In this document: piece after piece, positions 1 to 52,007 of the stretch
Layout of the letters: each line of letters begins with the position of its first letter
Position numbering within the stretch: position 1 is the first letter of the stretch
Assembly: GCF_000621545.1 (NCBI RefSeq)
Contig: NZ_JHYA01000015.1
Location: forward strand, 1 to 52,007
Reading direction: 5' to 3'
Length of the DNA: 52,007 bases
From: Anaerovibrio lipolyticus LB2005
Lineage (GTDB): Bacteria > Bacillota > Negativicutes > Selenomonadales > Selenomonadaceae
Notes under the pieces: model-generated
The model's database searches: none
What the model saw: only the letters and a program-made list of their open reading frames with translations
Told to the model about the DNA's origin: nothing
Made by a program: the position numbers and the translations under genes

Positions 1-141
1 TTGTTAGAGTCGGCCGAAATTAGCCACTCAGGGTCGGTCAAAATTCACCAATTTTAGTCGGTATATAAATAGCCATTCCTTTTTTCATTCGTTTCCTCTA
101 AACTGGATAGTGACCAATTAACCCAGCTGGAAGGAGACAAT

Positions 142-1464
142 TTGAATGATATAAAAGGTAATGGCTTAGTGCCAATTATAGCACAAGCCTTAGAAGTAAT
201 GGAAGCCAAAGCAGGCCACAATATACCTTTAGATAAGGTAAATCTTGCAGAGCTTGGCAGATTAACTGGATTATCTCGCAGCAAGCTGCGTACTCTAAAA
301 AAGAATGGCTTCCAAAACGGTATCAAATCTAAATTACCATGTGTTAAGCGTAAAGGGAAACTTGATGCGTTTAAAGAAGTTATTAATACGTACTTGAAGC
401 AAGGAGTAACAAACTCAGCTGTTATCTTCTCCGAGCTTAAGAAAGAAGGTTTCACTGGCGGTCTTACTATTGTAAAAAACTATATATCCAGCAATAAAGA
501 CCTTGTTCCTGCTAAACGTATTTTAGTGGCCCCTCAAGGCAGTCGTGGTAGACGGTATAACACACAACCAGGAGAAGCATTCCAGATGGACTGGGGCTTT
601 ACCAAGGTTGTTGATCCATTGGGCAAAGAATACCAAGTAGCATGCTTTGCCGTTGTTTGCCACCACTGCTGCTCAGCCTATATAGAGTTTTTCTCCAGTG
701 CCAAACAGGAGAATCTATTCATTGGTCTGGTAAGGGCATTTGACCGGCTTGGGGTTCCGGAATATATCCTTACAGACAACATGAAAAGTGTTGTTTTAAA
801 ACGCGATATTGAAGGCCATCCTATCTGGAACAATGACTATGAAGACTTTATGAATACTGTTGGCTTTAAGACCAAGCTATGTAAGCCCAGACATCCATTT
901 ACCAAGGGACGTGTGGAGCGCCTAGTCAGGTTCGTAAAGGATAACTTCCTTGCAGGAAGGGAATTTCTGAACATAACTGACCTCAATATGGCAGCACTTA
1001 ATTGGTGTGATAACAAGAATAACGTTTACCGTACATTTCTTGAGGGCAAACCTGCTGATATACATGCAACAAAATGTTCATGCTTTCTTCATGCACTGGA
1101 GCTCAGCGATAACCTTAAATTTTATTTAGCACCGCTTCGAACGATTAGCTTCGATGGCTTTGTAAACTATGAGAGCAGGCGCTTTGGTGTACCATATACC
1201 TATACCAGGAGGCTTGCAAGGGTGATGAGGCAGGGTGACAAGCTATACATCTATTCAGATGACTTAAAGCAGCACCTTACTACTCATGATGTTACATGGA
1301 GCCGTAAGGATTCATTTTGTATTGGACAGTATGAAAATATTGAACAACCTGAAGAATTTCCTACAGCAAAAGTAAAAACCACTATACGTCAGCTTCCTCA
1401 TGAAAGCTCTGTAACATTCGATAAATTCAATTTCGGTGATACGGAGGATATGTGGAATGACTGA
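142..1464 (+). CDS. istA: IS21-family transposase IstA
   Basis: This is the DDE transposase of the IS21 element (440 aa). The start is TTG at 142, behind AAGGAGA at 131-137. The N-terminus carries a helix-turn-helix-like segment (about residues 32-50, LAELGRLTGLSRSKL). The integrase core (rve) follows, with the acidic triad readable as D150 (FQMDWG), D212 (LTDNMK) and E259 (KGRVERLV). The family uses these residues to cut and join DNA ends. The stop overlaps the istB start, as is typical for IS21. No frameshift or internal stop is seen. Confidence 0.95.
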   Translation: MNDIKGNGLVPIIAQALEVMEAKAGHNIPLDKVNLAELGRLTGLSRSKLRTLKKNGFQNGIKSKLPCVKRKGKLDAFKEVINTYLKQGVTNSAVIFSELKKEGFTGGLTIVKNYISSNKDLVPAKRILVAPQGSRGRRYNTQPGEAFQMDWGFTKVVDPLGKEYQVACFAVVCHHCCSAYIEFFSSAKQENLFIGLVRAFDRLGVPEYILTDNMKSVVLKRDIEGHPIWNNDYEDFMNTVGFKTKLCKPRHPFTKGRVERLVRFVKDNFLAGREFLNITDLNMAALNWCDNKNNVYRTFLEGKPADIHATKCSCFLHALELSDNLKFYLAPLRTISFDGFVNYESRRFGVPYTYTRRLARVMRQGDKLYIYSDDLKQHLTTHDVTWSRKDSFCIGQYENIEQPEEFPTAKVKTTIRQLPHESSVTFDKFNFGDTEDMWND

Positions 1465-2248
1465 TATGTTTGAAAATATTAATGACTGTTGTGTAAACCT
1501 CAAGATTGATCTCTGCGGAGCTGAGCTTGCAAAGATTGCCGTGGATGGAAACTATACAGCAGAAACAATGGAAGCCTTGTCACATCTTTTCACGTATCTT
1601 TCGACTAAAAAAGATGCAGCCATGGTTCAGGATATATTAAACAAAAGCAGATTGCCTAAAAGTGCTCCGAAAACCTTTGATAACTTCGACTTCACACGTA
1701 TAAGGGGACAGGATGTGGAGCGTATAAAAGGCATAAGCAGTTTGGCAACACTTTACTCTGGCTCCAATATTACATTTGTAGGCCCACCTGGTATTGGTAA
1801 AACTCATCTTGCCCAAGCATATGGTTATGAATGCGCGCAGCGCAGAATAAAAGTATATTTTATTAAGGCAACTGAGCTGAGGGATAAATTCAACAGAGCA
1901 AGAAAATCCGGTTCAACAGCCAGCTGTGTTAATACCCTTGTTAGATACCAATGTCTAATTATAGATGAGATTGGCCATTGTAAATTCGACAAGGAAAATA
2001 CAATGCTATTCTTTGATGTAATTGACAGACGGTATAATAAAGAGGGCATGTTCAATACGGTATTTACAAGTAATAAGCAGCCATCCCAGTGGAAGGAGTG
2101 CTTTGAGGAGGAAGATGCTCTTCTCTGCTCACTGGACCGTATATTTGATAACGCCATAGTCTTTAACCTTAAGGGAAAAAGTTACCGTGGCCGGAAGCTC
2201 AAAGTAGTAAATGTTCAGGTTGACAATCTGAACAATGAAGATAAATAG
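1457..2248 (+). CDS. istB: IS21-family helper ATPase IstB
   Basis: IstB is the AAA+ ATPase that assembles on target DNA and activates IstA. The 263-aa protein shows Walker A (GPPGIGKTH) and Walker B (LIIDEIG), close to the DnaC/IstB family length. ATG 1457 is chosen over an upstream GTG at 1436 because CGGAGG at 1442-1447 sits 9 nt before it. This gives an 8-base overlap with the istA stop and suggests translational coupling. Confidence 0.93.
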   Translation: MTDMFENINDCCVNLKIDLCGAELAKIAVDGNYTAETMEALSHLFTYLSTKKDAAMVQDILNKSRLPKSAPKTFDNFDFTRIRGQDVERIKGISSLATLYSGSNITFVGPPGIGKTHLAQAYGYECAQRRIKVYFIKATELRDKFNRARKSGSTASCVNTLVRYQCLIIDEIGHCKFDKENTMLFFDVIDRRYNKEGMFNTVFTSNKQPSQWKECFEEEDALLCSLDRIFDNAIVFNLKGKSYRGRKLKVVNVQVDNLNNEDK

Positions 2249-2452
2249 TGTTTAGATAAGGCTAACTAACAGCCGAAGCTGGGTTATTGGTCAACAAAGC
2301 TGACTGTTGTATTGGTCATTTTAGACTGACTCTGAAATGGCTATGACGACCGACCCGTAGGTGGTTAAATTACGCCGACGCTAATACATTACCTCCAAAG
2401 CATGATGAACATAATAAACCAGATAAGAGATAATATCTAACTTCAAATATAT

Positions 2453-2508
2453 AAAAAAGCCTTGGGCAAAATCTATAATTAAGAATTTGCTCAGGGCTTT
2501 TACTTTTT
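2453..2508 (+). terminator. Intrinsic terminator, bidirectional
   Basis: AAAAGCCTTGGGCAAA (2455-2470) pairs with TTTGCTCAGGGCTTTT (2485-2500) using two G-T wobbles. T-rich tracts lie on both sides, so it could end transcripts on either strand. It lies outside the IS21 terminal repeat. Confidence 0.7.
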
Positions 2509-2604
2509 GATTTTTGTTTGGATAAATATTATTAGGCTGTACCGACATTGTGATTTAGAAGGAGGGTAAGCGTCAAAAGAGCAACCTATCGGCGGATTTG
2601 ATGT

Positions 2605-2644
2605 ATAAAATAAAAAGAAATAGCGTACCCTCGCAGATACGCTA
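2605..2644 (-). terminator. Intrinsic terminator (minus strand)
   Basis: A TAGCGTA stem (2621-2627 with 2638-2644) is followed on the minus strand by TTTCTTTTTATTTT. It sits directly downstream of the MFS fragment and was probably that gene's original terminator. Confidence 0.65.
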
Positions 2645-2657
2645 TACTCATTTATGC

Positions 2658-2765
2658 TCATGTTTTACCAGTAACCAGACTACCACAAAACAATGCAATA
2701 ATTGCCTGCCAGTATTCCCTCGTGCCCTTGTTAATTTTGTTATCTGCTACGCACTGACCATCCAT
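2658..2765 (-). pseudogene. MFS transporter, N-terminal remnant
   Basis: A 35-codon minus-strand frame begins with ATG at 2765 and stops at 2658. Its middle (INKGTREYWQAIIALFCGSL) has the form of the cytoplasmic start and first membrane helix of major facilitator transporters. The frame ends in the first helix, and the terminator at 2605-2644 follows within about 15 bases. I infer a large internal deletion that left only the start and the terminator of the gene. Family recall is moderate because the fragment is so short. Confidence 0.5.
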
Positions 2766-2798
2766 GCCTTAATCTCCAAATAAATACTAACATAAGCT

Positions 2799-3170
2799 TC
2801 ATAGACGCCAGCTGGATACTGGGAATTTTTTCATATAGGGCTTCATTACCTGCCACATTTTATAGGTAAAAGCATTATCCTTAACCCGGCCTTTAAAGCA
2901 CCAACCAAAGACCTTGTCATTAAAATCATAGACTACACGATTCGTTTTCTTATCCAAGTAAAAACGCCGCTGGTTTACCTTCGGAGAGGTACGGCCATCG
3001 TTATAAATAACACTGGCATAAAGGTAATTGTTGCTGAATTGGAGGCTAGCAGGATCAAGATGATGCCATCCCATTATCCATGTAGGCTCGTCCTTGGCCA
3101 TAGCTGGCGAAGAATATGTAAGTAAAAAAATGGCTATAAATGAACATAAAATTGCGACTGATTTTTTCAT
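2799..3170 (-). CDS. Secreted protein of unknown function
   Basis: The product has 123 aa. Start ATG 3170 is preferred over the longer frame because GGGGGAGG lies 8 nt upstream of it. A classical Sec signal peptide (MKKSVAILCSFIAIFLLTYS, then AMA with likely cleavage before KDEPT) is followed by about 98 residues rich in aromatic and basic amino acids (WIMGWHHLD, FGWCFKGRV). I recognise no family. Proteins of this size with W/Y-rich segments and a signal peptide are common in Negativicutes and are annotated as hypothetical. Confidence 0.7.
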   Translation of the reverse strand: MKKSVAILCSFIAIFLLTYSSPAMAKDEPTWIMGWHHLDPASLQFSNNYLYASVIYNDGRTSPKVNQRRFYLDKKTNRVVYDFNDKVFGWCFKGRVKDNAFTYKMWQVMKPYMKKFPVSSWRL

Positions 3171-3215
3171 AAAGCGAGCCTCCCCCACAATATATGTATG
3201 ATTTTATTTCCTTAC

Positions 3216-4841
3216 TCAATTACTTTTAGCATATATTTCCTTATCCACCTTATCATTCAGACGGGCCATAACAAAGGCTGAGGAAATATCACCAGCCACG
3301 TTGCCGGCAGTTCTGATACCATCCATAATTGGATCGATACCAATAAAAAGTATTACCATGGAGGCCGGTACTCCAGCCATTCCAAAAATAGAGGCCATTA
3401 CAATTATCATAGCTCCCGGAATACTTGGGAAGGTGAAGGTGAGTAAAAGGGTTCCCACAAAGAAGGATACAAGGAACTCAATATCCACCGGTAAACCACA
3501 GGACAATCGCATAATCAGTGCTATCATTATCAGATAGGTACCGCTGCCAGTCATGTTAAACTGGGCTCCCACTGGAATAGCAAACATTGTCAGCTTTTCA
3601 TCAATTCCCAGCCTCTCCCGACAAAATTTCATTGTTTCCGGCATACAGGCACTGGAATTACAAATGGAGAAGGGAACCACCAAATATGGCAGAATTTTTC
3701 TGATAAATGGTATAGGAGATATCCGCCCCACCACACCTACAAATATGGTTAAAATCAAGATTATCAGCGGGAAGGCCAAATAACCTGCAAGTATAATTTT
3801 GCCGTAAGCAAATAGCATGGAAAAATCCGTGTGCAGCATCATTTTAGCCATAGATACAGCTACTACAAAGGGCATTATTGGCATCAGGACCCCCATGGCA
3901 TCCATGGTGAATCGATTGCAAAACTCCACCACTTCCCTGGCATGGGCTGCTCTGTCCCCTGCCTTGGCCAAAAGAATGCCAAAAAACAGGGCAATGAATA
4001 AAATTTGTAGCATATTATTGGAAGCGAAAGGAATAATCACATTTTTCGGTACAATACCCACTATTAACTCAATCAAATTGATGGATTTTACATCTTCATC
4101 GGTTCCTTGCTGCATTAAGTCAACCATTTCCGGTATAGCTCCCACCCATAAGCCTAACGCAATACCCAGCAACAAGATAATGGCCAGCTTTATTATGGAT
4201 ATTCCCAGGAGCTTGCCCCCCATTTTTCCGATATCAGCTGCATTGGACATACCAGTTATACCAGACATAACGGAAAAGAAAATAAGGGGACCTGCCAGCA
4301 TCATCAGTGCCTGAATAAACATACTTTGAATTGGGGTAAGAATTATTGAGTCCACCCAATTTATTCCACCATCGCTTAAAATCATTTTCAGCACAGCACC
4401 CAATAAAATACCTGTCACCAGACCGGCCATAATACGAAATGCCTGTTTACTGCTGGAGGAATGGACCCGGATGGAAATAATATTTTCACCATTGCTTCGG
4501 CTGTAGCTCAAGGAATCCTTGTGAGCCTTCAAAATGGCAAATACGTACATTTCCTCCTCATCATCGGAGACTTCTTCCATAGACACAAATGGATTAAAGG
4601 CCTCCCCCCGGGCTGAAACGCTAATACTGATATCTCCAAACCGCTTTCTGATGGTTATCTTACCCTCAAAAGTCCCTGGATCAGCAGAGGCACTCACCAT
4701 GCGAAAAAAAGATTCCTCCAATAAAAGCTCCCCTTTAAGGATTTCCTTTTTGGTAGCTCCCATTTCTGTAAGGCTTTCTTCAAGCCACACAATAGTTGTT
4801 CTATAATTATCTTTTGAAATTTGACGGGTTTTCAAACTCAT
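3216..4841 (-). CDS. Cation:dicarboxylate (DAACS) symporter with N-terminal RsbW-like domain
   Basis: The protein (541 aa) has two parts. Residues 1-128 resemble a GHKL/RsbW-type ATPase fold: an N-box-like helix (GELLLEESFFRMV), then alternating strands (KITIRKRFGDISISV), a GEAFNP segment matching the usual G-x-PFDP, and a closing strand (GENIISIRV). The N-box Asn is replaced, so catalysis is doubtful. From about residue 134 a full sodium:dicarboxylate transporter core follows. It has a Ser-rich reentrant loop (FSICNSSACMPE), a diverged NMDGT motif (NMTGSGT, Asp lost) and the substrate/ion motif DPIMDGIRTAGNVAGD. Role inferred: uptake of a C4-dicarboxylate or acidic amino acid driven by Na+ or H+, with a regulatory cytoplasmic domain. 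It appears monocistronic. Confidence 0.85.
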   Translation of the reverse strand: MSLKTRQISKDNYRTTIVWLEESLTEMGATKKEILKGELLLEESFFRMVSASADPGTFEGKITIRKRFGDISISVSARGEAFNPFVSMEEVSDDEEEMYVFAILKAHKDSLSYSRSNGENIISIRVHSSSSKQAFRIMAGLVTGILLGAVLKMILSDGGINWVDSIILTPIQSMFIQALMMLAGPLIFFSVMSGITGMSNAADIGKMGGKLLGISIIKLAIILLLGIALGLWVGAIPEMVDLMQQGTDEDVKSINLIELIVGIVPKNVIIPFASNNMLQILFIALFFGILLAKAGDRAAHAREVVEFCNRFTMDAMGVLMPIMPFVVAVSMAKMMLHTDFSMLFAYGKIILAGYLAFPLIILILTIFVGVVGRISPIPFIRKILPYLVVPFSICNSSACMPETMKFCRERLGIDEKLTMFAIPVGAQFNMTGSGTYLIMIALIMRLSCGLPVDIEFLVSFFVGTLLLTFTFPSIPGAMIIVMASIFGMAGVPASMVILFIGIDPIMDGIRTAGNVAGDISSAFVMARLNDKVDKEIYAKSN

Positions 4842-5054
4842 ATAATCACCCTCAAAACAATAAAAATATATGCTTCTTTGCCTAATCTATAACAATTATT
4901 TTCCAGATTCAGTCAAATTTTCTTTTTTCTATGCTACTCTTCATAGAAAACCAAGCCAAACTATATATTAACTACTTCGACAAATATTAGACAACACCTT
5001 TTGTGAACTGGAAAATTATTCGTGATTACATAGTAAAACCTCTTTTGGCCACAT
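4842..5054. other. Intergenic region, no gene seen
   Basis: Together with the terminator at 5055-5090, this AT-rich stretch separates the symporter start (4841) from the secreted-protein stop (5165). No frame, RNA gene or clear repeat is visible. It should hold the symporter promoter, but no confident -35/-10 pair was found. Confidence 0.5.
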
Positions 5055-5090
5055 AAAAAAAGGCCATTCTCTGATTTGAGAACAGCCCTG
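5055..5090 (-). terminator. Intrinsic terminator (minus strand)
   Basis: GGCCATTCTC (5062-5071) pairs with GAGAACAGCC (5078-5087) with wobbles, followed on the minus strand by a run of seven T. It lies 75 bases after the stop of the gene at 5165-5755. Confidence 0.8.
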
Positions 5091-5164
5091 TGATTTTATT
5101 TACGAATATATTGTTATGATTGGACAATCTTTATTTTCCCATTACGGCAATGTCTAATGAAAAA

Positions 5165-5755
5165 TCACTCAGCTACATAAATAGCGATTTCACTTATTAC
5201 ACCGTTCTTTACAGTAAAACATAATGATACACATTCGTTAGCATTATATGTATATATTGTTTTATTTATCCTATCTTGTCTTTTTTTATTGTCTGCTGCA
5301 GAAAGTTTAGGTGCTGTATCTATTACCGTATGGATACTGTCAGCAGTACCATAAACCTTTGTTAATACATCTTCAGACATCCCCGGTTTTACTCCGTCAA
5401 TGGTTGTTGCTCCGCTCTTATAAGCAGTCGTTATACTGCGAATATAGAGGTTGCCATCCCCTGAATAATCAGCAAAAGTAAAATATAACCCTTCGTAATT
5501 TACATAAGTGATACCTTCTCTTTTATATTCACTTGATGGTTTACCAAGGACAGCATAAACATCTTTTAAGCGATACGAGGATTTTACATTATTTATTGTT
5601 GCCTGGTCACTATAAATTGAGCAACTAATCGGTAGTCCCCCAAGATTAGTCCTAAACTCCGGAATTTTATTTGCATGAGATAAAGTTGGCAAAGAAAAAA
5701 TAAAACAACATGCAACGAAAAAAATCATAATATGATAAAGTACATTATTTCTCAT
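5165..5755 (-). CDS. Secreted protein of unknown function
   Basis: The product (196 aa) has an N-terminal signal peptide (hydrophobic residues about 8-26, cleavage probably after SHA) and a soluble, probably periplasmic body. The body shows two similar stretches ending in a 'G-hydrophobic' turn: LKDVYAVLGKPSSEY near residue 64 and MSEDVLTKVYGTADS near residue 126. These recall the helix-turn in SmpA/BamE-like repeats, a weak resemblance only. AGGGGAGA lies upstream of the ATG. It stands alone and ends with its own terminator. Confidence 0.65.
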   Translation of the reverse strand: MRNNVLYHIMIFFVACCFIFSLPTLSHANKIPEFRTNLGGLPISCSIYSDQATINNVKSSYRLKDVYAVLGKPSSEYKREGITYVNYEGLYFTFADYSGDGNLYIRSITTAYKSGATTIDGVKPGMSEDVLTKVYGTADSIHTVIDTAPKLSAADNKKRQDRINKTIYTYNANECVSLCFTVKNGVISEIAIYVAE

Positions 5756-5837
5756 ATTACCTATCTCCCCTAACTGTTATTGTAAAATTCTCCTTTGTTA
5801 TTCGACACAATAGATAAAATATCCTTTAAATCCACAT

Positions 5838-6368
5838 TTATCTATTTATGGCAACCCTATCTTTTAACAAAAAAAATGCAAAATAGAAGGCTGCAATATT
5901 GACTGCTGATTTTATCAATAACCCCGGAGCAGATGATAGGCCTGCCTCCAGACTATCGTATAAAATGGCACCGAAAATGGTATAGCCTGCTGTCATTATT
6001 GTGGTAGCTATTACCAGGGCTATAAAGGTACGAGAAGATTTAAGCACATTTTCTTCGCTCACTTTTTCCACAAAGATAGCAAAGGACAGGGCCATGATAA
6101 ATTTTATCAGAATAGTAGGACCGATCCATAAAGGGAAGCCTCCTAATAAATCAGCAAAAGCAGAACCTATACAGCCTGCCCAAACTCCTTGGCGGCGGCC
6201 TGCCAACAAAACTATGAGAAATATTGCTGCATCACCTAGATGGGCATATCCCAACGGAATAGGAATCTTCGGTACAAAGGTGGCTACAAATACCACAGCT
6301 GACATAACTGCCACAAGACAAATTTCCCGTGCTGTCCATCTTTGATGATTAATTGGTGAAATACTCAT
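5838..6368 (-). CDS. ECF transporter S component (vitamin/precursor uptake)
   Basis: The protein (176 aa) is almost wholly hydrophobic with five or six membrane segments and matches the ECF S-component fold: an N-terminal AREICLVAVMSAVVFVATF helix, then HLGDAAIFLIVLLAGRRQG, AGCIGSAFADLLGG and LIKFIMALSFAIF. S-components bind one vitamin or precursor and dock on a shared EcfAAT module, which is not encoded here. The ligand cannot be read from sequence. ATG 6368 has AGGAGG 8 nt upstream; the longer frame to 6476 is discarded. It may be co-transcribed with 6469-6936. Confidence 0.8.
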   Translation of the reverse strand: MSISPINHQRWTAREICLVAVMSAVVFVATFVPKIPIPLGYAHLGDAAIFLIVLLAGRRQGVWAGCIGSAFADLLGGFPLWIGPTILIKFIMALSFAIFVEKVSEENVLKSSRTFIALVIATTIMTAGYTIFGAILYDSLEAGLSSAPGLLIKSAVNIAAFYFAFFLLKDRVAINR

Positions 6369-6468
6369 ATAAAACTCCTCCTTACATTGCCTACTAAAGC
6401 TATAGGTTATATGATTAGACCTTATTATATACCCTAAGGAAAAAATGTCAATAAAAGTTGTTTTTCTC

Positions 6469-6936
6469 TTATCCATATAATGGGATCAACATTGCATACG
6501 GAGCAGTAAATATTGCCAGTATCCAACACAATTTATTTATAATTCTATCGTCCAAATCAGTATTTACAAATGCAAATCTTCTATTAAAAAAGAAAATGCT
6601 CACCGCCGACAGCAGGACCCCAGGAACGGCTATTAAAGTTGCACCAGGAAAATAAAATGTATTCCATTCAGGACAAATTTTATCCACTAGCAAAGCAACT
6701 GCCAAAATCAGCAGGGCCCCCAGAATATCGCTTATAAATCCAATGACCCAAATCCTAAAAATACAGCGCTTCCAAAGTTTTACCAAATCCTTAATATGCA
6801 AATATCTACCACCAAAATATAATACCAGACTATCTATAAGAAAATTCGCTGGCAAGATAATCAGCCATACACCGGTGGGCAGAAGATAAAATAACCACAT
6901 GGGAAAAAGAACATTGTAAAGCCGTTTTTGCATCAT
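6469..6936 (-). CDS. Integral membrane protein of unknown function
   Basis: The product (155 aa) has four or five predicted membrane helices (about residues 10-32, 58-82, 96-118 and 136-152) and short charged loops. No motif allows a family call. Start is taken at ATG 6936, with ATG 6933 equally possible; both are served by GGGGGAGAAG just upstream. Only 25 bases separate it from the Nudix gene, so it probably shares the transcript that begins with the PLD-helicase gene. It could be a membrane component of that set or a bystander. Confidence 0.65.
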   Translation of the reverse strand: MMQKRLYNVLFPMWLFYLLPTGVWLIILPANFLIDSLVLYFGGRYLHIKDLVKLWKRCIFRIWVIGFISDILGALLILAVALLVDKICPEWNTFYFPGATLIAVPGVLLSAVSIFFFNRRFAFVNTDLDDRIINKLCWILAIFTAPYAMLIPLYG

Positions 6937-6961
6937 ATCTTCTCCCCCCAAACATTAAAAT

Positions 6962-7354
6962 TTATCCACGCAATATTTCTTTAATTTTTTCTGTCATTGG
7001 CTTATCCGCTGGCAGCCAATTCACAGTATCTATCGTTTCTGCCGTTAGCCACTTCATAGCTTCATGTTCCAGTAGGGTGACATCCTCAGAAACCAGAGAA
7101 CACATAAAGCATCGCATATTTAGATGAAAATTTGGATAGTCATATTCCACTACTCCCAAATCCTCACCTACAGAAATAGCAGCCTTCAATTCTTCTTTAA
7201 TTTCTCTCTTTAAGGCCTCCTCTGGCCTTTCCCCTGGCTCAATCTTTCCCCCTGGAAACTCCCAGCCGTCCTTAAATTCACCATATCCCCGCTGGGTAGC
7301 CAGTATCTTATCGCCCTTGCGAATTACTGCTGCTACTACATTTATTGTTTTCAT
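6962..7354 (-). CDS. Nudix hydrolase, MutT-like
   Basis: The Nudix box is complete: GGKIEPGERPEEALKREI followed by KEEL fits GX5EX7REUXEEXGU with the metal-binding Glu residues present. The length (130 aa) fits (deoxy)nucleoside-triphosphate pyrophosphatases of the MutT group (8-oxo-dGTP or similar). ATG 7354 has GGAGG 5 nt upstream. The gene starts 15 bases after the helicase stop, which implies one transcript. It may act on damaged or signalling nucleotides in that system, or be a sanitation enzyme that happens to be linked. Confidence 0.85.
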   Translation of the reverse strand: MKTINVVAAVIRKGDKILATQRGYGEFKDGWEFPGGKIEPGERPEEALKREIKEELKAAISVGEDLGVVEYDYPNFHLNMRCFMCSLVSEDVTLLEHEAMKWLTAETIDTVNWLPADKPMTEKIKEILRG

Positions 7355-7369
7355 CAAATCCTCCTAAAA

Positions 7370-10300
7370 TTAGCCCATAACGTTGCTTTTTAGTTTCATA
7401 GCATCTTTTGCCAAAAGCTTCCGCTCTAATTTCCAAGTAATATTCATTGGACGGCTACCCGTATGAGTTACATAATTTACTGGACCAACAAAAATATATG
7501 GTGCAGTTCCCATACTATTCTTTTTGAAATCTCTGACAAAAAGCAATACTGTATTCCCCATATTCTTATGATTAATGTATCGTTGCCCCGTAGGCGCCGT
7601 TTCAGATGTGGTACTCTGACTTTGCCAATGAAATAATTCATCACTAATAAAGTAATCATCATACATTGTTGTAGGAGAATAATCTTTATCAGATTTATTG
7701 ATAGTCACAAAAAATAAATCTGTCTTTTTGTCGTTGACATATAAAACTCCCTGACGCATAGAAGACAATTTAAGATAATCCATAGCTATTAAAATTTGAT
7801 CTTTAGTATAAGAACAATGTAAATCCATTGGGCACTCATATTCTAATAATAATGGCTTATACAGAATATCTGTCTTATCAAGATTATATTCCAATATTTC
7901 TATTATTTCATTAAGAACCATTGGGCACTCAGACAATCGTTTTAGATTTTCCTGAATTTCTTTACTTGTAGGATCAAAAGTCTGTACATTCCAAACAGTA
8001 ACATAAAACATCCACAATAAATGTTTTTCGTACCCTGATAAACTACCAATATCAGTCGTCTTAATATTAGGCAAATATCTCAGTAAAAATTTAATCCAAC
8101 GCCTAGAATTAATAGTAACAATTTTAGGGAATGCCTTTTTTATAAACAATTCAGTCATCGGTTCATTATATTTCTCAATGACTCCGGCTGACATACAAAG
8201 ATCGTAAAAACCGTAATTTTTATAAATAGCAGAAATAGGCTGATGATAATATTTTAAGAATTCGCTCAATGTAGGGATTCGTTTAGTTTCATCTACAAAA
8301 TCGTTTATCCGTTTAACAATACTTGCCCTATTATTAAATGCTTGACTAATATTATCAAGTACATATTCTTTCGCCTTTTTCTCCAGCTGAACAAAACACC
8401 CTCTAGGAACTGATGGAAAACCCTTATCCATTTCTGTTTTCACACTGTGCCTAGTATTGGAAAGTAATGCTGCAAATTTTTCTTCGTAATTATATTTCTT
8501 ATTTGCCTGGCCAACGAAATCTAAAACTGTTAGACAATCCTTCCCTTCAAATAATCTTAAGCCTCGACCCAACTGCTGTAAAAATACAGTTAATGATTCT
8601 GTAGGACGCAAAAACAGTACCGTATCTATTGCTGGTATATCTACACCTTCATTGTAAAGATCAACAACACAAATAATTTTAATTTCGCCAGCTAATAATC
8701 GTTTCTTAGCCTTATTTCGATCATCATTCGGTGTATCTGAACTCAGTGCTATAGAACTCAACCCACGCTTATTAAAAAAATCTGACATAAACATAGCATG
8801 CTGTATTGATACGCAAAAGGCAATACACTTCATAGTTGATGCATTAGTAACATAATAACTGATGGAATCAACAATATGCCCCGCTCTTTTTTCTGCAACA
8901 TATCTGTCAATAGTATAAATATTGCTAAGCTCTGTTTTATCATAGCCACCATTAGTCCATTTAACGCTGCTTAAATCCACATCATCGGATACGCCAAAAT
9001 ATTGAAACGGACACAATAGCTTTCTGTTTATTGCTTCAGGAAGTCTTATTTCCGCCGCAATACGTCCATCAAAATAATTTAAAACTTCTTTCCCATCATT
9101 TCGCTCTGGGGTAGCTGTTAACCCCAAAAATATTTTCGGAGTAAAATAATTTAAAATATTTTGATACGTTTTTGCCGCAGCATGATGAAACTCATCTACA
9201 ATAATAAAGTCATAATAATCTGCCGCAACATTTTCGTATAGTTTGCGTGACTCCGCTGTTTGTATTGAAACAAATAAATGCTCAGCACTAGACGGTTTAT
9301 CATAAGAACCGACAAATAGCTCACCAAAATTTGGTTCCTTCAATACACTGCGAAACACTTCTACACTTTGCTTTAAAATTTCTTCCCTATGTGCTATAAA
9401 TAACAATCGTGCAGAGCCATTATCACGCCTAAAACGTCTATAATCAAAAGCTGAAATAAGTGTTTTGCCGGTGCCTGTAGCTGCTACTATTAAATTTTTA
9501 AAATGTCCTTTTTCTTCACGCTCCACTTGCAAGCGATCTAATATTTCTTGCTGATAGGAATAAGGATTTATATCCAAAACATACTCCCGCTCCTCCATGT
9601 TTCCGATGTGTCTTTCATCAGCAATAGCTTTAATTAACCGGTTTTTTTCTGTAAAAGAATATGATTCAAATTCAGGCGTACACCAATATGTCTCAAAGGT
9701 TGCTTCTATCTTTTTAATATTATTAGGCTGATCTTGTTTAGTAAGCTTTACATTCCATTCCAATCCGCTGGACATGGCAGCATTTGATAAATTGGATGAG
9801 CCAACATAAGCCGTAGTAAAACCTGTATCACGATAAAAGATATATGCTTTAGCATGAAGCCTTGTTCTTTTTGTGTCATATGAAATCTTGATTTTTGTAT
9901 TAGGCAATTTTGCCAATTCATCAACAGCTTTTACATCTGTTGCCCCCATATATGAAGTTGTAATTATCCTAAGCTGACCACCATTACCGGTAAATTCTTT
10001 CAACGGTTCCAATATCAGACGCAGACCTGTCCATTTTATAAATGAAACCAACATATCAACTCTATTAGCTGTTTTCAGTTCTTTATTTATTTCAGAAAAC
10101 ATGGTAGGTTCATTGGGAGCACCAGTAAAGAGACTACTGGAAGATATAGAGGTCTCTGGCCGCTCAATAATTTGCTCTACCTTCTTGCCTATAGCCAATT
10201 TAGGATTATTTGCCTCTATTAGTCCCAATAACTGTTCCCCTTTGCCAGTTATTGTTTTAGCATCATAATAATCATCACAAGTATAGTTCTTTACAAGTTT

Positions 10301-10519
10301 AATAATGTTATTCGCCAACTGAACCTGTTGTTCAATTCCCTTGTCGCGGTCCAACAAATTATCCAGGCCTGCCTTAATAACATCTCCTGTATATTTTGAA
10401 ATAATTTCCGAGGCTTCTTCCTTATCTATGTCCTTTATATTTTTGCATTTATCCGGACACTCAGCCAATTCCTTAGACATAGCTTTGTTTATTACAGCTT
10501 CATAAATACCTGATTTCAT
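7370..10519 (-). CDS. PLD-like nuclease / SF2 helicase / DUF3427 protein
   Basis: This large protein (1049 aa) has an N-terminal helical region, a PLD-type nuclease motif (LHAKAYIFYRD at 221-231, then SSNLSN), a superfamily 2 helicase core and a DUF3427-type C-terminal region. The core shows AATGTGKT near 346-353, DEFHH at 442-446, LGLTATPER near 465-473 and a final QQLGRGLR. Such proteins resemble restriction-type translocase-nucleases and are often placed with phage-defence genes (established for SF2-plus-PLD sets in general, inferred here). A promoter at 10573-10601 and a terminator upstream at 10636-10667 make it the first gene of its operon. AGGGGTGAC precedes ATG 10519. Several nuclease-helicase defence families could claim it. 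Confidence 0.85.
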   Translation of the reverse strand: MKSGIYEAVINKAMSKELAECPDKCKNIKDIDKEEASEIISKYTGDVIKAGLDNLLDRDKGIEQQVQLANNIIKLVKNYTCDDYYDAKTITGKGEQLLGLIEANNPKLAIGKKVEQIIERPETSISSSSLFTGAPNEPTMFSEINKELKTANRVDMLVSFIKWTGLRLILEPLKEFTGNGGQLRIITTSYMGATDVKAVDELAKLPNTKIKISYDTKRTRLHAKAYIFYRDTGFTTAYVGSSNLSNAAMSSGLEWNVKLTKQDQPNNIKKIEATFETYWCTPEFESYSFTEKNRLIKAIADERHIGNMEEREYVLDINPYSYQQEILDRLQVEREEKGHFKNLIVAATGTGKTLISAFDYRRFRRDNGSARLLFIAHREEILKQSVEVFRSVLKEPNFGELFVGSYDKPSSAEHLFVSIQTAESRKLYENVAADYYDFIIVDEFHHAAAKTYQNILNYFTPKIFLGLTATPERNDGKEVLNYFDGRIAAEIRLPEAINRKLLCPFQYFGVSDDVDLSSVKWTNGGYDKTELSNIYTIDRYVAEKRAGHIVDSISYYVTNASTMKCIAFCVSIQHAMFMSDFFNKRGLSSIALSSDTPNDDRNKAKKRLLAGEIKIICVVDLYNEGVDIPAIDTVLFLRPTESLTVFLQQLGRGLRLFEGKDCLTVLDFVGQANKKYNYEEKFAALLSNTRHSVKTEMDKGFPSVPRGCFVQLEKKAKEYVLDNISQAFNNRASIVKRINDFVDETKRIPTLSEFLKYYHQPISAIYKNYGFYDLCMSAGVIEKYNEPMTELFIKKAFPKIVTINSRRWIKFLLRYLPNIKTTDIGSLSGYEKHLLWMFYVTVWNVQTFDPTSKEIQENLKRLSECPMVLNEIIEILEYNLDKTDILYKPLLLEYECPMDLHCSYTKDQILIAMDYLKLSSMRQGVLYVNDKKTDLFFVTINKSDKDYSPTTMYDDYFISDELFHWQSQSTTSETAPTGQRYINHKNMGNTVLLFVRDFKKNSMGTAPYIFVGPVNYVTHTGSRPMNITWKLERKLLAKDAMKLKSNVMG

Positions 10520-10572
10520 ACTGTCACCCCTGAATGTTAAACCAGTTAATAAAAAAACACTATATCACAATC

Positions 10573-10601
10573 AGTATAGCAGCATACAATAGCTGAAACA
10601 A
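10573..10601 (-). promoter_or_regulatory. Sigma70-type promoter for the PLD-helicase operon
   Basis: Read on the minus strand, TTGTTT (10601-10596) and TATACT (10578-10573) are separated by exactly 17 bases, about 55 bases upstream of the helicase ATG. Confidence 0.6.
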
Positions 10602-10635
10602 TAAAAGGCATATAATAATTAACATATATAAAATA

Positions 10636-10667
10636 CAAAAATAAGCCCCTCCAAATAGAAGGGACTT
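10636..10667 (-). terminator. Intrinsic terminator (minus strand)
   Basis: AAGCCCCT (10643-10650) pairs with AGGGACTT (10660-10667). A T-rich tract follows on the minus strand. It ends the 10686-10994 transcript before the helicase promoter. Confidence 0.75.
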
Positions 10668-10685
10668 ACATTCCACTTTTTAACA

Positions 10686-10994
10686 CTATTCGTGACAATC
10701 TACAATATAAATAAAATCATCATCATTCAATCCGTAAAGTAAACCGTTATTTATTGATTCGTTGGATAAATCCGTATTGAAGTCACCATACTTTGAGAAA
10801 TAGCCATAAACCTCAGACAAAATATCCTTTTGTTCTTTAATTGTCTTTACATCATAACGCTCCAAAGTTTCTTCATCTACATAATCAAACATGTCCGGAA
10901 CGTGCTCATAAAGCTCATTGAGAACCGCAGAATCACACGCTTCCGTGGTCTTATCGCCTCGCTCCATAGCAACTGCAACATATACATGGGCCAT
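10686..10994 (-). CDS. Small acidic protein of unknown function
   Basis: The product has 102 aa with roughly a quarter Asp/Glu and a long helical middle (YVDEETLERYDVKTIKEQKD). AAGGAGG lies upstream of ATG 10994, and a terminator follows, so it forms its own transcription unit. No family is recognised. The strong negative charge and the position beside defence genes would suit a DNA-mimic or regulatory protein, but this is speculation and many small acidic proteins have other roles. Confidence 0.6.
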   Translation of the reverse strand: MAHVYVAVAMERGDKTTEACDSAVLNELYEHVPDMFDYVDEETLERYDVKTIKEQKDILSEVYGYFSKYGDFNTDLSNESINNGLLYGLNDDDFIYIVDCHE

Positions 10995-11071
10995 AACAAA
11001 TAATCCTCCTTACTATAGAATAAACATATATTCGTTGCTATTATTATACAGAACATATATTTGTTTTTCAA

Positions 11072-11288
11072 CTATAAATTTGATTTGATAGGCTTTTGCC
11101 ATGTAGTGATATTATTGAACACTAAAACTTCTTTATTATCATACTTAATCAGATAAAATTATATCCTCAAATTCCTCTTTCCCCAGTATAAAGCCACAAT
11201 TAACAAGGCGTTCTTTACATTTTTCATATAATTCATCCACCATCCTCCATTATGAAGGTGATGTCGCCTTCCCGAGAATAAAGCGTAT
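11072..11288 (-). pseudogene. Decayed mobile-element orphan genes
   Basis: Bases 11244-11288 are about 87% identical to 17643-17687 inside the zinc-ribbon gene and encode the same TLYSxEGDIxFIMED block. After a stop, a 32-codon frame (11243-11145) begins MVDELYEKCKERLVNC. The reading then continues in another frame (KYDNKEVLVFNNITTW) to a stop at 11072. The open pieces in two frames point to frameshift decay. I infer leftovers of an integrative element also represented at 17.5-18.0 kb. Confidence 0.45.
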
Positions 11289-11542
11289 TCTCATCTTATC
11301 CGTTTCCTTTGCTTTTGGCTAATATTATATCATAATCACTGCATACCCAATTCGCACGACATGATTTTCGGATAAAAATGCCCAAGCTAAAACAGACCGC
11401 GAAACCAGTAAAATCAATGGTTCCACGGTCTGTATTTTTATACCTTCCGATAAGGTGGCTTTATTGGAAGTTTATTACTTTATATTCCACGACAAATTGC
11501 TGAGGATAATGCCGATGTCATGATTGTCTGCATTTTCATCAC
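11289..11542. other. Intergenic region with one strong hairpin, no gene seen
   Basis: No coding frame with support is seen here. Its one clear feature is the 14-bp hairpin at 11393-11432. With the decayed genes on its left this makes about 550 bases without an intact gene. Confidence 0.5.
11393..11440 (+). terminator. Intrinsic terminator, possibly bidirectional
   Basis: A 14-bp stem, CAGACCGCGAAACC (11393-11406) with GGTTCCACGGTCTG (11419-11432), has two wobbles. TATTTTTAT follows on the plus strand and a TTTTAG tract on the minus strand. No intact plus-strand gene lies before it, so it may mark a lost gene. Confidence 0.65.
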
Positions 11543-11803
11543 CTACTTTAGTCTACTCAATTCGTCTAAATAATCCTGACTTACATTTTTATTGGATTTT
11601 TCCTTCATAATTCTCAGAAAATTGACTCTTGAAATTTTTCCAGTATTTTTGTCGACCTTGACTGGAGATGCTACAGAAGCAATTCCATTATCTTTTCTTA
11701 CAAGATTGAATATATAGCAACCTTCTTCCTCAAAAAAACTACTGATACTACAAGAATAATATTTTTCTGCAACCATTTTTGCAGCATCATCTTTTTTTAT
11801 CAT
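11543..11803 (-). CDS. Small protein of unknown function
   Basis: The product (86 aa) begins MIKKDDAAKMVAEKYYSCSI, with a GGAGA-type ribosome site just upstream of ATG 11803. It has mixed helix and strand character and a segment KVDKNTGKISRV that recalls PepSY- or immunity-type beta turns, but not enough for a call. It lies after the terminator at 11908-11927 and so is probably transcribed separately from the DUF262 operon. No signal peptide or membrane segment is seen. Confidence 0.55.
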   Translation of the reverse strand: MIKKDDAAKMVAEKYYSCSISSFFEEEGCYIFNLVRKDNGIASVASPVKVDKNTGKISRVNFLRIMKEKSNKNVSQDYLDELSRLK

Positions 11804-11901
11804 TTTTTAATCTCCCAACACATAGTCCTTCTGCACCTTTGATAAGATTTTTTAAACCTTCCTTATGTCTGATTATGCAATAATAGCAACATTCTCCCAA
11901 A

Positions 11902-11929
11902 CAAAAAGCTACCAGTTAGCTGGTAGCCA
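11902..11929 (-). terminator. Intrinsic terminator of the DUF262 operon
   Basis: GCTACCAG (11908-11915) and CTGGTAGC (11920-11927) form a perfect 8-bp stem with a 4-base loop. TTTTTG follows on the minus strand. It lies directly after the 53-aa gene. Confidence 0.85.
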
Positions 11930-11935
11930 CATACA

Positions 11936-12097
11936 TCAATACTTTACATTATGAATTTTTTTCCATAGCTCAAAACTCTTTTTTGCTTCTTCTGGAGCAT
12001 CATCGTGCATGGTGACAATGTGCGTTTCTTCGTCATAGTCGAACCAGTCTGTGTTTGCCATCCACTTGGTGCTTCCTAAATGCTTTGCTGAAGCCAT
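11936..12097 (-). CDS. 53-residue protein, last gene of the DUF262 operon
   Basis: The product has 53 aa (MASAKHLGSTKWMANTDWFD at its start), is rich in Trp, Asp and Glu and has no signal peptide. AAGGAG sits 9 nt before ATG 12097, so the longer frame starting at 12148 is not used. It begins 47 bases after the ADP-ribosylglycohydrolase stop and is followed at once by a strong terminator. It is therefore probably part of the four-gene operon. Function unknown; small accessory or immunity-type roles are possible. Confidence 0.65.
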   Translation of the reverse strand: MASAKHLGSTKWMANTDWFDYDEETHIVTMHDDAPEEAKKSFELWKKIHNVKY

Positions 12098-12144
12098 TTT
12101 CACCATCTCCTTTTTGCTAATAATACAACATCCAGTGGGATTAT

Positions 12145-13224
12145 TCAATCCGAATATTTTTCATTAATCTCATCAAGCTTTTCCTGGTATCTATCTTTGT
12201 CAATGATACCCCGACTTAAAAGAAAATCAATAGCTTCAATGTGTTCTTTTTTTGTAATCTCAGCTGTTCCCACTACATTAACCCCCATTGAATGTGTAGA
12301 GTTTTCATCCGACTTCATTTTGCATATTTCATCCAAATGGGGAATCTTGGAGTCAAAAATATGCGGATTACGTTGCAAACAAAAGTTTCTCCACCGCTGC
12401 AGAACATTAAGAAGCATATCATCCAGATATGAATATGCTTTTTCCTTAATCCAATCAGGGATACCATAAGCAGCCTCTGCAATACTTCCAGTAATAGCTG
12501 CCAATGTATCACTGTCACCACCAAGGGAAATGGCATTGCGAATGGCATCCTCAAAATCCGTACTTTCCAAGAATGCAATTATAGCCTGTGGTACAGTGTC
12601 CTGGCATGTTTCATTAAACTCGTATGTAGGGCGAATCTCATCCAAAGATTTTGAAAGATCATAACCATATTCCTTTTCGATATGGTTCTTTATACGTCTT
12701 TTACATTCGTCATGATTGTCATGTATAGGCCTATCAAAGTCTCTATAATGACCAGTAAAATAAAAGCGACTTAAAAAAATTGCATCAGCGATTGCCATGG
12801 CGCCCTTTATCCCCTCCGGATGATTATGGGTAACTTCGGCAGAAAGCTTTGCTCTGGCCCTTCCGTTACGGGGCCAACATCCAGTTCTCCCCATAAAACC
12901 GCAATCCATCATCCAACCACACGGAGAAACTCTCATAGCCGACCCATTTCCGAAGCTGTTATAGGGTTCACGTATATTGGAAAAAAGCCACATCCCAAAT
13001 CTACAACCATATCCGGCATCAGGATACATTCTGCCGTACTTCTTCATAGCATCTATGAAATCGTCCTTTTCCCCACCGTTCATTATTGCTTCAGCAATGG
13101 CACATGTCATTACGGTATCATCCGTAAAAAAGCAATCCTCACGGAATAATGGAAAATCCTTTGTTTTAATATTATCCCACTCATAAACAGAGCCAACGAT
13201 ATCACCAATTATTGCACCTAACAT
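12145..13224 (-). CDS. ADP-ribosylglycohydrolase family protein with SHOCT-like tail
   Basis: The 359-aa protein carries the metal-binding signatures of the DraG/ARH family: GDIVGSVYE (7-15), TDDTVM (34-39), a THNHPEG block and SLGGDSDTLAAI. These enzymes hydrolyse ADP-ribose from proteins or nucleic acids. The last 40 residues (HIEAIDFLLSRGIIDKDRY) look like a SHOCT-type oligomerisation tail. About nine extra residues before KLSAEVTHNHPEG (GRTGCWPRNGRAR) are unusual against the family as I recall it. ATG 13224 has GGAGTGA upstream; it lies 19 bases after the second DUF262 gene. Confidence 0.88.
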   Translation of the reverse strand: MLGAIIGDIVGSVYEWDNIKTKDFPLFREDCFFTDDTVMTCAIAEAIMNGGEKDDFIDAMKKYGRMYPDAGYGCRFGMWLFSNIREPYNSFGNGSAMRVSPCGWMMDCGFMGRTGCWPRNGRARAKLSAEVTHNHPEGIKGAMAIADAIFLSRFYFTGHYRDFDRPIHDNHDECKRRIKNHIEKEYGYDLSKSLDEIRPTYEFNETCQDTVPQAIIAFLESTDFEDAIRNAISLGGDSDTLAAITGSIAEAAYGIPDWIKEKAYSYLDDMLLNVLQRWRNFCLQRNPHIFDSKIPHLDEICKMKSDENSTHSMGVNVVGTAEITKKEHIEAIDFLLSRGIIDKDRYQEKLDEINEKYSD

Positions 13225-13243
13225 ACAGATCACTCCATACTAA

Positions 13244-15442
13244 TTACTGAACTCCTTTTCCAATCAAATAGTTTTTCAATCTTATGATTCGATCCTCAGT
13301 ATCAATACCTGATTTATTCTGCTTAATCTCAATCCGTTCAACAATCTCACCTGTCTCTGCATTCTTCAGAATATATGCGGAATTTTCACAGGCAATATAA
13401 TTTTCTCCTATATCAAGCCGCTGTCCCATCGAATCCTTATTAAGCCGATTTCCGTCGGGATCAACTGCTTTCAGATAAGGCATATAGGTACTGGATGACA
13501 TCTGAGATTTTGTTTGCATTACAGAGAAATTGTACGGATTTTCATCTGCTTGAATATTACTGTATTTACCATAACTCCCTGGGCGGAATACACTATACTT
13601 CACATAGTAATAGCGCCAAGGGTAAGTGCTAGAATCTTCACAGGATTTTATAAATTCATTTATAATTTGTTCTAGCAATTCATTGCTGAAGCACTGAGCC
13701 TTTGAAAGTAACCTTATTAGAATATCCCTTGTGTTCTCAAAGCCTTCATTTTTACTCTTATGAAACAGTTCATGCCATGCAAGCTGCATGTTCTTTGAAG
13801 CGTACTGATAACGCCACTGATTTCTTTCACGCTGCCCATAGTTACCAATAGACATCAAAGCACAATCAATCAGATCCCATTTGCAGTCAAATAGTGAAAC
13901 GAAGCGGTCTGCATATGCCAAATTATTAACTCCGACAATGCTAATCTGCCCCTTAAGAATTACATGGTCTTCCAATTCATGTACGAGAATTGCTTGATCT
14001 GGATTCTGCTCCAGAAAAGCCTTCTTCTCTTTTTCCTCTGCAATCTGGCTAGGATTAAAGCTGTTCTCTATAGATTCATCAATCTCTCCGGTAAGCATTA
14101 TCATCTCTGTCTGTTTCAAAATAGCAGGCAAGCGATTACGATCAATTCTGTCGCTGATCTCATCTTCAGAGTTTTGAATAAGATTATTAACAGAACGCAC
14201 TCTCTTAACAAAATCAGCATCTGTAATTTTATCTCTGTTGCGAAGAAAATAGATAATCGCAAACAAAAGAACAATACGATTCAAAGGGAACTGCCTTATT
14301 CTTCCTGTCTTATCTGCATATGAATGTATACAATCTGCAAATATATCAATCTTGTATCTGGAATCCACAACTATCTTTCCATCTTCATGCTCATTCGACA
14401 TAAAAGATTCCATAAACTCGGTAGGATTATTATATCCATCAACCACGCACAAGCAGTCAAAATAAGATTCCATTGTTCTGATATTATTAAGGACCTTGCT
14501 CTTATCCCCTGTAAAGTATTCAATCAGCATATCAAACTCATCAGAGCTCTTACCTTGAGGTGACTCACCGCCTTGATAGCAGATAATGTCACAAATGAAT
14601 CTAAAATACTTCAGAAACTCATCATCTGTAACGGCATCATCCGGGCTGCCACTACCAGAATCCCTGTACCGCCAAAGCATATCCGTCCAATCACGATCTA
14701 TCTTTCTCATTATCCGCTTGGACGTCTCATCATCCACGTCACGAACACAACGCTCTAATTCAGCTTTGAAATGCTCAAATCGTGTCAGTGGCTTTCCTCG
14801 GGAGTTCATCTTGATATACAACTCATCCGTAAGCCCCATGTCTTTAATTGGCAAGAAATAAAATGTTATCGCTTCATCTTTTAACTTTTTCCACAAATCT
14901 TCAACATCTTTGAATTTATCATTTATATCATCCAACATTACCAACATGGAGCTGATTGTAGGGTCCTTCTGCCAGTCCAATGGAAACCATGCCTGATCAA
15001 CTATCTCATCCGACAGCTTTACTTGAAATGAAGGCTTGAAACCGATAAGTTCTTTGCAAAAATACCTTGCACTATATCTGGTCTCATATCCGAAATTCAT
15101 GAGAAATTCATATTCTTTATCCGGCACTTCACATTTCTTTGCCGCATACCAATGAAGAAGAAACAGGGTTGTCAAACGCTGCTGCCCGTCAAGAGGTGTC
15201 ATTACACCGTCTTCATCGATATCTCCGTAAACGAAATCCAGTGTAATCGGCTCACCAACTACGGCATTAAATAAAGAATCAAGGAACCTGCTTCTCACTC
15301 GATCAACATCTGGATCTTTTCTTCCCTGTGCATAGTCTCTTTGTATGATCGGAATGGTGATTTTTTGAAGCTTAACCCCTGCTTCTTTGTTAACAAATGT
15401 AGTTTCAAACATATTCATAAATGAACGCAGTGTAGTATTCAT
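13244..15442 (-). CDS. DUF262-family protein, long form
   Basis: The protein (732 aa) begins with a DUF262 (GmrS/ParB-like) domain showing PIIQRDYAQGR (31-41) and DGQQRLTTLFLL (85-96). This fold binds and hydrolyses nucleotides in GmrSD-type modification-dependent endonucleases. The C-terminal half is long, with no obvious DUF1524 His-Asn motif. ATG 15442 overlaps the stop of the upstream DUF262 gene by one base (TAATG), so the two are translationally coupled. I infer one complex in which this subunit pairs with the nuclease-bearing 15442-17145 product. Confidence 0.85.
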   Translation of the reverse strand: MNTTLRSFMNMFETTFVNKEAGVKLQKITIPIIQRDYAQGRKDPDVDRVRSRFLDSLFNAVVGEPITLDFVYGDIDEDGVMTPLDGQQRLTTLFLLHWYAAKKCEVPDKEYEFLMNFGYETRYSARYFCKELIGFKPSFQVKLSDEIVDQAWFPLDWQKDPTISSMLVMLDDINDKFKDVEDLWKKLKDEAITFYFLPIKDMGLTDELYIKMNSRGKPLTRFEHFKAELERCVRDVDDETSKRIMRKIDRDWTDMLWRYRDSGSGSPDDAVTDDEFLKYFRFICDIICYQGGESPQGKSSDEFDMLIEYFTGDKSKVLNNIRTMESYFDCLCVVDGYNNPTEFMESFMSNEHEDGKIVVDSRYKIDIFADCIHSYADKTGRIRQFPLNRIVLLFAIIYFLRNRDKITDADFVKRVRSVNNLIQNSEDEISDRIDRNRLPAILKQTEMIMLTGEIDESIENSFNPSQIAEEKEKKAFLEQNPDQAILVHELEDHVILKGQISIVGVNNLAYADRFVSLFDCKWDLIDCALMSIGNYGQRERNQWRYQYASKNMQLAWHELFHKSKNEGFENTRDILIRLLSKAQCFSNELLEQIINEFIKSCEDSSTYPWRYYYVKYSVFRPGSYGKYSNIQADENPYNFSVMQTKSQMSSSTYMPYLKAVDPDGNRLNKDSMGQRLDIGENYIACENSAYILKNAETGEIVERIEIKQNKSGIDTEDRIIRLKNYLIGKGVQ

Positions 15443-17145
15443 TATGCTTCCTCCGTTGTCAATATTTCTTCTGCAAGATACGGCTTCAAAACTTTATTGA
15501 TTGCCTTGATATAAGCAACCCTATCCGGCTGTCCCCAAAAATGGAGCTGATTGTCTTCTGACGGTGTATAGTATTTTAAAAACACCTTTTTGGTACAAAA
15601 CGGAATATACTGTCCGTCTTTATCCATTTCTATAATAAGATTTCGTTTTACATCAAATGCGGAATTACTCAGTGCGGCATTATCGTCTGAACGGAGAAGG
15701 GCCATATTTCCTATGGAATGTAGATACTCTGTATTTCCCTGTACTGAAAGTAAACTGGTAACCTTCTTTTGTAAATCATCAAATTCTTTACCTCCAAGAT
15801 CAGGCTTATCAATAGCTGTTTTCATTGACTCGATTAGCTCATCATCATGAGAAACAGCACGAACAGATGCTATATGTTTGCCCAACCATTCTTTCCACAA
15901 TTCCTGGGTATTCAAGCCCTCGGAATGCTGAGCATGTATATGCTCAAGAGACCACGCAACCTTTCCCTTTTCATCGTATTTAAACTTGTCAAACGGGAAC
16001 CATTGTGTATTCTCACCATTTAATCTAACTGACTCAACGTTGAATAGAAGCAGTAGTTTACTGATGCGTTTTCGATCCTGTGCTTTTTCATAACTAAGCT
16101 CAGAATAATTCCCCTGAATTGCAATACTATCTCGAATATATGAATCCAGCACACCTCTAAATTCTTGCTTAGTCTTTCCATCAGATATCCCGAAGATTTC
16201 TTGCAAAGTCAGCTTCTCTGAAGCAATCAAATAGCCAATTTTATGGTAAAGCTCATGATTTTCAAACCAGTCCTTAAGAATTAGGAACGTTTGCTGAATT
16301 TTTCTCCATATTTCATCCAATGTCATGGATTTACTCAGCTCATCAATTTTAAAGAATGTATAATACTTCTCACGATTATCGGCAGGTTTATCCGATATCA
16401 AATCAAGTATCAGATCAATTCTTGTCTGATATCTAGTATTAGTTCTATTGGTCAGAAAATACCACAGAGCATCATTGTGAAGCTCCTTCTCAATATTATC
16501 CCACTGCAAGGATATCTCTTCCTGCTTCGCTCTGCCTTTTTTTGCCTTTCCTTCACTACTAAGGAATACAGCCTTTACCAGTTCAGCGCTTGTCAATGGA
16601 ATTTTCCCGATATTGAGACGAGTGAACAAGCCGATAGCATCTTCACTTTCACCAACTTCATACCAGATAATCTTCACATTCTCTTTAAAATATTCATAGA
16701 TATGCAGGACACGAATTTGCTTATCTTCCTCAAACCATTTCATAATCGTTTCGTAGGCATTGGCTATAAACCAGAAATCAATGTTTTCATCGCGTCTGGA
16801 CAAATCCACGCTTTTTAGATATTCCTGAGAATTGTCGCGTGTGTCATACACGAGCTTAAATGCTGGTTCATCAAAAAACGGATTTACATCCCTCATATAT
16901 CTGTAGACCAGATATAACGTCGTCAAGCGCTGCTGACCGTCTATCAATTCATAGGCATCTCCATTCTTACGAACCACTACCGGCTGAAGGCAATAATTTT
17001 TCTTTCCATTCGAATAAACATCATTCAAGAGGCGAAGGACTTCATCTTTCCCCCAACGATACCCACGTTGATAAGAGGGAACATAAAATGTTCCTTGAAT
17101 TTCACTTACCAGCTTTGTCTCCAATAATATCTGGCTGTTCACCAT
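15442..17145 (-). CDS. DUF262-DUF1524 protein (GmrSD-like nuclease)
   Basis: The protein (567 aa) has an N-terminal DUF262 domain (YVPSYQRGYRW at 21-31, LIDGQQRLTTL at 67-77). Its C-terminal DUF1524 domain carries the HNH-like LEHIHAQ (400-406, H402 and H404) and IGNMALLRSDDNAALSNSAF (478-497), matching the family's EHI-x-PQ and GNLxLL...N signatures. GmrSD enzymes cut modified phage DNA in an NTP-dependent way (established for the family). It is the first gene of the operon; GCGGGGA precedes ATG 17145. Single-chain GmrSD relatives usually suffice, so a second DUF262 partner is notable. Confidence 0.88.
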   Translation of the reverse strand: MVNSQILLETKLVSEIQGTFYVPSYQRGYRWGKDEVLRLLNDVYSNGKKNYCLQPVVVRKNGDAYELIDGQQRLTTLYLVYRYMRDVNPFFDEPAFKLVYDTRDNSQEYLKSVDLSRRDENIDFWFIANAYETIMKWFEEDKQIRVLHIYEYFKENVKIIWYEVGESEDAIGLFTRLNIGKIPLTSAELVKAVFLSSEGKAKKGRAKQEEISLQWDNIEKELHNDALWYFLTNRTNTRYQTRIDLILDLISDKPADNREKYYTFFKIDELSKSMTLDEIWRKIQQTFLILKDWFENHELYHKIGYLIASEKLTLQEIFGISDGKTKQEFRGVLDSYIRDSIAIQGNYSELSYEKAQDRKRISKLLLLFNVESVRLNGENTQWFPFDKFKYDEKGKVAWSLEHIHAQHSEGLNTQELWKEWLGKHIASVRAVSHDDELIESMKTAIDKPDLGGKEFDDLQKKVTSLLSVQGNTEYLHSIGNMALLRSDDNAALSNSAFDVKRNLIIEMDKDGQYIPFCTKKVFLKYYTPSEDNQLHFWGQPDRVAYIKAINKVLKPYLAEEILTTEEA

Positions 17146-17359
17146 ATAAAATCCCCGCTTTCTATATGAATCTGCTCACTTATCCATAACAATAGCCATA
17201 CCAGTATGACATCACGATGACGTTTTTATACGAATTTCTATACTACAAACAGTTCTACACTATTTCCTTAAACCCTTTTATTACCGTTAATATCGTATGC
17301 ACTTTAAAAATATAAATAGTTCTTACTACTGATGATACCTCCGCCCCTATACATAAAAT
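17146..17359. other. Upstream region of the DUF262 operon
   Basis: No gene is seen here. On the minus strand a weak pair, CTGTTT and TATAAA with 16 bases between, lies around 17218-17245. It could be the operon promoter but is low confidence. The short repeat-rich patch near 17200-17222 (ATACCAGTAT, CATCACGATGACG) could hold an operator. Confidence 0.35.
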
Positions 17360-17400
17360 ACCCCCCAAAGCCCAATAACAGGTGTTTGAGGGGATTTTCT
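17360..17400 (-). terminator. Intrinsic terminator
   Basis: CCCCCCAAAGCCC (17361-17373) pairs imperfectly with GGTGTTTGAGGGG (17381-17393). T-rich bases lie on both sides. It would separate the zinc-ribbon gene from the DUF262 operon. Confidence 0.6.
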
Positions 17401-17541
17401 TTGTATCAAACTAGGTATTAAGGTATCCCGTAGGAGCTGTACTTTGATACAAATGTAACGATTATCGCTTAAATCAGCTTAACGATGAATGTATTGTAAA
17501 CCTACACCATTAAACCATCTCTGAGGGATTCTCTAAAAGAC

Positions 17542-17802
17542 TTACTCAAACTCCGCTGTCAGTTTTCCTCTAAATTCTCTCGTGTCCTCATCATTTGGTT
17601 CACCAAAATAAAATCCTATCACTGAAGTTGTATTCTTCTTGTCTTCCATTATAAAGATGATGTCACCTTCCTGAGAATAAAGCGTATACACCTCCACTGC
17701 TTCCCTTGTACCGCAAGCAGGACAGATCTCAGTACGGTTATCTTTCCTTGATAGTGCTGGATGACTGTCATATTCTTTACCGCAAATCGGACATACTCTC
17801 AT
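17542..17802 (-). CDS. Small zinc-ribbon protein of integrative-element type
   Basis: The product (86 aa) starts MRVCPICGKEYDSHPALSRK with a second Cys pair (CPACG), giving a C-x2-C...C-x2-C zinc ribbon in the first 33 residues. The second half (YTLYSQEGDIIFIMED) is repeated in decayed form at 11.24-11.29 kb. Proteins with this CPICGKEY...HPALSRKDN opening are frequent on Firmicutes conjugative elements and prophages (from memory). Its ATG overlaps the stop of the DUF4314 frame (TAATG), which implies coupling to it when that gene was intact. Confidence 0.7.
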   Translation of the reverse strand: MRVCPICGKEYDSHPALSRKDNRTEICPACGTREAVEVYTLYSQEGDIIFIMEDKKNTTSVIGFYFGEPNDEDTREFRGKLTAEFE

Positions 17803-18011
17803 TATTTCACCACCTCAACCTCATCCTCGCCCAGAACCACATTTAATCCCGAGCCGTTATCTCATGCCACCATAACCGAACCGATGTCATCCACGCCTCT
17901 TACCGTACCCTCGGTGCCAATCGGCGGTGCCTGGATATCATCCATCTTGATCAGACGGACTCTCATTCCTGCCAGGTATGTAGCCTTGGCCTTTGCAATC
18001 TCATCTCACAT
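17802..18011 (-). pseudogene. DUF4314-type gene with two in-frame TGA codons
   Basis: A 70-codon frame reads as a DUF4314 protein (RVRLIKMDDIQAPPIGTEGT, VRGVDDIGSVMVA, then DNGSGLNVVLGEDEVEVV) with TGA at codon 2 (18008-18006) and codon 50 (17864-17862). Codon 50 falls where the family has Trp in a WDNGSG motif. GGAGG lies 7 nt before ATG 18011. The stop overlaps the next gene's ATG, so the frame is otherwise well kept. Most simply it is a recently inactivated gene; TGA read as Trp is the alternative. Confidence 0.7.
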
Positions 18012-18065
18012 AGCATGACCTCCTCGCCACCATTATGTCGTGAATTTGCCATGCTGTAAGCGGGC

Positions 18066-18097
18066 AAAATAAAACTGCCCTCATTTAGAGAGCAGCA
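18066..18097 (-). terminator. Intrinsic terminator (minus strand)
   Basis: ACTGCCCT (18074-18081) pairs with AGAGCAGC (18089-18096) with wobbles, followed by TTTTATTTT on the minus strand. It ends the flavin reductase transcript. Confidence 0.75.
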
Positions 18098-18110
18098 ATA
18101 TGTAAGATTT

Positions 18111-18674
18111 TTATTTCAATTTTGCACCATCATGAAAAGCCTTGCCAACAGGTTTTTCATCCAGCTGCAAGTATGTGTGATTAACTCCATCAAAGATAAT
18201 CGGTGCCAACTTGGCCACATCTACCTTATCATCAGAGGTCAATACCCGTTCGTCAATGCTGACATTTTTTATTTTTCCTACAAGCTGGCAAGCCTTTCTG
18301 TCATAGCGAAGCACTTCGCACTCAAAAGCCATTGGTAACTCATTGATAATAGGTGCGTCCACGAACTCGCTCTTTACAGCTGTAAACCCAGCCTTCTTGA
18401 ACTTATCAGGTGCCTTCAGACCGCTTTCAATTCCCACATAATCACATGCTACCAAATGGGACACATCCCCCATACTCACCGTAAAGGCTTTTCTTTCCTC
18501 AAGATTATCTGATGTTTTATGGTTAGCCCCCATACAAATAAAAATTTCATCGTCATCGTGGATACCACCCCATGCCGCATTCATGGCATTAGGGTTGTCT
18601 TCCTTATCATAGGTAGCGACGATGAATACCGGCTGTGGGTATACCCAAGGCTTAGCTCCAAAATTTTTTCTCAT
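18111..18674 (-). CDS. Flavin reductase family protein
   Basis: The product (187 aa) matches the FMN-binding flavin reductase-like (split-barrel) family: PQPVFIVATYDKEDNPNAMN, followed by WGGIHDDDEIFICMGANHKT and a C-terminal GKIKNVSIDE. Members bind FMN and reduce flavin or act as flavoprotein oxidoreductases with NAD(P)H; the partner is unknown. AGGGAGATG precedes ATG 18674 and a terminator follows, so it is a single-gene unit. A dispersed repeat copy (18731-18867) begins 57 bases upstream of the start. Confidence 0.85.
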   Translation of the reverse strand: MRKNFGAKPWVYPQPVFIVATYDKEDNPNAMNAAWGGIHDDDEIFICMGANHKTSDNLEERKAFTVSMGDVSHLVACDYVGIESGLKAPDKFKKAGFTAVKSEFVDAPIINELPMAFECEVLRYDRKACQLVGKIKNVSIDERVLTSDDKVDVAKLAPIIFDGVNHTYLQLDEKPVGKAFHDGAKLK

Positions 18675-18730
18675 ACTTACATCTCCCTTGAATTAATCCG
18701 AAAATTGAAAATCTATTTTCTATGACTAAT

Positions 18731-18867
18731 TATAACACCATTGTTCAAATTTTTTTCTTTCAGAAGAAAAATCTTCCAATTAGCGTTTCCCTAAAGGACT
18801 AACTCACTTCATTCGTGTCGCAACGAGGTGGGGGACATCTTAAAGCTCGTTATATATTGTGAATATA
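18731..18867 (+). repeat. Dispersed repeat, copy A (IS200/IS605-like remnant?)
   Basis: This segment shares its left part (TATAAC-CCATTG-TCAAATTT through AGAAGAAAAATCTTCC and AATTAGCGTTTC) and its right part (AGGTGGGGGACATC, then TTAAAGCTCGTTATA) with 37785-37946. The middles differ in length and sequence. No transposase is present. Subterminal hairpins and conserved ends suggest a non-autonomous element or decayed ends of an IS200/IS605-group element; this is an inference. Confidence 0.55.
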
Positions 18868-18902
18868 AAAAAGTCATCTTAACTGCATCACAAAAAATGC
18901 AA

Positions 18903-18980
18903 CGAACTTTTGTAGTATCACTACACTTTTTACACCGAACTTTTGTAGTATAGCTACACTTTTTGCAACGAACTTTTGTA
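18903..18980. repeat. 33-bp tandem repeats with internal dyad
   Basis: Two full copies (18903-18935 and 18936-18968) and a 12-base partial copy (18969-18980) begin CGAACTTTTGTA. Copy 1 holds the dyad GTAGT-ATC-ACTAC and copy 2 the shorter GTAG-TATAG-CTAC. The array lies in the divergent region between the flavin reductase and the 19104 gene. Read on the minus strand it would encode 11-residue units with C-x2-C, but that frame (19015-18809) has no ribosome site. Confidence 0.75.
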
Positions 18981-19103
18981 AGCCAGCTCCATTGTCCTTT
19001 TTTTCGCCCACACATCTATTGCCAATAATTTTCGCGTAGTATAGTATTAAATAAAATATCGGAAAATGCAAAGTGGCGTAATTCCTTGAGGGGAGGGATA
19101 AAT

Positions 19104-19760
19104 ATGGGTATTGAAGACACTCACTTATGGAAAGACTACTATGACGGATGTGAAGAAGAGGGCTGGCAGGATGCGGATCCTTTTGACAAGGACAGCCAGG
19201 ACGCTTATGATGCCATCTGGGATGATTACAGTATGGACCGTGATGAATTTGAAGAAGATAATTACGATCCGGATTTTTTTGATGAATGCGACAACGATAG
19301 TGTAAAGGTGGATAATCCTCCAGCCGCCACGCCCAGGACAAGAAATATTTACATTCCTATCATCGATAATCCCCGCAAGCCTCGTTATTACTGCCCCAAG
19401 TGCCACAGTAATGGCGCGATACGACTAAAATTTATTACCCCGCCACCACAGCTGGATTCCAGCCCTGCTGTTCACTATTTTTATTTGCTCATTTCCCTGA
19501 TATTCCTCTTGCCAGCCCTGCGCAGTATAGCAGATATAGTCATGGGTATCGATATAACAGGAAATTTACTGATTATCGGTGTAAGCGGAGCAATCGCATT
19601 CTTTGCCTGCAGGGCCTACCTCTCCAACAAGAAACAGCATGAGAAACGCTGTAAAATCTACCAACAGCAATGTGATTTATGGGCCAACGGCTATAGATGT
19701 ACAGCCTGCGGCACCCATTACCCAATGCAAACAGACGAAAATGATTTGCCAAATAAATAG
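19104..19760 (+). CDS. Membrane protein with split zinc-ribbon and acidic N-terminus
   Basis: The product has 218 aa. Residues 1-75 are very acidic (DPFDKDSQDAYDAIWDDYS and more). A CPKCHSNGAIRL half-ribbon follows, then two membrane helices (about 120-165), a basic loop and a second CTACGTHYP pair near the C-terminus. The two CxxC pairs flank a hairpin of membrane segments, so both could meet on the cytoplasmic face to bind zinc. ATG 19104 is used because GGGGAGGG lies 6 nt upstream. Function unknown. A strong terminator follows directly. Confidence 0.75.
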   Translation: MGIEDTHLWKDYYDGCEEEGWQDADPFDKDSQDAYDAIWDDYSMDRDEFEEDNYDPDFFDECDNDSVKVDNPPAATPRTRNIYIPIIDNPRKPRYYCPKCHSNGAIRLKFITPPPQLDSSPAVHYFYLLISLIFLLPALRSIADIVMGIDITGNLLIIGVSGAIAFFACRAYLSNKKQHEKRCKIYQQQCDLWANGYRCTACGTHYPMQTDENDLPNK

Positions 19761-19776
19761 CCTATACAAGACAAAA

Positions 19777-19831
19777 AGCCGGGAACAGGCTGCCATCCAT
19801 TGGATAGCGACCTGCTTCCGGCTAATTTTTT
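19777..19831 (+). terminator. Strong intrinsic terminator (plus strand)
   Basis: AGCCGGGAACAGG (19777-19789) pairs with CCTGCTTCCGGCT (19811-19823) with two wobbles, followed by AATTTTTT. It ends the 19104-19760 transcript and may also stop ktrA read-through from the other side. Confidence 0.9.
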
Positions 19832-19836
19832 ACCCG

Positions 19837-20508
19837 TTACTCCCCGGACAAAACCTTTTCCTTAAACTTTGCCAATACCTCATTTGAGCCAATGGCAAAA
19901 ACCTTGTCCCCTTTACAAAATTTATAGGTTGGCGGCGGCGTAATCAAGGTTTTCTCCTCATGAATGATTGCAATAACATTCAAGCCAAATTGGGCGCGGA
20001 GATTGGCCTCCACAAGATTTTTATTCCACAGCTCCTCCGGTGCATTAAAGTTAATTATTTTAATATCACCATCTATTTCAATATAGTCCTTAACATTAGG
20101 TGTCACCATCTGCAAGGCCAAACGCTTGGCCATTTCCAGCTCGGAGAATACAATTTGAGTGGCTCCCATTTTTTTGGCCATTACAGCATGACGTTCATCA
20201 ATGGCCTTTACCACAATATCCGAAATATTACGCTCTTTGCACAGCATGGTGGCCATAAGACTTGCTTCCAGATTTTTAGTGGCAATAATAACCGTGTCAA
20301 AGTTCTCCATACCTGCCTGATCAAAGGCCCTGGAATCACGGATATCAAAGCTGACTATTCTCGATACCTGATCTGCCAATTTGCTGACAACAGCTTCATC
20401 TACATCCACACACAAAACTTCATAGCCCATTTGTTCCAAGGTTACGGCCAGGCTTATGCCAAAACGGCCCATGCCCAGAATTGCAAATTGATTTTTTCTG
20501 CTTACCAT
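19837..20508 (-). CDS. ktrA: Potassium uptake regulatory subunit KtrA (TrkA/RCK family)
   Basis: The protein (223 aa) has a Rossmann-type RCK_N domain (FAILGMGRFGISLA, with the acidic VDVDE at the end of strand 2) and an RCK_C domain from about residue 135 ending KVFAIGSNEVLAKF. KtrA forms a cytoplasmic octameric ring that binds ATP/ADP and gates KtrB. The ATG lies 10 bases after the ktrB stop, so the two are one operon in the order ktrB-ktrA. Length and order match KtrAB rather than the double-domain TrkA. Confidence 0.92.
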   Translation of the reverse strand: MVSRKNQFAILGMGRFGISLAVTLEQMGYEVLCVDVDEAVVSKLADQVSRIVSFDIRDSRAFDQAGMENFDTVIIATKNLEASLMATMLCKERNISDIVVKAIDERHAVMAKKMGATQIVFSELEMAKRLALQMVTPNVKDYIEIDGDIKIINFNAPEELWNKNLVEANLRAQFGLNVIAIIHEEKTLITPPPTYKFCKGDKVFAIGSNEVLAKFKEKVLSGE

Positions 20509-20518
20509 ATTCTTTACC

Positions 20519-21892
20519 TCAACCTATCATAATATTGCCTTCCGGATATTTAATCAGTGATTCCTCCTGCTTGATAACGGCCATTATAAATGTCAAAATC
20601 CCCACTCTGCCCATGAGCATGGTAAGGGACAATATGAGCTTGCCCCACATATCCCATTCGTTGGTGATGCCTATTCCCATACCTACCGTGCCAAAGGCCG
20701 AAACCGTTTCAAAAATTACAGCTCCCAGCTGATGGACCTCACCATCAATTACCGACAGCAAAATACCGGCGGATACCACCCAAATAGTTGCGATGGTAAA
20801 AATAGCGTAGGCCTGCACCTGAAGCTTTCTGCTTATCTGTCTGCCAAATACAACGTTTTCCCTTTTACCACGAACTACAGACCACATGGACAGCATAACG
20901 ATAAAATATGTGGTGCTCTTGATACCACCGCCCGTGGACAGTGGCGAGGCACCAATAAACATGAGCAGTATCATCACCAGCTTGCTAATCTGGGTAGCTG
21001 CATCCAAATCGAAGGTATTAAACCCCGCTGTACGACATGAGATGGAAGTGAAAAAGGACTGGGCCAGCTGCTCACTCAGCGGTAAATTGCCCAATGTTCT
21101 TGGATTCTGGCTATCCACCAAAAATATCAATAAGCCTCCCAAAACAATGAGGAATGCCGAAGTGGACAGTGCAATCTGACTATGGAGGGTAAGCCTACGC
21201 CATTTATGGTTATGCAAAACATCATGGATAACCGTGAAACCAATTCCGCCCAATATTATCAAGGTTCCCAGACACCCCATCAAAAAGAAGTCATCCCCCC
21301 GCTTGGTCAGGCTGTCATAATTACCGAATAAGTCAAAGCCCGCATTACAAAAGGCGGAAACAGAATGAAATATCCCATAGCCGATACAATCCCAGCCATA
21401 TTCCGGGTAAAAATGCCAGGCCAGCAAAACGGCAAAAAAGCCCTCCACCGCAAAGGTGTATTGTATCATGCGACGAATCAGAGGGAACATCCCCATTCTT
21501 GAGCTTTGGTTAAGAGATTCCTGCAACACCTGGGTTTCCGACAGGCGAAAACGATATCCCATACTATGGGCAACCAAAGTACCCAGGGTCATAATCCCCA
21601 ACCCTCCTATCTGGATAAGGAGCAGCATGACCACCTTGCCAAATAGGGTCAAATCATTTTTCAAATCCGTCACCGTCAGTCCTGTTACGCAGGAGGCCGA
21701 GGTGGATACAAAAAGTGCGTCCACGGGGTGGAGCCCCATATGATCCGTGGTACTGATGGGCAAGGTCAACAACAAGGTGCCTAAACCAATCATAAGAATA
21801 AAACTCAGACAGATTATCTGGTTCGGCTTCATGCGAAAGCTATGCTGAATCTTTATAACATCCTGTCTTCGCCAGTTCGGTCCAAAATGCAT
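20519..21892 (-). CDS. ktrB: Potassium uptake channel subunit KtrB (TrkH family)
   Basis: The product (457 aa) contains the four pore loops of the Trk/Ktr/HKT superfamily, each with the filter Gly: SASCVTGLTV, SAFCNAGFDL, SCRTAGFNTF and SAFGTVGMGI. A gating-loop-like stretch (GASPLSTGGGIKSTT) lies in the third repeat. The first 25 residues are basic and cytoplasmic. It mediates Na+- or K+-coupled potassium uptake with the ktrA product downstream. ATG 21892 has GAAGAGA upstream. Confidence 0.93.
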   Translation of the reverse strand: MHFGPNWRRQDVIKIQHSFRMKPNQIICLSFILMIGLGTLLLTLPISTTDHMGLHPVDALFVSTSASCVTGLTVTDLKNDLTLFGKVVMLLLIQIGGLGIMTLGTLVAHSMGYRFRLSETQVLQESLNQSSRMGMFPLIRRMIQYTFAVEGFFAVLLAWHFYPEYGWDCIGYGIFHSVSAFCNAGFDLFGNYDSLTKRGDDFFLMGCLGTLIILGGIGFTVIHDVLHNHKWRRLTLHSQIALSTSAFLIVLGGLLIFLVDSQNPRTLGNLPLSEQLAQSFFTSISCRTAGFNTFDLDAATQISKLVMILLMFIGASPLSTGGGIKSTTYFIVMLSMWSVVRGKRENVVFGRQISRKLQVQAYAIFTIATIWVVSAGILLSVIDGEVHQLGAVIFETVSAFGTVGMGIGITNEWDMWGKLILSLTMLMGRVGILTFIMAVIKQEESLIKYPEGNIMIG

Positions 21893-21950
21893 ATTATCTC
21901 TTCACATCCTTTTCGATGGATGGTTAATATATTTCGTCACATCAATTTTA

Positions 21951-22277
21951 TCACATATATTGATTCAAAAGCCAATAGGCTGCCAGCCCTACAATAATGC
22001 TGTAAGCGAGATTTCTTGTCTTTGCCGCCACCAGGAGTACCGGTATGGCTGCCAAAAATTCTACATTTGTCCAGCTGAAGCGAAACCCACTATGGGCATC
22101 ACCAAAAATTGAAACAAAAATCAGCGCACCAAATACAGCCGTGGGCACATACTTCAACCAAAGGGACAGAAATGTCGGCAAAGGGCGTCTGCCCAAAACT
22201 GCCAATGGCAGAATTCGGGAAATATATGAAGAACAAAACAGTCCGAATATGCAGATTAAAATATCTGTATAACTCAT
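21951..22277 (-). CDS. azlD: Branched-chain amino acid export protein AzlD
   Basis: The product (108 aa) has the AzlD pattern of three or four helices (YISRILPLAVLGRRPLPTFL at residues 18-37, then FLAAIPVLLVAAKTRNLAYS). It is the small partner of AzlC; the pair exports branched-chain amino acids or analogues such as azaleucine in characterised relatives. The start overlaps the azlC stop by four bases (ATGA), which is standard for this pair. Confidence 0.9.
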   Translation of the reverse strand: MSYTDILICIFGLFCSSYISRILPLAVLGRRPLPTFLSLWLKYVPTAVFGALIFVSIFGDAHSGFRFSWTNVEFLAAIPVLLVAAKTRNLAYSIIVGLAAYWLLNQYM

Positions 22278-22969
22278 TTCTTCTCTACCCCCTCACCATT
22301 ATCTATTGCTGCCCCCACAATTGCTGCCACTACGGTGGCCACCACCACATTCAGCATATTGTCCAGCCACAATGACAGCAAAAGGGCCAAGCCCCCGCCC
22401 AGTACACCAATTCCAATGAGCTTGGCGGATTTAAAATGAAATGACCACAGGCCAATAAACATAGCAATAAGGGCATAGCTTACAAGCCCGGTATCAATAT
22501 AAACTGCACTGCCCAGCAGCACCCCAGCCACTGTGGCCAGCATCCAGCTCATGTGAGCCAGGAAATTCAGCCCCGCTGCTTTTTTAGGATTCCATTCACT
22601 ATCTCGCTTCTGAAACTCAATACTATTCACAGCAAAGGTTTCATCCACGATTTCCTGGGCGTAAATCATACGATATAGCAATGATTCCTTGGAAATATGC
22701 TGATTGAGGATAAGTCCGTACAGCATGTGACGCAGATTTACAATACCTACAGTAATTACAATGGGAATGATGGCCGTCCCAGCGCCAATCATGGCAAGAG
22801 CAATAAACTGGCCACTACCGGCAAAGAGGAAAATAGACATCATGGCCATCAAAAAGGCATCCAGCCCCACCTTTTCTCCCAATATGCCACAGGCCACCCC
22901 CAAAGGAATATAGCCAAAGCATATAGGCCATACTGCTTTGAAAACCTGTTTATTAAAATATTCACCCAT
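22274..22969 (-). CDS. azlC: Branched-chain amino acid export protein AzlC
   Basis: The product (231 aa) shows the AzlC/YgaZ signature PICFGYIPLGVACGILGEKV, GSGQFIALAMIGAG, a conserved NLRHMLYG motif and about seven helices. It forms the larger subunit of the export pair with AzlD. ATG 22969 is preferred over a TTG 21 bases upstream because AAAGGAAA fits it. About 100 bases upstream separate it from the aminopeptidase, so it probably has its own promoter. Confidence 0.9.
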   Translation of the reverse strand: MGEYFNKQVFKAVWPICFGYIPLGVACGILGEKVGLDAFLMAMMSIFLFAGSGQFIALAMIGAGTAIIPIVITVGIVNLRHMLYGLILNQHISKESLLYRMIYAQEIVDETFAVNSIEFQKRDSEWNPKKAAGLNFLAHMSWMLATVAGVLLGSAVYIDTGLVSYALIAMFIGLWSFHFKSAKLIGIGVLGGGLALLLSLWLDNMLNVVVATVVAAIVGAAIDNGEGVEKK

Positions 22970-23067
22970 AAATAGATTTCCTTTCCCCAATGCATATCAA
23001 CATTTAATTAACGTTATATTAATGTTTTATAACATTATTAATAGCATAGCAATCATCAGTATACTGA

Positions 23068-24303
23068 CTAAAACTCTACAAAATTTCCCTTGGTGAAAAT
23101 CTGCACGGTACTGCCATCCGCCTTGGTGCCTACAATTTCCATATCCTCTGTCCCAATCATAAAATCCTCATGGACCAATGAATCATTTACACCATGCTTT
23201 GCCAACTCTACCGTATCCATTTTTTCTCCACCTTCAAGACAGGTAGGATATGCCTTGCCAAAGGCCAAATGACATGCCGCATTTTCATCGAAAAGGGTAT
23301 TATAAAAAAGGATTCCACTGTTTGAAATCGGAGAATCATACGGCACCAGAGCCACCTCTCCCAGATGCTTTGCCCCCTCGTCGGTATCAAGGAGCTGCTT
23401 TAGAACCTCCTGCCCCTTGGTGGCACTGTATTCCACCACTTTTCCATCCTTAAATACAAGGCGAATGCCATCAATGACATTTCCCTGATAAATAAGTGGC
23501 TTGGAGGCATAAACCACACCATCCACACCGTTACGGTCCGGAAGGGAATACACTTCCTCCGTTGGCATATTAGCCACAAATTCCACTTTATCTGCAGCTA
23601 TTTCGGCACCGCCAGCCCAAATATGTCCCTCTGGCAGCTTCACAGTAAGATCTGTGCCTAAGCCATTGGTATAGTGTAAAGACACCAGCTTCTCACCATT
23701 AAGGAAATCCGTTGCCTTTTTCATAAAAGCTGTATGCTTGCTCCAGGCCTCAATAGGATCATTTTTTTCATCAATGCGGACAGCAGAAAAAATTGCCTGC
23801 CACAGCTTGGCAACTGCCTCCTCCTCATTTGCAGCCTCTTTGAAAACCTTGGAGGCCCAGGCAGGAGTTGGAATGGAAACCACACACCAGCGAAGCTCAT
23901 TGTTCATAATGGCTCCCCGATATTCCAACAGGGCTTGCCCTGCAGCCATCTGGGCACGACGCAGCTTATCCTGCTCCACTCCCTTAAAAATAGAAGGATC
24001 AGAGGCATGTATAGAAATAATAGCTGCTCCCTTTTCCTTAAAGCTCATAAACATATCGTAACGATACTGAGGGAACTCATCAAAAATTTCATTGGCAGCA
24101 CCATCAAAGCGAATGCGGGAAAACTTCTCATCGCTCCAGTTAATCTTCACATCGGAGCATCCGGCCTCAAAGCCTTCCTTAGCCACACGACGGGCAAAAT
24201 CAGCACATTCAATTGGAGAATTGATTACCAGCAGCTGTCCCTTTTGCAGGTTTACACCGGTTTTAACCACCAATTTTGCATATTTATTTAAAAGTTTATC
24301 CAT
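23068..24303 (-). CDS. Aminopeptidase, M29 family (AmpS/PepS-like)
   Basis: The 411-aa protein matches thermophilic-type M29 metallo-aminopeptidases. Its N-terminal domain has NLQKGQLLVINSPIECADFA. The C-terminal catalytic half has MPTEEVYSLPDRNGVDG, carrying conserved Glu/metal ligands, and ends GTEDMEIVGTKADGSTVQIF. These are cytoplasmic peptidases with two Co/Zn ions that release N-terminal residues. It is a single-gene unit with a recognisable promoter upstream (24346-24372). Confidence 0.9.
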   Translation of the reverse strand: MDKLLNKYAKLVVKTGVNLQKGQLLVINSPIECADFARRVAKEGFEAGCSDVKINWSDEKFSRIRFDGAANEIFDEFPQYRYDMFMSFKEKGAAIISIHASDPSIFKGVEQDKLRRAQMAAGQALLEYRGAIMNNELRWCVVSIPTPAWASKVFKEAANEEEAVAKLWQAIFSAVRIDEKNDPIEAWSKHTAFMKKATDFLNGEKLVSLHYTNGLGTDLTVKLPEGHIWAGGAEIAADKVEFVANMPTEEVYSLPDRNGVDGVVYASKPLIYQGNVIDGIRLVFKDGKVVEYSATKGQEVLKQLLDTDEGAKHLGEVALVPYDSPISNSGILFYNTLFDENAACHLAFGKAYPTCLEGGEKMDTVELAKHGVNDSLVHEDFMIGTEDMEIVGTKADGSTVQIFTKGNFVEF

Positions 24304-24345
24304 AAAACTACTCCTTGTAATTAGTATTTAAACATTATAGACTAT

Positions 24346-24372
24346 ATTATACCTTAAATTTATTCCTTGCAA
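24346..24372 (-). promoter_or_regulatory. Promoter of the M29 aminopeptidase gene
   Basis: On the minus strand TTGCAA (24372-24367) and TATAAT (24351-24346) lie 15 bases apart, about 40 bases before the ATG at 24303. The spacer is short, but the -10 is consensus. Confidence 0.5.
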
Positions 24373-24445
24373 CATAAAGAAAAATTTGAACATTTGCGGT
24401 ATAATTATTAAAAGAGCACATTTTTTTATAAAAGGAGGGCAATTT

Positions 24446-25465
24446 ATGATTTCTGCCCGTCAGACATCCATAGTCCTGGCCGTGGCCTTTGTGACTCTGG
24501 CCTCAGGCTTTTGGTTCTTCCCATCCTTCGCATTCATATTTTTCATTTCCCTTTTGATACAGCTGCTGCTGGTAGGAATGGTAAACAAATTATCAAAAAA
24601 AATCCCACGGTCTGTAGCCGCGGGCCTTATATTATCCTTATTTTTGCTGATTCTCTTTGGGCTGGCCACAGTGGTTTCCGTATCCTTTATACCGACATTT
24701 TCCAGCTTTATCATGGATTTACCTCGTCTGGCAGCCAAAATACAAAACATGCAGCTTATTCAGGATATGCCGTCCATCAACAGCTCCCTGGACAATATGT
24801 GGGGGGATATAGCCTCCATGGGCTCCAATCTTTTGAGGGAATCCCTTAGAATCATAGTATCCACCTTCAACAAGATTATCGATTTTGTTATCATAATTTT
24901 TGTTACCTTCTATCTCCTTAAGGATGGCAGGGCTATTCTTCATTTTATATCCAACCTTTTCCCTCGAAGAGACAAGGTAAGGGTTTTTCATCTCTTTACT
25001 GCTGTGCTGCACTCCTTGCAGATTTACATTCGAAGCCAGCTTCTCATGTGCTGCATAACCGGTGTTATCGTATACTCCTACTTCTCCATTATGGACAACA
25101 AATACGCTTCAGTTTTCGCTGTTATCAGTGGAATCTGTGAGTTTGTTCCCGTTCTGGGTCCTACAGTGGCCTCCCTATTTGGAGTAATGCTTACAGCCAC
25201 CGACACGCCATATCTGATTATTCAGACAGCCTGCTTCTATCTTATAATGACTCAGATTAACCACAATCTCATTTATCCTAATGTTGTGGGCAAAGCTCTG
25301 GACATACACCCTATTACCACCATTTTGGGTGTTGTGCTGGGTGGCGAAATTCTAGGTACTGCAGGAATGTTTTTAGCCGTTCCATGTATAGTAGTAGTAA
25401 AGCATATAATTCTTGATATATATCGAAGTGAACAGGAATTAAAGGACTCAACGAAAATAAAATAA
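24446..25465 (+). CDS. AI-2E/PerM family permease
   Basis: The product (339 aa) has the eight-helix AI-2E transporter layout. An N-terminal helix pair ends LSKKIPRSVAAGLILSL. A long central extracytoplasmic segment (LPRLAAKIQNMQLIQDM) follows, then FVTFYLLKDGR and the C-terminal signature ISGICEFVPVLGPTVAS with a final GGEILGTAGMFLAVP. Family members export autoinducer-2 (TqsA), act as Na+/H+ antiporters or have no known substrate. ATG 24446 sits after AAAGGAGGG; the upstream start at 24386 is not used. A 21-bp terminator follows. Confidence 0.88.
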   Translation: MISARQTSIVLAVAFVTLASGFWFFPSFAFIFFISLLIQLLLVGMVNKLSKKIPRSVAAGLILSLFLLILFGLATVVSVSFIPTFSSFIMDLPRLAAKIQNMQLIQDMPSINSSLDNMWGDIASMGSNLLRESLRIIVSTFNKIIDFVIIIFVTFYLLKDGRAILHFISNLFPRRDKVRVFHLFTAVLHSLQIYIRSQLLMCCITGVIVYSYFSIMDNKYASVFAVISGICEFVPVLGPTVASLFGVMLTATDTPYLIIQTACFYLIMTQINHNLIYPNVVGKALDIHPITTILGVVLGGEILGTAGMFLAVPCIVVVKHIILDIYRSEQELKDSTKIK

Positions 25466-25476
25466 GGAAAAATAAA

Positions 25477-25535
25477 GGATGAAGGTCTGCTGATTTAATA
25501 AATTAGTAAATTAGCAAACTTTCATCCTTTTTTAT
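25477..25535 (+). terminator. Long intrinsic terminator, bidirectional
   Basis: A 21-bp stem with G-T wobbles joins 25477-25497 (GGATGAAGGTCTGCTG...) to 25507-25527 (...CTTTCATCC), followed by CTTTTTTA on plus. It serves the permease and the convergent histidine kinase gene. Confidence 0.9.
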
Positions 25536-25550
25536 TTACCTTTGTAGCTT

Positions 25551-28500
25551 CTATTTTATGAGCTCTTTTAGCCTCTCCCAGTCAGGCACCTGGGCAGCCT
25601 CCTGTAACAACTGAAGTTTTTGACGGTCCTTCTCCTCCAGTTTATAGCCTGCCAACTCACCTAATAAATACATCAAATTATCATAATCAAAGGTTTGGAT
25701 AATATCACCAATGGTTTCCCAAGCCTCCTTTAGCTCAGCATCTGATATTGCCACTTTATTTGCCTCGTCTGGCTCAGATTTTTCTGTTAATGGAGCCAGT
25801 GCCTTGGCATAGTCCTGACAAAGAGCTAATAACACTGGTGTATCAGCAGTAAGTTCATCAATATAACCGTTGTTACCGGCATCCTCCAGCCTTTTGGCCC
25901 GTTCAGACAGCTCATTTAAGCCAGCTACTCTGGCAGTGCTTTTTAGAGCATGAACCTTGGTTGTGTAATTATCACACTCGCAGTTGGCAAAGAACCGCTG
26001 AATTTCCTCTGCTACTCCTGGCAATGATTCTGCAAATACCGTAAGAGCCGATAAATAAGCCTCCACACTGCCACAGTGCTTTATTCCACTTTCCGTATCC
26101 AAGCCAGGTATAGATAATAGCCATTCCGGCAAGGACACTTCCCCCACCACTTGTGCTGGCACATTATCCTGATACTTTACCTTTTCAGGAGGTAAATATT
26201 TAATTAGACACTGCTCCAGCTGACGGCTGTCAATAGGCTTAGTCATGTAGTCATCAAAGCCTGCCTTAAAATATTCCTCCCGTGCCCCAGCCACCGCATT
26301 GGCCGTAAGAGCTATAACCGGCGTATTGACATTCGGGCAATCAGTTAATTTTTTAAGTTCAGCCAAGGTTTCTATACCGTCCATCCCCGGCATTCTATGA
26401 TCCAGAAATAGTGCATCATAGGTGTTTTTCTTAACCATGTCTATGCACTGATAGCCGCTTACCGCTGTATCTATCTGAATTTGGGTTCGTTTAAGCAGCC
26501 CCTTGACCACCGTCAAATTCATTTCCGTATCATCCACCACCAGAATTCTGGCCTCTGGTGCCACAAAGGATTGGTTATCATTATGACACTCCGCCTGGCT
26601 GCGCCGATAGGCTTCCTCATAATTGCCCATAGCCGACCAATTAAGCACCTTTTGCTTTACCTTAAAGAAGAAGCAGGAGCCCTCACCATAGGTACTGGTT
26701 ACCTCCAGATGACTCCCCATCATGGAAAGCAGCTTTTGGGTAATGTTCATGCCCAAACCCGTACCTTCCACTGTGCGGTTACGTTCTTCTTCGATGCGTT
26801 CAAAGGCCTTAAACAGCTTATGAATATCCTCATCCTTTATACCTATTCCCGTATCGGTAACTGCCACCTTGACAATAATTTCATCATCTGACAGCTTCTC
26901 CCAATCTACACTTAGGGTTACGCTTCCCTGGTCAGTGTATTTCACAGCGTTAGTAAGGATATTGGTTATTATCTGACGCAAGCGAAGCTCGTCACCAAAG
27001 AGCATACTTGGCAGATCCTGTGCTGCCTTCACAATTAACTGTACGCCTTTATTTTTCGCCCGATTGGCAATCATATTTACCAGATCATTCAATATGGAGC
27101 TGGTGGCATATTCAGCTGGAATAAGCTCCAGCTTGCCGGCCTCGATTTTGGAAAAGTCCAAAATATCATTTACGAGTCCCAATAAGGTGGTCCCGGCCGT
27201 ACGGATATTTTCTGCATATTCCCGTATCGTATCATCAGTAGCTTCCCGCAATATCATTTCATCCATACCAAGGATCGCATTAATTGGGGTGCGGATTTCG
27301 TGGCTCATATTGGACAGAAAATCACTTTTGGCCTGATTGGCAGTTTTGGCCTGCTCCGCCATATCCTTCAAATTCTTATTGGATTGGATTAACTCATTCG
27401 TCATGGCATCCAAAAAAGCGGCCATACGGGTAGCCAACGGTTTTACTTTGTGTTGTTCCTTATCTTGTATCAAAGGGTGACACATACAGTGGTCCGATGG
27501 TTCACCTTCTCTAAAGCCTACGGCTATTAATGCACTATTTAGAATTCCTCCCTGACCATGGTTGAAATATATCTCTGAGGTACCGTAATTAGTGGCCAAT
27601 TCAGGCACAAATCTCCGATAAACCTCAATTTCTTCGTCTGCTGCTTTATTCAAAAACATGGTTCGGTTACCACATATTGTCAAGAATAAACCTTCCGGCG
27701 AAAAATCACACATCATGTCACTATGCTGAGCTGTTTCATGTAACAGATCCTCTGGCACTGCATAGGTTAGCCTGATTTTTTCCCCTTCATAAATATCGCC
27801 ATTAAAATATATCCGTCCCGCTGCGTCATGGATTGGTGGAACTCTGGCAATTAAACAGCCATTTCTCTCTATGGCCAACGGGAACTCCGCAATATTAAAT
27901 ACAAAATTTTCATCAGGAGTAACCCTTAAATAATGGTGATAAATCTCCGTTGCCGGAATATCATCCAGCCGGGCAATACAGTTTATACCAATGGCCTCCG
28001 TAATTGTCAATTCTTTACCAAGGGGTTTCCACCCTAAGATATAATCCCCCTGCACATCTAATTCTTCACCACAAAAAATAGCTATGACAATGCCATGGGA
28101 AATTATATGCTCACCTATAATAAATTGTTCATCCTGGTTATTATGGACATCAATACGCAATAAATTAGGGCTGGCAGCTTTTATTTCTTCCAAATTACCA
28201 AAGGCTCCGGCCGATGCCCCAAAAAATACCACTCCATCATTGTCACTTACCAACTTATTGAAGAACAGAGAAAACTCCGTTCCTAAATGATTGCAGTATA
28301 CTGCGGCTGCCTTCACATTAGGGTATGAAGCTATCAGCTCCCCCATTTTTTTACCTTCAAGTTCATAATCACCAGGTACAGTATCTATTTCAAGTAGCTT
28401 TACCTCGGATTTCATGAAAAAAATAGTATTAAATACCAAAAACTCTTTGTCGTCTTCGTATGCAAAAAGGGTTTCCGGCATACCGGTAACAACGGCCTGT

Positions 28501-28700
28501 GGTAAAAGAGTTTTTACTAATTTGTGAACACAATCTGCATCATCACAATTCATACCATGAAAAACTATATGCAAATATAATGTTCTGGCGTCCTTTTCGA
28601 CATATTTTTGCTTTATTTCCCCTAAAACATCCTTTAATGCTTGCCATTGCTCAACATCGCAACCAGCTTCCCTATTTACGATATATTTTTTTTGAAGCAT
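25551..28700 (-). CDS. FIST-domain hybrid sensor histidine kinase (HisKA-HATPase-REC-HPt)
   Basis: The protein (1049 aa) starts with FIST_N/FIST_C sensor domains (about 1-420; HIVFHGMNCDD, GASAGAFGNLEE, ALIAVGFREGEPSDHC), which in other proteins bind small ligands such as amino acids. HisKA follows with phospho-His H467 (NMSHEIRTPINAIL), then HATPase_c (ILTNAVKYTD, DTGIGIK, GTGLGM), a receiver with D767 (FLDHRMPGMDG) and an HPt domain with H917 (VHALKST). No membrane segment is seen, so it is probably a soluble phosphorelay sensor. It lies downstream of a response regulator and a Crp-like gene, with a hairpin in between. Confidence 0.93.
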   Translation of the reverse strand: MLQKKYIVNREAGCDVEQWQALKDVLGEIKQKYVEKDARTLYLHIVFHGMNCDDADCVHKLVKTLLPQAVVTGMPETLFAYEDDKEFLVFNTIFFMKSEVKLLEIDTVPGDYELEGKKMGELIASYPNVKAAAVYCNHLGTEFSLFFNKLVSDNDGVVFFGASAGAFGNLEEIKAASPNLLRIDVHNNQDEQFIIGEHIISHGIVIAIFCGEELDVQGDYILGWKPLGKELTITEAIGINCIARLDDIPATEIYHHYLRVTPDENFVFNIAEFPLAIERNGCLIARVPPIHDAAGRIYFNGDIYEGEKIRLTYAVPEDLLHETAQHSDMMCDFSPEGLFLTICGNRTMFLNKAADEEIEVYRRFVPELATNYGTSEIYFNHGQGGILNSALIAVGFREGEPSDHCMCHPLIQDKEQHKVKPLATRMAAFLDAMTNELIQSNKNLKDMAEQAKTANQAKSDFLSNMSHEIRTPINAILGMDEMILREATDDTIREYAENIRTAGTTLLGLVNDILDFSKIEAGKLELIPAEYATSSILNDLVNMIANRAKNKGVQLIVKAAQDLPSMLFGDELRLRQIITNILTNAVKYTDQGSVTLSVDWEKLSDDEIIVKVAVTDTGIGIKDEDIHKLFKAFERIEEERNRTVEGTGLGMNITQKLLSMMGSHLEVTSTYGEGSCFFFKVKQKVLNWSAMGNYEEAYRRSQAECHNDNQSFVAPEARILVVDDTEMNLTVVKGLLKRTQIQIDTAVSGYQCIDMVKKNTYDALFLDHRMPGMDGIETLAELKKLTDCPNVNTPVIALTANAVAGAREEYFKAGFDDYMTKPIDSRQLEQCLIKYLPPEKVKYQDNVPAQVVGEVSLPEWLLSIPGLDTESGIKHCGSVEAYLSALTVFAESLPGVAEEIQRFFANCECDNYTTKVHALKSTARVAGLNELSERAKRLEDAGNNGYIDELTADTPVLLALCQDYAKALAPLTEKSEPDEANKVAISDAELKEAWETIGDIIQTFDYDNLMYLLGELAGYKLEEKDRQKLQLLQEAAQVPDWERLKELIK

Positions 28701-28721
28701 AGAAAGGTGTCCCCCTTTTTA

Positions 28722-28749
28722 AAAATCGCCCTTGCAAAACACAAGGGCG
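28722..28749 (-). terminator. Hairpin between response regulator and kinase genes
   Basis: CGCCCTTG (28727-28734) and CAAGGGCG (28742-28749) form a perfect stem, followed by ATTTTTAAAAAG on the minus strand. It could stop or attenuate transcription before the kinase gene. Confidence 0.65.
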
Positions 28750-28754
28750 AAAAA

Positions 28755-29540
28755 TCATAAAACATTATCATCGTGAAGCTTTTTAAATTTTTGCTTTTCA
28801 AAGAAATCATCAACTGCCGCAATGAGCTTGGCGCGGTCCAGACTTTTCAGCAAATAGCCATCCGGCTTTAGAGCTAATACCTTCATAACACTCTCCTGAT
28901 CATCCTTCCCGGTAAGAAAGATAACCGGTATTGTATCCACCTTGGTCTCGCTCCTGATCATTTCCAAAACCTGAGGGCCAGAAGTGACTGGCATTTCGTA
29001 ATCCAATAAAATCAAATCCGGCGTGTTATCAGCGATATACATAAGAGCCTGGGCACCGGAGGTAACAATAGTAACCTTATATTTTGTGGATAGCCAATCC
29101 TTAACCATCTTCAAAAAGGTACTGTCGTCATCTACTAGCAGTATATTTTTCCGCTTTGCCAGATCATCATTGGCCTCCAACAGCCAATCCGCCTGGGCCA
29201 CCAGCTTTTTCATATCAAATGGACGTTCAAAGCTGGCGGAAATTAGCGGTACTGGGATACTTTGGGTCAGGGTTTCAATTTCAGAGGCAGTGCCAATAAC
29301 AATAAGTAGCTTATCCTCCTCTGTACATATATCCTTTAGATATACCAAAGTATTGGTAATATCATCCACATAATCTCCCAAATATAACACAAATAAATTT
29401 GTATCTTCTTTATGAGCCCCTATATCCTCCATAGTCGGCTCCACTTCCACCACTTTATATCCAGCATCAGTAAAGCTCTTGGCAATGGTTACAACCATAA
29501 AGGACTTGCCCTTATTTATCAATAAAACAGTTTTCTGCAT
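28755..29540 (-). CDS. Response regulator with degenerate and intact receiver domains
   Basis: The product (261 aa) has two receiver-like domains and no DNA-binding domain. The first (residues 1-115) keeps the fold, but the position of the acidic pocket is altered (LLINKGKSF instead of VDDxx), so it is probably not phosphorylated. The second (about 130-250) has NILLVDDDSTFLK, D180 in LILLDYEMP and the conserved Thr/Lys (FLTGKDD, YLLKS). ATG 29540 has GAGGAG 8 nt upstream. It is the likely partner of the FIST kinase and acts by protein contact. Confidence 0.88.
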   Translation of the reverse strand: MQKTVLLINKGKSFMVVTIAKSFTDAGYKVVEVEPTMEDIGAHKEDTNLFVLYLGDYVDDITNTLVYLKDICTEEDKLLIVIGTASEIETLTQSIPVPLISASFERPFDMKKLVAQADWLLEANDDLAKRKNILLVDDDSTFLKMVKDWLSTKYKVTIVTSGAQALMYIADNTPDLILLDYEMPVTSGPQVLEMIRSETKVDTIPVIFLTGKDDQESVMKVLALKPDGYLLKSLDRAKLIAAVDDFFEKQKFKKLHDDNVL

Positions 29541-29567
29541 AGCTATCACTCCTCTGGCCACACTCGT

Positions 29568-30293
29568 CTACCTGTTTTTATTCGACATAAAAGCAACATT
29601 TCCTGCCAAGCTTATAATCGCTAACTCAAAGTGCTTTCGGTTGGTTTTTAAAATCCCTTCCCTTTGCAGCTTGGAAATTTCCACCGTCATGGCAGCACGC
29701 TCCACACAGAGATAGTCAGCCAGCTCCTGCCGATTAAAGGGTATATCAAAGCTAAGACTGCCCTGCCGCTGGGCTTCCCGGGAAAGATAGGAAAGTATTT
29801 TTTCCCGGGTTGACCGTTTGCTTATATGAGTAATCTTCTCATTAAAAGCCATAACCTTATTGGCTAAAACACTAACCAAGTTTCGAATAAGCCGTTGATG
29901 GTGCTCACAGGCCGAGGAACAGCTGGCCATTAGTCTTTTGACGTTCATCATCATTATAAGGGAATCCGTCTCTGCCACAACGCTGATATTAAGCACTGCG
30001 CCAGGAGTAGCGGCATAAATTTCCCCGAAAAACTCCCCTGGATGACATTTGGCCATAATATTCCTGTGACCCCATACATCCTCCTGGATAATAAACACCG
30101 AGCCGGACAAAACCAGCCCCATGACTTCAGTGCTGTCCCCTGCCCGGAAAATATACTTCCCCTTAGGAGCCTGCACGGGATATGCACCTATACATCCTAA
30201 TACCGCCTGTATTTCTTTATGGTTCATTCCACCAAAAAAAGCACAGTTACTTAGTATAGGCAAATGCTTATCTATTTCTTGTATAGTATTCAT
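29568..30293 (-). CDS. Crp/Fnr-family transcriptional regulator
   Basis: The protein (241 aa) has an N-terminal cyclic-nucleotide-type beta roll (about 15-135, GKYIFRAGDSTEVMGLVLSG, GEFFGEIYA), a dimer helix and a C-terminal HTH_Crp (FNRQELADYLCVERAAMTVE). It lacks the four-Cys FNR cluster and the full cAMP pocket, so the ligand is unknown; related clostridial regulators sense redox, NO or haloaryls. It begins the operon with the response regulator (27-base gap) and the FIST kinase. The ribosome site is weak (GAGG, 10 nt upstream). Confidence 0.88.
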   Translation of the reverse strand: MNTIQEIDKHLPILSNCAFFGGMNHKEIQAVLGCIGAYPVQAPKGKYIFRAGDSTEVMGLVLSGSVFIIQEDVWGHRNIMAKCHPGEFFGEIYAATPGAVLNISVVAETDSLIMMMNVKRLMASCSSACEHHQRLIRNLVSVLANKVMAFNEKITHISKRSTREKILSYLSREAQRQGSLSFDIPFNRQELADYLCVERAAMTVEISKLQREGILKTNRKHFELAIISLAGNVAFMSNKNR

Positions 30294-30382
30294 AATGTAT
30301 AAACCTCAACGGTGAACCTCATCACGGTAACATCTTGCTTAGGAAAGAAATTCTTAATAAGAAGAAGTGAATTTATATAATA

Positions 30383-31210
30383 TTAATATAACTTATTTAA
30401 CACATCTTCGTCCATCTTGAATGTATGCTCCTCGGCTGGGAAGGTTCCTGCCTGTACTTCCTTAACATAGGCTGCAAAAGCCTCCTTCATCTGTTTACCC
30501 AGCTCGGCAAAATGCTTGGCAAACTTTGGTGTGTAATCTGAAAACAGTCCCAGCATATCCTGGTATACAAGGATCTGTCCATCACATCCAGCCCCGGCCC
30601 CAATGCCAATAGTAGGAATAGACAGCTTGTCAGTGATAAGCTGGGCCAATGGAGCCGGTATACACTCCAGGGTCAAAGCAAATGCTCCAGCCTTTTCGAT
30701 GGCTAATGCGTCTTCTATGAGCTTTTTTGCCGCTTCTTCACTCTTACCCTGAATGCGGTTACCGCCCAAGGCATTTACTGACTGAGGTGTAAGGCCTAAA
30801 TGTGCCACCACGGGAATTCCAGCCTCTGTAATGGCCTTAATTTGTGGGCAAACAGCGGCGCCACCCTCCAGCTTTACGGCATTGGCCCGGCCTTCCTTCA
30901 TCAGACGTCCCGCATTCATTACAGCCTGCTCCACGGACACCTGATAAGACATAAATGGCATATCGATAACCACCATGGTATCATGGCAGGCCCTGGCCAC
31001 TGAACGGCCGTAGGTAATCATATCCTCCATGGTAACTGACAACGTATCTGGTAAGCCCAGCATTACATTACCCAAGGAATCCCCTACCAAAATGGCATTG
31101 ATGCCGGCTGCTTCCTCCAGCTTGGCGGTGGAATAATCATAGCAGGTCAGCATAGAAATCTTTTCACCATTAGCCTTCATCTTAGCAAACGTTGCAACAG
31201 TGTTTTTCAT
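30383..31210 (-). CDS. panB: 3-methyl-2-oxobutanoate hydroxymethyltransferase
   Basis: PanB makes ketopantoate from alpha-ketoisovalerate and methylene-tetrahydrofolate in pantothenate synthesis. The 275-aa product has the family blocks [64 protein letters not shown] and the C-terminal [11 protein letters not shown] 31210 overlaps the upstream stop by four bases (ATGA), which settles the start against the longer frame. The DUF2520 gene upstream is co-transcribed. Confidence 0.96.
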
Positions 31211-32076
31211 TTTAATCTTCCTTTCAAGTCCCATGTGTTTAAAAATTCCTTGATGGAAGAGTAATCCCGTGTTGGATTCTTTGCTTGGGCTGTCATAACC
31301 AGTTCCCTGGCCAGAAGGCTATAAAGCTGTGCCCTATCAGGAGGCAGACACCCCAGATGCTTCTGAATTGTCCCCAAATCTCCCCGTTCCACAGGACCAG
31401 TTAATGCTTGTACCATACCGTCAGTTACAATATGGTGAGCATTGCCGGCAAACAGCGGTTTAAGGGCCCCCTCTGCCTCCGCAGGTGAAAAGCCACACTC
31501 CGTCAACAAGCTTTGGCTCAATGCGAGCAAGGCAATCACATAATTGCAGGCCAGCGCCGCCGCACAATGATATTTGACCTTAACCCCTGGCTCAATTACC
31601 TTGACCTTAAGGTCTAACCCTTTAAGCCACGTTTCCATAAGGGCAATTTTTTCCCCCGAGCCCTCCAGCGCAAAAAAAACATCCGTCAGCTCCTCGTAAG
31701 CGTGATATTTATCACTTACGGCGAACAACGGATGAACGGAAAAGCCGATGGCTCCATATTGCTCAATATTTGGAAACGCATCCCCTGCGGTCAGCGCACC
31801 ACTGCAATGACAAAAAATCTTATTTTGAATCTTTTCAGAAGGAAGCTGTTCGTAAAAATTCCGAATCACTCCATCCGGCAGCGTGAAAAAAAGCACATCA
31901 CTAGCTGCTAACAGGTCTTCTGCATTGATAAAAGCCTGTGACTGAGTAAACTCTGCTGCCTCTTTTGCAGATTGAATGCTATGGCTATAATAGCCTATAA
32001 CTTCGACACCATGCATGCGGAAATATTTTCCCAGAGTGAAGCCGACCTTGCCGGCTCCAAAAAAACCAATCTCCAT
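31207..32076 (-). CDS. Rossmann/DUF2520 oxidoreductase, possible ketopantoate reductase
   Basis: The 289-aa protein begins with a NAD(P)-binding Rossmann motif ([17 protein letters not shown]) and a F420/PanE-like fold with [13 protein letters not shown]. The DUF2520 half has [10 protein letters not shown] and a conserved helical segment [16 protein letters not shown]. It is translationally coupled to panB and no panE is seen here. It may therefore carry out the NADPH-dependent ketopantoate reduction that follows PanB, as PanG-type enzymes do elsewhere. The assignment by context is an inference. GAGGTGATG precedes ATG 32076. Confidence 0.8.
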
Positions 32077-32207
32077 CGCATCACCTCATTGTATCCGGAT
32101 GCGCTTTTTCAATTCAAAAAAAGATAAGTACAGTTTCCTCATGGAATACCGTCCATCGAAGGTTATTGTAGCACAAGACATCCCCATACTGCAACGAACA
32201 ACGGCAC

Positions 32208-32236
32208 AATAAAAAGGACTGCCGAAGCAGCCCTTT
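32208..32236 (-). terminator. Strong intrinsic terminator (minus strand)
   Basis: AAAGGGCTGC and GCAGTCCTTT (32236-32227 and 32222-32213) close over a TTCG tetraloop, followed by TTATTGTG. It terminates the MBL/DUF362 operon. Confidence 0.9.
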
Positions 32237-32362
32237 CAATACATCGCAAGGTGTGTCGGAAAACAAAATAAATCAGATCCCCAATTATGCCTTCATCCAG
32301 CAATAATTCAAACACCTCAGCACATTCCAGGTACACATCATGCGATCTACCTTGAACAGTTG

Positions 32363-33487
32363 TTATTTCATATGTTCCCACCATTGTCCGAATTGCTGTG
32401 GTGGTTCATCACCTATATAGAGGACATCACCAATCATAGGCGTAAGCAGCTTATAGCTCTGCCCTTGGCTGTAGCGACTTAATTCAATATATGGCTCCTG
32501 CCATGGATGGCGGGCCAAAGCAAACTTTCCGCCATGAGCAGGCAGCAATGCTTTTGCTCCCACATCCACCGCCGCTTTAGCGGTTTCCTCTGGCAGCATG
32601 TGAATAGCGTGCCAAGCCATATTATACTGGCCATTTTCGCCAAGCATCAGATCAAATCCACCGAACTGGTCACCAATGGCCTTAAAATGGGCCCCATATC
32701 CCCCATCACCACTGTAATAAACCTTGTGAATCGGCGTTACAAAGGCAAAGCCACACCACAGGGTAGGATTTGGCGTAAGAAACCGCCCCGAAAAGTGCTG
32801 AGATGGTAACACATGAACAGAAAAGCCCTCTGCTAGTTTAATTTCCGCATCCCAGTCTTCTTCATGGAGAATTTGCGGATCAAATCCCCACTGTTCGAAA
32901 TATTCGCCTACACCAAGGGGACAAACGATATTCTTTATCTTGCTTTTCAAAGACATTACTGTGGGATAATCCAGATGGTCCCAGTGGTCATGGGAAATGG
33001 CCAACACATCAATATCCGGAATATCATCGGCATTATAGACGTTGCTGCCAGTAAAGGCTTTATTTATAAAAAATACTGGTGAAGCATAGGGGCTGAACAC
33101 TGGGTCTATTAAAATGCGCCGCCCACCTAATTGCATATAAAATGTGGAATGCCCCATCCACACCACCAAATCCTGATTTATGTCCAGAGCTTTTAAATCT
33201 GTTTTATGGGACACCATAGGCTCCCGAGGTGACAGAGCTGACTTGTCCCCAAAGAGAAACTTGGCGGTGGCCACAAACCGATTTTCCCCACTATCCTCAT
33301 TCATCACCTGTACTGGCACCAGATTTTGGAACTGACCATTGACATAGTGAGGTGAAGCCTGAATGCGGGCTAATCGCGCCCCCTGTGGCAGCCGTCCAAA
33401 TTCCGGCCGATGAACAAAGCTAAATCCCCCAACAGAAAGCATTCCTACTGTCGCCAGTCCGCCAATAATAAAGTTTCGTCTATTCAT
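32363..33487 (-). CDS. MBL-fold metallohydrolase with Tat-like signal
   Basis: The protein (374 aa) starts MNRRNFIIGGLATVGMLSVG, a twin-Arg signal, then a metallo-beta-lactamase fold. VVWMGHSTFYMQLGGRRILI, the metal site SHDHWDHLD (HxHxDH) and YYSGDGGYGAHF match the UlaG/NAPE-PLD-like branch (YfcF/RomA type), cytosolic or periplasmic hydrolases of unclear substrate. The exported location here is unusual for that branch. It follows the DUF362 gene by 17 bases and ends at a strong terminator. The ribosome site is weak. Confidence 0.88.
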   Translation of the reverse strand: MNRRNFIIGGLATVGMLSVGGFSFVHRPEFGRLPQGARLARIQASPHYVNGQFQNLVPVQVMNEDSGENRFVATAKFLFGDKSALSPREPMVSHKTDLKALDINQDLVVWMGHSTFYMQLGGRRILIDPVFSPYASPVFFINKAFTGSNVYNADDIPDIDVLAISHDHWDHLDYPTVMSLKSKIKNIVCPLGVGEYFEQWGFDPQILHEEDWDAEIKLAEGFSVHVLPSQHFSGRFLTPNPTLWCGFAFVTPIHKVYYSGDGGYGAHFKAIGDQFGGFDLMLGENGQYNMAWHAIHMLPEETAKAAVDVGAKALLPAHGGKFALARHPWQEPYIELSRYSQGQSYKLLTPMIGDVLYIGDEPPQQFGQWWEHMK

Positions 33488-33504
33488 GCGCGTTCACCAT
33501 ATAC

Positions 33505-34539
33505 TTACTCTACCTCAATTAATTCATACTGGTCGTTGCCCATCCCCAGCTCCTTCATAGCTGATAACTGTCGTAAGCCTTCCCGACTTTCAATGCGTTC
33601 GATGAGGTCATTTTTACGGGAATCCTTAAAATTATATACCAGGTCAATGGAGGCCTGGTCAATGGCCAAAATATCCGTTGAGGCCAATATGCCGATATCT
33701 GGGATAACAGGCTCCGCCGCACTGGTCCCAGCGCAATCACAATCCACCGACATACGCCTCATCACATTTAGGAAAGTGATATTTTTGCCAAAATGGTCAC
33801 AAATAGCCTTGCCGCTGTCCGCCATAAGCTCCATAAACAGGCCGCCCATTACCCATTTTCCGTAATCCTGCACACCATGAACCTGCAGCTTGCCCTTTTT
33901 GCCTGAAGCACAACCAATGGCGATATTTTTCAATGAACCGCCAAAGCCGCCCATGGCATGGCCTTTGAAGTGGGTAAGCACCACTAGTGAATCATAATTT
34001 GCCAAATGGCCTCCCACAGCCACCTCTTTTAGATGCAAGCCGTTCTTTACCGGGAAATTCACATCCCCGTCTTCATCGATAATATCCACCGGGCAGAAGG
34101 TCCAGCCATTGGTCTGCAAGGTTTCCCGATGCTGCTGGGTGGTAGAACGTGGCCCCCCATAGGCCACATTTGCTTCAATAATGGTACTGTTTGGTATCTG
34201 ACTCTGGAAGGCATGTACCATATCCCGTGGCAAAATATTGGGACCATGGGGCTCACCAGTATGGAGCTTGATTGCTATTTTGCCACTTATTTCACTATTA
34301 ACCTTCTCGTACAGCTTCTGAAGGTGCTCTGCGTCAATATGCTTGGTAAAATAAACCTTTGCCTTATCTGACACCTGTACAGATGCTTTATTGGTATTTG
34401 TTGCAGAAGCTGCGGAAGTTTTACTATCCGCGGCCTTTGCACCACAACCACTTACAAATCCCGATAGCCCGGTAAGACTAACCCCGGCAATGGCCGCACT
34501 TGCCATTTTCACAAAATTACGCCGTGACATATTGGACAT
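33505..34539 (-). CDS. DUF362 protein with Tat/lipoprotein-type signal
   Basis: The 344-aa product begins MSNMSRRNFVKMASAAIAGV, a twin-Arg signal with a lipobox-like LSGFVSGC. The DUF362 body includes IAIKLHTGEPHGPNILPRD, TEANVAYGG-type segments, LVVLTHFKGHAMGGFGG and SLKNIAIGCASGKKG. DUF362 proteins often carry 4Fe-4S ferredoxin tails; this one does not. AGGAGG lies upstream of ATG 34539. It is the first gene of the pair with the MBL protein and lies behind the MerR-type promoter at 34666-34696. Confidence 0.85.
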   Translation of the reverse strand: MSNMSRRNFVKMASAAIAGVSLTGLSGFVSGCGAKAADSKTSAASATNTNKASVQVSDKAKVYFTKHIDAEHLQKLYEKVNSEISGKIAIKLHTGEPHGPNILPRDMVHAFQSQIPNSTIIEANVAYGGPRSTTQQHRETLQTNGWTFCPVDIIDEDGDVNFPVKNGLHLKEVAVGGHLANYDSLVVLTHFKGHAMGGFGGSLKNIAIGCASGKKGKLQVHGVQDYGKWVMGGLFMELMADSGKAICDHFGKNITFLNVMRRMSVDCDCAGTSAAEPVIPDIGILASTDILAIDQASIDLVYNFKDSRKNDLIERIESREGLRQLSAMKELGMGNDQYELIEVE

Positions 34540-34665
34540 AGCATTATCCCTCCTAAGCCGTAAATTTTATACTTCTTCCTATGCAAAAGAATATCATAAA
34601 CAAAAATCTATTGCTACACCTCACTCGCGCTTGGAATTTCATCTTCCTCGAATTTGATTTTCTAA

Positions 34666-34696
34666 AGTATATCAGACGGTAGTCACTACCGGTCAA
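34666..34696 (-). promoter_or_regulatory. MerR-type promoter with 19-bp spacer and dyad
   Basis: On the minus strand, -35 TTGACC (34696-34691) and -10 TATACT (34671-34666) are 19 bases apart. The spacer contains the dyad CGGTAGT-G-ACTACCG centred at 34684. An over-long spacer with a central dyad is the hallmark of MerR-family activation. It drives the DUF362-MBL operon; the regulator gene is not in this window. Confidence 0.65.
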
Positions 34697-34714
34697 GAAG
34701 AAAAGGAGTCATAC

Positions 34715-35542
34715 TTATATATACGATGGTCCATAGTAATAAGATGCTGTAGCACCACCGTCTACTAAAAATGTTGAACCAGTAATAAACTGCGCCCGTT
34801 CACTCATTAAAAGCTCTGCTACATCAGCTACTTCATCAGCAGTTCCTGGGCGACCTGCCGGACATTTAGCAAACATATTCTTGTAAAAATCACCACGAGG
34901 ACCATTGAATTCATCTATGGCCAAAGGCGTAACAATGATTCCAGGCGCAATATCATTGATGCGTGCTCCACGTTCGCCCCAGCGGACAGCTTCATACATC
35001 GTGCGCTTTTCATTACAGCGTTTGGCCAACTGATAGGCATGCAAGGTATCCTTTATCTTTTCCGGCTGCAAAAAATCCAACTTTAACAGGTCTTCTGTCG
35101 GGGTCATCGCCAGTGCCCTGTCCTGTTCCAGTGAGAGTGCTGGCATACGATGCCCGGACTGACTGGATATAATTACACCTGCGCCGCCCTTAGCGATAAC
35201 TTTTCCGACTTCTTCCATCAATACTGCCGTTCCATAGAGGTCAACCTGCAGAATCACTTCAATCGGTGCCTGTGATGGCGAAACACCTGCACCACAGACC
35301 AATGCTTTTACTTCGCCATATTCCGTTGCTTTTTGCACCATAGACTGAATAGAAGTTCGTGAAGACATATCCATCACAAATGGCTCCACATCAAAGCCTG
35401 CCTGAATCATAGTTTTAGCAACCGCCTGTGCATTGTTTTCGTTTTTATCTCCAAGAATAATCTTCTTGCCATAGCCCATGCGACGGGCAATAGCCATCGA
35501 AATCTGCCCGGCTCCTGTGACAATCATAACATCTTTGCTCAT
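34715..35542 (-). CDS. SDR-family oxidoreductase
   Basis: The protein (275 aa) has a short-chain dehydrogenase fold with the NAD(P) motif VTGAGQISMAIARRMG (a modified TGxxxGxG), a DMSSRT acidic patch, VCGAGVS in place of NNAG, and SSQSGHRMP. The usual YxxxK is represented by AYQLAKRCNEKR, and the C-terminus ends TGSTFLVDGG. An insert of about 40 residues before the active site is longer than usual. AGGGGGG precedes ATG 35542. It is the last gene of the SnoaL-flavodoxin-SDR operon opposite the LysR gene. Confidence 0.85.
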   Translation of the reverse strand: MSKDVMIVTGAGQISMAIARRMGYGKKIILGDKNENNAQAVAKTMIQAGFDVEPFVMDMSSRTSIQSMVQKATEYGEVKALVCGAGVSPSQAPIEVILQVDLYGTAVLMEEVGKVIAKGGAGVIISSQSGHRMPALSLEQDRALAMTPTEDLLKLDFLQPEKIKDTLHAYQLAKRCNEKRTMYEAVRWGERGARINDIAPGIIVTPLAIDEFNGPRGDFYKNMFAKCPAGRPGTADEVADVAELLMSERAQFITGSTFLVDGGATASYYYGPSYI

Positions 35543-35557
35543 TTTATCCCCCCCTTT

Positions 35558-36076
35558 TTAGGCAAGATTTTTCTTTGCCCAGGCAGCCACTTTTGATTCA
35601 GAGCCTGCGGCATCTGCCCCTTGTATAGCCATGCCTTCACCGACCACGGCACCATGACAGTACTTTTTCAAAGCAGCAGGAGCCCCGGCAATACCGCTGC
35701 CCTCATGTGTCATCACAGGAAATACCTTTTTACCGCTGAAATCCAGCGCTTCAAGCAGGGTAAATACCGCCACAGGATAAGTTCCCCACCAGCACGGACC
35801 GGCCACAACAATATTGTCGTATTCCGCCACCGAGTCCAACATTTTCACCAATTCCGGGCGGTCATTGTTACGCAGCTCCTCTTTTGCCTCAACCGTACAC
35901 TGCGTATAGTCAAGCGCATAGGACTTTTTCGTTTCTACCTCGAATAAATCCGCGCCTACCGCCTTTTGGATAAACTCTGCCACAATTTCGGTATTGCCTT
36001 TGGGCAAATCCACAATACTGCCATTTACATAATTCTGCCCCTTACGGGAATAAGAGATTACCAATGTCTTTGCCAT
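35558..36076 (-). CDS. Flavodoxin-family protein
   Basis: The 172-aa product starts MAKTLVISYSRKGQNYVNGS and has the flavodoxin layout: phosphate-binding loop SRKGQNYV, an AGPCWWGTYPVAVFTLLEAL isoalloxazine loop and a C-terminal GEGMAIQGADA. These proteins carry FMN and act as small electron carriers or NAD(P)H-quinone reductases. ATG 36076 or GTG 36085 are both possible; AAGGAA upstream favours neither strongly. It lies between the SnoaL-like and SDR genes in one operon. Confidence 0.87.
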   Translation of the reverse strand: MAKTLVISYSRKGQNYVNGSIVDLPKGNTEIVAEFIQKAVGADLFEVETKKSYALDYTQCTVEAKEELRNNDRPELVKMLDSVAEYDNIVVAGPCWWGTYPVAVFTLLEALDFSGKKVFPVMTHEGSGIAGAPAALKKYCHGAVVGEGMAIQGADAAGSESKVAAWAKKNLA

Positions 36077-36141
36077 AAATATCACTAAATTCCTTTCGTA
36101 TACATACCAATTGCCTTACTTACATTACTTATTAGCACCAA

Positions 36142-36570
36142 TCACGCCATCTGCTTCTTGGTAATCACAAAATGCTGCTCACGTTCCCTGATAAGCCATT
36201 TGCCATCCTGTTTCACCAGCTTATCAGTATAGCGGATGTAGTTGTCCGACACCACATCATGTCCGTTTTCCTCCATCACCAGGGCTGCCCGGCAGTAATG
36301 CACATCCGTGGCCCTATCGCCTTCCACTTCAATAACCTGCTGGCCGTTTTGATGGTGTGAGGCCTTAATGCCCCCGGTAAAGGCGCTGAACTGTTTTTCT
36401 AGTGTATCCCGCCCATGAATATCCATGGTGAGCTTATCACCCATATAGACCATAACATGAACGTCCTCGGTAAAATACACCATCTTGGCTGGCACATTGC
36501 ACTCCAGATTGGCAAAACCATCAATAACCTCACGAATCACTTCTTTTGCTTCTAAAATCTCCAATGACAT
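36142..36570 (-). CDS. SnoaL-like / NTF2-fold protein
   Basis: The product (142 aa) starts MSLEILEAKEVIREVIDGFA and has the cone-shaped NTF2-like fold pattern: helix, FTEDVHVMVYMG, then strands VIEVEGDRATDVHYCRAALV and WLIREREQHF. Members are small hydratases, isomerases or ligand-binding proteins; the substrate is not readable. AAGGGGAA sits 6 nt before ATG 36570, so the 21 bases of longer frame are dropped. It is the first gene facing the LysR regulator. Confidence 0.82.
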   Translation of the reverse strand: MSLEILEAKEVIREVIDGFANLECNVPAKMVYFTEDVHVMVYMGDKLTMDIHGRDTLEKQFSAFTGGIKASHHQNGQQVIEVEGDRATDVHYCRAALVMEENGHDVVSDNYIRYTDKLVKQDGKWLIREREQHFVITKKQMA

Positions 36571-36640
36571 TTTATATTCCCCTTTCATCACATCTGTATT
36601 TACTTTTGTTGATTTTATTATAGTCGCCTCTTATTGGAAT

Positions 36641-36660
36641 ATCTAATTGTAAGTTTAGAT
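36641..36660. promoter_or_regulatory. LysR-type operator (ATCTAA-N8-TTAGAT)
   Basis: ATCTAA (36641-36646) and TTAGAT (36655-36660) form a dyad containing T-N11-A spacing, in the divergent region between 36570 (minus) and 36746 (plus). This is the expected place for the LysR protein to control both itself and the redox operon. Confidence 0.55.
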
Positions 36661-36745
36661 TATTGATTTAATTTTTTTATTAAAATCATTGTTTTTTACC
36701 ACGCCAACCGCTATACTGCAAATAGAAACAAAGGAGGCCTCACCT

Positions 36746-37633
36746 ATGAACACCAAACAGATGGAATATATATTGGAACTGGCGCAGGTGCTGAATTTCA
36801 ACCGTGCAGCCGAAAACCTCTTTATTTCCCAGCCCACACTCACTTATCAAATAAAGCTGGCAGAAAAGGAAATTGGCTTTGATATCTTTGAACGATCTGG
36901 AAAAGGAGCTGCTCTCACCCCTGCGGGGGCCCAATTCGTGGGAACACTGCGCTCTATATACAATCAACTAACTGCCGCCATTGAACAGGGACAAAATTTT
37001 AGTGCCAAATACAAGGAAAGTATTAGCATAACCTTGCCCATACGCTCCGCCATCTATTTTCTTCCCCAAGTCATCTCCCAATTCAGCCGCAGCTATCCTG
37101 AAGTCTCAATAGTTGCCAACTTTGACTGGAAGGACGGGCAAAACGCTTTTCTAAAGGGAGAGCATGACGTAACCTTTGCCATGGAATACACCATGAAACG
37201 GGTACCAGACGTTATTTGCCACCATCTGTTTAATAGCAAAATATATCTTATTACAGAGAAAAATGATCCATTAACAAAAAAGTCGCTGGTTTTACCCAGC
37301 GACTTAAAAGGTCGTACCCTTATGGTAGGCGGTGGCTCGCCGCCTGTGTTACGTGCTCTGCAGCAGCGTATGATTCAGGAAATTCATGTGGATTACTTCA
37401 ACAGTCCCGACCATGATACCACCCTAACCAACGTAGCAGCTCATCGCGGTGTATGTCTGGCGCCTGGCTTTCTTAACGACCATAATGGTGAATTTGCCTG
37501 GCTTGACTTTGACAGTGATGTGGTAATTCCCTGCGGAGTATATACCCACAAAAATGACCAGAGAGAATCCCTCCGTGCCTTCATAAAGCTATTGCAGCAC
37601 TTCTACATCGACCAGCCGAATTTTAAGGTTTAA
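36746..37633 (+). CDS. LysR-family transcriptional regulator
   Basis: The product (295 aa) has an N-terminal HTH_1 domain (MEYILELAQVLNFNRAAENL, SQPTLTYQIKLAEKEIG) and a substrate-binding domain from about residue 90. ATG 36746 has AAAGGAGG upstream; the longer frame to 36689 is not used. It faces the SnoaL-flavodoxin-SDR operon and probably regulates it. A perfect 10-bp hairpin (37282-37307) lies inside the coding sequence and is repeated in the remnant at 37.95-38.07 kb. Confidence 0.9.
   Translation: MNTKQMEYILELAQVLNFNRAAENLFISQPTLTYQIKLAEKEIGFDIFERSGKGAALTPAGAQFVGTLRSIYNQLTAAIEQGQNFSAKYKESISITLPIRSAIYFLPQVISQFSRSYPEVSIVANFDWKDGQNAFLKGEHDVTFAMEYTMKRVPDVICHHLFNSKIYLITEKNDPLTKKSLVLPSDLKGRTLMVGGGSPPVLRALQQRMIQEIHVDYFNSPDHDTTLTNVAAHRGVCLAPGFLNDHNGEFAWLDFDSDVVIPCGVYTHKNDQRESLRAFIKLLQHFYIDQPNFKV
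37277..37307 (-). terminator. Terminator-like hairpin inside the LysR gene (minus strand)
   Basis: AAGTCGCTGG and CCAGCGACTT (37282-37307) form a perfect 10-bp stem with a 6-base loop. Read on the minus strand, a T6 run follows. It lies inside the coding sequence in antisense and would block antisense transcripts coming from the right. Confidence 0.6.
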
Positions 37634-37661
37634 AAAAAATACAAAAAACCATAGAGTCCAT

Positions 37662-37784
37662 TTATTTTCCCAATAATTTGTTTACCCACTTTTCAATATC
37701 TTTTCTGGCCTCTGCCTGCTCGGTCTGAGCCTTTTTGCCGCGCATTTCCAGTCCCGACAACACGTTGCCCATTGTAGCATCCTT
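37662..37784 (-). pseudogene. Flavodoxin-type oxidoreductase, C-terminal remnant
   Basis: A 41-codon frame with no start reads NGVIKDATMGNVLSGLEMRG and ends at TAA 37662-37664. It resembles the C-terminal helix region of flavodoxin-type proteins like those at 43-48 kb. It is cut off at its 5' side by the start of the dispersed repeat at 37785. Confidence 0.5.
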
Positions 37785-37946
37785 TATAACGCCATTGCTC
37801 AAATTTCTCTTCTTTAGAAGAAAAATCTTCCAATTAGCGTTTCAACGAGATTGGAGAATTAGCACCCGTTAGCGTGGGGTTGTAGTTTGTTTTCCCCCAC
37901 CTAAAGAGGTGGGGGACATCTTAAAGCTCGTTATAGATAATGGATA
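37785..37946 (+). repeat. Dispersed repeat, copy B (IS200/IS605-like remnant?)
   Basis: This shares both ends with 18731-18867. Unlike copy A it keeps the full hairpin CCCCCACCT-AAAG-AGGTGGGGG (37903-37924) before the right-end block ACATCTTAAAGCTCGTTATA. It separates the flavodoxin remnant from the LysR remnant and sits between two broken genes, as expected for an insertion site. Confidence 0.6.
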
Positions 37947-37949
37947 TCT

Positions 37950-38072
37950 ATGCTTTTTAGTAATAGATTACGAAAAAATAATCCATTAAAAAAGTCGCTG
38001 GTTTTACCCAGCGACTTAAAAGGTCGTGCTTTACAGCACTTCTACCTTGACCAGTCAAAGTTCAAGGTCTGA
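37950..38072 (+). pseudogene. LysR paralog remnant with internal deletion
   Basis: The first part matches 37245-37315 of the intact LysR gene (NPLKKSLVLPSDLKGR). The second matches its last 40 bases (LQHFYLDQSKFKV and stop). About 270 bases are missing between them and the frame is kept across the join. The hairpin of the parent gene is preserved exactly. Confidence 0.75.
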
Positions 38073-38091
38073 TTTTTACCACTTCGGGGCA

Positions 38092-38230
38092 GCCAATCGA
38101 GCAGAAAGGCGCAAAAATTTTGGCAAGCTTTAGTGAGGACCGTTGTTTTGTCCCAAACAAGATACACGGTCTGCCCCAGGTCATCTCCCGCTCCTAAAGG
38201 TTTTACAACGATACCCCCATCCCTCATTCT
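38092..38230 (-). pseudogene. LysR-type regulator, C-terminal remnant
   Basis: The minus-strand frame reads MRDGGIVVKPLGAGDDLGQT, then VYLVWDKTTVLTKACQNF, typical of the final strand-helix of a LysR effector domain. No N-terminal part is present. It overlaps the hairpin at 38221-38254 on one side. Confidence 0.5.
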
Positions 38231-38264
38231 GCAATGTTTCATGCAGAATGGGGGATTTTATTTA
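38221..38264 (+). terminator. Intrinsic terminator (plus strand)
   Basis: CCCTCATTCTGCA (38221-38233) pairs with TGCAGAATGGGGG (38242-38254) with one wobble. ATTTTATTTATT follows on plus. It faces the end of bioD and would stop plus-strand transcripts from the LysR area. Confidence 0.85.
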
Positions 38265-38265
38265 T

Positions 38266-38952
38266 TCATTCAAATAATGCAGCCAATCCCTCAGCCTTAA
38301 GGCTATGGATAACCTTATCCCCCTTGGCGATGCAGGCTAAAACCGACAAACCGGTCATTTCCTCACACATGCGTCGATTATCCTCTTCCATCACATCCCC
38401 TGGATGAAAATTATTAAAGATTATACCTTTCAGTGGCAATCCCTTTTGCTGCATATAGGCATGGGTAAGAACCACACCATTAATCGTTCCGAGACCTGCG
38501 TCTGCTACCATGACGCTGGGCAGATGCAAATTACGGACGATATCCTCTAACTGGATGCGTTCTTCATCATAGCCAACGGGACAGGTAATACCACCACTGC
38601 CCTCCACTACCACATAATCATACTTACGGCAGAGCTCCTGAAATTTTACTTTCACCACCGTCATACGCACTGGATTACCTTCAAGTCGTGATGCTAGGTG
38701 TGGAGATACCGCATGTTCATAAACATAAGGACACATGCTGTCAAGACTTTGTGAAATCTGGGCACACTCCTTTACAAACAAAGCATCCCCAGGAATAAGG
38801 GTTCCGTCTGGACGGCGGTCATTACCGCTCATAGCAGCCTTGTAATACGCCACATTCATCCCGGCATCATGAAGGGTCTTCACGATAAGGGCCGCCACGT
38901 AGGTCTTACCAATCTCGGTTCCTGTGCCAGTAATAAATAGATTCCGGCTCAT
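38266..38952 (-). CDS. bioD: Dethiobiotin synthase
   Basis: BioD closes the ureido ring of 7,8-diaminopelargonate with ATP and CO2. The 228-aa product has the P-loop FITGTGTEIGKTYVAAL, the KAAMSG substrate loop (family usually KPVQTG), VVVEGSGGITCP and the DAGLGTIN nucleotide-site motif. ATG 38952 overlaps the bioY stop (ATGA), fixing the start. It is the last gene of the bioA-bioY-bioD operon. Confidence 0.95.
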   Translation of the reverse strand: MSRNLFITGTGTEIGKTYVAALIVKTLHDAGMNVAYYKAAMSGNDRRPDGTLIPGDALFVKECAQISQSLDSMCPYVYEHAVSPHLASRLEGNPVRMTVVKVKFQELCRKYDYVVVEGSGGITCPVGYDEERIQLEDIVRNLHLPSVMVADAGLGTINGVVLTHAYMQQKGLPLKGIIFNNFHPGDVMEEDNRRMCEEMTGLSVLACIAKGDKVIHSLKAEGLAALFE

Positions 38953-39539
38953 GCACACACCCCCTTATGAATGGCAGAAGGCTTATCCTCCATTATCCAG
39001 ACACCACTCCGATAACAGCGCAGGCCGATTCCAGCCGCGGCCAAGCACAGCAGAAAATCCGGTGGCGTCTGTAGAATACCACAATATAGTATAGCCGCCC
39101 ATAAGGTAATCGTTGCATCAATCACGTAATTGGAAACCACATAAAACCACGCTATACCAACCACATAGACAATAACCATACCCCCTAAATTAGCCAGCAA
39201 CAGCCGTACATAGGACACTGTTGAGCCGCTGCGGGCATAGAACCCGCCAAACCATGCTTGCAAAATGAAGGCCAGCAGATAGCCAAAGGTAGGTTGCAGT
39301 AAATAAGCTGGGCCCCCACCGGAGGCAAATACCGGCACTCCCAACAGCCCCAGCAATACATATGCCGATACCGCTACTGCCCCCAAACGGGCTCCGAGCA
39401 CCAATCCAGCCAACAGCGTAAATAAAAATTGCAACGTATAGACACCGGTTCCTATCGGAATGCGGATAAAGGTTCCCACAGTAATTAGGGCAATAAACAA
39501 ACCACATAAGGCAATTTCACGAACAGTAAGATGCTTCAT
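38949..39539 (-). CDS. bioY: Biotin transporter BioY (ECF S component)
   Basis: The product (196 aa) has the BioY pattern: IALCGLFIALITVGTFIRIP, TLQFLFTLLAGLVLGARLG and the signature GGPAYLLQPTFGYLLAF. BioY is the substrate-binding membrane subunit for biotin. Having both synthesis and uptake genes under one BirA box suggests the cell switches between sources. GGAGG lies upstream of the ATG, and the stop overlaps bioD. Confidence 0.95.
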   Translation of the reverse strand: MKHLTVREIALCGLFIALITVGTFIRIPIGTGVYTLQFLFTLLAGLVLGARLGAVAVSAYVLLGLLGVPVFASGGGPAYLLQPTFGYLLAFILQAWFGGFYARSGSTVSYVRLLLANLGGMVIVYVVGIAWFYVVSNYVIDATITLWAAILYCGILQTPPDFLLCLAAAGIGLRCYRSGVWIMEDKPSAIHKGVCA

Positions 39540-39567
39540 TTATTATTATCCTCCATTATATTTTCAC

Positions 39568-40770
39568 TTACCCACGCCGAAACCATTCCTTCATGACTGT
39601 AAAGACATGAACCAGTTCATCATCTGTAAGTATATAAGGCACCATAGAATAAAGATATTTTAGGAATGGTCTGGCAAAAACGCCCCGCTCATAAGCAAAC
39701 TGCTGATATCCTGCCAGCGTTTGGGCATCGTATACCTCAATGCAAGCACAACCGCCCATAATGCGTACTTCCCGGATACGCGAATCGATAAAGCCCATAA
39801 GCTCCCGGCGTGCAATTTCTTCGATATGCGCCACCCTTGTCACGACATCGAGTTCATCAAACAATTCAATGGAAGCCTTGGCCGCGGCACATGCCAGGGC
39901 ATTGCCCATAAAGGTAGGACCATGCATCAGGGCTTTTTCCGAAGCATCATCATAAAAAGCGGAAAAGACTTTCTTGTTGGCTACAGTAACAGCATGACCG
40001 ATATGACCACCGGTAAGGCCTTTACCCAATACCAGAATATCAGGTAGTACCACATCAGCCACAAAGCGGTTCCCCGTCCGGCCGAAGCCCGTAGCCACCT
40101 CATCGAAAATCAGCAATACCCCATACTTATCGCAAAGCTCCCGGGACCGCTTGAGAAAGGCCATATCGTACATCCGCATACCGCCTGCCCCCTGTAGCAA
40201 AGGTTCCACAATAAAACAGTTCAGCTCGTCACCATAACGGGCAAACGCTTTCTCAAGTGCATCAAGCTCGGTAGGAATGTGGATAATATAAGGATTTTTA
40301 CCATAAACCTGCAGAACGAAATGATAGTCCTCATCATCCCCCACTGCCATAGTTTTGAATGTATCCCCATGATAAGCATGTTCTAAAGCCAATACACTTT
40401 TACGGCTGTTTTCTCCCCGATTCACATAATACTGTAAGGCCATCTTTAACGCTACTTCTACCGCCACACTACCCGAATCAGAGAAAAAGCAATAGTTCAA
40501 ATCCCCCGGCAACCAAGCTGCCAATTTCTCAGACAATTCCTGAACCGGCTTATGAGTAAGACCACCAAGCATCACATGGGAGAATTTAGTCGCCTGTTGA
40601 CAAATAGCTTCCGTAATCTTGGGCTGATGGTAACCATAGATTACACTCCACCATGAGGAAATCGAATCAAGCAGCTTCGCATCCTTCGTATAAAGATAAG
40701 GCCCTTCAGCATCAACAATCTCATAAGGGGCTTTCATCCTCTTCATCTGTTCATATGGATACCAAATCAT
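39568..40770 (-). CDS. bioA: Adenosylmethionine-8-amino-7-oxononanoate aminotransferase
   Basis: BioA converts KAPA to DAPA using SAM and PLP. The 400-aa protein has LDSISSWWSVIYGYHQPKI, SDSGSVAVEVALKMALQYY, AYHGDTFKTMAVG, IFDEVATGFGRTG and the PLP-lysine motif ILGKGLTGG (written LVLGKGLTGG here). The N-terminal WYPYEQM is also typical. GGGAGG sits 8 nt before ATG 40770. It is the first gene after the BirA operator. Confidence 0.95.
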   Translation of the reverse strand: MIWYPYEQMKRMKAPYEIVDAEGPYLYTKDAKLLDSISSWWSVIYGYHQPKITEAICQQATKFSHVMLGGLTHKPVQELSEKLAAWLPGDLNYCFFSDSGSVAVEVALKMALQYYVNRGENSRKSVLALEHAYHGDTFKTMAVGDDEDYHFVLQVYGKNPYIIHIPTELDALEKAFARYGDELNCFIVEPLLQGAGGMRMYDMAFLKRSRELCDKYGVLLIFDEVATGFGRTGNRFVADVVLPDILVLGKGLTGGHIGHAVTVANKKVFSAFYDDASEKALMHGPTFMGNALACAAAKASIELFDELDVVTRVAHIEEIARRELMGFIDSRIREVRIMGGCACIEVYDAQTLAGYQQFAYERGVFARPFLKYLYSMVPYILTDDELVHVFTVMKEWFRRG

Positions 40771-40842
40771 TGTCTATACCTCCCGTTTGACTGCGTATAT
40801 TTTTGCATCATCATCACGCCTTTCCAAATCATCACGGTTAAA

Positions 40843-40896
40843 ACGATACTCCTTCTGTTCACAATTGTCAACCTATATTCGCCTTTAGGTTGACAA
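40843..40896 (-). promoter_or_regulatory. BirA operator and promoter of the biotin operon
   Basis: TTGTCAACC (40865-40873) and GGTTGACAA (40888-40896) form the BirA box with a 14-base spacer, as in TTGTAAACC-N14/15-GGTTTACAA sites. On the minus strand one half-site contains TTGACA, with TATCGT 17 bases further on, giving a promoter that biotin-bound BirA would cover. Confidence 0.85.
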
Positions 40897-40905
40897 TAAA
40901 AATGT

Positions 40906-40949
40906 ACAAAAAAGGGCCGCTACACGTAAATGTAACGTGCAGCAACCCT
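40906..40949 (-). terminator. Intrinsic terminator (minus strand)
   Basis: Arms GGG..GCT.CACGT and ACGTG.AGC..CCC (within 40913-40948) form an interrupted stem, followed on the minus strand by TTTTTTGT. It is left over from the flavodoxin gene whose remnant lies at 40959-41095 and insulates the biotin operon. Confidence 0.75.
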
Positions 40950-40958
40950 GTAAAAACT

Positions 40959-41095
40959 ATCGAGGACTCATATTTGGCATAGTCGCTAAACTGGGTCGTA
41001 TTAAGCATATAGCGTCTTGGTTTCCGCTTGCAGGATTTTGCTGGTGTTACCATTACGCCGCGGACTGCCATTTATGGCAATTAATTTTTCATCAT
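40959..41095 (-). pseudogene. Flavodoxin-family paralog remnant with internal deletion
   Basis: Bases 41040-41095 match the start of the 43171-43821 gene (INGSPRRNGNT), and 40961-41039 match its segment SKILQAETKTLYAYNTTQFS. About 440 bases are missing between the two, and a lost base near the start shifts the frame. It is a decayed copy of the intact paralog 2.2 kb away. Confidence 0.8.
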
Positions 41096-41121
41096 TCAAA
41101 TCCTCCTATTATTATACACAA

Positions 41122-41907
41122 TTAGCGATACAAATATTTCTTCTCCAACTTTGCCAGAGTTCCGTCCATTTTCAGTTCTGCCAGAACAAAGTTGATGTAG
41201 TTCAAAAACTCTTGGTCACCTTTTTGCATGAGTATACCACAGGAATGACGGGTGAAGGGTGCATTCATCAGCGGAGCCGCCAGTTTGTCATTCAATTCGA
41301 TATAGCGGGCCGCCTCCACGGTTTCCGTTATCATGATATCGGCGTTGCCCTCTGCCACCTGCCGGGGAATATCGGCATTTTCCTGATGAACAATCAGCTT
41401 AGCCTGTTTCAGGTTCGCATGGGCAAATTTTTCATTGGTGCCGCCGGGATTAATCATGACGCGCACCTCCGGCTTGTCAATATTGGCAAGGCTTTGATAT
41501 TTCTTGGCGTCGCTTTTTCGGCACAAAATGGTTTTGCCGAAGGCACCCTCACCGTATGCATCTGACATGGCCATGGTCTTGGCTCTGGCATAGTTTCTGG
41601 AGATACCGCACAGGGCAATATCGAACTTCCCGGCCAGTGTATCTGCGGTAAGCGTGGGCCAGCTCGTAGGCACATACTCGATTTTCACACCCAAAGAGTC
41701 GGCAATCATTTGCGATAGTTCGGCATCGATGCCTTCATAAGCACCTGTCCGGGGATTTAGATAAGACATTGGAATATAATCACCAGTTGTACCGATACGG
41801 ATAGTGCCTCTGGCGGCAATGTCTTCCAAATGTCCCGCATAAACCGTTCCCACGGTCAGCAGCATCAGCGTTACCCAACAAAGAAAAACACGAATCTTTC
41901 TGTTCAT
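41122..41907 (-). CDS. Periplasmic solute-binding protein, cyclohexadienyl-dehydratase-like
   Basis: The 261-aa product has a signal peptide (LCWVTLMLLTVGTVYA, cleavage near residue 24) and an SBP_bac_3 fold: IRIGTTGDYIPMSYLNPRTG, YEGIDAELSQMIADSLGVKI, EYVPTSWPTLTADTLAGKFD and VMINPGGTNEKFAHANLKQA. These blocks are closer to PheC (cyclohexadienyl/arogenate dehydratase) than to amino-acid-binding proteins. No permease genes are adjacent, which also supports an enzyme. The alternative is an orphan transport binding protein. AAAGGAATG precedes ATG 41907. Confidence 0.8.
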   Translation of the reverse strand: MNRKIRVFLCWVTLMLLTVGTVYAGHLEDIAARGTIRIGTTGDYIPMSYLNPRTGAYEGIDAELSQMIADSLGVKIEYVPTSWPTLTADTLAGKFDIALCGISRNYARAKTMAMSDAYGEGAFGKTILCRKSDAKKYQSLANIDKPEVRVMINPGGTNEKFAHANLKQAKLIVHQENADIPRQVAEGNADIMITETVEAARYIELNDKLAAPLMNAPFTRHSCGILMQKGDQEFLNYINFVLAELKMDGTLAKLEKKYLYR

Positions 41908-42339
41908 AAAATCATTCCTTTCTCACTAATAATTTTCTCACAATATTGCTATTCGCTCTATTGCATGTTTTTCCCTGTAAAATTATCCAAAAAATTTCGC
42001 AAAGCAATACAAAACATCCGTACATCAAAATGGCAGAATGGACTCGGCAACAGCTGCCGTGTCCATTCTGCCAAGAGGCATTCATATTACACTGTACGTC
42101 CCTCTATAGGACTGCTTGTATGCTAAATTTGGCGGAATCCATTGCTGCAAACGCCATCATACCCTGAAAAACCTTCTGTTCATTCGCTATTCCTCCCGTT
42201 AAAATTTTTTCGCCCACATTTACGGGGCCGCAATCTCTGCACTTCCAAAATCTCCTATATGTCCATGATATCCTCCCTATACTTATCTTCCTCACCGTGA
42301 AAGGCTTGTGCGGCATTGCCGGAAACATAACACAGAATC
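41908..42339. other. Degenerate intergenic region with one strong hairpin
   Basis: No intact gene is seen. A short minus-strand frame (42338-42256; YVSGNAAQAFHGEEDKYRED) reads like the C-terminal end of an amidohydrolase, but this is weak. A near-perfect hairpin, TGGCAGAATGGAC with its complement (42031-42073), is followed by TTTTG on the minus strand and may be a terminator. The rest shows no features I can support. Confidence 0.45.
42031..42073 (-). terminator. Two-part hairpin, probable terminator
   Basis: TGGCAGAATGGAC (42031-42043) pairs fully with GTCCATTCTGCCA (42061-42073), with an inner GGCA/TGCC helix. TTTTGATG follows on the minus strand. The T-run is short, so termination strength is uncertain. 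Confidence 0.55.
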
Positions 42340-42756
42340 TCAAGCAGGCATTAGCCCTGTCTGCATAAGAATCCCAAAAATATCCGGACAGCCAGTATCC
42401 GAAACGAACTGGCTATTTTTTATTTGGTAAAAGTTCATGCAACGAACCTTAAACTTTTTTCCAGTAGCCGCATGACCCATAAAATCACCGTCATGTGTTC
42501 CTGTACAAGTCCAGCACACGGCTATTTTCCCAGGCTCTGTCACACAGTCCTCCAAGTGCCATTGTACATCGGAAAATGCTGACCGCATCATGTGCACAAT
42601 CGCCAAATAACCCTTTGGCCCCGTCAGTGGCTCTGGCTGGGTCGGTGCATAAAATATGGCATCTGCAGCAATCAGCTTTTTTGCCAAAGCTTCATTCGCT
42701 GTATTAATCATCGTTTCAAACTCAATCAGTAATTGTTTTTCCTCGCTGTTATTCAT
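42340..42756 (-). CDS. SnoaL-like polyketide-cyclase-family protein
   Basis: The 138-aa product starts MNNSEEKQLLIEFETMINTA and has an NTF2-like fold: AADAIFYAPTQPEPLTGPKG, then AFSDVQWHLEDCVTEPGKIA and WTCTGTHDGDFMGHAATGKK. It matches the SnoaL/ester-cyclase group, in which the role is often isomerase or hydrolase. GGAGG sits 9 nt upstream of ATG 42756; the frame to 42777 is trimmed. It directly follows the truncated alpha/beta-hydrolase gene and was probably co-transcribed with it. Confidence 0.8.
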   Translation of the reverse strand: MNNSEEKQLLIEFETMINTANEALAKKLIAADAIFYAPTQPEPLTGPKGYLAIVHMMRSAFSDVQWHLEDCVTEPGKIAVCWTCTGTHDGDFMGHAATGKKFKVRCMNFYQIKNSQFVSDTGCPDIFGILMQTGLMPA

Positions 42757-42777
42757 GGTCAATAACCTCCTTTCCAA

Positions 42778-42952
42778 TCATCGTATGTTATATGCTACTT
42801 TCTTACTCCCCATCAGCATAGACCGGTCAGCCTGCAAAAAACCTTCCATAGCCGTCCAGGTTACGGGGAAATTATCGATAAAGGCAGAATGCCATGCTTT
42901 AGGGACAATGCAGAGGCTGGCATTCGGGATATACTGCTCGGCCTCCACCAGC
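42778..42952 (-). pseudogene. Alpha/beta hydrolase, C-terminal remnant
   Basis: The frame reads EAEQYIPNASLCIVPKAWHS and then AFIDNFPVTWTAMEGFLQAD up to the stop at 42778. This is the catalytic-His region and last helix of an alpha/beta hydrolase (the WHS His is the likely triad His). The 5' part is missing. The break coincides with the 5' break of the LysR remnant on the other strand. Confidence 0.65.
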
Positions 42953-43174
42953 GAAGCATATAATCTTGCCCTGGTGGGAGCCGGCTTTTCCCTAATCCCT
43001 AGCCACCTGGCACCGCCCCACAAGGAGCTTGTCTTTCTTCCATGGGAAGAATCTCCCCATGCTCCCATGGGTATCTACTACCAGCAGCAAGCAGCCATGG
43101 ACAAGAATTCAGCCATTTACCAGTTCATCAGTACATCCAAGAAATGTATCACAGTAAGGAGCTCTCCATCTTAA
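42953..43174 (+). pseudogene. LysR-type regulator, C-terminal remnant
   Basis: The plus-strand frame reads EAYNLALVGAGFSLIPSHLA followed by GIYYQQQAAMDKNSAIYQFI, typical of the last third of a LysR effector domain, to the stop at 43174. The N-terminal two thirds, including the HTH, are missing. The stop lies 4 bases from the end of the flavodoxin gene on the other strand. Confidence 0.65.
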
Positions 43175-43821
43175 TCAGCCAGCAAGGTCTTGCCCAATTC
43201 ATAAGCCGCCGCACATTGCTTAGGGAACATCTCCTCACGATAAGCAGCTTTAGCCTGCGGGTCGAATATCGAGGACTCATATTTGGCATAGTCGCTAAAC
43301 TGTGTCGTATTATACGCATATAGCGTCTTGGTTTCCGCTTGCAGGATTTTGCTGGCAAAACCTTCATGAACAGCAAATTTTTCCCGCATACCAAACTGTT
43401 TAACGTGTTCCTCGGTCATATTCATGGTGTAAATAAACGCATTTGGTAACGACTTTGGAAAAACGGTTGGGATTTCATTGCTGTAAATGTAATTGGAAAA
43501 CAGCAGTCTCTCGATAAAGGCACTCATTCCAGAAGAAAGATTCATAAAATAAACTGGTACGCCCATAATCAACGCATCTGCTTCCTTAATGCGCTCGATA
43601 ATCGGTGTTAAATCATCCTTCATTGCGCAGGTACCATGCTCCTTGTCCTTGCGTTTGCAATAAAAGCAGCTGATACAGCCTTTGAAGTTCAGACTATAAA
43701 GATTGATCAGCTCGGTTTCAGCACCAGCTTCCTGCGCTCCTTTTAAGGCCTGGTGCAATAGCTCTGCCGTGTTACCATTACGCCGTGGGCTACCATTAAT
43801 GGCAATTACTTTTTTCATCAT
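43171..43821 (-). CDS. NAD(P)H-dependent FMN reductase / flavodoxin-family protein
   Basis: The 216-aa protein starts with the flavin-phosphate loop IAINGSPRRNGNTAELL and has a Cys-rich patch (GCISCFYCKRKD) typical of the iron-sulfur flavoprotein-like group. ALIMGVPVYFMNLSSGMSAF forms the FMN loop, with a C-terminal helix. These proteins pass electrons from NAD(P)H or ferredoxin to quinones or other acceptors. AGGAGGGC precedes ATG 43821. A deleted copy lies at 40959-41095, so this family has duplicated nearby. Confidence 0.85.
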   Translation of the reverse strand: MMKKVIAINGSPRRNGNTAELLHQALKGAQEAGAETELINLYSLNFKGCISCFYCKRKDKEHGTCAMKDDLTPIIERIKEADALIMGVPVYFMNLSSGMSAFIERLLFSNYIYSNEIPTVFPKSLPNAFIYTMNMTEEHVKQFGMREKFAVHEGFASKILQAETKTLYAYNTTQFSDYAKYESSIFDPQAKAAYREEMFPKQCAAAYELGKTLLAD

Positions 43822-43899
43822 TCAAGCCCTCCTATTTTCATACACAAATACCTGGGTATCCTTTTCGACACCAACTAAAAATTACCTGCTATGCTAAAA

Positions 43900-43934
43900 A
43901 ATAGCCTGACAAAGTCACACACCTTGTCAGGCCA
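43900..43934 (-). terminator. Intrinsic terminator (minus strand)
   Basis: GCCTGACAAAG (43904-43914) pairs with CTTGTCAGGC (43923-43932), followed by TATTTTTTAGC on the minus strand. It ends the 43994-44506 transcript. Confidence 0.9.
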
Positions 43935-43993
43935 CTATGGGAATTCGAATAACTTCAGTGAGACTCTATAGCTCCCACTGACTTACTATCATT

Positions 43994-44506
43994 TTACAAG
44001 CCCTTGGCAAAATCTCTGATTTCATTCAATTTTGCTTCGGATTTGTTTTCCTCACCTGCAGCGGTAAGAATACCAGCTACTTCAATCTTGGCATAGGCCA
44101 TATAATCCTTAAACTGGGCAATAGATCCATCGTGAGTGCCTGGAGAACCAGAGGAAAGCATAAGAACACATTTCTTTGCCTTCTGTGGCTTGCCGATGCA
44201 ATATACGCGCTGGATGGCCGCCTGCATCTGAGCTGTCATGGTGAAATAATATACTGGGGAAGCGAAAACAATCACGTCTGCCTCTTTATAGGCTGGCAAC
44301 AGCTTCTCAAAATCATCCTTCTGAACGCAATTACCCTCACCCTTGGTGTGGCAATACTCACATCCCAGACAACCACCGATTTTCATCTTGCCTACCTGGT
44401 ATTCTTCTACCTGATGGCCTGCTGCCTCAGCCCCCTCTCGAAAGGCCTGTACCATTGCTGCTGTGTTCATTTTTCTTGGACTGCCGTTAAAAATTGCAAT
44501 TTTCAT
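43994..44506 (-). CDS. Flavodoxin-family / FMN reductase protein
   Basis: The product (170 aa) begins MKIAIFNGSPRKMNTAAMVQ and has the GGCLGCEYCHTKGEGNCVQK Cys-rich patch plus FASPVYYFTMTAQMQAAIQR. It is a shorter relative of the 43171-43821 protein and shares the family's NAD(P)H-to-acceptor role. GGAGG sits upstream of ATG 44506. Its gene follows the truncated MBL gene by 65 bases and probably shares that promoter region. Confidence 0.85.
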   Translation of the reverse strand: MKIAIFNGSPRKMNTAAMVQAFREGAEAAGHQVEEYQVGKMKIGGCLGCEYCHTKGEGNCVQKDDFEKLLPAYKEADVIVFASPVYYFTMTAQMQAAIQRVYCIGKPQKAKKCVLMLSSGSPGTHDGSIAQFKDYMAYAKIEVAGILTAAGEENKSEAKLNEIRDFAKGL

Positions 44507-44571
44507 TTTTCAAAAACCTCCTAAAAATAATACACCCTACTAACACACACTATTTTTAAAGCATTACCGCT

Positions 44572-44775
44572 TTAATCCACCGCCATATCCGGCTGCTCCA
44601 AAGGCATACCAGTATCCACCAGAATCACCTCATCACCGGTATCAATGAGGAAATTCTGTAAGGTGCTGCGATACTTCACATTCTTGTCGAATTTGTCCTC
44701 GCCATCTTCCAAGCCCATGGCAAAGGGCTGTGTCATGAAGCCATTCTCATAAAGTTTTACTGCCTTAATTTCCAT
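44572..44775 (-). pseudogene. MBL-fold metallohydrolase, N-terminal fragment
   Basis: The 67-codon frame starts MEIKAVKLYENGFMTQPFAM after AAAGGAG and ends in FLIDTGDEVILVDTGMPLEQ, the first strands of a metallo-beta-lactamase fold. The HxHxDH metal site and everything after it are absent. The ribosome site is intact, so a short peptide could still be made. It is probably the remnant of a full gene of this redox cluster. Confidence 0.6.
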
Positions 44776-44857
44776 AGTTCTATTGCTCCTTTCACATAAT
44801 CAACACACTAAGAGCCCTGTATTCCCGAAGCTATCCTAGCTGACTACCATAGATTTT

Positions 44858-44886
44858 AGGTCAAAAACATGACCTCAATGTGACCT
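44858..44886. promoter_or_regulatory. TGACCT half-site array
   Basis: AGGTCA (44858-44863), TGACCT (44870-44875) and TGACCT (44881-44886) give one inverted pair with 6-base spacing and a direct repeat at an 11-base (one helical turn) step. The array lies in the divergent region between 44775 and 45030. A TTGACC -35-like sequence overlaps the first site on the minus strand. A dimeric regulator binding both directions is a reasonable inference. Confidence 0.5.
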
Positions 44887-45029
44887 TTTACGTCAATTTA
44901 TTTTTGATAGTTTTCGTGACGTACTAATATTTATCCTGCATAAAAAAGCAATTTAATAAATCGCCATTCTTGAGCGATAGCGTTATAATAGTGGCAATGA
45001 TGTGTGTAAGTAACAGGAGAATTACCGTG

Positions 45030-45608
45030 ATGTATTCAGTGGATTGCCAGAAAAATTTTATTACTATCGAGGAGTTTAAAGGAAAATACCAGAACCGGGA
45101 AAAGTTTCTGGCATACTGTAAGGAATGCCCCAGATACAACAATACCTGGTCCTGCCCGCCTCTTGCCTTTGATGTCAACGAGTATTTAGATAAATATACT
45201 TATGTCTATGTGGTCTGTGCCAAAATAACCCTAACTGATCAAGTTATTCGTGAAGCAGATACACCTGACAAGGTAAAGGATATGGGTTGGAAAATTCTAT
45301 GTGAGGTAAAAGCTAATCTGGAGGAAAATCTCCGAGGCATGGAACGATTGGTTCCAGAAAGTATCTCCTTATCCTCTGGTGGCTGTAACAATTGTAGTAT
45401 ATGCACCCGAAAAGATGGTATTCCATGCAGACTGCCCGACAAAATGCGCTATTCCATGGATGCCTTTGGCTTTGACCTTACAGCTATCACCAAGGACCTG
45501 TTTGATATTGATATTCAATGGTGCAAGGATGGTCTGCCAAAATATTTTACCCTGATCCACGGTTTGCTTACTAAAAGTAAGGTAAATGATAGACTTTGGA
45601 ATCTCTAA
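45030..45608 (+). CDS. DUF2284 metal-binding protein
   Basis: The 192-aa protein matches DUF2284 (predicted metal-binding): CPRYNNTWSCPPLAF near residues 33-47, then SSGGCNNCSICTRKDGIPCR with four Cys. Such Cys clusters probably hold an Fe-S cluster or zinc; no enzyme role is established. ATG 45030 has CAGGAGA 9 nt upstream; the longer frame from 44970 is dropped. TATAAT at 44984-44989 could be its -10. A perfect 13-bp terminator follows. Confidence 0.82.
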   Translation: MYSVDCQKNFITIEEFKGKYQNREKFLAYCKECPRYNNTWSCPPLAFDVNEYLDKYTYVYVVCAKITLTDQVIREADTPDKVKDMGWKILCEVKANLEENLRGMERLVPESISLSSGGCNNCSICTRKDGIPCRLPDKMRYSMDAFGFDLTAITKDLFDIDIQWCKDGLPKYFTLIHGLLTKSKVNDRLWNL

Positions 45609-45611
45609 TAA

Positions 45612-45652
45612 AAAAGCTGTATGAACGTCATGCTCATACAGCTTTTACTTTT
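45612..45652 (+). terminator. Intrinsic terminator, bidirectional
   Basis: AAAAGCTGTATGA (45612-45624) and TCATACAGCTTTT (45634-45646) form a perfect 13-bp stem with a 9-base loop. T/A tracts on both sides let it serve the convergent genes at 45608 and 45667. Confidence 0.92.
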
Positions 45653-45666
45653 GCTTAAAAATACAA

Positions 45667-46164
45667 TTATTCTGTAATTTTTATTGTCACATCGCCATGT
45701 GACAACAAATCTGTCATTTCCTGCTGGGATAAATTAATATGTCCTAATCGGGTATATGCCCAAGAATTTGAACCATAAAAAATTACTATTTTATCACCAG
45801 AGTATAAAACAATATCCCCATATTGGGTAGTTGTCGGTGTATCATTTCGAATTAAGCTATGACCTATAGAGCCCACCTGTTCAAAGCCACCATACATTGA
45901 CATTTTGATGGTTAAAGGCAATAGCTTTTTTAGATTTTCCGTAGATGGATTTTGTTCCCAACTAACCGGAACCTCAAGATTATTAATCATCATTTTCATA
46001 GACATTTCCTTATTCTGTTCTGATTTAACCAGCATATTATTCTGGACAGACTGCTCATGGCTTTCAACCACAGAATTTTCATCAGTAATCTGATTTGCCG
46101 AACAGCCTGACAGTAAAATCAGCATCGTTAGGCCTGCTACGCCCAATATTTTCCTCTTAATCAT
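45667..46164 (-). CDS. Cyclophilin-like lipoprotein
   Basis: The 165-aa product has a lipoprotein signal (GLTMLILLSGC, lipobox LSGC with Cys 21) and a cyclophilin-like domain: LPLTIKMSMYGGFEQVGSIG, then TTTQYGDIVLYSGDKIVIFY and GSNSWAYTRLGHI. These DUF-type cyclophilin-like proteins occur with flavodoxin and cupin genes in anaerobes; the ligand is unknown and prolyl isomerase activity is not implied. CGAGGAGAG precedes ATG 46164. It may end the operon that begins at 49770 or be separate. Confidence 0.8.
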   Translation of the reverse strand: MIKRKILGVAGLTMLILLSGCSANQITDENSVVESHEQSVQNNMLVKSEQNKEMSMKMMINNLEVPVSWEQNPSTENLKKLLPLTIKMSMYGGFEQVGSIGHSLIRNDTPTTTQYGDIVLYSGDKIVIFYGSNSWAYTRLGHINLSQQEMTDLLSHGDVTIKITE

Positions 46165-46199
46165 AAGAAACTCTCCTCGAGCAAGGCTAGTACATCATT

Positions 46200-46739
46200 T
46201 TAAATGTTTTTTCCGGCCGTCAATGCGGTTTCTAATACAGCATTTCCTGCAATTTCTCCCACTTCGGTTACACCACCACAAAAAATTATATCCTTCAGCT
46301 GAGCCTTCTCAAAGCAATCTATCCAGCCCTGTATACCAGTGCGTGTCCCAGCTACCGTTGATTCTTCATCCTCAGCGGCTGTAGCCAGTAAGTAAACATC
46401 ACGGAATCGATAATCTGAAGGAAATAGTGGATTGGCTCTATCCAACAGGGTCTTAAGCTGCCCACACATGCCATAATAGTACACTGGCGTAGCGAAAACC
46501 AATACATCCGCCTGCTTCATTTTTCCCACTATATCATTGGCATCATCATCAATTACGCATTTAAAAGTTTTTTGGCAAGTAAAACAGCCCACACAAAATC
46601 CTAAAACTTTATCTCGTAGTGTGATTTGTTCCACATCATGACCGGCAATCTTTGCTCCTTGACCAAAGGCGGAGGCCAATGCCTCTGAATTACTGTTTTT
46701 CCTCAAGCTGGAGGAAATAATTACAACACGTTTACTCAT
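46200..46739 (-). CDS. Flavodoxin-family / FMN reductase protein
   Basis: The 179-aa product starts MSKRVVIISSSLRKNSNSEA (flavin phosphate loop), has the GFCVGCFTCQKTFKCVIDDD Cys patch and FATPVYYYGMCGQLKTLLDR. Its layout equals the 43994-44506 protein, so both are paralogs of the iron-sulfur-flavoprotein-like group. AAGGAGAG sits upstream of ATG 46739. It follows the cupin gene by 50 bases in one operon. Confidence 0.86.
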   Translation of the reverse strand: MSKRVVIISSSLRKNSNSEALASAFGQGAKIAGHDVEQITLRDKVLGFCVGCFTCQKTFKCVIDDDANDIVGKMKQADVLVFATPVYYYGMCGQLKTLLDRANPLFPSDYRFRDVYLLATAAEDEESTVAGTRTGIQGWIDCFEKAQLKDIIFCGGVTEVGEIAGNAVLETALTAGKNI

Positions 46740-46789
46740 TTTCTCTCCTTAAAAAATAATACACAACAATGTAGCTTCAATAATTCGTT

Positions 46790-47242
46790 TTATTTTAATT
46801 TATTATATTCAGCTGCATCTACAGCTTCGCACCACTCATTAGAGGTGTTTTCACCTGATACTTCTATAGCCAAATGCTGGAAGGCCGAGTTCGGAGCAGC
46901 ACCATGCCAATGCTTTACATTCGCAGGAATATGCACCACATCCCCTGGCTTAAGCTCCTGAGGAGCCTTGCCCCATTCCTGATAATAGCCGCGACCAGCA
47001 GTAACGAGCAGCATTTGTCCGCCGCCCTTATCTGCATGATGGATGTGCCAATGGTTGCGACAGCCTGGCTCAAAGGTAACATTACCAATAATGACTTGAT
47101 CCATGGACAGCATATTTAAATAGCTGGTACCATCAAAATACTGAGCATAATTTACATTTTTGCCCCCTACCGGGAATAGGCTGGTAGCCATAATATTTTC
47201 CAGTGTTTCATTGCCTGAAGTGGTTTCATTATTAACTATCAT
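46790..47242 (-). CDS. Cupin-domain protein
   Basis: The 150-aa product has the two cupin motifs with metal-binding His residues: GCRNHWHIHHADKGGGQMLL and PGDVVHIPANVKHWHGAAPN. Relatives are often carboxymuconolactone-decarboxylase-linked or reductase-linked cupins in anaerobes. ATG 47242 is favoured over ATG 47257 because GGAGG lies 8 nt before it. The start overlaps the end of the DUF4405 gene, which implies coupling. Confidence 0.87.
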   Translation of the reverse strand: MIVNNETTSGNETLENIMATSLFPVGGKNVNYAQYFDGTSYLNMLSMDQVIIGNVTFEPGCRNHWHIHHADKGGGQMLLVTAGRGYYQEWGKAPQELKPGDVVHIPANVKHWHGAAPNSAFQHLAIEVSGENTSNEWCEAVDAAEYNKLK

Positions 47243-47930
47243 TACTTCTTCCTCCATTCAATATAAACAAATTATTTATAATAATTCCAATCAAAACATA
47301 CAATCCCAGCAAACAGGCCAGCAATATGGCATAGGCCCCTCCTGGCAACGAGGTGGCCGCCGTGGCAAAAATATGCTTCATCAACAGTCGATTACCTACC
47401 TGATTTATGATGGAACTGTAAATTCCAACGATGATGATTATTGCCACCAGACAATATTTATACCAGGGACGAATCCAAACTGATTTATCAATATTCAGCC
47501 CCTTCTTCCATTGTCCTAGCCATCCCTTCCAATGCAGTCCCCAATGGATGCCACATAAAATTATTATGCCGTAGCCCAGGGACACATGAAATTGATGAAT
47601 AGTAATGCTGCGCTGTATATCCAGAGGAATAATTTCCCGGAAGAGGTAGTTGGATATTCCGACTCCGGCTCCAATCACCACCAATACAAGGACTAAAAGC
47701 AAAATATTGACCAGGGTATTTATCACACGGCCAGCTTTCCAGGATCCCTGTCGCAGGCCACTAAACCAACGACGATGCTGGTAAATGTGTACCCCCATCA
47801 GCAATAGCCATGCCACACCAATTATCTCATGTAATAATTTTGGAATATGATGAAAACACATGACCAATATAAGCATAATAGGTAGCAATATGGTCACTAC
47901 CATTTGTTTTGATATCTTTTGTTCATTCAT
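47232..47930 (-). CDS. DUF4405 membrane protein (cytochrome b-like)
   Basis: The 232-aa protein has about five or six membrane helices with paired His residues suited to haem: HHIPKLLHEIIGVAWLLLMG, HIYQHRRWFSG, HQFHVSLGYGIIILCGIHWG. DUF4405 resembles four-helix b-type cytochromes and may bring electrons to the periplasmic flavodoxin encoded directly upstream. The start is two bases after that gene's stop, so the two are coupled. A role as quinol or NAD(P)H-linked electron donor is an inference. Confidence 0.8.
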   Translation of the reverse strand: MNEQKISKQMVVTILLPIMLILVMCFHHIPKLLHEIIGVAWLLLMGVHIYQHRRWFSGLRQGSWKAGRVINTLVNILLLVLVLVVIGAGVGISNYLFREIIPLDIQRSITIHQFHVSLGYGIIILCGIHWGLHWKGWLGQWKKGLNIDKSVWIRPWYKYCLVAIIIIVGIYSSIINQVGNRLLMKHIFATAATSLPGGAYAILLACLLGLYVLIGIIINNLFILNGGRSNDS

Positions 47931-47932
47931 TT

Positions 47933-48553
47933 TTAAAATCCAAGTGCCTTAAACCAGCTATTGATTTCTGCCTCACTGGCATCTTTGGTGAACAATTTAC
48001 CAGGCTTCCAATTAGCCTTACCCTTAGTTAATTTTTGCAGATAATCACCGCTTGTACCGATGTCACTGCCGCCAGAAGTACAAATATTAGTCATATTTTT
48101 CCCGGTAAAATCGTAGCTTTCCACGAAGGTATCCATGATACGTGGTGCCTGTCCCCACCAAATAGGATGCACTAAAATAATGGTTTCATGATCGGAAATT
48201 GGTGCTTTATTATCCGCCAATTCTGGACGTACGCTGTCATTCTTCTGCTCCACAGTAGCACGGGTAGTTTCATCATTATAATTTAAATCATCCTTGCTAT
48301 AAGGCTTAGCTGGACGGATTTCGTACAAATCAGCTCCCAGGGCTTTAGCTGTGTTTTCAGCCAATTGCTTGCTATTACCTGTGGCGGAAAAATATGCAAC
48401 CAAAATCTTGCTCTTAGCTGCTGGTGCTGATGTGTCTGTAGTCACCTTAGATGTGGTGTCAGGTTTCACCTCAGCCTTTCCTTTATCTGAGCCACATCCC
48501 ATTATTCCAAGTACGACCAACAGACTGACACAAAGTAGCAAAATCTTTTTCAT
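47933..48553 (-). CDS. Lipoprotein flavodoxin
   Basis: The 206-aa product has a lipoprotein signal (LLLCVSLLVVLGIMGC, Cys about residue 20), a Thr/Ser-rich linker and a flavodoxin domain: KILVAYFSATGNSKQLAENT, HPIWWGQAPRIMDTFVESYD and the C-terminal helix. It is unusual in that a flavodoxin is exported and anchored. ATG 48553 has AAAGG 9 nt upstream; a start at 48562 is less likely. It precedes the DUF4405 gene, a plausible membrane redox partner. Confidence 0.85.
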   Translation of the reverse strand: MKKILLLCVSLLVVLGIMGCGSDKGKAEVKPDTTSKVTTDTSAPAAKSKILVAYFSATGNSKQLAENTAKALGADLYEIRPAKPYSKDDLNYNDETTRATVEQKNDSVRPELADNKAPISDHETIILVHPIWWGQAPRIMDTFVESYDFTGKNMTNICTSGGSDIGTSGDYLQKLTKGKANWKPGKLFTKDASEAEINSWFKALGF

Positions 48554-48600
48554 TCTCTTCATCCTTTCTAAAATTCACATTAACAGTTATCATTCATAAC

Positions 48601-48640
48601 ACCAAAGGCCGGAGCTCACACAAAAGCCCCGGCTTGGTAT
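48601..48640 (-). terminator. Hairpin between hydrolase and flavodoxin genes
   Basis: AAGCCGGGGC and GCTCCGGCCTT form a stem with a mismatch on the minus strand, followed by TTTGGTGTT. The T-run is weak, so it may only partly terminate transcription of the hydrolase before the flavodoxin gene. Confidence 0.5.
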
Positions 48641-48648
48641 CTATTCTG

Positions 48649-49770
48649 TTATTTCATATTCTTCTTGAAGAAGTCTTCAATTTTATCAAATGGAATTTTA
48701 TCCATATTATCGTACAAATCAATGTGAGATGCTTCTGGAACAATCACCAGCTCCTTGTTATCTCCCTTCAGCTTTTTGAAGGCATCCTCACCGAAATAAC
48801 GGGAATGAGCCTTTTCGCCATGAAGAACCATCACAGCGCTTTGAATTTCATCGCTGTACTGTAAAATCGGCATGGTCATAAGGGAAAGACCAGAAGTCAT
48901 ATTCCAACCGCCGTTGGAGTTAAGGGAACGTGGATGATAGCCCCGCTTGGTCTTGTAATATGTAAAATAATCCTTTACAAACCAAGGTGCATCCTCTGGC
49001 AATACATCGGGAACGCCACCGGCATTTTTATAATAACCATTTCTGTAGTCTTCTGTACGCTGATTATTCAATGCCTGACGGTTGGCATAGCGCTCCTTGG
49101 CTAAGGTATCAGCATCCTTTTCATAATCAAAATAGCCATTGGCACTGACTCTGGTCATATCATACATGGTAGAAGCCACCGTAGCCTTAATCCTGGTATC
49201 CATGGAAGCAGCATTAATTGCCATACCGCCCCAACCACAAATCCCGATTATACCGATACGTTCCGGATCTACATTTTCCTGAGTGGAAAGGAAATCCACT
49301 GCAGCTGAGAAATCCTCGGTATTTATATCCGGCGAAGCCACATACCGTGGTGCTCCACCGCTTTCACCGGTAAATGAAGGATCAAAGGCGATAGTCAAAT
49401 AACCTCTTTTCGCCATCTCCTGAGCATAGAGGCCAGATGACTGCTCTTTTACTGCTCCAAATGGTCCGCTTACCGCTAAAGCCGCCATTTTCCCCTTTGC
49501 TTCTTTAGGAATGTACATATCAGCGGCCAAGGTAATTCCATACCGATTTACAAAGGTTACCTTTTTATGATTTACCGCATCACTTTTTGCAAAAACCTTA
49601 TCCCATTCACTGGTGAGATTAAGTTTTTCTGCCTTTATAACACGATCCGTTTGCTTTTCAGCACTATGCATAATACTTCCCTCCTGCACTGCTGCCTCAG
49701 TATTTATTCCTACAGTCATTACTCCCGCACATAACATTGCTGCCAAAATCTGTCTAAATGCTTTTTTCAT
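48649..49770 (-). CDS. Secreted alpha/beta hydrolase with Cys nucleophile
   Basis: The 373-aa product has a signal peptide (LAAMLCAGVMTVGINTEA) and a hydrolase fold of the YcjY/dienelactone-hydrolase type: GITLAADMYIPKEAKGKMAA, AFDPSFTGESGG and the nucleophile elbow GICGWGG with Cys in place of Ser. The C-terminal VMVLHGEKAHSRYFG and PEASHIDLYD supply the acid and His. Cys-nucleophile dienelactone-type hydrolases are known; the substrate here is unknown. ATG 49770 has AAGGAGG upstream. It starts the minus-strand operon and faces 50023 and the LysR gene. Confidence 0.88.
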   Translation of the reverse strand: MKKAFRQILAAMLCAGVMTVGINTEAAVQEGSIMHSAEKQTDRVIKAEKLNLTSEWDKVFAKSDAVNHKKVTFVNRYGITLAADMYIPKEAKGKMAALAVSGPFGAVKEQSSGLYAQEMAKRGYLTIAFDPSFTGESGGAPRYVASPDINTEDFSAAVDFLSTQENVDPERIGIIGICGWGGMAINAASMDTRIKATVASTMYDMTRVSANGYFDYEKDADTLAKERYANRQALNNQRTEDYRNGYYKNAGGVPDVLPEDAPWFVKDYFTYYKTKRGYHPRSLNSNGGWNMTSGLSLMTMPILQYSDEIQSAVMVLHGEKAHSRYFGEDAFKKLKGDNKELVIVPEASHIDLYDNMDKIPFDKIEDFFKKNMK

Positions 49771-49837
49771 GCAACCTGCCTCCTTAACTGTCACTATCTC
49801 TGTCGATGGTTCAAGTATAACAAAGGCAATAATCTAA

Positions 49838-49890
49838 TACAAATACTTATAGTAAATACGAATCTATGCTTATTTGTAATAGATATAAGT
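49838..49890. promoter_or_regulatory. Nested inverted repeats, probable LysR site
   Basis: TACAAATA (near 49838) and TATTTGTA (near 49871) form an outer dyad, with ATACTTATA and TATAAGTA halves overlapping it. They lie in the divergent region upstream of the hydrolase gene. The LysR regulator at 50520-51407 is the likely binder; this is an inference. Confidence 0.45.
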
Positions 49891-50022
49891 AAACTAATTT
49901 ATTTTAACTCTTTCCTTATATTTTTCATAATCACCCATAATTTTTTCATATTTATAAGATAATATAATTAACAACATAGGCCTATGAAGTTGAAATAAGT
50001 TTATATATCGGAGGTAGATATT

Positions 50023-50382
50023 ATGAAAAAGATTATTACTTGTATGTCCGTTTTAGCCGTTATGATGCTTAGTTGCACTGCATTTGCCAGTGAAGCCTTA
50101 CAGGATAAAATTGAGCCGCCAGCAACAGGTGCAATAGAAATAGAAGAATCAATGCGCAATACCCCAATCACTGATGAGGGACCAATGACAGATAAGCCAG
50201 CCGAAGCTGCCCCTAAATCCAATATGCCGGCAAAAGCACCCGTTGCAGATAATCACCCAACCGTAAACGAGCCAACGGATAAAACCTCATCAACCCCAAA
50301 GCCATCAGAAGACAATTCTGTGGACAAGGCCCCAGTAAACCACATTCCACTGGGCCAGCCACATGACAAAACAACAAAATGA
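50023..50382 (+). CDS. Secreted Pro/Thr-rich low-complexity protein
   Basis: The 119-aa product has a signal peptide (MKKIITCMSVLAVMMLSCTA, cleavage near FAS) followed by a disordered region rich in Pro, Thr, Lys and Asp/Glu (TDKPAEAAPKSNMPAKAPVA). It has no recognisable domain and could be a linker-type or cell-surface protein. CGGAGG lies upstream of ATG 50023. It sits between the divergent hydrolase and LysR genes and ends with its own terminator. Confidence 0.68.
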   Translation: MKKIITCMSVLAVMMLSCTAFASEALQDKIEPPATGAIEIEESMRNTPITDEGPMTDKPAEAAPKSNMPAKAPVADNHPTVNEPTDKTSSTPKPSEDNSVDKAPVNHIPLGQPHDKTTK

Positions 50383-50400
50383 TAAAATAAGACTCACCCT

Positions 50401-50438
50401 GGAGGAGCTGTGATTTCGCAGCTCCTCTTTAATTTAAT
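50401..50438 (+). terminator. Intrinsic terminator (plus strand)
   Basis: GAGGAGCTG (50402-50410) and CAGCTCCTC (50419-50427) form a perfect stem, followed by TTTAATTTAA. It ends the 50023-50382 gene before the LysR gene. Confidence 0.88.
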
Positions 50439-50519
50439 GTAGCCAAATACACCAAAAAGGATTATTCCCCTACGCGTAGAATAATATTCCATATCAAATG
50501 AATTAAGGGAGAAATCATA

Positions 50520-51407
50520 ATGGAATTTCGCATATTAAAATATTTCCTTACTGTAGCTAAAGAAGAAAGTTTTTCCCGGGCAGCGGAAAAACTGCATCTT
50601 TCCCAACCTACTCTTTCCAGGCAAATAAAGGATTTGGAGGATGAATATGGGAAACAGCTTCTCATACGTGCACCTCGACGCATCTCCCTTACAGAAGACG
50701 GAATATTACTTCGCCAACGTGCAGAAGAAATCCTATCTCTGGTAGAAAAAACTGAAGGAGAATTATTAAGCCATGACAGAACAATTGCAGGTGATATCCG
50801 TATTGGTGCCGGAGAATCAATTAATTTTTCCCTAATAATGCAGGTGGCAGAAGAACTTCACAGGACATATCCAAATATCCGTTTTCATATAGTTTCTGGT
50901 GATGGTGAAACAACCCGTAAGCGCCTTGAATTAGGACTTATAGATTTTGGTTACATATACGGAAAACTTAGCTCCCAAAAATACAGTTATCTTAAACTGC
51001 CCGTTAAAGATCGTTGGGTATTAGTTGTGCGTAAAGATGATCCTTTGGCCAAAAAAGAATTCATCACTCCGGCTGACCTTTGGGATGCGCCTCTATTGCT
51101 ATCACGACAGAGCATTACCCCCATCACCCACGGGGCAGAAGTACAGCAATGGATGCAAAAGCCATTAAAGGACTTGAACATCGTCGGTTCTTATACTCTG
51201 TTTTATAACGCTTCTATAATGATTCAGGCAGGATTAGGATGTGCCATTTCCTTTGATGGCCTTATTAATACAACTGGAACTGATCTTTGTATAAGGCCAT
51301 TAAAACCAGCCATCTATGCCAAGCCAACAATTGTCTGGAAAAAAAATCAAGTTTTTTCCAAGGCTTCCCAACTTTTCCTACAAGCTCTGCAAGAAAAATT
51401 TTCATAA
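50520..51407 (+). CDS. LysR-family transcriptional regulator
   Basis: The 295-aa protein starts MEFRILKYFLTVAKEESFSR with the HTH segment EKLHLSQPTLSRQIKDLEDE, and an effector domain follows (DIRIGAGESINFSLIMQVAE; GLGCAISFDGLINT). AAGGGAG lies upstream of ATG 50520. The nearest divergent target is the hydrolase-flavodoxin-DUF4405-cupin operon, in whose upstream region a dyad can be seen. A perfect terminator follows the gene. Confidence 0.9.
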   Translation: MEFRILKYFLTVAKEESFSRAAEKLHLSQPTLSRQIKDLEDEYGKQLLIRAPRRISLTEDGILLRQRAEEILSLVEKTEGELLSHDRTIAGDIRIGAGESINFSLIMQVAEELHRTYPNIRFHIVSGDGETTRKRLELGLIDFGYIYGKLSSQKYSYLKLPVKDRWVLVVRKDDPLAKKEFITPADLWDAPLLLSRQSITPITHGAEVQQWMQKPLKDLNIVGSYTLFYNASIMIQAGLGCAISFDGLINTTGTDLCIRPLKPAIYAKPTIVWKKNQVFSKASQLFLQALQEKFS

Positions 51408-51413
51408 TATAAA

Positions 51414-51455
51414 AGCCTCTGCATATCAATATAATGCAGAGGCTATAATTTTTAA
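51414..51455 (+). terminator. Intrinsic terminator, possibly bidirectional
   Basis: AGCCTCTGCA (51414-51423) and TGCAGAGGCT (51435-51444) form a perfect 10-bp stem, followed by ATAATTTTTAA. It ends the LysR transcript on plus; on minus it lies past the rRNA operon. Confidence 0.9.
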
Positions 51456-51570
51456 CCGACAACTTCCAACCGCGGAAGTCCCTGGTATGGCACCCAGGTC
51501 CTTCCGGGCGATATGCCACCGGCATATCGCCCCCCCAGGCCGTCCTGTTGTTGGCTGGAGACGACCATTT
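51455..51570 (-). repeat. 5S rRNA-derived rearranged segment with palindromes
   Basis: On the minus strand this holds two blocks of the 5S 3' region (GGACGGCCTGGGGGG and GGAAGTTGTCGGTTAAAAA) separated by about 65 bases. The inserted part has two perfect or near-perfect stems: GGGCGATATGCC with its complement (3-base loop), and GGAAG-TC-CCTGG with CCAGG-TC-CTTCC. The 5S block TTGGCTGGAGACG also appears inverted at 51551-51563. It is a decayed and rearranged 5S copy, not a functional rRNA gene. Confidence 0.6.
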
Positions 51571-51592
51571 GCAAAATACAAATTCACATAAT

Positions 51593-51619
51593 AAAAAAGG
51601 ATTGTCAAACGACAATCCT
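51593..51619 (-). terminator. rRNA operon terminator (minus strand)
   Basis: AGGATTGTC and GACAATCCT (51598-51606 and 51611-51619) form a perfect 9-bp stem with a 4-base loop. TTTTTTAT follows on the minus strand, directly after the 5S gene. Confidence 0.9.
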
Positions 51620-51626
51620 ATTTTTT

Positions 51627-51743
51627 AACCGGCAACTTCCTATCCTCCCAGGCCGTCTCCAGCCAAGTACTTTCGGCGTTTATGTGCTTAACTACTGTGT
51701 TCGGAATGGGAACAGGTGGGACCACATAGCCATCATCACCGGA
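51627..51743 (-). rRNA. rrf: 5S ribosomal RNA
   Basis: Read on the minus strand, the segment has the universal 5S blocks: CCGGTGATGATGGC at the 5' side, GGTCCCACCTGTTCCCATTC, CCGAACACAGTAGTTAAG, then CCGAAAGTACTTGGC and a 3' end GGAAGTTGCCGG pairing with the 5' end (about 116 nt). It lies about 67 bases downstream of the 23S 3' end with no tRNA between them. Confidence 0.95.
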
Positions 51744-51810
51744 TATTCTATTGGAAGTATGTACCTCCAAAACTATACAGAAACAAGAACCATCTTAGTA
51801 AGTGCTTTTT

Positions 51811-52007
51811 AAGTTAAGCCCTCGACTTATTAGTACTGGTCCGCTTCACATGTCACCACGCTTCCACTTCCAGCCTATCTACCTCATCGTCTATAAGGAG
51901 TCTTACCAGATTACTCTGTGAGAGATCTCATCTCAAGGCGGGTTTCACGCTTAGATGCTTTCAGCGTTTATCCCTTCCGAACGCAGCTACCCAGCTGTAC
52001 AACTGGC
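51811..52007 (-). rRNA. rrl: 23S ribosomal RNA, 3' end (partial)
   Basis: The minus strand gives conserved 3'-terminal 23S sequence: CAGCTGGGTAGCTGCGTTCG, AACGCTGAAAGCATCTAAGC, then GTGACATGTGAAGCGGACCA and TACTAATAAGTCGAGGGCTT near the end. About 197 bases are in the window; the rest lies beyond the right edge. It is the upstream gene of the 5S at 51627-51743. Confidence 0.95.

Follow-up and report, generated by a model that had tools for sequence, protein, structure and literature searches.

Two adjacent genes of Anaerovibrio lipolyticus LB2005 very probably encode a GrwAB-like restriction pair directed at modified DNA, followed by two neighbours that look separately acquired (probability of this reading, roughly 0.86). 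GrwAB, published in 2025 from the VSP-II region of V. cholerae WASA, is a two-protein, GmrSD-like type IV restriction system: gene 1 encodes DUF262 plus DUF1524, and gene 2 encodes DUF262 plus unknown domains. In the portions of that report consulted, both genes are required; the pair protects against Tevenvirinae and Queuovirinae; and phages escape through mutations in the modification enzyme DpdA (PMC12137116). By analogy, the A. lipolyticus homologue would act likewise, restricting modified phage DNA.

Organization of the locus

The window analysed is a contig stretch of 52,007 nucleotides, and all four genes lie on its reverse strand. Gene A (positions 15442-17145; 567 aa; GrwA-like) matches both GmrSD_N (E 1.5e-33) and GmrSD_C (E 2.6e-6) in Pfam. 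Gene B (13244-15442; 732 aa; GrwB-like) matches GmrSD_N only (E 2.7e-20). Gene C (12145-13224; 359 aa) encodes an ADP-ribosylglycohydrolase of the ARH/DraG family (ADP_ribosyl_GH, E 2.5e-33, scanned with the first Met left off), and for gene D (11936-12097; 53 aa) Pfam gave nothing at E <= 0.1. A and B share a TAATG overlap at 15444-15440. The gap from B to the start of C is 19 bases, and that from C to the start of D is 47. On rechecking the coordinates, these features and the terminator behind D proved to be as the initial annotation had described them. The terminator-like element at 11907-11928 (reverse strand) is a hairpin whose 9-pair stem carries a 4-base loop and is followed by a T tail. 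It is the longest of four terminator-like sites within 11500-17600; because shuffles yield 3.5 such sites on average, it is distinctive only by its length and place. From A to C, the same scan found the coding strand free of such sites. Presumably A and B are co-transcribed, and C and D probably are read through because A-B lies directly upstream.

Two DUF262 proteins

Protein A consists of DUF262 (GmrSD_N) followed by a carboxyl-terminal DUF1524 (GmrSD_C) His-Me nuclease domain. Its motifs are R27 (QR), D69-R73 (DGQQR), N178 (FxxxN), H402, N480 and N489, and it scores 92.9 bits against the PADLOC HEC-06 model. Protein B consists of DUF262, a GmrSD-like helical part, and a carboxyl-terminal region of about residues 490-732. 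Its motifs are QR (R35), DGQQR (R89) and YxxMN (N213); in this third motif, Y209 replaces F. Pfam finds no GmrSD_C in B at E <= 0.1, and the EH[IV]H motif is present in 0/72 B relatives.

Active-site motifs thus are kept in both chains, bearing out the earlier view that the two coupled chains make up a DUF262/DUF1524 system of the defence type. The proposal of a split GmrSD does not hold: DUF262 and nuclease occur together in A by itself, and B is another DUF262 protein, which has a carboxyl-terminal region of its own. In the proposed mechanism, A would join a DUF262 NTPase/modification-sensor domain to the His-Me nuclease; B would add another DUF262 domain, its motifs intact, and its long carboxyl-terminal region, for which no PDB match was found; and the two presumably would form a complex.

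Predicted models (pLDDT 87.3 for A and 91.2 for B) were compared with known structures. The A model aligns with SspE 7drr (Z 15.8, rmsd 18.0, 371 aligned, residues 1-558) and DndI 9jfl (Z 15.2, rmsd 11.2, 445 aligned, residues 9-559). The B model aligns with DndI 9jfl (Z 12.7, rmsd 17.1, 342 aligned, residues 1-472) and SspE 7drr (Z 12.2, rmsd 10.9, 377 aligned, residues 1-469), and the next row outside the GmrSD family has Z 4.4; for models that are largely helical, as here, a Z below about 13 may indicate no more than a shared arrangement. Foldseek returned one match for B under E 1e-3 (SspE 6jiv, 9.9e-05, TM-score 0.21 by query). The modelled fold likeness of B to the GmrSD family is moderate.

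The confident B model therefore depicts a protein whose first two thirds are GmrSD-like, with the nuclease end swapped for a region without a match so far. No PDB match extends beyond about residue 490, this region having been searched as part of the whole-chain model, and it may yet have a known fold. Weak PDB profile matches of B to eL22- and S100-like proteins were rejected as chance. The carboxyl-terminal region varies greatly across the family, and so members of the GrwAB-type family may read different modifications. What this region does is a testable question.

Conservation of the A-B pair

Relatives of the pair were counted in 126 loci: 138 loci, minus 10 without separate A and B frames and 2 duplicates (L113 and L246). 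Left out were L120, L131, L176, L185, L231, L234 and L240, in which A or B frames are cut, fused or broken, along with L243, L244 and L245, where an A-B pair was not expected. The near-identical L083 and L084 are both among the 126. In L120, A is seen only as a 64-aa remnant. Two loci encode natural A-B fusions, of 1262 aa (L176) and 1238 aa (L234, cut at the contig end).

A lies directly before B on the same strand in 122 of the 126 loci. The four exceptions are L098 and L157, in which A is split in two frames; L106, in which an IS3 gene lies between A and B; and L124, with a longer overlap. The median A-B gap, including the A stop codon, is -4 (exactly -4 in 23 loci), with each start taken as the first possible one, a choice biased towards overlap. 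Gaps aside, residues R73, H402 and N489 of A and R89 of B are the same in all 127 rows, the window among them; N480 of A is kept in all but one row, which has R. The loci are spread over Bacillota, Bacteroidota, Actinomycetota, Pseudomonadota, Spirochaetes and Campylobacterota. By these sequence comparisons, A and B are a conserved two-gene unit. The GrwAB-type family thereby gains a comparative base: 126 loci in several phyla, with catalytic residues kept and with natural fusions.

Some relatives of A-B are found within type I restriction loci. B had 0 matches in 50,697 phage records; a B pattern search of viral contigs gave 8 matches, 0 of them confirmed; and plasmid records gave 17 matches, the best at 60.7% identity. 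A close phage or plasmid home for B was rejected on these counts. A candidate third subunit after B, in several loci of genus g10, was dropped; the one typed is GatB.

The glycohydrolase and its neighbour

Gene C carries intact-looking motifs (TDDT, GNGSAMR, THNHPEG and GGDSDT), and by sequence it looks like an intact ADP-ribosylhydrolase, a neighbour outside the conserved pair. Other ADP-ribosylhydrolases have been assayed on RNA, according to excerpts of PMC11833690. The tail on C noted earlier is present, but its SHOCT-like assignment is weak: searched by itself, the tail hits SHOCT_2 with E 0.18, which falls short of the cut-off. A similar tail is found in a 93% identical copy from a congener (G012) and is absent from the relatives of about 75-80% identity that were compared.

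Do the four genes belong together? One reading makes them a single defence operon, in which the glycohydrolase reverses phage or host ADP-ribosylation that blocks the restriction complex. The 19-base B-C gap and the absence of coding-strand terminator-like sites from A to C fit this reading. So do three other B loci in which an ADP-ribosylglycohydrolase is encoded on the same strand no more than about 1 kb away. In L160 it follows B by 137 bases, and in L142 it precedes A by about 0.44 kb; in L148 it lies about 1 kb downstream of B, beyond one intervening gene, and carries a fused phosphatase-like domain. In 50 genomes, 3 glycohydrolases near A-B were observed versus 0.11 expected, an optimistic comparison because 50 of 80 loci were taken, for their long flanks, after the three positives had been seen, and all three were included. 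An N6-methylase control in the same genomes gave 1 observed versus 0.39 (6 kb) or 0.65 (10 kb) expected. The excess may reflect clustering of defence genes, and a reading of pure chance neighbours covers it only with such clustering. When these 50 genomes were searched for DUF262, the matches listed included a single DUF262 gene lying close to a glycohydrolase, in G235.

Against a single operon, those three are the only whole glycohydrolases in the flanks of 128 other B loci; 124 had none, many flanks being short, and L144 has only a 46-aa fragment on the opposite strand. (The 128 comprise 20 loci tested by tblastn, then 88 and 20 tested with C-based profiles, which may overlook remote glycohydrolases. 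The batch of 88 is without L105 and the duplicate L113; L238-L242 are outside the 128; some loci have B alone; and L235 and L237, among the last 20, score low.) Moreover, the position of the glycohydrolase differs in each locus, and identity to C is 47% in L142, 53% in L160 and 24% in L148.

The congener also speaks against it. Its 93% identical C (L061) lies on a contig without A-B, and homology to the window starts within the B stop codon (13244-13246, reverse strand), running from 13245 on through C. D falls within a block, 12116-11885, that is missing from this congener. C relatives at about 75-80% identity occupy loci with macro and vWA genes, without A-B. The site is variable. C occurs without A-B, and A-B without C.

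A conserved four-gene operon accordingly was rejected on three counts: the rarity of C beside B, the junction at the B stop codon, and the separate block that holds D. The single-operon reading as a whole is improbable. That the four genes form one unit stays unconfirmed, and the suggestion in the initial annotation that an ADP-ribose eraser works with the nuclease is unsupported as a conserved feature; A-B pairs occur mostly without a glycohydrolase, a pattern the annotation itself had named as the mark of a chance assembly. In the preferred reading, of a GrwAB-like pair with separate neighbours, C and D would be cargo acquired separately at the same variable site as A-B. D is perhaps a small phage-type protein: by eye, three of its five remote relatives lie beside phage-like genes.

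A further idea is that ADP-ribosylglycohydrolases have been recruited repeatedly and independently beside GrwAB, as anti-anti-restriction partners. Heavily modified T4-like phages, which are GrwAB targets, also carry ADP-ribosyltransferases, so an eraser would undo their attack. This idea is a long shot. If true, the window, L142, L148 and L160 would be four convergent two-layer defences; and if the glycohydrolase link is real, modified-DNA restriction would be coupled with reversal of phage ADP-ribosylation. A literature search of a limited collection did not find DUF262 together with an ADP-ribosylglycohydrolase.

Comparison with known systems

Predicted ARG-centred systems have been proposed to counter viral ADP-ribosylation; in the excerpts consulted, linked phosphatase, WYL/Nudix regulator and vWA/peptide-binding genes are common, not universal (PMC9503650). 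C resembles these in being an ARG with intact catalytic motifs, and its relatives of about 80% identity often lie beside macro and vWA genes. However, C in the window has no adjacent vWA, macro, phosphatase or WYL gene. There is a NUDIX-domain gene at a distance of 4.8 kb.

The initial annotation gave no named system for the four genes; the core pair is GrwAB-like. The "unnamed four-gene system" thus comes off the list of new defence systems, its core passing to a recently named two-protein type IV family.

SspE, DndI and BrxU (PDB 7drr, 9jfl and 7p9k) show fold matches along A and the first 470 or so residues of B, but are single-chain proteins without a B-like partner; GmrSD, BrxU and SspE are described as typically one-protein systems (PMC12137116, in part). 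Single-chain GmrSD and HEC-06 likewise differ, since A has an adjacent DUF262 partner, as in nearly all relatives.

In TgvAB, a GmrSD-like type IV system of V. cholerae VPI-2, two genes encode the chains, each of which has DUF262, and the system sits in a type I restriction locus (PMC11411939, from excerpts). Shared layout, and the type I setting of some relatives, would fit assignment of A-B to this type instead of GrwAB. Yet TgvA (DUF262 without DUF1524) comes first and TgvB (DUF262-DUF1524) second, whereas here, as in GrwAB, the DUF1524 protein is first. Moreover, GrwB and TgvA are described as distinct outside DUF262 (PMC12137116), GrwB having an extended carboxyl terminus (PMC12409362, each source in part). 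A TgvAB-type assignment is therefore very improbable.

Could A-B be an independent two-protein restriction family, GrwAB-like in layout only and with another trigger? The highly variable carboxyl-terminal half of B, and a comparison made through the published description, leave some room for this. Order, domain content and motif set are identical to GrwAB, with motif positions similar, which makes it unlikely. The residues mutated in GrwAB are R81, H431, N521 and N530 in the first protein and R86 in the second (PMC12137116, in the portions consulted). Their counterparts here are R73, H402, N480 and N489, and R89, with an N-N spacing of 9, equal to that published; in the nearest relative (L137), equivalent positions are 89, 431, 522 and 531, and 89.

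A-B is assigned to the GrwAB kind by architecture, order and motif positions, with V. cholerae GrwA and GrwB known by description; B is called GrwB-like because these features fit. The long second DUF262 subunit without DUF1524, once thought unusual, is confirmed and has the GrwB layout. The host phylum differs, and so do the neighbours: a Shedu gene beside GrwAB, a glycohydrolase and a 53-aa gene here. The likenesses are: a pair of adjoining genes in which DUF262-DUF1524 precedes DUF262; QR, DGQQR, FxxxN and H...N...N in the first protein; and, in the second, DUF262 with a long carboxyl-terminal region that lacks DUF1524.

A unit of two genes

Four genes lie on the minus strand of the window, at the positions that the initial annotation gave: A (15442-17145), encoding GmrSD_N and GmrSD_C domains; B (13244-15442), encoding GmrSD_N alone; C (12145-13224), encoding an ADP_ribosyl_GH domain; and D (11936-12097), a 53-aa gene with no Pfam match at E <= 0.1. 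The A stop codon overlaps the B start codon (TAATG), gaps of 19 bases (B-C) and 47 bases (C-D) follow, and the set ends in a hairpin of 9 pairs and a T run. This operon had been read as one defence system, a split GmrSD nuclease working with an ADP-ribose eraser. That reading is not borne out: homologous A-B pairs occur mostly without the glycohydrolase.

B matches, partial ones included, are present in 29 of 189 Selenomonadaceae genomes, and A is upstream of B in all 20 family loci with wider flanks (one A is cut by a contig end, and one is split). In a species-level genome collection, an A frame directly precedes B in 77 of the 80 named loci (80 of 90 matches), a count that takes in whole, cut and split frames and a 64-aa A remnant (L120); of the other three, L131 and L185 are cut before A, and L176 is a natural A-B fusion. 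Within the Bacteroidales, the order of genome G225, B occurs in 25 of 295 genomes, and 20 further loci comprise 18 with A then B, one fusion (L234), and one cut before A (L231). The same pair is found on plasmids from Peptoclostridium, Rhodococcus, Paraburkholderia, Hymenobacter, Chryseobacterium, Aliarcobacter, Paenarthrobacter (where an IS3 gene separates A from B), Paenisporosarcina, and Bartonella. Where both frames are present (126 loci), they are adjacent on one strand in 122, with a median gap of -4, A's stop counted. A and B are a unit. The one-frame fusions (L176:1878-5663, 1262 aa; L234:4811-8524, 1238 aa) point to a putative single complex.

In an alignment of 127 A-B pairs, including that of the window, the DGQQR arginines of both proteins are invariant save for gaps, as are the His-Me histidine and second asparagine of A. 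The first asparagine of A shows one change. B has no DUF1524 match in Pfam, and the EH[IV]H motif is found in 0 of 72 relatives. The A model (mean pLDDT 87.3) spans both SspE, with 371 residues aligned (Z 15.8, rmsd 18.0), and DndI, with 445 (Z 15.2, rmsd 11.2). From residue 1 to about 470, the B model (mean pLDDT 91.2) matches DndI, with 342 residues aligned (Z 12.7, rmsd 17.1), and SspE 7drs, with 289 (Z 12.5, rmsd 8.0); its next non-GmrSD match is at Z 4.4. Foldseek returned one match to B under E 1e-3, again SspE (TM-score 0.21 by query). Searches with the whole B model found no structural match for the C-terminal third.

Other gene clusters, each typed through one member, recur among 109 loci with GrwAB-like pairs. 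A WYL regulator cluster (typed member, L160) is present in 19: L102, L103, L118, L128, L132, L133, L138, L142-L144, L149, L150, L153, L156, L159, L160, L163, L167, and L179. Exonuclease-like (3'-5') and AAA-ATPase clusters are present in 13 each. Type I restriction genes, HsdR-like in nine loci and HsdM-like in eight, lie beside the pairs at L127, L132, L137, L138, L151, L161, L165, L166, L177, L178, and L184.

Neighbours at a variable site

C is a neighbour of A-B. C-like enzymes (E <= 1e-20) occur in 50 of the 189 family genomes; of the 29 genomes that match B, five also have such an enzyme, on a separate contig in the four besides that of the window. Congener G012, in which no B was found, carries a 93% copy of C on a 4.7-kb contig without A-B. 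The stretch that aligns with the window begins at 13245, within the B stop codon, takes in C, and ends at 12117; G012 lacks the D block (12116-11885), and homology picks up again at 11884. Just before C, a gene related to the 86-aa one downstream in the window is present in G012 instead. This family, of unknown function, lies near C at 11543-11803 in the window and twice on the G012 contig (L061:3829-4089 and L061:1-132).

Among 18 C loci, 11 contain a cluster with a macro-domain member and nine a cluster with a vWA-like member (in each case one member was typed, and the vWA scored below its cut-off); one locus is a Selenomonas plasmid with annotated macro, vWA, AAA, and nucleotide-metabolism genes. 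ARG-centred clusters of this kind are described as predicted to counter viral ADP-ribosylation (PMC9503650). Single DUF262 proteins at L105:12648-14456 and L244:9066-11159 also have a C-like glycohydrolase within a few kb; no GrwB-like gene was found at either locus.

Among 128 other B loci, three carry a whole ADP-ribosylglycohydrolase nearby on the same strand: at L142 it lies about 0.44 kb upstream of A; at L160, 137 bases downstream of B; and at L148, about 1 kb downstream of B, as a fusion with a phosphatase-like domain. At L144, a 46-aa fragment lies on the opposite strand. Across 50 genomes, 0.11 nearby glycohydrolases were expected versus three found, for loci chosen after the fact and in a setting where defence genes cluster; an N6-methylase control gave one versus 0.39 to 0.65 expected. 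The 20 further Bacteroidales loci, where few would be expected, had none by A-B. This excess is a residual signal, and a real link between glycohydrolases and such pairs is a reading of low probability.

D is separate again from A, B, and C. Remote relatives (37-45% identity) in five other family genomes are not beside A, B, or C within the flanks examined, and three (L248, L250, L251) adjoin genes that look phage-derived by eye.

The site that holds all four genes (11012-18887, compared with L263 and L264) is variable, its flanks enclosing other genes in each of two congeners: G004 has different cargo between flanks of 94-98% identity, and G018 a third cargo between flanks of 96% and 87%. The 1049-aa PLD-nuclease/helicase/DUF3427 protein at 7370-10519 (PADLOC mREase_IV, a type IV mREase; 752 bits) is conserved at the same site in G004 and is therefore part of the local backbone. 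A repeat of ~110 bases (about 18727-18842) has many copies across congeners, up to about 95% identical.

Comparison with GrwAB and TgvAB

GrwAB is described as a two-gene system of Vibrio cholerae WASA strains, with 471 hits in about 1% of genomes by its authors' count (PMC12137116). As reported, GrwA combines DUF262 and DUF1524, and GrwB combines DUF262 with an extended unknown C-terminus; activity requires both genes and is lost in NTPase and nuclease mutants; and the phages that it protects against carry sugar-modified hydroxymethylcytosine or 7-deazaguanine (PMC12137116, PMC12409362). TgvAB, like several of the GrwAB-like pairs, is beside type I restriction genes, but its DUF1524 is described in the second protein (PMC11411939), whereas that of the window's pair is in the first. 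By gene order and domain content, both the same as in the V. cholerae counterpart as described, A-B is very probably a GrwAB system that adjoins unrelated cargo.
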